A DNA stretch of 26,061 bases from a virus. Shown here in pieces: positions 1-26,061 of the stretch; position 1 is the stretch's first letter; every line of letters starts with the position of its first letter. The stretch covers positions 1 to 26,061 of the IMG/VR virus record IMGVR_UViG_3300025853_000558. One strand, 5' to 3'. Under the pieces are notes generated by a model. That model did no database searches. It was not told the DNA's origin and saw only the letters and a list, made by a program, of their open reading frames with translations. The position numbers and the translations under genes were made by a program.

Positions 1-1
1 G

Positions 2-46
2 TTTGCCAAATCTTCTGTGACGAAACCCCTGACTAATAGGAGCTAA
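2..46 (+). CDS. 3' end of an upstream gene, possibly the major capsid protein (partial)
   Basis: The window opens inside a gene. One open frame runs from base 2 and ends in TAA at 44-46, with C-terminus FAKSSVTKPLTNRS. A second frame, ending in TAA at 34-36 (VCQIFCDETPD), is also possible. The frame ending at 46 is slightly preferred because the other is short and carries two cysteines. In T7-like phages the major capsid gene sits just before this position, but nothing in these few residues proves that identity. Confidence 0.3.
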   Translation, partial: FAKSSVTKPLTNRS

Positions 47-49
47 AAG

Positions 50-529
50 ATGACTACTAAAAACTCAGACTTAGTAGCGAATCTTGAGGCATCCCCTCAA
101 GTCGCTAACGATGCCCAGGAACTGCACGGCGTAATCCGTGTGGCTCAGGGAAACGTAGCCTTGGCTGCTGGTGATAGCACTGACGATGACATCGTTATGC
201 TTGCACCGATTCCAAGCAACGCATCCATTGTATCTTTGCAAGTAGGCGCAGATGCTTTAGGTGGAAGCTGCACATACAATGTTGGTATCTACACAGATGC
301 TGGCGCTGTTAAGGACGAGGACTTCTTTGCTACTTCTGTTGCCGATGGTGCAGCATTAGCAGAGCTTCGTTATGAGGCCGCTGACCTAAACACTACAGGC
401 CAGAAGATGTACACAATGGCTGGTGATAGTTCTGACCCAGGCGGGTTCTACTATGTTGCCGCAACTTTCAATGCGACAGGTGGAACTGGTGGTGACATGG
501 CTTTTGTCATCCAGTACGTTGTAAACTAA
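50..529 (+). CDS. Putative capsid decoration or head-associated structural protein
   Basis: The product has 159 residues. It is rich in Ala, Gly, Thr and Asp, acidic, without Cys-rich or membrane segments, as expected for a beta-rich virion protein. I see no enzyme motif. The ATG at 50 follows an AGGAG site at 38-42. The gene lies directly before a strong terminator and the tail-tube genes, where T7-like phages end their capsid gene group. I therefore infer a head protein (decoration or head fibre). It could also be a minor structural protein of other location. I do not recognise a named family. Confidence 0.6.
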   Translation: MTTKNSDLVANLEASPQVANDAQELHGVIRVAQGNVALAAGDSTDDDIVMLAPIPSNASIVSLQVGADALGGSCTYNVGIYTDAGAVKDEDFFATSVADGAALAELRYEAADLNTTGQKMYTMAGDSSDPGGFYYVAATFNATGGTGGDMAFVIQYVVN

Positions 530-533
530 ACAA

Positions 534-569
534 TGTGGGGGGCGGTTCTGCCGCCTCCCATACATTTTT
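534..569 (+). terminator. Rho-independent terminator after the capsid gene group
   Basis: A 10-bp stem runs from 536-545 (TGGGGGGCGG) to 551-560 (CCGCCTCCCA), with a TTCTG loop and one G-U pair. Two further weak pairs extend it outward. TACATTTTT follows on the plus strand. It sits between the capsid-associated gene and the next gene. The position matches the T-phi terminator that follows gene 10 in T7. Confidence 0.85.
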
Positions 570-578
570 GGAGGGGAT

Positions 579-947
579 ATGATGAAGCCGTGCGGAGACT
601 TCCGCTGGGATTTAGAAGTAGGTCAGATAGCTGAACAATGGCTAGGCGGCATACTCAGTGGAAACACTATAGAGGTAAAAAGGGATTTTGTAGCTTCACG
701 GACGGGAAATGTGTTTGTGGAGTTTTTTTGTAGAAACAAACCAAGTGGCATAGCTACAACACAAGCAACACATTGGGCATTTATACTTGATGATGAAACT
801 GTGGTATTGTTACCAACAGATAAGTTAAAGATTATAGCAAGAGAAGCATATAGGAAACGTGGCCCTGTTATGGGCGGCGAGAAGAATTTAAGCAAGGGCG
901 TACTGATTAGAGTTGAAAGGCTAGTAAACCATGCCATCAGTTGTTGA
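579..947 (+). CDS. PD-(D/E)XK-type endonuclease-like protein
   Basis: The product has 122 residues and resembles a small PD-(D/E)XK nuclease family seen in phages. Visible motif positions are Asp11 and Glu19 in the first helix region, then Glu32-Val-Lys34 as the E-x-K pair, then a conserved-looking GNVFVEF strand at 43-49 and KPSGIATT at 54-61. The active site would cut DNA in a Mg2+-dependent way; a role in Holliday junction or packaging-related processing is inference. GGAGGGG at 570-576 precedes two adjacent ATGs at 579 and 582, and either may be used. The 3' end overlaps the tail tube A gene by 17 bp. It lies inside the virion block, unlike T7, where no nuclease occupies this place. Confidence 0.65.
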   Translation: MMKPCGDFRWDLEVGQIAEQWLGGILSGNTIEVKRDFVASRTGNVFVEFFCRNKPSGIATTQATHWAFILDDETVVLLPTDKLKIIAREAYRKRGPVMGGEKNLSKGVLIRVERLVNHAISC

Positions 948-1527
948 CATATGTAACCAATCACTAGACTTGCTAGGCGCTGCTACTATTACAGCCCTAA
1001 CAGAAAACTCTAAAGAAGCTAGGCTTTGTAACAGAAACTTTGAGTTAATCCGTGACTCAGTTCTACGCGCACATCCCTGGAACGTAGCTGTCACCAGAAA
1101 ATCATTGCCTCAAGACACTGACACTCCGGCATTTGGTTTTAACTTCCAGTACACTTTACCAACAGACCCGTACTGTTTGCGGTTGTTGTCGTTCTGGGAT
1201 ACCAGTGTGAACAACGAGATTGCAGCTTATGACAGCAATGTCATGTACAAGATTGAGGGCCGTAAGATTTTGTCTAATGAGAATGTCTGCAATATTATAT
1301 ACATAGGCCGCGAGGCTGATACTGAACAGTATGATTCCTTGCTAACTTCCACAATAGCGCATCGCTTGGCTGCTGAAATTGCTTATGGAGTTACAGGCAG
1401 TTCTACTCTGGCGCAGGGTATGCAGGGATTATACGAACAAAGATTACGAGAGGCCAAATCAATAGACGCTATGGAAGGATACCCAGAACAGCCAATCGCA
1501 GACACCTTTACTAACTTTAGGTTGTAA
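931..1527 (+). CDS. Tail tubular protein A (T7 gp11-like)
   Basis: The product has 198 residues, close to the 196 of T7 gp11. The N-terminal pattern VDICNQSLDLLGA, followed by a run with CNRNFELIRDSVLRAHPW at about 33-50, is typical of the gp11/adaptor family, as is the C-terminal helix with YEQRLREAKSIDAMEG. Gp11 forms the ring that joins the portal to the nozzle. The gene overlaps the nuclease gene before it and is one base from the tail tubular B gene, which supports co-translation of the two tail tube parts. Confidence 0.9.
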   Translation: MPSVVDICNQSLDLLGAATITALTENSKEARLCNRNFELIRDSVLRAHPWNVAVTRKSLPQDTDTPAFGFNFQYTLPTDPYCLRLLSFWDTSVNNEIAAYDSNVMYKIEGRKILSNENVCNIIYIGREADTEQYDSLLTSTIAHRLAAEIAYGVTGSSTLAQGMQGLYEQRLREAKSIDAMEGYPEQPIADTFTNFRL

Positions 1528-1528
1528 C

Positions 1529-3940
1529 ATGGCCCGTGTATCCAGCATCATCACCAACTTCCGCGCTGGTGAAATATCGCCAAAGCTAGAAGGCCGTATT
1601 GATTTACAGAAATACAACGAGGCTGCGCAAACGCTAAACAATATGTTGGTGTACCCATCTGGCGGTGTAACGCGCAGACCAGGTACATTCTTTGCTGGGC
1701 GTTCTAAAGACGGTGGCAAGGTTCGTTTGATGAACTTTGAGTTCAGTGATGAGCAAGCGTATGTCCTAGAAATGGGTGCAAACTATATCCGTTTCTACAA
1801 GGATGGTGGCTTACTTACTGAGGCCGCAAAAACAATTACAGCAATTACCAAGGCTAACCCAGCAGTTGTAACATCTAACGGTCATGGCTTCTCTAATGGA
1901 GACAGGGTGTTTATCAAGTCAGTTGCTGGTATGACTGAACTAAACAACCGAGAGTTTACTGTAGCCAGCACTGCTACAAATACGTTTGCATTATCGGGCG
2001 TAAATAGCACTGGCTTTACTACTTACACAAGCGGCGGCACTGCTGGTAAGATTGTAGAAGTTACTACGACTTACAGCGCCACAGAAGTATTTGAATTAAA
2101 TTATACGCAATCTGCTGATGTTGTTTACCTGGCGCACAAAAGCCATGAGCCAGCAAAGCTAACAAGAACGACAGCAACGAGCTTTACGATAGCTGACATT
2201 GATTTTGTTGATGGGCCATACCTTGATGAGAATGACACCACGACAACTTTGTATGCTTCGGCACAAACAGGCTCTGGAATAACAATAACAGCCTCTGCAA
2301 GTTTGTTTGCTAGCACAGATGTTGGTAGGTACATACGTTTTAGAGAAGTGTTAGAAGTTCATTATGATGAATGGGAAGCGTCAAAAAGCTACGCTAATAA
2401 TGTAAAAGTTCGTTTCAACGGGCATGTTTATAAACACACCACTGGCAGCACACAAACCTCTGGTAATACACCACCTGTCCATCTTGAAGGCAGCGAGGTG
2501 TACGGCGCTTTAACATGGACATACCAGCATGACGCTAATGGTTATGTCGTAATCACAGGATTTACAAGCGCGACAGTAGTTACAGCTACAGTAAAAACTA
2601 ACGCGATTGGCATTTCAACTTTGCCAGAACATGCGGTTGGCTCTAGTAACGCGACTAAACTGTGGTCATTGGGTGCATTTAATGGCGACCAGGGCTTCCC
2701 ACGGGCTGTTGGCTTCTATGAGCAACGATTATACTTTGCTGGCACTACGGGCCAGCCACAGACAATATTTGGCAGTGTGTCAGCAGATTTTGAAAACCAC
2801 ACCCCAGGCATACTAGATGATGACGCGGTAAACATTACGATTGCATCTGACAGCGTTAATGTTATTAGGCATCTATTGCCAGCTAGATTTTTGCAAGTTT
2901 TAACAACAGGCGCGGAATTTACACTATCAGGCGGCACAGGTTCCCAGCCAGTTACACCTACAAACGTAAACGTGCTGCGTGAAACAACATTTGGAACATC
3001 AGACATTAGACCAGTTCGCGCTGGTAACAGCACTATTCTTATTCAGAAAGGCCAAGAGAAAGTAAAAGAGATTACATTTGACTTGGACACTGACGGATTG
3101 TTGGGAATAGATTTAACAATTCTAGCAGACCACATCCCGCGCGGCGGTCTTACTGATATGGTATGGCAACAGGAACCAGAGTTAATTTTATGGTTTGTGC
3201 ATAATGACGGGCGTTTAGTTGGTCTTACCTATGACCGTGCAAATGCTGCTGTTGGATGGCATGACCACACCATTGGCGGCAGCGGAATTGTTGAGAGTGT
3301 AACTGCCATTCCATCAGGCGCAGAAGACCAGGTTTATGTATCTGTCAAACGTACCATTGATGGTAGTACAGTGCGCCACATTGAGTTTATTAAAACTATT
3401 GAGTTTGGCGATGATGTGGCTGATGCGTTTTTTGTAGACAGTGGCCTTACCTACGACAGCACAGCTACCAGCACAATTACAGGCTTGAACCACCTAGAGG
3501 GTCAAGTTGTATCTATTCTTGCTGATGGTGCTACCCACCCAGACAGAACAGTATCTGCTGGCGCAGTTACGTTAGACCGCACAGCATCAAAGGTGCATGT
3601 AGGCTATTCATACTCCTCAACCGTGGAGACACTAAGGCTAGAGGCTGGCGCTGATGATGGCGTTTCGCAAGGTAAGATAAAGCGTATCCATGGGGTGACA
3701 GCGAGGTTCTTTAACACAGTCGGTGCAGAACTAGGGCCAGATACAGACAACCTGGACAGATTGCCGTTCCGCGACAGTAGCATGGCTATGGATAAAGCTG
3801 TGCCGTTGTTTACGGGCGATAAAGAAATATACTTCCCATCTGGATACGAGACTGATGCGCGAGTTATTGTACGGCAATCACAACCATTACCTATGACAGT
3901 GCTGGCAATCATGCGGAGGTCAAATACTTTCGATGCTTAG
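1529..3940 (+). CDS. Tail tubular protein B (T7 gp12-like nozzle)
   Basis: The product has 803 residues; T7 gp12 has 794. The N-terminus has the strong family signature SSIITNFRAGEISPKLEGR (residues 5-23), followed by YPSGGVTRRPGTFF near 42-55. The remainder is beta-rich with many Thr, Ser, Gly and Asp residues, as expected for the tail nozzle through which DNA leaves the virion. The start follows the gp11-like stop by one base. The 3' end overlaps the next gene by 8 bp. I see no membrane or enzyme motif. Confidence 0.93.
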   Translation: MARVSSIITNFRAGEISPKLEGRIDLQKYNEAAQTLNNMLVYPSGGVTRRPGTFFAGRSKDGGKVRLMNFEFSDEQAYVLEMGANYIRFYKDGGLLTEAAKTITAITKANPAVVTSNGHGFSNGDRVFIKSVAGMTELNNREFTVASTATNTFALSGVNSTGFTTYTSGGTAGKIVEVTTTYSATEVFELNYTQSADVVYLAHKSHEPAKLTRTTATSFTIADIDFVDGPYLDENDTTTTLYASAQTGSGITITASASLFASTDVGRYIRFREVLEVHYDEWEASKSYANNVKVRFNGHVYKHTTGSTQTSGNTPPVHLEGSEVYGALTWTYQHDANGYVVITGFTSATVVTATVKTNAIGISTLPEHAVGSSNATKLWSLGAFNGDQGFPRAVGFYEQRLYFAGTTGQPQTIFGSVSADFENHTPGILDDDAVNITIASDSVNVIRHLLPARFLQVLTTGAEFTLSGGTGSQPVTPTNVNVLRETTFGTSDIRPVRAGNSTILIQKGQEKVKEITFDLDTDGLLGIDLTILADHIPRGGLTDMVWQQEPELILWFVHNDGRLVGLTYDRANAAVGWHDHTIGGSGIVESVTAIPSGAEDQVYVSVKRTIDGSTVRHIEFIKTIEFGDDVADAFFVDSGLTYDSTATSTITGLNHLEGQVVSILADGATHPDRTVSAGAVTLDRTASKVHVGYSYSSTVETLRLEAGADDGVSQGKIKRIHGVTARFFNTVGAELGPDTDNLDRLPFRDSSMAMDKAVPLFTGDKEIYFPSGYETDARVIVRQSQPLPMTVLAIMRRSNTFDA

Positions 3941-4355
3941 GATTGTGCCATTTAACTCTAGTCTTATTAACAGCATTGAGACTGACTTTGACTTTCCAGA
4001 AAGCATGAGGGCTGCATTTGACAACGGGCAGCAAGTGATTGGCTATGCAATCATGGGCGACAAGGACGTTGTTGCTGTTGGTGGCATACATGAGATGTGG
4101 CCTGGTGTCGGGGAGGGCTGGGTTATCCTGTCAAAGCATGCGCCTAAATGGAAGCTATCACTGGCTAGGTATGCTAAGACGTTGTTTAGTAGTATACTGG
4201 CAACAACAGGTTTGCATCGCGTCCAGGCTAGTATTCACATGGGCGACCCAGAGGCGATTAGATTCGCCACATGGATGGGATTTGAGAATGAAGGTATTAT
4301 GCATAAGTTTGGGCCAGACGGTAGCGATTACTACCGCATGGCAAGGGTGACGTAA
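3933..4355 (+). CDS. Internal virion protein A-like / GNAT-fold protein (T7 gp13-like)
   Basis: The product has 140 residues (T7 gp13 has 138) and occupies the gp13 position between the nozzle and the gp14-like gene. The second half, with TTGLHRVQASIHMGDPEAIR and WMGFENEGIMHKFGPDG (about 90-130), looks like the end of a GNAT acetyltransferase fold: a helix after a strand, then the G-F-x-x-E-G element. Phage gp13 relatives share this fold. Whether this one is catalytically active, or is only an assembly factor needed for internal core formation, cannot be told. The gene ends TAATG, overlapping the next start by one base. Confidence 0.75.
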   Translation: MLRIVPFNSSLINSIETDFDFPESMRAAFDNGQQVIGYAIMGDKDVVAVGGIHEMWPGVGEGWVILSKHAPKWKLSLARYAKTLFSSILATTGLHRVQASIHMGDPEAIRFATWMGFENEGIMHKFGPDGSDYYRMARVT

Positions 4356-4807
4356 TGAGTGTTGAACTAGCTGCCGCCGCAGCCGTTACTGGCGGCATTA
4401 TGGGTTTCAAGGGCAACCAGGCCGCGGCAAAAGCTGCCAAGCAAACTGCTGAATACAATGCAAAGGTCATGGAAAACGAGGCTATTCTCCAAGCCCGTGA
4501 AAAGGTAGACGAGGAAGCTAACCTACGCCAGCAGTCAGAAAGACTTATAGCTACACAGACGGTTGCTACAGCGGCATCAGGTGTTCAAATGTCTGGAAGT
4601 CCAATGCAGGCACTGGCAGACACTTACTTCAACACAGAGATGGATGCGCTGCGTGTGCAGTATGCCAGCGATGTGCAACAGACCGCAGCCGAGGCATCAG
4701 CCACGTTAGCCCGCGCAGAGGGTCGCGCCCGTGCATCATCTTTAAAAACACAGTCATATCAATCATTGTTACAAGGCGGTTCTAAAGCTGCCTCACTTAT
4801 GGGGTAA
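4355..4807 (+). CDS. Internal virion protein B (T7 gp14-like)
   Basis: The product has 150 residues; T7 gp14 has 196. An N-terminal Ala/Gly-rich hydrophobic stretch (about 3-18) is followed by a long Ala- and Gln-rich helix with AKQTAEYNAKVMENEA and a central TVATAASGVQMSGSPMQAL turn. This layout is typical of gp14-like ejection proteins, which form a pore in the outer membrane during DNA entry. The start overlaps the previous stop (TAATG), and the next gene begins 3 bp after the stop. Order and composition make the call firm, although the protein is shorter than the T7 one. Confidence 0.82.
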   Translation: MSVELAAAAAVTGGIMGFKGNQAAAKAAKQTAEYNAKVMENEAILQAREKVDEEANLRQQSERLIATQTVATAASGVQMSGSPMQALADTYFNTEMDALRVQYASDVQQTAAEASATLARAEGRARASSLKTQSYQSLLQGGSKAASLMG

Positions 4808-4810
4808 GGC

Positions 4811-7051
4811 ATGAGAATACCAATTTACAACAAAGGCCAAGGGCCGAGAGTGGGGCTAGCAACAGGGCAGCTAAGTCAACGCGCAAGTAGTGCTGCTTTT
4901 GAAGCGCCAGGTAGGGCTATGGCTAGTCTTGGTGAAACTGTAAGTAATATAGCCAACCAATTTGGCATGGCTGAGAAAAAGGCGCAAGCTGGCGAAGCAA
5001 AAAACGAAGCCATATCTAACTACGTTCCTCAGGCACAACAGTTAATTGATAACCCCAAAAGCAGCACCGTCAGTGGGTTTGACATAGAAGCAGGCGCTTT
5101 TAAAAAAGGCGCTATAGCTGACATTGATTCCAGAACTGATTTAACAAGAAGCCAAAGGGCATTTGTAAAAGATAATTTATCACGCGCCATAGATAGCAAA
5201 TTGGCAATCGGCAGGGCAAAGGTTTTTACTCAACAACAAGCCCAAAGAAAAAACCAGGCACAAACCGCCATTGGCGTTTATATAGATGAGGCTGTGTCAA
5301 ATAAAGGTCTACGTCCAGAGATTATGAGTGACATAAACAACTTAATTTTGGACGCCAATAACGATGGGCTAAATGTAGGCTGGACAATAGATTCTGTTGG
5401 ATTTGAGATAGATAAGCGTGAGATTTTATCAGAAACAACAGACACAAACAAATCCATTTCATATTTTGAAGGCGAAAAAGAAAGAACACTAAAAGGTGAA
5501 GGCCGCGGCAAAGGCCGCACCGCTGCTGAAATTGGGCAGATTGCTAATCTTTATGAGAGCCACATCAGCTACCTTAAAGGCCCGCTAACAGCCCAAGCTA
5601 AAGTTGACGCTGAAAATGCTTTGGCATCTATCCGAACCACAGGTAAGGGTGCAGATAAAGCAGCAGCCGCTTCAAATGCACTACGCCAAACTGGTCAATA
5701 TGAATTGGCAAATGATGTAGATTTGCAAGCATCAGTTGCTGCAACTACTTTTGATGTGGTCGATAACTTAACTTTCGCTTCTCCCAAACAAATATCTGAC
5801 CAAAGAGATATACTTTCTAGCCAATCACGCGCTGCCGCTGGAACTGATTTGGCAAGACAGCGTGAGCTTGAAGTGTCAATGTTTGACAAAGCTATGACGC
5901 GCAGAAAAGAGTTAATAGCTGCTGACCCTGCCAGTTATGTTGTAGAAAACTTTAAGCGTAAATTCCCAAATGTGTCTGACCCAACAAAGGGGCCGACAAA
6001 AGACCAGATAATAACTGCACAGTCAGAAATGGGTTTAAGAGGCAACCAGATAAAAGTTTTTACTGTAGCAGAAGTCAATACATTTAGTAACGCTATTAGC
6101 CAAGCCCAAACCCCAGAGGATGTCACAGCGGCATTGGCGGCGGTTGGCGGCATATCTTCAGACCCAGACAGCCCTGTTAGGCCAGAGGTTGAAGCGGCTG
6201 CAATGCGCCAGTTAAGGGCGGGTGAATTTAAGTTAGCCCTTAATTATGTAGCAAATGCACCAGACGCACCTATGTCCAAGCAACTACTTAGTTCAGCACA
6301 GCCTGGGAACATCAAGATAAGCGTGACGCCCCAGAACAGAGACTTATTAAATGAACAAGTGCGCACTAATGGTGAAGTAAAGAAACACTTGAACTCTATG
6401 CTTGGCGGTTTGTTTGTTGACTTTCAAGGTGACTCCATAAGAAGTGCCGCAGCCGATACCCAGGGCATGAGGGATGCGCGTCAACAGCATATAGATATGA
6501 TTAGCAATTTGGCTGTATTTTTAATACAAGAAGATGGCAAAAGTTTAAGTGGCGACAACAAAGTGGATGCCACTAATATCCAAGGCTACATTGACCAAGC
6601 GGCTACGATATTTGATGAGAGATATTCTTACATAGACACCTTTCCTAATAAAGGCACAAGCCTAAGACTCCCAAAATACTTGCAGAATGATGCTGACTTC
6701 ATTGAGAAAAGGCTAAACTTGGCTGTAGCTAAATTGGGTGTTGATGATGTTTACTATAGGTCTAGCCCATACGCCAAAGTTGAAAAAACATACGACATGG
6801 AAAAAGACCAATATCTAACTGAAGTTAAGACTGGTTTTGGGTGGATTATTAGCAGTGATGGTTCTCAAGCTATTTTGGTAGACAGGAATGGCGGGGCGGT
6901 ATTTGATTCTGAGGCAGAGCCTATTTCTAAGAGTCTGTCTGAAATACTTAGCATACAAGCAGCGCAACAGGCGAAGATTCAAGCAGGCAAATCTGCCGCA
7001 CCTATTCGTCCTAGCGCTGAAATAGACGCTTTTGATGTTGAGACATTTTGA
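4811..7051 (+). CDS. Internal virion protein C (T7 gp15-like)
   Basis: The product has 746 residues, almost the same as T7 gp15 (747). It starts MRIPIYNKGQGPRV, with Gly-, Gln- and Ala-rich amphipathic helices over most of its length and no catalytic motif that I can see. Gp15 relatives form part of the periplasmic tube used to move the genome into the host. The start follows the gp14-like stop by 3 bp. The end overlaps the next gene by a single base (TGATG at 7049-7053), which suggests coupled translation. Confidence 0.82.
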   Translation: MRIPIYNKGQGPRVGLATGQLSQRASSAAFEAPGRAMASLGETVSNIANQFGMAEKKAQAGEAKNEAISNYVPQAQQLIDNPKSSTVSGFDIEAGAFKKGAIADIDSRTDLTRSQRAFVKDNLSRAIDSKLAIGRAKVFTQQQAQRKNQAQTAIGVYIDEAVSNKGLRPEIMSDINNLILDANNDGLNVGWTIDSVGFEIDKREILSETTDTNKSISYFEGEKERTLKGEGRGKGRTAAEIGQIANLYESHISYLKGPLTAQAKVDAENALASIRTTGKGADKAAAASNALRQTGQYELANDVDLQASVAATTFDVVDNLTFASPKQISDQRDILSSQSRAAAGTDLARQRELEVSMFDKAMTRRKELIAADPASYVVENFKRKFPNVSDPTKGPTKDQIITAQSEMGLRGNQIKVFTVAEVNTFSNAISQAQTPEDVTAALAAVGGISSDPDSPVRPEVEAAAMRQLRAGEFKLALNYVANAPDAPMSKQLLSSAQPGNIKISVTPQNRDLLNEQVRTNGEVKKHLNSMLGGLFVDFQGDSIRSAAADTQGMRDARQQHIDMISNLAVFLIQEDGKSLSGDNKVDATNIQGYIDQAATIFDERYSYIDTFPNKGTSLRLPKYLQNDADFIEKRLNLAVAKLGVDDVYYRSSPYAKVEKTYDMEKDQYLTEVKTGFGWIISSDGSQAILVDRNGGAVFDSEAEPISKSLSEILSIQAAQQAKIQAGKSAAPIRPSAEIDAFDVETF

Positions 7052-8763
7052 TGAATATTTACTACCCGCAAATGAACTTTTCTAAGTCGCATGTGGATAA
7101 CTACTTTCAGTACACGCCAGCAAGCACAGGAGATGTTTTAAGTGCTGAGTTTTTTGGTGCAACATCATTTGGTGTGCAAAAACTTAGTAGTGTCGGCAGT
7201 GCCATTTCTAGGCAATTTTATGATGAGCGTGTCCTTACAAAAGACGAATACAATGAAAGCCAATATTTTAGAGATGGATTAAGCATCCCAAATACAGGGG
7301 TGCGCGAAAGTGTAGCTAGGTCTTTAGCAGAGGCGCATGACAGAAGGTATGAAAGGGATTTAGTCTTATCCCGTGCGCAGAGAGACTTTAGCACAAGTGC
7401 AGCAAGATTTGGCGCTAGCGTAGTCGGAAGTATTTTTGACCCTGTAAACGTAGGCATAGCTTTTGCTGCACCGCTGGCAGTTGGTTTGTACGCGCCTGCA
7501 CGGGCAGCTTCAGCAAGGGCTGTGTCTGGTATTACTGCAAAATATGGGGCTACAGCGGGTCGGGTTGCTGCTGGTGCTGGCGAGGCTGGGTTGGCTGGGC
7601 TTGCTTTTGAAGCAGGCGTAGCTTTGCCTGGTTCTTATTTTGAACAAGACCCTGATTATGGCCTTATGGACGCATTTATAAATGTAACTGCCGGAAGCAT
7701 ACTTGGTGGAACGGTTACTGGTGTTGGCGGCAAGCTAACAGATGTGTTTTCACGCTCAACGCCAGAAACGGTTGTGCAAGCATACAGGTCTGCTATTGCA
7801 CAAACTGCAAACGGTGAGCCTGTTCGTGTAGAGGCAGTGTTAAAGACTGACCCCGCACTACGCACTGAGTATAAGCGCGAAGTCGATATAAAAACAAACA
7901 GACTGCTGCAATTAGCAGACGAACCGCCTTTAGAAGTGCCAGGTAAAGGCAAGGATTTACCACCAACGCTAGCAGCGGCAAAGAAAAAGCCAACAACAAA
8001 TTTGACTAACTTCATAAGAAATAAAGGTGGCATAAACCCTAAGAGTATTGGTGTTTCAGACTTAGCTGACAGGCTAGATACAGTTGGCTTTCGCGTTCTA
8101 AACAACAAAGGTCTTGACCTAGAGGACATGAAAAAAGCTGCGCAAGAGGAAGGTTTTTTTCCTTCAAAAATCGACACTTATAATACTGAAGTTGACCCAG
8201 ATGAATTTGTAAATGCTGTTGAAACAGACGCGATAACGAAACAATGGTTTAGTGATTTTGACGCCGAAGCCGTAGCTTGGAGGGAGGCTTCAGACTTAGA
8301 GGAACGCGTTGCTGAGTTAGGGATAGACCCACGCGGCCTTAGTGACGAGGAATTGTTTGATGAAATAAATATTGCTGAAAACGCTATCACAGCAGACGAG
8401 GCTATAGAGTTGGAGGTTTCTAAGGGGCCAGGTGTTACTGAACAGGAAATGAACGCAGAGGTTGCTAGAGTTCGTTCTATTAACCAAGAGATTTCTGGCT
8501 TAGAAAGCTATACCCCTACTTTAGAAGAAATAGAATTTGAAGCACTGGCGTATGAGCGCGGCACTGCAACGCCTGATGCAGAAATTGCTAGGTTTAACCA
8601 AGAAATTGAATCTCTTGAGGAACAGGTTAAGGCTATGGCTGACAACAAAATGATTGGCGATGATGTGTTGGTAGAATTGGATGGTTGGACTTCTATTGTT
8701 GAGCGTTCAGAAAATATGGACGAGATTGCGTTTGCTGGCGCAAGCTGCGTTATAAAGGGGTAG
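7051..8763 (+). CDS. Ejection protein, first part of a gp16-like pair
   Basis: The ATG at 7051 overlaps the previous stop; a TTG at 7048 is the only in-frame alternative just upstream. The 570-residue product has a polar N-terminus, then Ala/Gly-rich hydrophobic segments at about 121-195 and 207-227 that could insert in a membrane, then a long, markedly acidic C-terminal half (about 340-570). I cannot find a lytic transglycosylase motif of the kind T7 gp16 carries. Position and membrane-like segments point to an internal virion protein ejected with DNA. Together with the next gene it spans about 1410 residues, near the 1318 of T7 gp16. Confidence 0.7.
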   Translation: MNIYYPQMNFSKSHVDNYFQYTPASTGDVLSAEFFGATSFGVQKLSSVGSAISRQFYDERVLTKDEYNESQYFRDGLSIPNTGVRESVARSLAEAHDRRYERDLVLSRAQRDFSTSAARFGASVVGSIFDPVNVGIAFAAPLAVGLYAPARAASARAVSGITAKYGATAGRVAAGAGEAGLAGLAFEAGVALPGSYFEQDPDYGLMDAFINVTAGSILGGTVTGVGGKLTDVFSRSTPETVVQAYRSAIAQTANGEPVRVEAVLKTDPALRTEYKREVDIKTNRLLQLADEPPLEVPGKGKDLPPTLAAAKKKPTTNLTNFIRNKGGINPKSIGVSDLADRLDTVGFRVLNNKGLDLEDMKKAAQEEGFFPSKIDTYNTEVDPDEFVNAVETDAITKQWFSDFDAEAVAWREASDLEERVAELGIDPRGLSDEELFDEINIAENAITADEAIELEVSKGPGVTEQEMNAEVARVRSINQEISGLESYTPTLEEIEFEALAYERGTATPDAEIARFNQEIESLEEQVKAMADNKMIGDDVLVELDGWTSIVERSENMDEIAFAGASCVIKG

Positions 8764-8767
8764 GGTA

Positions 8768-11290
8768 GTGGCAAGCAAAAAATGTATGAACTTGATGCTG
8801 CAACAAGCAACAGACAGAGGTGTGCAGCTTAGTAATCAAGAAGCGGAAACTATGGTCAAGTATTTTGACCGCCAATTAAAACAAAAGTCTCCAAAGTCGC
8901 AGAATGATTTAGATAGGGCATTTGATGTTGCGCGTGAAACTGTGCGTGAAATGCGTATTGTTGCGCTGCAAAGCAAAAAAGAAGCGCTGCTAAGGGCTAA
9001 ACATAGGGCAAATATAACCGCTGCAATCAGTAAGTCGGCTAATGAAATAGATGGTTACAATGCGTACCTAACAGGAAATTCTAAAATGACTGTCGGTTCG
9101 CGTGACAGTGTATCGACTTTAAGAGGTGCTATACATAAAGACTACGCTGCTTCTTTTGAGTTGGATTTAAATAAAAAAGGTGCGCACTTAGAGGATGTGT
9201 TTAGGCGCGGAACCTTAGATGAAGAAATTACTATGTACGCTTATACAGCCCCTGATAACCGAGGTCAGATGGTTAGCGATGGCAAGGTTTCAAAAGAAGC
9301 TGCTGAAATATTTAATTCAATAGACAAAAGTAACAACGCTAGGTTAGGAAGGAAAAACCGTGCTGGCGCTTATATTGGCGACAGAGATGATTTTTTGGTT
9401 CGCCAAAGCCATGACTCAGACATGATACGCAGGGCTGGGTTTGACCAGTGGAAGGCTGACTTTTTAAAGCTGGTTGACCAGAATCGGACATTCAAAAACC
9501 TAGACGTTACAAAGGCCACAGCAAAGGCTGACATCGAAGACTACCTGGAAACGCAGTATAAAGAGTTTATTTCCGGCAGGCACCACTTTGCTGACGAGAC
9601 TACAGAGGCGCAGATAGGCAAGCCTTCTTCCGCAAACATTGCTAAAAAACTTAGCTCATCTAGGAAAATACACTTCAGAGATGGCAAGGCTGCTTTTGAG
9701 TATGCGCAAAAATATTCGCGCGGAAGTTTATACGAAAGGCTTTACAAAAGTTTTGAATACGACGCCAGAAACATAGCCTTACTTGAGAAGCTAGGGCCAA
9801 ACCCAAAGCTAATGCACCAGCAAATACTGGACGATATACAAGACCGCGCTGCGTCAAAGGAAGGGATTGTTGATGAGCTTTCCCGCAAATTTGCAGACGC
9901 ACAGTTTGGTATTGTAAGTGGTGGGCTGGATATTCCAGCAAGAATTAGTTTAGCTAAAATTGGCTACACAACTAGGGCAATACAAGGTATGGCAAAGTTG
10001 GGGGGTGCTGTTATATCTGCGTTTGGTGACGTAGCATTTAAAGGCGCTACCATTAACAGAAAAACAAGCAAAGGTTTTGCTGGTTCACACAAACATGCCT
10101 TAGACGGATTGCTTAATAGATTTGCATCTAAAGAACGCAAGCAAGTTATTAAGCACCTAAAAATATACACTGACCAACATTTAGGAGAAATTCACGCTAT
10201 TGCTGGTGATAGCGTAAGCGACCTTCCAGGGGTAATCTCTGAAATGCAGAAAGTGTTTTACAAGTTAAATTTGTTGGCTGGCTGGACGCAGGGCCATAAA
10301 AATGGAATGGCTGCTGTTTTCTCTAATGAGTTGGCTAACTATAGAAATGTGGACTTTGATAAATTACCAGCCAATACAAAGAGAACCTTAGAATTGTACA
10401 ACTTTACTGCCGATGAATGGTCTACCTTTAGACACTTAGAAACAATGGCGGCTGATGGGGAAAACTTTGTTACACCTGACGCAATCAACGATTTATCAGC
10501 AGAAGTTATTGACCCAATCATAAGAGACAGCCTTAAAACTTTAAATGTGACTGATGATATGCGTCTAGGATTTAAAGACGATTTACGTTCAAAGCTAATG
10601 GGCTTGATAAATGATTCTGTAGACGAAGGCGTGGTCACTGTTGGTGATAGAGAACGCGCCATGATGACTTTAGGTACACAGAAGGGAACTCCATTAGGTG
10701 AGTTTGTTAGATTTGCTGGGCAGTTTAAGTCGTTTCCTGTAACTGTACTCACTAAACAAGTATTACCGCAATTCAATGCGTATGGCGGTGGCTTAAAAGG
10801 AGGCGCAGCAGTTGCCTCTCTTGTGGTTGCGACCACTGGCCTCGGTTATCTGTCAGGCGCAGCAAAAGACTTGTTGCGCGGCAAAGAACCAAAAGACCCT
10901 AAAAGTGGGCAGGCCTGGATTGATGCGTTAGTCCGTGGCGGTGGCCTTGGTATTTATGGGGATTTTCTTTTTGCTGAGTATAATAGGTACGGTCAGTCTT
11001 TCCAAGAAACTGTGCTTGGCCCCTCTATAGGAACGCTTAGTGATGGTTTGGCGCTAATATCTAAAACAGCTAGGATGAAGGCAGATTCAAAAGATTACTT
11101 ACGGTTTATAAAAAGTAATACGCCATTTGCCAATCTGTTCTGGACTGAGCAGGCTGTTAATTACCTTGGTTTTTACGGGTTGATGGAGATGGCTGACCCA
11201 GGATATATGCGTAGAACTGAACGCCGCATAAAAAGAGAGTACAACCAAGATTACTGGCTACCACCGTCTTCGTCAGCGGTCAGGTTTTAA
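8768..11290 (+). CDS. Ejection protein, second part of a gp16-like pair
   Basis: The GTG start at 8768 follows GGGGTAGGG at 8757-8765; the next in-frame ATG is at 8786. The 840-residue product is helical and basic. It contains a region with HKHALDGLLNRFASKERK and WTQGHKNGMAAVFSNELANY (about 440-525) and the segment FVRFAGQFKSFPVTVLTKQ (about 646-664), which I recognise from the large internal or DNA ejection proteins of marine podoviruses. A Gly/Ala-rich hydrophobic stretch follows at about 675-705. It lies 4 bp after the preceding gene in another frame, so the two are separate genes rather than one obvious frameshifted gene. Confidence 0.75.
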   Translation: MASKKCMNLMLQQATDRGVQLSNQEAETMVKYFDRQLKQKSPKSQNDLDRAFDVARETVREMRIVALQSKKEALLRAKHRANITAAISKSANEIDGYNAYLTGNSKMTVGSRDSVSTLRGAIHKDYAASFELDLNKKGAHLEDVFRRGTLDEEITMYAYTAPDNRGQMVSDGKVSKEAAEIFNSIDKSNNARLGRKNRAGAYIGDRDDFLVRQSHDSDMIRRAGFDQWKADFLKLVDQNRTFKNLDVTKATAKADIEDYLETQYKEFISGRHHFADETTEAQIGKPSSANIAKKLSSSRKIHFRDGKAAFEYAQKYSRGSLYERLYKSFEYDARNIALLEKLGPNPKLMHQQILDDIQDRAASKEGIVDELSRKFADAQFGIVSGGLDIPARISLAKIGYTTRAIQGMAKLGGAVISAFGDVAFKGATINRKTSKGFAGSHKHALDGLLNRFASKERKQVIKHLKIYTDQHLGEIHAIAGDSVSDLPGVISEMQKVFYKLNLLAGWTQGHKNGMAAVFSNELANYRNVDFDKLPANTKRTLELYNFTADEWSTFRHLETMAADGENFVTPDAINDLSAEVIDPIIRDSLKTLNVTDDMRLGFKDDLRSKLMGLINDSVDEGVVTVGDRERAMMTLGTQKGTPLGEFVRFAGQFKSFPVTVLTKQVLPQFNAYGGGLKGGAAVASLVVATTGLGYLSGAAKDLLRGKEPKDPKSGQAWIDALVRGGGLGIYGDFLFAEYNRYGQSFQETVLGPSIGTLSDGLALISKTARMKADSKDYLRFIKSNTPFANLFWTEQAVNYLGFYGLMEMADPGYMRRTERRIKREYNQDYWLPPSSSAVRF

Positions 11291-11317
11291 CAACCTTTCT
11301 TAAACCATCAAAATAAG

Positions 11318-11341
11318 GTATATATACTCTAGGAGTTTGAA
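11318..11341 (+). promoter_or_regulatory. Candidate promoter and ribosome site for the tail fibre gene
   Basis: The 51-bp gap at 11291-11341 is one of only two real gaps in the structural block. It holds the perfect 10-bp palindrome GTATATATAC (11318-11327), which could be a -10 element, and AGGAG (11331-11335) before the ATG at 11342. No good -35 box is seen. T7 also has a promoter just ahead of its fibre gene, which is only a positional parallel. Confidence 0.3.
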
Positions 11342-14269
11342 ATGACAGTTAGTAGCACCACAACCAAAAACAGCTATAGCGGTAATGGCAGCACTACCGA
11401 ATTTGCTTATGGTTTCAAGATATTTGATGATGACGATATTACGGTTATCATTCGTACTGATGCGACTGGTGCTGAAACTACAAAGACAAAAACCACGCAT
11501 TACACTGTATCGGGTGTTGGTAGTGCAAGCGGCGGCAATGTTACGTTTACATCAGGCAATATCCCTACATCTGCACAAACTGTTGTTTTAATTAGAGATA
11601 CAGCCCGTACCCAGCTAACAGATTATGTAGCAAATGACCCGTTTCCAGCCGAAAGCCATGAGGATGCGTTAGACAAACTGACGCTAATTACTCAGGAACT
11701 TGAAGAAGAACTTGGGCGGTCATTAAAACTATCTCCCACAAACACAATAACAAGCACAGAGTTTACCGTGGGTGCAACAGACCGCGCTAACAAAGTATTG
11801 TCCTTTGATGCTAGTGGTGAACTTAGCGTTACTCAAGAAATAGGCACATTCAAGGGTAATTGGGCAGCAAGCACTTCTTATGCTGTTCGTGACTTAGTAA
11901 AAGATACCAGCACAAATAACATATTCTTAGCTAAGACTGCACATACATCTAGCGGTTCACAGCCCCTTACAACAAACACTGATAGTGCAAAATGGGACTT
12001 GATAGTAGATGCAGCGTCAGCAACGACATCAGCAACAGCAGCGGCGAGTAGCGCAACAGCGGCGGCAAGTTCAGCATCAACAGCCTCAACCCAAGCCAGC
12101 AATGCCTCAACAAGCGCATCAACAGCATCTACTCAGGCAACCAACTCAGCCAACTCTGCCACTGCCTCTGCCAGTTCAGCAACAGCAGCATCAAACGCCC
12201 AGGCAGCAGCGGAAGCAGCATTAGACACATTTGACGATAGGTTCCTTGGGGCGAAAAGCAGTGACCCAAGCGTTGATAACGATGGCGCAGCATTGATTGA
12301 TGGTGCTTTATATTTCGATACGACTAACGACATTATGAAGGTCTATGACCTGACCAACACACAATGGCGGCAGTTAACCTTAACAAGCACTAACCAGACA
12401 AATGTAAACACGGTTGCTGGTCAAATCAGCCCGACAAATAACATTGCCACTGTAGCGACTGGCATTAATAGTGGCACATTTTCTGGGGCTACCACATTCG
12501 CTGAGACATACCGTGTGTCAGCAAACGCACCGACAACAAGCCTAGACATTGGCGATTTGTGGTTTGATACAACTAATAACTTGATGAAGGTCTACGGTTC
12601 TTCTGGCTTTATTAGTGCTGGTTCATCTGTAAACGGCACAGCTAACAGGTTTGCTTGGACAGTAGGCACAAGTAGCGGGTCTTATGACGGTAGTTTAACA
12701 GTGTTTCCAGCAACGTATGATGCTGGGTTTGTTGATGTGTTTCTTAACGGTGTAAAGCTTCTTGTTGGTACTGATGTAACAGCAACCAATGGCACCAGCG
12801 TTACATTGGCTTCTGCCGCTGTAGCCGCTGACATTGTTGAGATTGTGGCTTACGGTACGTTTACCGCTGCAACTGCGCTGTCTCTGGGTGACAATGAGAA
12901 GATACAGCTAGGTGCTTCTCAGGACTTGCAGATTTATCACAGTGGATTCAATAGTTTTATTGATGAAGTAGGGACAGGTTATTTACAGATAAGAGCATCT
13001 GATAATATTACATTAAAAAGTGCGGCAGATGAGCTTTATGTAAATTGTGTTAATAATGGCGCTGTTACCCTCTACCACAACAACAATCAAAAACTCGCCA
13101 CCACCTCTTTTGGCGCACAAGTAACAGGCAGTTTAGCGGTTGATACAATAACAAACGCAACTGCAAGCACTGATGTAACGATTGATACTAACTTTAATAT
13201 CCTTTTAGATGCAGGCAGCAACGTAACCGCAAAATGTGCGGCTGGCGATGCAAATCAAGCATTATTAGCGTACCACCCAACTAGCACATCAAGCAGAACA
13301 ATTGCTAAATTCCAATCAAATGTTGGAAGCACTCAATCTGACCAAGTTGTTATTATGTGTGATGGACAAGTGGGCATTGGTACAAGTGCGCCGCATGACC
13401 TACTTCATATAAAAGGGAGCAGCGGTGCAAGTACAGATGTAAGTATTCAAGGCGGCGATGATACAAACGACATACGCCTGTTTTTTGGAGGAAGTACAAG
13501 CGCATTTAATGGTCAGATTATATACGAACCGGATGTAAATGCGTTGGAGTTTGCCACCGCTGGCGCAGAAGCAATGCGCATCGACAGCAGCGGCAACTTG
13601 TTGGTGGACACCACAACCACTGTCAGAAGTGCAAGTGCTACGGGCGTATCTATTGAAGCCGGTGGACGCATTTTTTTAGGCAGAGGTGCTTCGTCTGGCG
13701 GGTTTTCACATTTGGGTTTTGTTAACGTAAATGGTATCGTTGGCACAGTTGTTTCATCTGGTTCATCAACCACTTACAACACTTCATCCGACTACCGTAT
13801 TAAAGATAATGTAAATTACAATTGGGATGCTACCACACGCCTCAAACAACTCAAGCCAGCACGTTTTAACTTTATCGCTGACGCAGATACCACAGTCGAT
13901 GGTTTCCTAGCCCATGAAGTGCAGGACATCGTGCCAGAGGCTATCACTGGCGAAAAAGACGCAATGCGTGACGAAGAATACCAAGTCAGCGCAGCCACAG
14001 GTGACATCTACACACCAGCTATTGAGGCTGTACTTGACGAGGATGGCAACGAGGTAACACCAGCGGTTGCTGAAGTTATCCATAGCACTGACGTTGAACA
14101 GCCAGAAGAACTAGCAGAAGGCCAGCAGTGGCGTGAAACCACAGCGGCGGTTATGGGTACACGTTCAGTTCCTGATTACCAAGGCATTGACCAGTCCAAA
14201 CTCGTCCCACTTCTTTGTAAGACCATACTTGAATTAGAATCCCGTATTACAGCGTTGGAGGCAGGATAA
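11342..14269 (+). CDS. Tail fibre protein with T7-type N-terminus and S74 self-cleaving chaperone
   Basis: The product has 975 residues. Residues 1 to about 140 match the T7 gp17 N-terminal domain that binds the tail: tyrosine-rich YSGNGSTTEFAYGFKIF, then RTQLTDYVANDPFPAESHEDALDKL. Residues 222-296 are Ala/Ser/Thr heptads. The centre contains FDTTND and FDTTNN segments and the LGDNEKIQLGASQDLQIYHSG element common in marine phage fibres. The C-terminus is a peptidase S74 intramolecular chaperone with SSDYRIKDN at 815-823. Ser816 and Lys821 have the spacing of the known catalytic pair, so cleavage before Ser816 would release about 160 residues after trimer folding. The terminal ELESRITALEAG forms a coiled coil. 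The stop overlaps the next start (TAATG). Confidence 0.92.
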   Translation: MTVSSTTTKNSYSGNGSTTEFAYGFKIFDDDDITVIIRTDATGAETTKTKTTHYTVSGVGSASGGNVTFTSGNIPTSAQTVVLIRDTARTQLTDYVANDPFPAESHEDALDKLTLITQELEEELGRSLKLSPTNTITSTEFTVGATDRANKVLSFDASGELSVTQEIGTFKGNWAASTSYAVRDLVKDTSTNNIFLAKTAHTSSGSQPLTTNTDSAKWDLIVDAASATTSATAAASSATAAASSASTASTQASNASTSASTASTQATNSANSATASASSATAASNAQAAAEAALDTFDDRFLGAKSSDPSVDNDGAALIDGALYFDTTNDIMKVYDLTNTQWRQLTLTSTNQTNVNTVAGQISPTNNIATVATGINSGTFSGATTFAETYRVSANAPTTSLDIGDLWFDTTNNLMKVYGSSGFISAGSSVNGTANRFAWTVGTSSGSYDGSLTVFPATYDAGFVDVFLNGVKLLVGTDVTATNGTSVTLASAAVAADIVEIVAYGTFTAATALSLGDNEKIQLGASQDLQIYHSGFNSFIDEVGTGYLQIRASDNITLKSAADELYVNCVNNGAVTLYHNNNQKLATTSFGAQVTGSLAVDTITNATASTDVTIDTNFNILLDAGSNVTAKCAAGDANQALLAYHPTSTSSRTIAKFQSNVGSTQSDQVVIMCDGQVGIGTSAPHDLLHIKGSSGASTDVSIQGGDDTNDIRLFFGGSTSAFNGQIIYEPDVNALEFATAGAEAMRIDSSGNLLVDTTTTVRSASATGVSIEAGGRIFLGRGASSGGFSHLGFVNVNGIVGTVVSSGSSTTYNTSSDYRIKDNVNYNWDATTRLKQLKPARFNFIADADTTVDGFLAHEVQDIVPEAITGEKDAMRDEEYQVSAATGDIYTPAIEAVLDEDGNEVTPAVAEVIHSTDVEQPEELAEGQQWRETTAAVMGTRSVPDYQGIDQSKLVPLLCKTILELESRITALEAG
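12008..12230 (+). repeat. 21-bp-period repeat encoding Ala/Ser/Thr heptads in the fibre
   Basis: Codons for Ala, Ser, Thr, Gln and Asn recur in seven-residue units of the type SATAAAS, SASTAST and QASNAST, about ten in a row, with Ala fixed at the second place. The protein reading is a likely trimeric coiled-coil or flexible shaft. Such stretches can expand or contract by recombination and so change fibre length. Confidence 0.8.
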
Positions 14270-15387
14270 TGACTAGAGCAAGAGATATTGCAAGCGCAAC
14301 CACGCCCAATGCAAATGCGGCGTTGCTTGCCACGTTCCCACACAAAAACCTCATCATCAATGGTGCAATGCAGGTGGCGCAGCGAGGGACGAGTGCAACC
14401 GCTTCCAGTGGATACCATGCAATAGACCGTTTTCAATTTACGGTAGCAAATATGGATAATGCTGCTTACACATACGTCCAATCTTCTGTGGCTCCAACAG
14501 GGTTTTCTAAGTCTTGGAGAATAGATTGTACAACCGTTGAAAGTGCTTTGGCAGCAGATGAGTATTCTACTTTTACTCAAGCTATCGAAGCTCAAAATTT
14601 GCAACAAATTAGCAATGGAAGTTCTGCCGCAAAATCATTGACGTTATCTTTTTATGTTAAATCTAATAAAACAGGAACGTGGGGATTAAATTTATACAAA
14701 CCAGATAGCACAAGTAGACAAATTACGGCTACTTATACAATTAGCTCTGCTGATACTTGGGAGTATAAAACTATCACTTTTGCTGGCGATACGGCTGGCG
14801 GCGGCATTGCTAATGATAATGGTGCTGGACTGTATGTGTATTGGGGGTTAGCAGCGGGTTCTAATTATACAAGTTCAGATAGCACCTCTTGGAGTAACTA
14901 TTCAAATGCAGGGTTTTTGTATGGGCATAACGTGAATTTTTTTGACAGCACCGCAAATGATTGGGCAGTCACTGGCGTCCAACTAGAAGTAGGCGAACAG
15001 GCCACGCCGTTTGAGCATGAGGACTTTGGAACTACGTTAGCTAAGTGTCAGCGGTATTATTTCCGACAAGAATATGACACTGCAATTCCCTATTTGGGTG
15101 CAGGAGCCGTTTATCGTAACACTCTCGCTATGTTGATTATGAATTTGCCTGTTGCCATGAGGGCTGCGCCAACAGCTATTGACCAAAGTGGTACGGCATC
15201 TCATTACACAGCGTGGGGTAATGAATCCACAACAGCTTGTAGTGCTGTTCCAACAATCAGAGCCGGTGATAGCAAAACAAGTGTAAATGTAGACCTTACA
15301 TTCAACACATTAAACAGTGCCACCGGAACATATGTATATAGAATAGCGAATACCTCTGGGTATTTAGGCGTAAGTGCGGAGTTGTAA
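14269..15387 (+). CDS. Second fibre-associated protein, probable carbohydrate-binding structural protein
   Basis: The product has 372 residues and shares its start codon with the stop of the main fibre gene. The N-terminus has NLIINGAMQVAQRGTS (residues 27-42), a signature common in marine phage fibre or receptor-binding proteins. It is followed by a beta-rich domain (about 50-250) with LTLSFYVKSNKTGTW and TWEYKTITFAGDTAGG, the pattern of a carbohydrate-binding jelly roll. A VTGVQLEVGEQATPFE element follows near 237-252. I infer attachment to host surface sugars. The C-terminal 110 residues have no match I recognise. Confidence 0.75.
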   Translation: MTRARDIASATTPNANAALLATFPHKNLIINGAMQVAQRGTSATASSGYHAIDRFQFTVANMDNAAYTYVQSSVAPTGFSKSWRIDCTTVESALAADEYSTFTQAIEAQNLQQISNGSSAAKSLTLSFYVKSNKTGTWGLNLYKPDSTSRQITATYTISSADTWEYKTITFAGDTAGGGIANDNGAGLYVYWGLAAGSNYTSSDSTSWSNYSNAGFLYGHNVNFFDSTANDWAVTGVQLEVGEQATPFEHEDFGTTLAKCQRYYFRQEYDTAIPYLGAGAVYRNTLAMLIMNLPVAMRAAPTAIDQSGTASHYTAWGNESTTACSAVPTIRAGDSKTSVNVDLTFNTLNSATGTYVYRIANTSGYLGVSAEL

Positions 15388-15588
15388 ATGTCTTATTCTT
15401 TTATGAAAACAAATGATGATGGTAATGTAATCTACCAACGAACAGACGATGATGGTTTGGTGCGCCGTACCTGTCTTGCACACGACCCTGAGTTTCAAGC
15501 GTGGCTTCGTGAAAATAAAGACAGTTTACCTGACGATATACAAGCCAAGATTGATGCTGGCACACTAACCATTGCAGATGCTGACTGA
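15388..15588 (+). CDS. Small fibre-linked protein of unknown function
   Basis: The product has 66 residues and is acidic, with DDDG repeats near the start (NDDGNVIYQRTDDDG) and a helical Asp/Lys-rich end. The ATG directly abuts the stop of the preceding fibre gene, and the end overlaps the next gene (TGATG). Small acidic proteins in this place are common in marine phages and may help fibre assembly, but that is inference from position only. Confidence 0.65.
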   Translation: MSYSFMKTNDDGNVIYQRTDDDGLVRRTCLAHDPEFQAWLRENKDSLPDDIQAKIDAGTLTIADAD

Positions 15589-15755
15589 TGAACGAGGAAA
15601 ACAAAGTTATTGTTGATGTAGCTGCTGGCACAGGCACAGTCGCCGCTTGGATGGCTATGGTTCCTGACTTTGTGGCACTGTTCACTGGTATCTGGGTGTT
15701 GATACGCATCTGGGAAACTAAGACCGTTCAGAGGCTTCTAGGGAAAGATGTTTAA
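15588..15755 (+). CDS. Small single-helix membrane protein, putative holin
   Basis: The product is a 55-residue protein, MNEENKVIVDVAAGTGTV at the start and KTVQRLLGKDV at the end. One hydrophobic helix runs from about 20 to 42 (WMAMVPDFVALFTGIWVL), followed by a basic tail with RIWETKTVQRLLG. This family recurs beside fibre and lysis genes in marine podoviruses and is often called a holin; that role is not proven here. The start overlaps the previous stop (TGATG) and the end overlaps the next gene by 8 bp. A second candidate holin lies at 17154. Confidence 0.7.
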   Translation: MNEENKVIVDVAAGTGTVAAWMAMVPDFVALFTGIWVLIRIWETKTVQRLLGKDV

Positions 15756-15951
15756 GGCAATCGTACTGGCTTGCGCGATAGCGACCCCTACCGATTGTAT
15801 CGAATTTCACGACACTCGCGGCCCCTACGATACCCGCGCTGCATGTGAACGCCGTGCAATGGAAATGGGGCGTGACGTTGGCGAAATGACTGACGGTTTG
15901 ATGCCTAAAAAATGGCGGTGTCAGACATTGAAGAAGGGTATGCTGTCTTAA
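15748..15951 (+). CDS. Small cysteine-containing, possibly exported protein
   Basis: The product has 67 residues and starts with a short hydrophobic stretch, MFKAIVLACAIATPTDC. The rest has conserved-looking Cys34 and Cys58 (KKWRCQTLKKG). Cys9 is preceded by VLA, which resembles a lipobox, but the leader is too short for a normal lipoprotein signal. The gene overlaps the holin-like gene before it by 8 bp and the next gene by one base (TAATG). Similar small proteins are frequent in marine phage lysis regions. I cannot name a function. Confidence 0.6.
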   Translation: MFKAIVLACAIATPTDCIEFHDTRGPYDTRAACERRAMEMGRDVGEMTDGLMPKKWRCQTLKKGMLS

Positions 15952-16451
15952 TGGAACCGATTAGCACTGCATTAGCTGGCATCGCGCTTGTCAAAGCAAG
16001 TGTGGACGGGATTAAATCAGCCCTCGGTACTGCAAAGGACATTAGTGCTATTGCAGGCGACATAGATGCGCTGCTTAACGGTCAACAGCAAGTCCAGGCC
16101 GCAAGCAACAAGAAAGGCGGCATGGGTATCGCAGACCAGTTTGGCGTTGAGAGTGTTGCAAAGGAACTGATAGACGCACGGTTAGCTGCTGAACAGGTGG
16201 CTGAAGTCAGGCGCTTAACAGACCACAGATTTGGCGCTGGCACTTGGCAGTCTATATTAGATGAACGTGCTAAGAGAATACGAGAGGCCAGGGAAGCCCA
16301 GGCCAAGGCGCGTAGAGAAGCCGCGCTTTCCCAGCAAGAAATGATTGATAACATGAAGATTGGCTTGGCTGTCCTTGCGCTTGCTTGCGTAGTAATCGGG
16401 CTGTTTATCACAGTGATGGTATCAACAGCAAAAGCGATTGGCATTGGATGA
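15951..16451 (+). CDS. Membrane-anchored marine phage protein (MEPIST type), unknown function
   Basis: The start is chosen at 15951, where the ATG overlaps the previous stop (TAATG). The frame is open upstream to a weaker ATG at 15912. The 166-residue product begins MEPISTALAGIALVKASVDG, a typical opening of a protein family in marine podoviruses. It has a long Arg/Lys/Ala-rich helix (about 85-130, with EAREAQAKARREAALSQQE) and one C-terminal membrane helix at about 137-159. An N-terminal cytoplasmic coiled domain with a C-terminal anchor is likely. It lies between lysis-type genes; a link to lysis or membrane remodelling is a guess. Confidence 0.7.
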   Translation: MEPISTALAGIALVKASVDGIKSALGTAKDISAIAGDIDALLNGQQQVQAASNKKGGMGIADQFGVESVAKELIDARLAAEQVAEVRRLTDHRFGAGTWQSILDERAKRIREAREAQAKARREAALSQQEMIDNMKIGLAVLALACVVIGLFITVMVSTAKAIGIG

Positions 16452-16867
16452 GTACGACAACAGGGCTTATCGGTGAGTATCATGCCGCAGCCATTGTGTT
16501 ATCATTAGGCTGGCGGGTGTCTCCTTGTCAGCAAGATAAAGTTGATTTACTAGCGTGGAAAGATGATGAATTTATCAGGATACAAGTTAAGACTGCGAGC
16601 CTACTATTACAGAAAGGCAAGCGCCTTCCGTGTTACCATTTTCAGTTTGGGCATGGACGCCAGAATAAAATTATTGGGAGTGTTAAGGACTATGACATAT
16701 TATGCTGTGTGGGCTATCAACATAGGAAAGCAGTGTTCTTGCCAGTTTCTGAGGTGCAACAAAAGTCAAAGCGCATGTCGCCTAAGTTATTTGATGAAGA
16801 TAAAGCGGAGTTTTATTCATTTAATAAAGCGTTGGCGGCGGTAAGAGGACGTAGAGATAACCAATGA
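16448..16867 (+). CDS. PD-(D/E)XK nuclease, Holliday junction resolvase-like
   Basis: The ATG at 16448 overlaps the previous TGA (ATGA); the longer frame from 16385 lies mostly inside the preceding gene. The 139-residue product has the resolvase layout: GLIGEYHAA with Glu10, KVDLL with Asp33, and RIQVKT with Gln46-Val-Lys48. Gln instead of Glu in the E-x-K motif is a known variant in this superfamily. DNA branch cutting or a homing-type nuclease are both possible. It is one of four PD-(D/E)XK-like proteins in the window and is unusual in being placed inside the lysis-type block. Confidence 0.7.
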   Translation: MSTTTGLIGEYHAAAIVLSLGWRVSPCQQDKVDLLAWKDDEFIRIQVKTASLLLQKGKRLPCYHFQFGHGRQNKIIGSVKDYDILCCVGYQHRKAVFLPVSEVQQKSKRMSPKLFDEDKAEFYSFNKALAAVRGRRDNQ

Positions 16868-17154
16868 AACAAACAGCGACAAAGTTAAACGAAGCAAGCG
16901 AAATAACAATTCCATTGCGGAATCTTATAAGCATGATTGCTTTTACAGCGGTCAGTGTTTGGGTTTATTTTGGTCTGACAGAACGCATTAGTTTCCTTGA
17001 ACACAACCTGGAACTAACAATGGAAGAAGTTGAGGAGAACGACAACTGGATTGATGAGTTTCAACCACCTAAAAGCGTCCAAGACACTGTAACCAGGGTG
17101 CATGATTTAGAAATAGAGATAGAAAAACTTAAACTTATGTTAGAGGCAAGGTAA
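16864..17154 (+). CDS. Small membrane protein with coiled coil
   Basis: The product has 96 residues. One membrane helix at about 18-38 (LRNLISMIAFTAVSVWVYFG) is followed by an acidic coiled coil from about 40 to 95 with Leu, Ile and Glu repeats (EIEIEKLKLMLEAR). The gene overlaps the stop before it (ATGA) and the start after it (TAATG). Its topology would suit an inner-membrane spanin-like or accessory lysis protein, but I see no spanin partner, so this is only one option. Confidence 0.6.
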   Translation: MKQTATKLNEASEITIPLRNLISMIAFTAVSVWVYFGLTERISFLEHNLELTMEEVEENDNWIDEFQPPKSVQDTVTRVHDLEIEIEKLKLMLEAR

Positions 17155-17549
17155 TGTTACAAGCACTAATTGGCCCAGCTACTGATTTAATTGGCAAGTT
17201 TGTCGAGGACAAAGACCAGAAGAATAAGCTGGCTCACGAAATAGCTACAATGGCTGAACGTCACGCGCAAGAACTAGCCAAGGGCCAGTTAGCTGTAAAT
17301 GCTGAGGAAGCCAAGTCGAGAAATGTTTTTGTGTCAGGCTGGCGACCCTTTGTGGGATGGTCATGTGGCTTGGCTTTGTTTGCACACTTCCTTATCTTCC
17401 CGACTGCTGATGTTGTGACTGCATACATGGGCATAGAGGCTGTAGCTTATCCATCTTTTGACATGGATAGCCTGATGACTGTATTATTAGGTATGCTTGG
17501 GCTAGGCGGGATGCGTAGCTTTGAAAAATCAAAGGGGCTGACAAAATGA
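17154..17549 (+). CDS. Holin, GTA-type 3TM family (PF11351-like)
   Basis: The product has 131 residues. It starts with an amphipathic helix and a helical region rich in Glu, Lys and Ala (about 13-57). The motif SGWRPFVGW (61-69) and a hydrophobic helix (about 68-88) then appear, with a further one at 106-121 (LMTVLLGMLGLGGM). The SGWRPFVGW motif and length are typical of the 3TM holin family first named from gene transfer agents of Alphaproteobacteria. It would open the inner membrane so the endolysin encoded at 17695 can reach the cell wall. Start and stop overlap the neighbours by 1 and 4 bp. Confidence 0.85.
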   Translation: MLQALIGPATDLIGKFVEDKDQKNKLAHEIATMAERHAQELAKGQLAVNAEEAKSRNVFVSGWRPFVGWSCGLALFAHFLIFPTADVVTAYMGIEAVAYPSFDMDSLMTVLLGMLGLGGMRSFEKSKGLTK

Positions 17550-17698
17550 AACGCGGATTATATTCAAACATTCATGCAAAAAAGAAACGCATTGCTGCTG
17601 GGTCTGGTGAGAAGATGCGCAAGCCTGGAACCAAAGGCGCACCGACAGCAAAGGCTTTTAAGCAGTCAGCAAAGACAGCAAAGAAGAAAAAGAAATGA
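17546..17698 (+). CDS. Lysine-rich mini-protein (50 aa)
   Basis: The product has 50 residues and is strongly basic: it begins MKRGLYSNIHAKKKRIAAG, has a central GEKMRKPGTKGAPTAKAF, and ends in five lysines. ATGA overlaps exist on both sides, with the holin gene before it and the endolysin gene after it. Near-identical small proteins occur in many marine phages between holin and endolysin genes. The function is unknown; the charge fits nucleic acid or anionic membrane contact. Confidence 0.75.
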   Translation: MKRGLYSNIHAKKKRIAAGSGEKMRKPGTKGAPTAKAFKQSAKTAKKKKK

Positions 17699-18150
17699 CC
17701 TTCCCGTTGTCTCCTAACTTCTCATTGGAAGAAATGGTGAAGTCTCAGATTGCGGAACGCAAGGGTATTCCCAACGCCCCAGAACTGCATCACATTGAGG
17801 CTATGGAACTGTTGTGCGAAAAGATATTGCAACCTATCCGTGATGAGTTTGGTTCGTTTCTAGTGTCATCTGGTTATCGCAGCCCAGAGTTATGCGTTGC
17901 AATTGGCAGTAGTTTGGACAGTCAACATGCTAAAGGTCAGGCAGCAGACTTTGAGGTAGCTGGCATAGATAACTATGACCTGGCAAAATGGATTGAGGAC
18001 AACCTAGACTATGACCAGCTTATTCTTGAGTGTTATACTGGCGGCAACTCTGGCTGGATACATTGTAGCTACGTTGAAGGCGGTAGAGGTGAGTCGCTTA
18101 CATATAACAAGCAAGACGGGTATACCCACGGGCTAAAGAAAGATGGCTAA
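17695..18150 (+). CDS. Endolysin, peptidase M15-type (D-Ala-D-Ala carboxypeptidase-like)
   Basis: The product has 151 residues. The N-terminus SPNFSLEEMVKS is typical of the peptidase M15 family related to DacB/VanY endolysins. The zinc site is visible as SSGYRSPELC then Q77-H78-AKGQAAD-85, giving His78 and Asp85 in HxxGxAxD, and Trp121-Ile-His123 as the third ligand motif. It would cut peptide bonds in peptidoglycan stem peptides. No signal peptide is seen, so release depends on a holin, which the neighbour at 17154 can supply. The ATG at 17695 overlaps the stop before it. Confidence 0.88.
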   Translation: MTFPLSPNFSLEEMVKSQIAERKGIPNAPELHHIEAMELLCEKILQPIRDEFGSFLVSSGYRSPELCVAIGSSLDSQHAKGQAADFEVAGIDNYDLAKWIEDNLDYDQLILECYTGGNSGWIHCSYVEGGRGESLTYNKQDGYTHGLKKDG

Positions 18151-18412
18151 GTCACCAGCATGGCAGCGTAAAGCAGGCAAGAGTAAGTCAGGTGGCTTAA
18201 ACGCTAAAGGCCGTGCATCTGCTAAACGCCAGGGTATGAATCTAAAAGCCCCTGTATCTCGTAAGCAGGCAAAGAAATCGCCTAAAGCAGCAGCTAGGCG
18301 TAAGAGTTTTTGTGCTAGAATGAAAGGCATGAAGAAGAAGCTGACAAGTAAGAAGACAGCGCGTGACCCGAATAGTCGTATCAACAAAGCATTAAGGAAG
18401 TGGGATTGTTAA
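18143..18412 (+). CDS. Lysine/arginine-rich protein (DUF6321-like)
   Basis: The product has 89 residues and begins MAKSPAWQRKAGKSKSGGL. The GGLNAKGRASAKRQG and AARRKSFCARMKGMKKK segments are characteristic of a family of basic proteins in cyanophages and other marine phages, which I associate with DUF6321. It overlaps the endolysin gene by 8 bp and abuts the next gene with no gap. The high positive charge and conserved Cys57 suggest nucleic acid binding, but function is unknown. Confidence 0.75.
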   Translation: MAKSPAWQRKAGKSKSGGLNAKGRASAKRQGMNLKAPVSRKQAKKSPKAAARRKSFCARMKGMKKKLTSKKTARDPNSRINKALRKWDC

Positions 18413-18556
18413 ATGCCAATGGGTGTAGGAACTTACGGTTCAAAGATGGGCCGACCAGCAAAAAAGAAAGCCGCTAAAGGAAAGGGCTTGACTGCAAAGC
18501 AGAAGACATTGCCTACCGCTTTACAGAAAAAGATTATGAAGTCTAAGAAAAAGTAA
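18413..18556 (+). CDS. Lysine-rich mini-protein (47 aa) with GRPAKKK motif
   Basis: The product has 47 residues and reads MPMGVGTYGSKMGRPAKKK at the start and LQKKIMKSKKK at the end. The ATG directly follows the previous stop. The GRPAKKK stretch resembles an AT-hook core, though the match is short. It is the last gene of the late block; its stop at 18554-18556 touches the stop of the opposing gene at 18557. Similar proteins are known from marine phages without a function. Confidence 0.7.
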   Translation: MPMGVGTYGSKMGRPAKKKAAKGKGLTAKQKTLPTALQKKIMKSKKK

Positions 18557-18928
18557 TCAGAAATCGGGTTTGTAGTGCAAGTATTTAATTATATTTCGCG
18601 ACTTTCGTAACATCGCCCTAAGTTGAGTCGATACCTTGCGCTTTTCTAAGTGCATAATGCTGCTGTGGTCACGGGCTAGTATCTTACCCATCGTTGGGTA
18701 GCTAAACTTTGTGTGCCTGATACACAACAAAACAAATAGTTGCCGTGCATCAACGTATTCAGCCCTGCGATTCTGCCTGCGTAATGACTGTAATTCATAA
18801 CCACTTACAGAAAGCACAATCCTTTCAATTTGTTTTGCATCCAGTTCACCGCAATAAACATCCCAATACTTACCATTTGCCGGATTATATTTCACTCCAC
18901 ATTTCGGAAATTGAATTACGTTTCCCAT
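18557..18928 (-). CDS. Stand-alone DnaA domain IV-like DNA-binding protein
   Basis: The product has 123 residues. Residues 58-98 match the helix-turn-helix of bacterial DnaA domain IV: DARQLFVLLCIRHT is the first helix and ILARDHSSIMHLEKRK carries the D-H-S-S-I-x-H signature (Asp87 to His93), the DnaA-box contact motif. The AAA+ and other DnaA domains are missing and the preceding residues are unrelated, so it cannot act as a full initiator. It may bind DnaA-box-like sites to help or block replication start. AGGAGGG upstream supports the start at 18928. It overlaps the upstream gene by 44 bp and faces the late block stop to stop. Confidence 0.7.
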   Translation of the reverse strand: MGNVIQFPKCGVKYNPANGKYWDVYCGELDAKQIERIVLSVSGYELQSLRRQNRRAEYVDARQLFVLLCIRHTKFSYPTMGKILARDHSSIMHLEKRKVSTQLRAMLRKSRNIIKYLHYKPDF

Positions 18929-19094
18929 TTTTTTGACCCTCCTGGTTCAGTTTAGTTACTAGGCAGCTTCCCTCTAATGAGTGGCAATAAATCCTCTTAT
19001 CACCAGCAACAACCCACCCGCCATCTTTGATGTAGTGTTTCTTGTTGCAGAGGCTGCATAGTATTTGCCTTGTATCAACTTTTTTCTTTGCCAT
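18885..19094 (-). CDS. Small zinc-knuckle-like protein
   Basis: The product has 69 residues with Cys13-x2-Cys16 and, after 20 residues, Cys37-x6-Cys44; His20 and His38 lie near. This suggests one zinc site. The N-terminus is basic (MAKKKVDTRQ). The gene overlaps both neighbours, 20 bp with the DUF6378-like gene and 44 bp with the DnaA-like gene. The ribosome site is weak, so translation may depend on coupling to the gene before it. No clear family. Confidence 0.55.
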   Translation of the reverse strand: MAKKKVDTRQILCSLCNKKHYIKDGGWVVAGDKRIYCHSLEGSCLVTKLNQEGQKNGKRNSISEMWSEI

Positions 19095-19389
19095 CTTCCA
19101 GCAGTTCTAAAGCAATAGCGCCATAGCCTATGATGTCTACGAATGAATCTATGTGGTTACAGTTTAAACCAAACTCATCTTTTGCTGATAACCTAGATAG
19201 TTTTACGGCTATCATAAAGGCGCAGACCTGTGTTTCAGTCATCTTGTGGCCTGTAATCATAGACCCCATTTCACTGATTTGCCGGAAGTTATCACCTACC
19301 GTTCCATACCTAGACCGTTCCAAGAGTATGTCCTTGCAATGGTCTAAAGCATGAAAGGCAGTCTCCAGATTAGAAAGGGACTTCATCAT
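19075..19389 (-). CDS. DUF6378-like protein
   Basis: The product of the start at 19389 (two ATGs, 19389 and 19386, are adjacent) has 104 residues. The frame is open upstream to 19440, but that would overlap the preceding gene by 71 bp rather than 20. The sequence RSRYGTVGDNFRQISEMGSM, then ETQVCAFMIAVKLSRL and HIDSFVDIIGYGAIALE, fits DUF6378, a helical family seen in many phages next to nucleotide and DNA metabolism genes. Similarity to MazG-type pyrophosphatases is possible but I see no clear metal-binding ExxE motif. The gene is co-transcribed with the SSB-like gene. Confidence 0.65.
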   Translation of the reverse strand: MMKSLSNLETAFHALDHCKDILLERSRYGTVGDNFRQISEMGSMITGHKMTETQVCAFMIAVKLSRLSAKDEFGLNCNHIDSFVDIIGYGAIALELLEDGKEKS

Positions 19390-19702
19390 CGAGTGCCATC
19401 TGTGGCTTAGGTGCTGCTGGTGTTTCCATTGACTCGGCAATCTTACGCATGCCGCCCTGTCTTACGTTAGCAGCAATGCTTTCACCGCTTGTGTAATCCT
19501 CTGCAATGCGTTCACTGATGCTTACATCAATAGAACCATCCTCATTTGCAAAGACAGAGATTTGATGCCGTGTGTCCTTGCTTAGAACAACATCACCTGG
19601 TTCCTTGCCTACATAGGGCTTCCAGTTTGAATTGCTATGGGTTGCTTTCTTGTCTGGGTCATTCGCAAAGCAGCGAATAGTTGTGATTTTTCTCAAGGCC
19701 AT
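19370..19702 (-). CDS. SSB-like small protein with acidic C-terminal tail
   Basis: The product has 110 residues and ends DDEVPF (105-110), which matches the acidic SSB C-terminal tip (DDDIPF in E. coli) that recruits repair partners. The body begins MALRKITTIRCFANDPDKK and has strands that could form a small OB-like barrel, including HQISVFANEDGSIDVSI (47-63). The middle linker is Pro/Ala-rich. I infer a single-strand DNA binding role from the tail and from its place beside the annealing and nuclease genes; the fold itself is not proven. AGGAGAAG precedes the ATG at 19702, which overlaps the previous stop by one base. Confidence 0.55.
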   Translation of the reverse strand: MALRKITTIRCFANDPDKKATHSNSNWKPYVGKEPGDVVLSKDTRHQISVFANEDGSIDVSISERIAEDYTSGESIAANVRQGGMRKIAESMETPAAPKPQMALDDEVPF

Positions 19703-20403
19703 TAGGCTTCTCCTGTTGTAAGTTTATCTTCAGCATCAAGGAACAGCTTAACAATGTGCTGCGCTGCCTCTGGATTACGTTGTTTTATTTCCTGTATTTT
19801 AGGCTTCATATCCTCAAACAGAGTATGAACATTATTGACATGCTTCATCTGACGCAAGCGTGATTTCATGTCTTGCCACACGCCCTTGTCATGCTTCTCA
19901 TCAAGTTCTTCACGGGTCATTTCTTTGGGTGGCTCAGACGGGGCCGGAGACTGTTGACTTGGAGGGTCTTTTTTCTCGACAGCCACCGTCTGATTCTGTG
20001 CAATATTCTCTGCCTTGCGTGGCACTGCATCCATCTCATTAGCTGATGCGTACTCACCGCCAGACAAACCAAGACTAGCTAATGCCCTGCCTATAGCAGA
20101 TGTCTCTGCATTTTCCAAGGCAGAAGTTGTGTTGACATGGCCTTGCCCTCTTATTTCTTCAGCCATGCCAGACCCAACAGTGATGCCATCCTTGTTTGTA
20201 ACGATAGCTTTGACGACAACGCGATGCCCATCATCCACGATAATCTTGGTGTCAATACCAAACTCTGCACCAAGCACACGCCGGAACGCCTCGACACGAT
20301 GCACCACTTGTAGATACATCTTGCCGCCCTTTTGCTTGATAGCGTGGTCTTTATAGTAATCAGCCACGACTGTCATTGCCTGTGTTAAATCAGTCATTGT
20401 CAT
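19702..20403 (-). CDS. Erf/Rad52-superfamily-like single-strand annealing protein
   Basis: The product has 233 residues. The motif SALENAETSAIGRALA (94-109), followed by LGLSGGEYAS, together with VVHRVEAFRRVLG at 33-45, is what I recognise from phage recombination proteins of the Erf/Rad52-type group. These coat single-stranded DNA and pair complementary strands. A Gln/Pro/Ser-rich linker (about 135-165) precedes a charged C-terminal helical part (about 165-230). GAGGAGGTG lies very close to the ATG at 20403; an ATG at 20397 gives better spacing. It lies between the SSB-like gene and, upstream, a nuclease that could make the single strands it would use. Confidence 0.62.
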   Translation of the reverse strand: MTMTDLTQAMTVVADYYKDHAIKQKGGKMYLQVVHRVEAFRRVLGAEFGIDTKIIVDDGHRVVVKAIVTNKDGITVGSGMAEEIRGQGHVNTTSALENAETSAIGRALASLGLSGGEYASANEMDAVPRKAENIAQNQTVAVEKKDPPSQQSPAPSEPPKEMTREELDEKHDKGVWQDMKSRLRQMKHVNNVHTLFEDMKPKIQEIKQRNPEAAQHIVKLFLDAEDKLTTGEA

Positions 20404-20566
20404 TCACCTCCTCATTGTAGTCAGTAATCGCTTTCATAAATGACGCAAGCATAGTCTTGAGTTCATCCAAGTCTTTCTGCATGTGCGCCATGTCTCGTTC
20501 GATGCGGTTCAATCTCTCTTGCGTAAAGTCGATTGCTTGCGCATGTTCCTGTTCTATCTCAGTCAT
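20390..20566 (-). CDS. Small coiled-coil protein
   Basis: The start is chosen at 20566, where GGAGAGG stands before ATG; the frame is open upstream to 20650 but would overlap the preceding gene. The 58-residue product starts MTEIEQEHAQ and has a heptad-rich helix from about 14 to 48 (LNRIERDMAHMQKDLDELK). It is likely a dimer or trimer. It overlaps the upstream gene by 8 bp and the annealing protein gene by 14 bp. No function known. Confidence 0.6.
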   Translation of the reverse strand: MTEIEQEHAQAIDFTQERLNRIERDMAHMQKDLDELKTMLASFMKAITDYNEEVNDND

Positions 20567-20900
20567 TTGCCCTCTCCAGCTTCTTTGATGCGGCTGCCCC
20601 TTTAAGCACATCCTTTGTGTTAGTAATTTGGTCAGAATAATGCTGAACAAATTGTGTTACGACTTTCAATTTTGTGCTGTCTTCAGCATCTTCGCAGTAT
20701 TGTGAATCAAGGCCAAAATATATATTGTTTTTATCAGCTATTGATTTAAGCCTAGCCATTAACAGGCAACTTCTTGCCCACTCCAGCAATTCATCAATAT
20801 CTATATCGTCTGTAAAACTCTCAGTGCTATCCCAAAAGTGATACTTTGACCACACCGTAAGCATTTGAAACTCATCCTTAGTCATCTCCATCTTAATCAT
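20559..20900 (-). CDS. Small helical protein of unknown function
   Basis: The start at 20900 follows an AAGGGAAGGG site; the frame reaches 20930 upstream but that lies inside the preceding small gene. The 113-residue product begins MIKMEMTKDEFQ. It is acidic in the first half (STESFTDDIDIDELLEWA) and Lys-rich at the end. No motif is recognised. It lies in the recombination operon and overlaps its neighbours by 8 bp at each end. Confidence 0.55.
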   Translation of the reverse strand: MIKMEMTKDEFQMLTVWSKYHFWDSTESFTDDIDIDELLEWARSCLLMARLKSIADKNNIYFGLDSQYCEDAEDSTKLKVVTQFVQHYSDQITNTKDVLKGAAASKKLERAND

Positions 20901-21060
20901 ACTTACCCTTCCCTTTCGGCTTACCAACATTAAAACCCTTGTTCACTTTAGTCTGGCTATAGTTTTTTTTCCTAATAACCCTACCCATAGCGTCAGTCTT
21001 GACGTTTACCTCTGGTATCCTCAACGCTACTTCTATCTCATCCCAAGTTGGCACTTTCAT
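20893..21060 (-). CDS. Small basic protein (55 aa) downstream of the nuclease
   Basis: A 55-residue frame reads MKVPTWDEIEVALRIPEVN at the start and ends with the basic GKPKGKGKYD. The ATG at 21060 overlaps the nuclease stop (ATGA), with GGAGGG just upstream. The stop overlaps the next gene by 8 bp. Spacing and ribosome site make a real gene likely. The Lys/Gly-rich tail could bind DNA; no family is recognised. Confidence 0.65.
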   Translation of the reverse strand: MKVPTWDEIEVALRIPEVNVKTDAMGRVIRKKNYSQTKVNKGFNVGKPKGKGKYD

Positions 21061-21956
21061 TCCACCCTCCAGGTTTGTTTGGCAATCTCAAGTATCTCAG
21101 GGCCATGCCGCTGGGCTATCTCTGCAAAGTCAGGTGCAACCATGCCAAACAGAGTTTTCCAGTTGCCATTAGCAGCTTTCATTAGGTTTTGTATCGTCAA
21201 CCAACGCTGCGCTATTCTTTCATACGCTTCTTCTAAAGCATCAGGTTTAAGCATGTCGCAGTTATCAGGTGTACATAAGTGATAACCCTCACCAGTAACA
21301 AACAGCAAAGCTGGTACAAGGCCAGTGCCTTTCCAATACACTGCCTGCTGCGCTACCTGATTCCAGGTGGGTTCTGTCTTTGGTTTGGGTGTACGCCAGG
21401 TTCTTGTGCCATCCTTCTTGGGCGGGTTGGCTACAGGCAGGCTACACTTTAGGTCAATCTGTCTTGTGTCATCAGCGTAATCCAGGAACATAATGGTAGG
21501 TATGTCTAGCCTGTCATCTTTAAATACGCGCTGGTATTCGCCCACCATCTCCACGTTCTTGCCAAAGTATTCTTCAGTGCCTCTGACTGCGTGGCCTATC
21601 ATTTCTGGGATAGCTTCTTTGCAAGCCTCAAAGACTTCCATGTCCTTGCCGCCATCCCATTTAATAGGCTTGTATTCCATATACTCTGTCATGGCATGTC
21701 TTACTGCCTCGCCTAGTGTCAAGCCCTCTTGCTGGCCTCTGACGGGCGAGTAATCATGCAGCCCAAAGTAATGGTCGCAGCCCTGCTGTACTATCTGCCC
21801 TGCCCGTGGCCTGGCTGACATAGGAAACTGCATCTTGTATTCTTTGCGAATGTAAAGTTTGAACAGGTTTTCATAAGTGGATTGCGTACCACCTGATGCG
21901 CTGTTGTGGTAACAGCCGAAGTCTTTTCGATAATCTGGGATTGTGTACTCAGTCAT
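21057..21956 (-). CDS. PD-(D/E)XK exonuclease, Cas4/RecB-like
   Basis: The product has 299 residues. The catalytic core is visible as PTIMFLDYADD with Asp159, then RQIDLKCS with Asp168-Leu-Lys170, followed by WNQVAQQAVYWKGTG (198-212), the typical RecB/Cas4 helix with Gln and Tyr. Glu140 may complete the metal site. Such enzymes trim one strand of duplex ends. In the same operon stand an annealing protein and an SSB-like protein, so the three may form a lambda Red-like recombination set. The start overlaps the stop of the preceding gene (ATGA). No iron-sulfur Cys cluster of the Cas4 type is apparent. Confidence 0.75.
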   Translation of the reverse strand: MTEYTIPDYRKDFGCYHNSASGGTQSTYENLFKLYIRKEYKMQFPMSARPRAGQIVQQGCDHYFGLHDYSPVRGQQEGLTLGEAVRHAMTEYMEYKPIKWDGGKDMEVFEACKEAIPEMIGHAVRGTEEYFGKNVEMVGEYQRVFKDDRLDIPTIMFLDYADDTRQIDLKCSLPVANPPKKDGTRTWRTPKPKTEPTWNQVAQQAVYWKGTGLVPALLFVTGEGYHLCTPDNCDMLKPDALEEAYERIAQRWLTIQNLMKAANGNWKTLFGMVAPDFAEIAQRHGPEILEIAKQTWRVE

Positions 21957-22138
21957 TTTGTGAGCCTTTCCCAGCCATGCAATACTTTATGGCTTACTTT
22001 TTCGTACTGTTTTTCTAAACCAGCTATCTCTTTTAATAATCTAACAACCTGTTTTTCTTTATCTTCTTTGATAAAAGCCAAGGCTGCCATATGTGCTTGC
22101 GCTGCGTACTGTTCGCCTTCAGTTAATTTACGTTTCAT
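21953..22138 (-). CDS. Small coiled-coil protein, first gene of the leftward operon
   Basis: The start at 22138 follows GGAGGGTC with good spacing; an ATG at 22150 is part of that ribosome site. The 61-residue product starts MKRKLTEGEQYAAQAHM. It has a Lys/Glu/Leu-rich helix (about 27-50, KEKQVVRLLKEIAGLEKQYEK) that may form a coiled coil. Its stop overlaps the nuclease ATG. It is the first gene after the divergent control region. The function is unknown. Confidence 0.65.
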   Translation of the reverse strand: MKRKLTEGEQYAAQAHMAALAFIKEDKEKQVVRLLKEIAGLEKQYEKVSHKVLHGWERLTK

Positions 22139-22205
22139 TTGACCCTCCATAGAACTGTCTTACCAACCCATTGCCAATCTGTCAACACTGATATATGGTG
22201 TTTGC
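22139..22205. promoter_or_regulatory. Divergent control region between leftward and rightward operons
   Basis: Only 67 bp separate the two diverging genes. The minus strand has a perfect TTGACA (22185-22180), a 17-bp spacer and TAAGAC (22162-22157) as a weaker -10. The plus strand has TTGCCA (22171-22176) and TATATG (22192-22197) with a short 15-bp spacer. The latter would start RNA close to the ATG at 22206, giving a leaderless or near-leaderless message. The leftward promoter is the better of the two. Confidence 0.5.
22184..22202. promoter_or_regulatory. Operator-like inverted repeat
   Basis: AACAC (22184-22188) and GTGTT (22198-22202) are perfect inverted half-sites separated by 9 bp. The site overlaps the leftward -35 box and the plus-strand -10 element. 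A dimeric helix-turn-helix protein, perhaps the product at 22206, could bind here. The half-sites are short, so this is a suggestion only. Confidence 0.35.
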
Positions 22206-22415
22206 ATGTATTTACAGGATTACATTAGAGAACAAAGACTTAGCATGCGGCGGTTTGCTTGGAAAGCTGGCTTGTCTGTCTCTGCTGTGTCTCGCATACT
22301 ATCTAATCAGCGTTTCCCTACGCCCGAATCTATGCGGCGTATTTCTCTAGCAACTGATGGAAAGGTAAAAGCTAATGACTTCTACGAACAACACCACAGC
22401 CAGCGACTACGTTAA
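22206..22415 (+). CDS. Helix-turn-helix regulator, XRE/Cro-like
   Basis: The product has 69 residues. A full helix-turn-helix is seen: DYIREQRLSMRRFAWKAGLS followed by VSAVSRILSNQRFPTPESMRR. Ser24-Val-Ser-Ala-Val-Ser lies at the start of the recognition helix. The size fits a Cro- or Arc-like phage regulator. No ribosome site precedes the ATG at 22206, and the next ATG, 36 bp downstream, would cut the domain. The message may therefore be leaderless, as for lambda cI from PRM. It faces the recombination operon across a 67-bp control region. Confidence 0.75.
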   Translation: MYLQDYIREQRLSMRRFAWKAGLSVSAVSRILSNQRFPTPESMRRISLATDGKVKANDFYEQHHSQRLR

Positions 22416-22590
22416 CTGCCCTGATTGCGGCGGGGCTGGTGAATATGAGGTTGAGGTCGAGGTGATTGACCATGCCAATGGTGGCTTTATCAAAGGTATC
22501 ATGCAGACTTGTGAGTTCTGTGACGGTGACGGTGAGGTGCATGAAGAAGATGCAGCCGAGTTTCTCATCCATGTAGAGTTTGAACAGTGA
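22375..22590 (+). CDS. DnaJ-type zinc finger protein
   Basis: The product has 71 residues with two CxxCxGxG units, Cys15-x2-Cys18-Gly-Gly-Ala-Gly and Cys46-x2-Cys49-Asp-Gly-Asp-Gly. This is the cysteine-rich zinc site of DnaJ proteins in a minimal form. The acidic C-terminus has no known motif. No J domain is present. It might act as a protein-binding or folding accessory or just a zinc ribbon. It overlaps the regulator gene by 41 bp, with GGAAAGG upstream of its ATG. Confidence 0.7.
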   Translation: MTSTNNTTASDYVNCPDCGGAGEYEVEVEVIDHANGGFIKGIMQTCEFCDGDGEVHEEDAAEFLIHVEFEQ

Positions 22591-23099
22591 GGGATAGGCA
22601 GAAGGATGACTTCTATCCTACGCCTTTGATTGCTGTTGAAGGGTTGATGGATGTCGAAAGTTTTGACGGTGATGTGTGGGAACCAGCTTGCGGCAATGGT
22701 GCTATCTCTGAACCCTTCTCACATTATCATAACGTCATCAGCACTGACCTAAACGACTATGGGTACGGTCAATCTGGCGTGGATTTTATGATGGAGTCTA
22801 AGCTGCTTGCACCAAACATAGTAACAAACCCGCCATACAAACACGCCCAGAAATTTATTGAAAAAGCTATTTCTCTCAAAGCTGTTAAGCATTGCTGGCT
22901 TTTACGCCTTGCTTTTTTAGAAGGACGTTCTCGCCGTGTCGCTTTGTTTGACACCTATAAGCCAGCTAGGGTTTGGGTTTTCTCTCAACGCCTGACCATA
23001 TGGCGCGGTGATGAAAAGCCTAGCGGCAATGGTACGACTGCCTATGCTTGGTTTGTGTGGGATGGTGATGCAACAGAAACAAAGGTAGGTTGGATATGA
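22587..23099 (+). CDS. DNA adenine N6-methyltransferase
   Basis: The product has 170 residues. Motif I is WEPACGNGA (31-39), the SAM-binding loop, and motif IV is TNPPY (80-84), the adenine catalytic motif. KDDFYPTP near the start and STDLNDYGYG (52-61) fit the phage adenine methyltransferase group. A GTG start at 22587 overlaps the stop before it (GTGA). No matching endonuclease with a restriction role is recognised, so it is probably an orphan enzyme that protects phage DNA or marks it for regulation. The end overlaps the next ATG (ATGA). Confidence 0.85.
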   Translation: MRDRQKDDFYPTPLIAVEGLMDVESFDGDVWEPACGNGAISEPFSHYHNVISTDLNDYGYGQSGVDFMMESKLLAPNIVTNPPYKHAQKFIEKAISLKAVKHCWLLRLAFLEGRSRRVALFDTYKPARVWVFSQRLTIWRGDEKPSGNGTTAYAWFVWDGDATETKVGWI

Positions 23100-23491
23100 C
23101 CAATGGACGCAACAAGGGTGCTTCTTTTGAACGCGAGGTTTCTCTACTAATCCATGACCAGCTAGGCGTAAAGGTAAAGCGTGACCTGGAACAGTACCGG
23201 CTGGCTGGCAAGGGTGATTTGATTGGTCTTGATGGGTGGCTGATAGAGTGCAAGCGGTATGCAAACACAACAGCCAATAATATTCATAAGGATGCGTGGT
23301 GGTCACAAACGTGCGGGGCTGCATCTTTGACAGGCGAACTGCCGGTTCTCATTTACAAGTTTGACCGGCAACCGATTCGCTGCGTTGTGTATCTCTCAGC
23401 TATCAACGATGCTTTCTCTAATAAGGATGACATAGCCACGATTAGCTTTGAGACATGGTGTATGTTAGTGCGGGAATCATTGTGTGATTAG
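23096..23491 (+). CDS. Holliday junction resolvase-like PD-(D/E)XK nuclease
   Basis: The ATG at 23096 overlaps the methyltransferase stop (ATGA). The 131-residue product has NKGASFEREV with Glu12 and Glu14, GKGDLIG with Asp41, and WLIECKRY with Glu51-Cys-Lys53. This arrangement is the same as in archaeal-type Hjc and phage resolvase-like nucleases. It may cut branched DNA left by replication or recombination, or be a methyl-directed nuclease paired with its neighbour; the first is more likely by motif. The 3' end overlaps the convergent HNH gene by 50 bp. Confidence 0.75.
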   Translation: MTNGRNKGASFEREVSLLIHDQLGVKVKRDLEQYRLAGKGDLIGLDGWLIECKRYANTTANNIHKDAWWSQTCGAASLTGELPVLIYKFDRQPIRCVVYLSAINDAFSNKDDIATISFETWCMLVRESLCD

Positions 23492-24284
23492 CCCCATAAA
23501 ACTCCTCTGGCATTTTGTTACCTTTGGCTAGGTTTTCCTCTGCCGTAATGATTTGTAGATTCCAAGGTACGTTTAGGCCGCAGATTGTTTTACCCTTTAG
23601 TGGGTAGTAGTGGTCAACGTGGTATAAAACTCCATCCATATCACTTGACCTAGTTCTTTCTTCAAAGATGTAGGCCAGTTCCTCCATATCCACCCACCAA
23701 GGTGTCGCCCTGTTTAGTCCAGCCCTCCTCGCTACACTAAGCGCCTTGTGTCTCGCAGCGCCTTTTTTAGATTTTAGGTAGCGTTTTTTATTCTCCTTCG
23801 TCTTTTGTCTGTTTTGTTCCCTGTATTTGCGGTGATACCCAATAATTTTTTCTTGATTATCTTCAGCCCATTTCTTCTGCGTTTGCAAAATCTTTTCTTT
23901 GTTGTCTGGGTTTCGCCTGTATTCGTGACAATGAGATAGTCGTTTCTCACGTTGAGAACTGGTTTCTTTGCTTGTATAGTCTCGCGCGTACTCTCTCTCG
24001 CAATCAATACACATTGTATTTCTTGTTCTGCGTCCAGATGTGTGGCCTTTCGGGCAAGGCTTCCCGTCAAAGTACACATCTAAACCACTGTCTCTAGCAA
24101 CTTGCAGCGCACTAATTTCGCGTGGCTTCCTGACGTAAGATTTATTTTGCCTTTCTCTGTGGCAGGCCATGCACCTTTTGTTTGGAACGGTTCGTTCTGA
24201 TAGATGCCCATGCTTGCAGGGCTTGCCTGTAAAGTACCGTTTCAGCCCTTTCTCTTTTGCTTCTTGTCGTGTGATTATCTGCAT
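23442..24284 (-). CDS. Free-standing HNH endonuclease with two N-terminal zinc-finger repeats
   Basis: The product has 280 residues. Two units with the same spacing, Cys23-x3-His27-x10-Cys38-x2-Cys41 and Cys77-x3-His81-x10-Cys92-x2-Cys95, start 54 residues apart and likely bind zinc and DNA. A Lys/Arg-rich repetitive middle (about 120-190) has YRRNPDNKEKI and YREQNRQKTKENKKRY units. The HNH core is at 221-257: Y-H222-V-D224-H225, PWN242LQ and N251. AAAGGAGGG precedes the ATG. It overlaps the neighbour nuclease gene tail to tail by 50 bp. It resembles homing-type or stand-alone phage HNH enzymes. No intron is evident. Confidence 0.85.
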   Translation of the reverse strand: MQIITRQEAKEKGLKRYFTGKPCKHGHLSERTVPNKRCMACHRERQNKSYVRKPREISALQVARDSGLDVYFDGKPCPKGHTSGRRTRNTMCIDCEREYARDYTSKETSSQREKRLSHCHEYRRNPDNKEKILQTQKKWAEDNQEKIIGYHRKYREQNRQKTKENKKRYLKSKKGAARHKALSVARRAGLNRATPWWVDMEELAYIFEERTRSSDMDGVLYHVDHYYPLKGKTICGLNVPWNLQIITAEENLAKGNKMPEEFYGANHTMIPALTYTMSQS

Positions 24285-24321
24285 GTGAAACCCTCCTTTT
24301 CAATGCTTTATAAATTTGTGG

Positions 24322-24349
24322 TTGACAGGTTTTTGCTTCTTTGTATAAT
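24322..24349 (+). promoter_or_regulatory. Perfect sigma70 promoter, rightward
   Basis: TTGACA at 24322-24327 and TATAAT at 24344-24349 are both exact consensus hexamers with a 16-bp spacer. Transcription would start near 24356, just inside the CCGC-N4-GCGG palindrome. It points away from the HNH gene and into the repeat block, where no coding gene follows on the plus strand. Confidence 0.75.
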
Positions 24350-24362
24350 CCGCATTAGCGGT

Positions 24363-24467
24363 GTTAAGCATAACAAGTTAAGCATTACTTGTTGAGCCAA
24401 CCCAAGTACCTATTGCAAAAAGAAAAGGGTGCCAAACTTGTTAAGCATAACTTGTTAAGCATAGCAC
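24363..24467. repeat. 14-bp-period repeats with GTTAAGCAT core (iteron-like)
   Basis: GTTAAGCAT occurs exactly at 24363-24371, 24377-24385, 24440-24448 and 24454-24462. A degenerate copy, GTTGAGCCA, lies at 24391-24399. Within each of the two groups the copies start exactly 14 bp apart. The second group lies inside the loop of the terminator hairpin. Such arrays can bind regulators or replication initiators. Confidence 0.75.
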
Positions 24468-24485
24468 CCCAGCCCCTTTTTATTT
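24427..24485. terminator. Probable bidirectional rho-independent terminator
   Basis: GGGTGC (24427-24432) pairs with GCACCC (24464-24469) around a 31-nt loop; alternatively AAAAGGG (24423-24429) pairs with CCCTTTT (24474-24480). T-rich sequence follows on the plus strand (CTTTTTATTTATTTTT), and TTTTCTTTTT follows on the minus strand. It would end both the rightward RNA and the leftward operon from 24777. The long loop lowers certainty. Confidence 0.55.
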
Positions 24486-24777
24486 ATTTTTCCTCGTTTC
24501 TCTCCATCCAAAGCGCGTCCAATGCTTTGATAGACTTGCCAAGCATGGTTGGCATTCTTGTGCTGGGTTTGCCACCGCATACAAAGTCACCAAAGTCACT
24601 GCTTGCTGATACTGGCCCTCTACAAGTCCAGCCATATCTGTCACTTCTTATTATAAACTTCCATTCGCGCTTACCCTTATCATTGTCTTTGCCTTTCTCT
24701 CTCATGGCGTCCTTCATTGGGTAATCGTAAATGATTATGTCTGCATCTCTGATGCAAGAGTCTATGTTCATTCTCAT
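24484..24777 (-). CDS. Hypothetical protein, last gene of the upstream leftward operon
   Basis: The product has 97 residues. It begins MRMNIDSCIRDADIIIYDYP, with a hydrophobic strand-like IIIYDYP, then a Lys/Asp-rich stretch (MREKGKDNDKGKREWKF), then VCGGKPSTRMP and a C-terminal helix. AGAGGAG upstream supports 24777, with a second ATG two codons later. No family recognised. The stop runs into the terminator block. Confidence 0.55.
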   Translation of the reverse strand: MRMNIDSCIRDADIIIYDYPMKDAMREKGKDNDKGKREWKFIIRSDRYGWTCRGPVSASSDFGDFVCGGKPSTRMPTMLGKSIKALDALWMERNEEK

Positions 24778-24779
24778 TT

Positions 24780-24953
24780 CTATTTCTCCTCTAGTTCGAT
24801 TGTTTCCAAGGCCATTTCCAAGACCTTGGGTATGCTTGTCTCGCCTAGTTCATAGGCTTGTATTGTGCGGCGTGATAACCCTAGCTTTTCAGCAAATGCT
24901 TGCTGCGTGTAGCCAAGAAACTCGCGCCTTTCTCTAAGTTCTGATGGTATCAT
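24780..24953 (-). CDS. Small helix-turn-helix regulator, XRE family
   Basis: The start is chosen at 24953, where ATG overlaps the preceding stop (ATGA); upstream codons to 25004 lie inside the previous gene. The 57-residue product begins MIPSELRERREFLGYTQQAF. The sequence LGYTQQAFAEKLGLSRRTIQAYELGET is a textbook XRE helix-turn-helix, with a short C-terminal Leu/Glu helix. It is a second regulator besides the one at 22206. The 14-bp repeats about 0.3 kb away are candidate binding sites, which is only an inference. Confidence 0.8.
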   Translation of the reverse strand: MIPSELRERREFLGYTQQAFAEKLGLSRRTIQAYELGETSIPKVLEMALETIELEEK

Positions 24954-25153
24954 TTCTCTATCCAGCTTTTTTCTGATGAGTCTGTGATTGCAGCAATGCC
25001 CCATGAATCGAGGCTATCGCCGTGTATGTTTTGCAAGGCAAGGATTTGCTGCCTTGCCTCGTCTCTTGTTTCACAAAGCTGCCAGTCGTCTTTGTAGGTT
25101 GTCTGGTCTGCTATGTTGGTCGTGAATTTGATTCGATGAAATACTAGCTGCAT
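24950..25153 (-). CDS. Hypothetical protein of 67 residues
   Basis: AGAGGAG precedes the ATG at 25153; the frame is open upstream to 25195 within the preceding gene. The product begins MQLVFHRIKFTTN, has YKDDWQLCETRDEARQQILALQ in the middle, and ends with a short WIEK. It has a mixed alpha/beta look with no known motif. It sits between two accessory genes and overlaps the regulator start by 4 bp. Confidence 0.55.
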   Translation of the reverse strand: MQLVFHRIKFTTNIADQTTYKDDWQLCETRDEARQQILALQNIHGDSLDSWGIAAITDSSEKSWIEK

Positions 25154-25155
25154 TT

Positions 25156-25407
25156 CTATGACTCCTCTTTTGGAAATGCGTTGTGTATAGCCCAAAACGC
25201 TATCTGCAATGCGCGTGGCGTTTCTGGGTTGTATAGGTCATAGCTTTCTGACCATTCCTGTTCAAACTCTAGCAGCGCAGCCCTCGCTTTCTCTACTGCC
25301 TCTAGCTGGTCTTCTCTCATGTTAGCCATAGCTATGCGCCTGTCATGCTGCGCCTGTTCATATGGTTGCATGTTCTCATAGTTCTTTGGTCTACCTACTT
25401 TAGCCAT
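25156..25407 (-). CDS. Helical protein with a GRPK motif near the N-terminus
   Basis: The product has 83 residues. MAKVGRPKNYEN contains a GRP core as in AT-hooks, but a single one. The middle (about 32-52) is a Glu/Ala/Leu-rich helix (AVEKARAALLEFEQEW) and the end is hydrophobic and helical. GGAGGG with 7-bp spacing precedes the ATG at 25407. No family recognised. Confidence 0.6.
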   Translation of the reverse strand: MAKVGRPKNYENMQPYEQAQHDRRIAMANMREDQLEAVEKARAALLEFEQEWSESYDLYNPETPRALQIAFWAIHNAFPKEES

Positions 25408-25410
25408 TGT

Positions 25411-25578
25411 CTAGCCCTCCATCTCTATAGCTGATACTGTCTCGGCTGTTGTTATGATGCCGCCGGTCAATGCTGCCCATTCGCCTTCGGCGGTGCTTTG
25501 TGCAGACTCAAGGCTGTCTGCCTCCACAATTACAGTTCTTTCGACTGTGCCTATTACTGTGATTTGATATTGTGCCAT
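25411..25578 (-). CDS. Small protein, DpnD/PcfM-like in outline
   Basis: A frame of 55 residues begins MAQYQITVIGTVERTVIVEA and contains DSLESAQSTAEGEWAAL. A strand pair then a helix with the VEADSLESA element recalls the DpnD/PcfM-like family of small phage and conjugative element proteins; the match is only by eye. AGGAAGGG precedes the ATG at 25578. The last residues, IEMEG, come from the GGAGGG ribosome site of the next gene. It overlaps the gene before it by 25 bp. Confidence 0.6.
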   Translation of the reverse strand: MAQYQITVIGTVERTVIVEADSLESAQSTAEGEWAALTGGIITTAETVSAIEMEG

Positions 25579-25733
25579 TTTATGCCCTTCCTCTTTTCAA
25601 AGTTTATGTCTGATATGACTGTGTTCTCTGCAACGGCTATAGCTTCCGCAATATCTTCCCAGCCTTGCTTTGCTGCTGCATCGTAAAGCCTTGCCAATTC
25701 GTTTAATATTTCGTTTCTCTTTAACCTTGCCAT
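25554..25733 (-). CDS. Small helical protein of 59 residues
   Basis: The product begins MARLKRNEILNELARLYDAAA and includes KQGWEDIAEAIAVAENTVI, which could be a small helix-turn-helix (GWEDIAEAI as first helix, AENTVISDI as second). GGAGGG stands before ATG at 25733. It overlaps the next gene by 25 bp. A DNA-binding role is possible but weakly supported. Confidence 0.55.
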   Translation of the reverse strand: MARLKRNEILNELARLYDAAAKQGWEDIAEAIAVAENTVISDINFEKRKGIKWHNIKSQ

Positions 25734-25736
25734 GGT

Positions 25737-25982
25737 TTAGCCCTCCAAGTTAAAATGCTGTTTCTCTAATGCTATGGTCATTACATAGCCCCTAGCGTCC
25801 TTTAGCCCTACTTCATAGATAAATTCGCTATTTCTTTGCAAATCATCGTCAAGGCTTGCACATTGGTTTATCTCTGATGCTATGCCATTTGCCCAAAGGT
25901 CAAAGACTCGCGGGTTATAGTCCTGATTGGAGTCAATCCAATCTTGGATATGATATATGCCTTCTTTGTTTACTGATGCCAT
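25737..25982 (-). CDS. Hypothetical protein of 81 residues
   Basis: The ATG at 25982 follows GGAGGGTC; an upstream in-frame ATG at 25997 is part of that site. The product begins MASVNKEGIYHIQDWIDSNQ and is acidic in the middle (CASLDDDLQRNSEFIY). It ends LEKQHFNLEG, where the last codons again belong to a GGAGGG site. No motif recognised. Confidence 0.6.
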   Translation of the reverse strand: MASVNKEGIYHIQDWIDSNQDYNPRVFDLWANGIASEINQCASLDDDLQRNSEFIYEVGLKDARGYVMTIALEKQHFNLEG

Positions 25983-26061
25983 TGTTTGACCCTCCATAGG
26001 TTTAATAGCGATTTAAAGGCCACTGACAGCCCTTTAGCCGTCAATGGTATTGGTTGTTGCC
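25970..26061 (-). CDS. Possible end of a gene running in from beyond the window
   Basis: One minus-strand frame is open from the window edge to a TAA at 25970-25972, reading QQPIPLTAKGLSVAFKSLL and on to WRVKQWHQ. The other two frames stop within 40 bases of the edge. It would overlap the next gene by 13 bp, which is normal here. The short length makes this uncertain. Confidence 0.35.
   Translation of the reverse strand, partial: QQPIPLTAKGLSVAFKSLLNLWRVKQWHQ

Follow-up and report, generated by a model that had tools for sequence, protein, structure and literature searches.

The window analysed here, the whole of a 26-kb IMG/VR fragment (26,061 nucleotides), comes from a podovirus; its tail tube protein shares 49% identity with its counterpart in Pelagibacter phage HTVC010P, and podoviruses of the HTVC010P type are abundant in marine phage communities. 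The element described here lies at a convergent junction, at which an HTH-methyltransferase-nuclease operon ends facing a small HTH gene. The upstream operon, on the same strand as the element, encodes an HTH protein, c6, a methyltransferase and c0; c6 is a 71-aa DnaJ-type zinc-finger protein (window 22375-22590) that weakly matches a family of Q-like antiterminators (E 0.0025). The downstream convergent operon carries c1 and c2 at or near its end, and the late operon (terminase and structural genes), which starts approximately 2-3 kb downstream of the element on the same strand, is the next plus-strand block. The features of the locus, with positions in the window, are:

23090-23491, plus strand: c0, a PDDEXK/RusA-like nuclease; where the HNH insert is missing, the gene runs right up to the promoter
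23442-24284, minus strand: HNH/endonuclease VII-like gene, an insert separating c0 from the promoter
24322-24349, plus strand: sigma70-type promoter TTGACA-16-TATAAT (TTGACA 24322-24327, TATAAT 24344-24349), match 12/12
24350-24361, no strand assigned: palindrome CCGC-ATTA-GCGG, CCGCATTAGCGG, centred on the predicted start point
24357-24480, plus strand: predicted transcript of about 125 nt, which could fold into one long hairpin with imperfect pairing (-36 kcal/mol, z -3.95)
24363-24402, plus strand: 5' array of three 12-bp near-palindromic units with a 14-bp period (GTTAAGCATAAC, GTTAAGCATTAC, GTTGAGCCAACC)
24403-24426, plus strand: centre with an A-rich tract, which is the A-tract of the bidirectional terminator
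24427-24469, no strand assigned: 3' array within a GGGTGC...GCACCC stem, with units GTTAAGCATAAC at 24440 and GTTAAGCATAGC at 24454
24484-24777, minus strand: 97-aa convergent gene, variable and missing in many relatives
24780-24953, minus strand: c1, a small HTH_3 protein (57 aa), encoded at or near the end of the convergent operon and seen only alongside the element
24950-25153, minus strand: c2, a 67-aa protein, found only alongside the element

Where no insert is present, TTGACA overlaps the stop codon of c0, and the place of the HNH gene is held in relatives by a Dcm methylase, a GIY-YIG gene or nothing. The gap separating c0 from the promoter is a hotspot for insertions (window 23442-24284; also L007, L269 and L272), the inserts of which, namely HNH, Dcm-like methylase and GIY-YIG genes and a 67-aa PHROG_1081-like fragment, read away from the promoter; the Dcm-like and GIY-YIG inserts were identified by reading their translations. 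The c2 protein is predicted to adopt a beta-beta-alpha-beta-alpha fold, in a confident model (pLDDT 92.6), and has no relatives in Pfam or PDB. A second conserved promoter-like site, TTGACA-18-TATTAT, lies near the lysis/endolysin genes (window 17458-17487; G002:3598). G002 (IMGVR_UViG_3300017728_000052; 34,110 bp) is probably a whole, circularly read genome, because its ends overlap by 115 bp. Integrase and DnaB-type helicase were searched for in nine records each, and neither was found.

As the original prediction had it, the TTGACA and TATAAT hexamers are exact and stand 16 bp apart, and a CCGC-N4-GCGG palindrome occupies the start point. Promoter-like sites as a class are at shuffle level (14 found versus 14.0 expected), but the 12/12 match belongs to this site alone, and no other 12/12 sigma70 promoter occurs in the whole window or in six near-complete relatives. 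The start palindrome recurs in relatives with changed letters (CCGG..., CGCT-TCC-AGCG, CAGC-TTC-GCTG, TTTCAC-ATGA-GTGAAA and TGAG-TTC-CTCA), staying palindromic despite these changes and those of loop length, at about -6 to +6. As it straddles the predicted start point, it cannot fold within a transcript from this promoter.

The repeats, the AACAAGT/ACTTGTT inverted repeat (24372-24393) and the terminator-like hairpin were likewise all confirmed in place. Copies of GTTAAGCAT lie at 24363, 24377, 24440 and 24454, and near-matches to it number 9 in the window versus 3.2 expected, 9 being reached by 1 of 100 shuffles. The element's inverted repeat is the strongest in each near-complete genome (the window and six relatives), tied in the window. 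After the GGGTGC...GCACCC stem comes the T-tract, CAGCCCCTTTTTATTTATTT; with the A-tract on one side and the T-tract on the other, the 3' hairpin is bidirectional terminator-like, and this order of A-tract, stem and T-tract stands at a convergent junction and can be read on both strands. RNA folding, which had been proposed as a check, gave the stable hairpin listed above. ATG is absent from 24356-24485 and there is no conserved ORF in the element, which bears out the claim that the predicted transcript is ATG-free and has no coding frame; each of the two overlapping plus-strand ORFs (63 and 111 aa) either runs antisense to an annotated frame or has its start within the HNH gene. With its own promoter and terminator and no ORF, the element has by its sequence the make-up of a phage trans-acting sRNA.

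The same element is present in approximately 45 IMG/VR contigs, in the same genomic place. A repeat-only scan of IMG/VR, in which the promoter was not used, returned 22 contigs, and TTGACA-16-TATAAT is found in 21/21 of those reaching far enough; among loci found through c0 (at least 88% identity), 20/21 with enough sequence have the exact promoter and the remaining one has TAAAAT. Extra patterns raised the number of full-sequence members to 41, in three letter types (A, which is window-like, B and C), plus two partial ones. The constancy of the hexamers in this 41-member set comes partly from selection, so that a fair test is given by the repeat-only and c0-based searches. The promoter spacer is variable among the 41 members (10/16 columns), and the 3' array is longer in types B and C by 14 bases, which is one repeat period. 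Relatives that keep the flanking genes and lack the promoter, the outcome that the original prediction named as telling against it, were looked for and not found. Among cultured phages the element is in no record; Roseobacter phages CRP-821, CRP-811 and CRP-406 and phage C72C1 have c0-like genes in other arrangements. Bacterial genomes scanned with the promoter-palindrome pattern gave two matches, both without the repeats, and a central-motif scan, which used 7 A (the elements mostly have 6), returned mostly unrelated loci.

Diverged c0 relatives share the plan in other letters: L211 and, at approximately 60% identity, L219, L222 and the L261/L272 and L262/L265/L270 groups. They have promoter-like hexamers, an array, an AT-rich centre (75-96% AT in several of them, and 67% in the window), an inverted array and a pyrimidine-rich sequence, with the start palindrome in most, and their folding z-scores are -2.8 to -7.7. 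The case is weakest for L258 and its relatives: in the G012/L258 type the element is weaker, and initiator, c1 and c2 are all absent. Counts of long-range pairs in MFE folds did not discriminate and an inverted-repeat test was used in their place; this Watson-Crick-only scan finds strong arms at the elements and none in other c0 loci or in shuffles. In L020 (4500-4620) the 5' arm is almost the exact reverse complement of the 3' arm (fold z -8.8), a near-perfect duplex that is probably a template-switch product and so is not counted as support. The feature is no product of chance: it is genuine and old, and it extends beyond the window.

The slot after c0 is held by an HTH_36 O-like initiator (33 loci) or by the element, never by both. 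Among whole contigs, HTH_36 is present in 11/11 of the initiator class (10/11 over the curated cut-off) versus 0/11 of the element class, and a cognate O-like initiator, sought as HTH_36 over the cut-off, is in none of the 11 element-class contigs; G001 has a weak HTH_36 match in an 83-aa frame, below the cut-off. Both c1 and c2 occur in 0/11 initiator-class contigs versus 10/11 of the element class. The initiator of C72C1 is annotated as 'replication initiation protein'. Palindromic iterons lie within the O-like initiator genes (GGTGTCACAGAGACACC four times in L228; also L241 and C72C1), and the lambda O gene likewise holds iterons internally (PMC7466680). Their positions in relatives are L228:5287-5408, L241:3109-3168 and L278:6062-6109. 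Since the initiator gene holds the iterons, phages without the gene are also without that origin. On the c0 tree, with the C72C1 row left out of account, the exclusivity requires only 1-2 changes; it may thus be a single inherited event, and counts as one association in history instead of as independent repeats. Most simply, the element together with c1 and c2 would have taken over both the slot and the task of initiator and origin. A stand-alone DnaA C-terminal HTH domain protein (PF08299; window 18557-18928) is found in initiator-bearing and element-bearing phages; with the protein in both classes and DnaA boxes scattered, we rejected the boxes and this protein as partner.

With real reserve, we are inclined to propose that the element is a protein-free replication module, composed of palindromic, iteron-like arrays flanking an A/T-rich centre, a self-promoted transcript that would read through them and a bidirectional terminator. 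The proposal builds on what was observed: the anatomy, the conservation in one slot, the fixed plan with changed letters and the exclusivity with the O-like initiator gene. A transcribed origin is more likely than a plain sRNA because the module occupies the slot of its relatives' lambda-O-like gene and origin repeats; of the options in the original prediction (a regulatory RNA, a decoy, or an RNA primer at an origin), the last fits best, on the exclusivity with the O-like initiator. A DNA-binding protein, for which c1 is the best candidate, would fill the palindromic units; transcription from the consensus promoter would open the AT-rich centre or leave a primer; and the terminator would keep transcription out of the converging genes. 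In lambda, pR transcription running through ori stimulates initiation, with modulation by the converging pO promoter (PMC3985674). That the module is an origin we infer, beyond its conservation and its exclusivity with the initiator. The strong inverted repeats, found only at the element among c0 loci and the strongest of each genome, argue for an origin, as do the tandem dyad repeats beside an AT-rich stretch, a stretch that is weak in the window's own type; strand-symmetric Watson-Crick pairing also suits a DNA-level role. Against an origin, the c1 recognition helices do not track the unit letters within the B type, and the G012/L258 type pairs its weaker element with the absence of initiator, c1 and c2 alike. 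GC skew follows gene direction and is uninformative on the origin. An AT-rich conserved intergenic stretch, AAAAAGTTTACACATTGGAAAAAG...TTTATATAATATAAG, occupies the gap between the minus operon and terS (L063:3740-3830, L065:11580-11660); lying upstream of the late genes (L063:3780, L065:11601), it could be a rival origin or a divergent promoter region.

Possible, though on balance unlikely, is a stand-alone structured sRNA: an abundant early hairpin of approximately 125 nt that would act in trans, for example as a decoy for a host RNA-binding protein, nuclease or defence sensor, and in which structure, not sequence, would matter. The perfect promoter, the terminator and the lack of an ORF all suit such an RNA, as do a sequence free to change and a long hairpin with z of -3 to -9 across members unrelated in sequence, including the near-perfect duplex of L020. 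However, selection on RNA structure would give more G.U than A.C pairs and a better fold of the plus strand, and neither is seen: among 99 arm mismatches G.U numbers 10 versus 16 A.C, and in most members the minus strand folds as stably as the plus or more so, which leaves the sRNA reading without specific support. In many cases the arms directly copy near-palindromic units, the A-type arms retaining the same A.A mismatches, and a half-swap test gave no clear coevolution of the arms. Rfam gave no match at gathering or relaxed thresholds, and among phage mRNA start regions none rose above shuffled sRNA controls. Nor can the start palindrome lie in the transcript, and the exclusivity with the initiator is left unexplained. 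Thus the strong promoter, the lack of a coding frame and the conservation stood from the predicted regulatory RNA, whereas signals in Rfam, phage mRNA targets and strand-specific pairing did not appear. The strand symmetry would fit DNA sites, a cruciform or a both-strand terminator, with which a transcript is still compatible. We also rejected a terminator/antiterminator switch, as near-equal energies hold for some A and B members and fail for L211, L219 and L222; an integron attC-like element, the integrase not being found and the core-site pattern not fitting; and a CRISPR-like array, the repeat/spacer layout of which does not fit.

We consider it improbable that the element is a promoter with an operator array, to which a small HTH protein (c1 or c4) would bind in tandem and so control a transcript silencing the convergent operon in the manner of OOP or sar RNA. 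The adjacent c1 gene, found only with the element, and 12-bp palindromic units with a 14-bp period beside a promoter would be expected of such an array, but the c1 and c4 recognition helices do not track the palindromes, the units are almost confined to the element and are not at other promoters, and the terminator precedes the convergent genes. The same point separates the element from lambda OOP and P22 sar: as with those two RNAs, its product would be short, start at a dedicated phage promoter, run towards a regulatory gene and end at a terminator, but the predicted RNA stops before the convergent genes and has no complementarity to coding sequence past the terminator, and the letters are not conserved. 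There is still less to recommend the view that the element is mainly a bidirectional terminator insulating converging operons, in which the promoter would be a by-product or serve as a roadblock to transcription; a convergent junction wherever the element is seen, A-tract, hairpin and T-tract on both strands and strand-symmetric pairing all agree with it, but the consensus promoter, the 5' array, the start palindrome and the link to c1, c2 and initiator loss are left unexplained. Very unlikely indeed is a late-gene leader akin to lambda pR'-6S-tR', in which antitermination would release an early-stopped transcript into the late operon. As with pR' 6S RNA, there is a strong constitutive promoter and an early terminator on the late-gene strand; this is moreover the sole consensus promoter, with the terminase/structural operon as the next plus-strand block and c6, with its weak Q-like match (E 0.0025), as a neighbour. 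Unlike in lambda, approximately 2.2 kb of opposing genes separate the element from the late operon, which has its own conserved upstream region, and the promoter spacer holds no conserved Q-site-like sequence.

Overall, the observation is sound; the small-RNA reading, while possible, lacks specific support, and an origin fits best. The element resembles the lambda origin in its repeated dyad sites, its AT-rich stretch and a promoter firing through or beside them, and in its relatives that slot is filled by an O-like gene containing iterons. In contrast to lambda, there is no initiator gene, the repeats form two inverted arrays outside genes, the element has its own consensus promoter and terminator, and the candidate binder is a 57-aa HTH protein. 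We therefore describe the element as working like a lambda-type iteron origin without classing it as one, the cognate O-like initiator being absent. Primer transcripts of the ColE1 RNA II type support initiator-free replication from a strong promoter. This is one way in which the element could work, and any likeness would be one of mechanism, rather than of sequence, length or an RNA I counterpart.

We know of no account of how replication starts in those HTVC010P-type phages for which our searches found neither an O-like initiator nor a DnaB-type helicase nor an integrase. In its full form, which we regard as doubtful, the proposal is that three parts now stand in for an initiator gene and its internal origin: a non-coding inverted-array element with its own promoter, a 57-aa HTH protein and another small protein that belongs to no known family, the transcript playing its part at the origin; were this true, the rapid change of letters under a fixed plan would reflect incompatibility between phages. 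If instead the RNA reading is true, a widespread structured phage RNA is missing from Rfam. The exchange of an initiator gene for a conserved non-coding module brings the question of how replication starts in these phages within reach of a test that needs a single DNA fragment and a single small protein.
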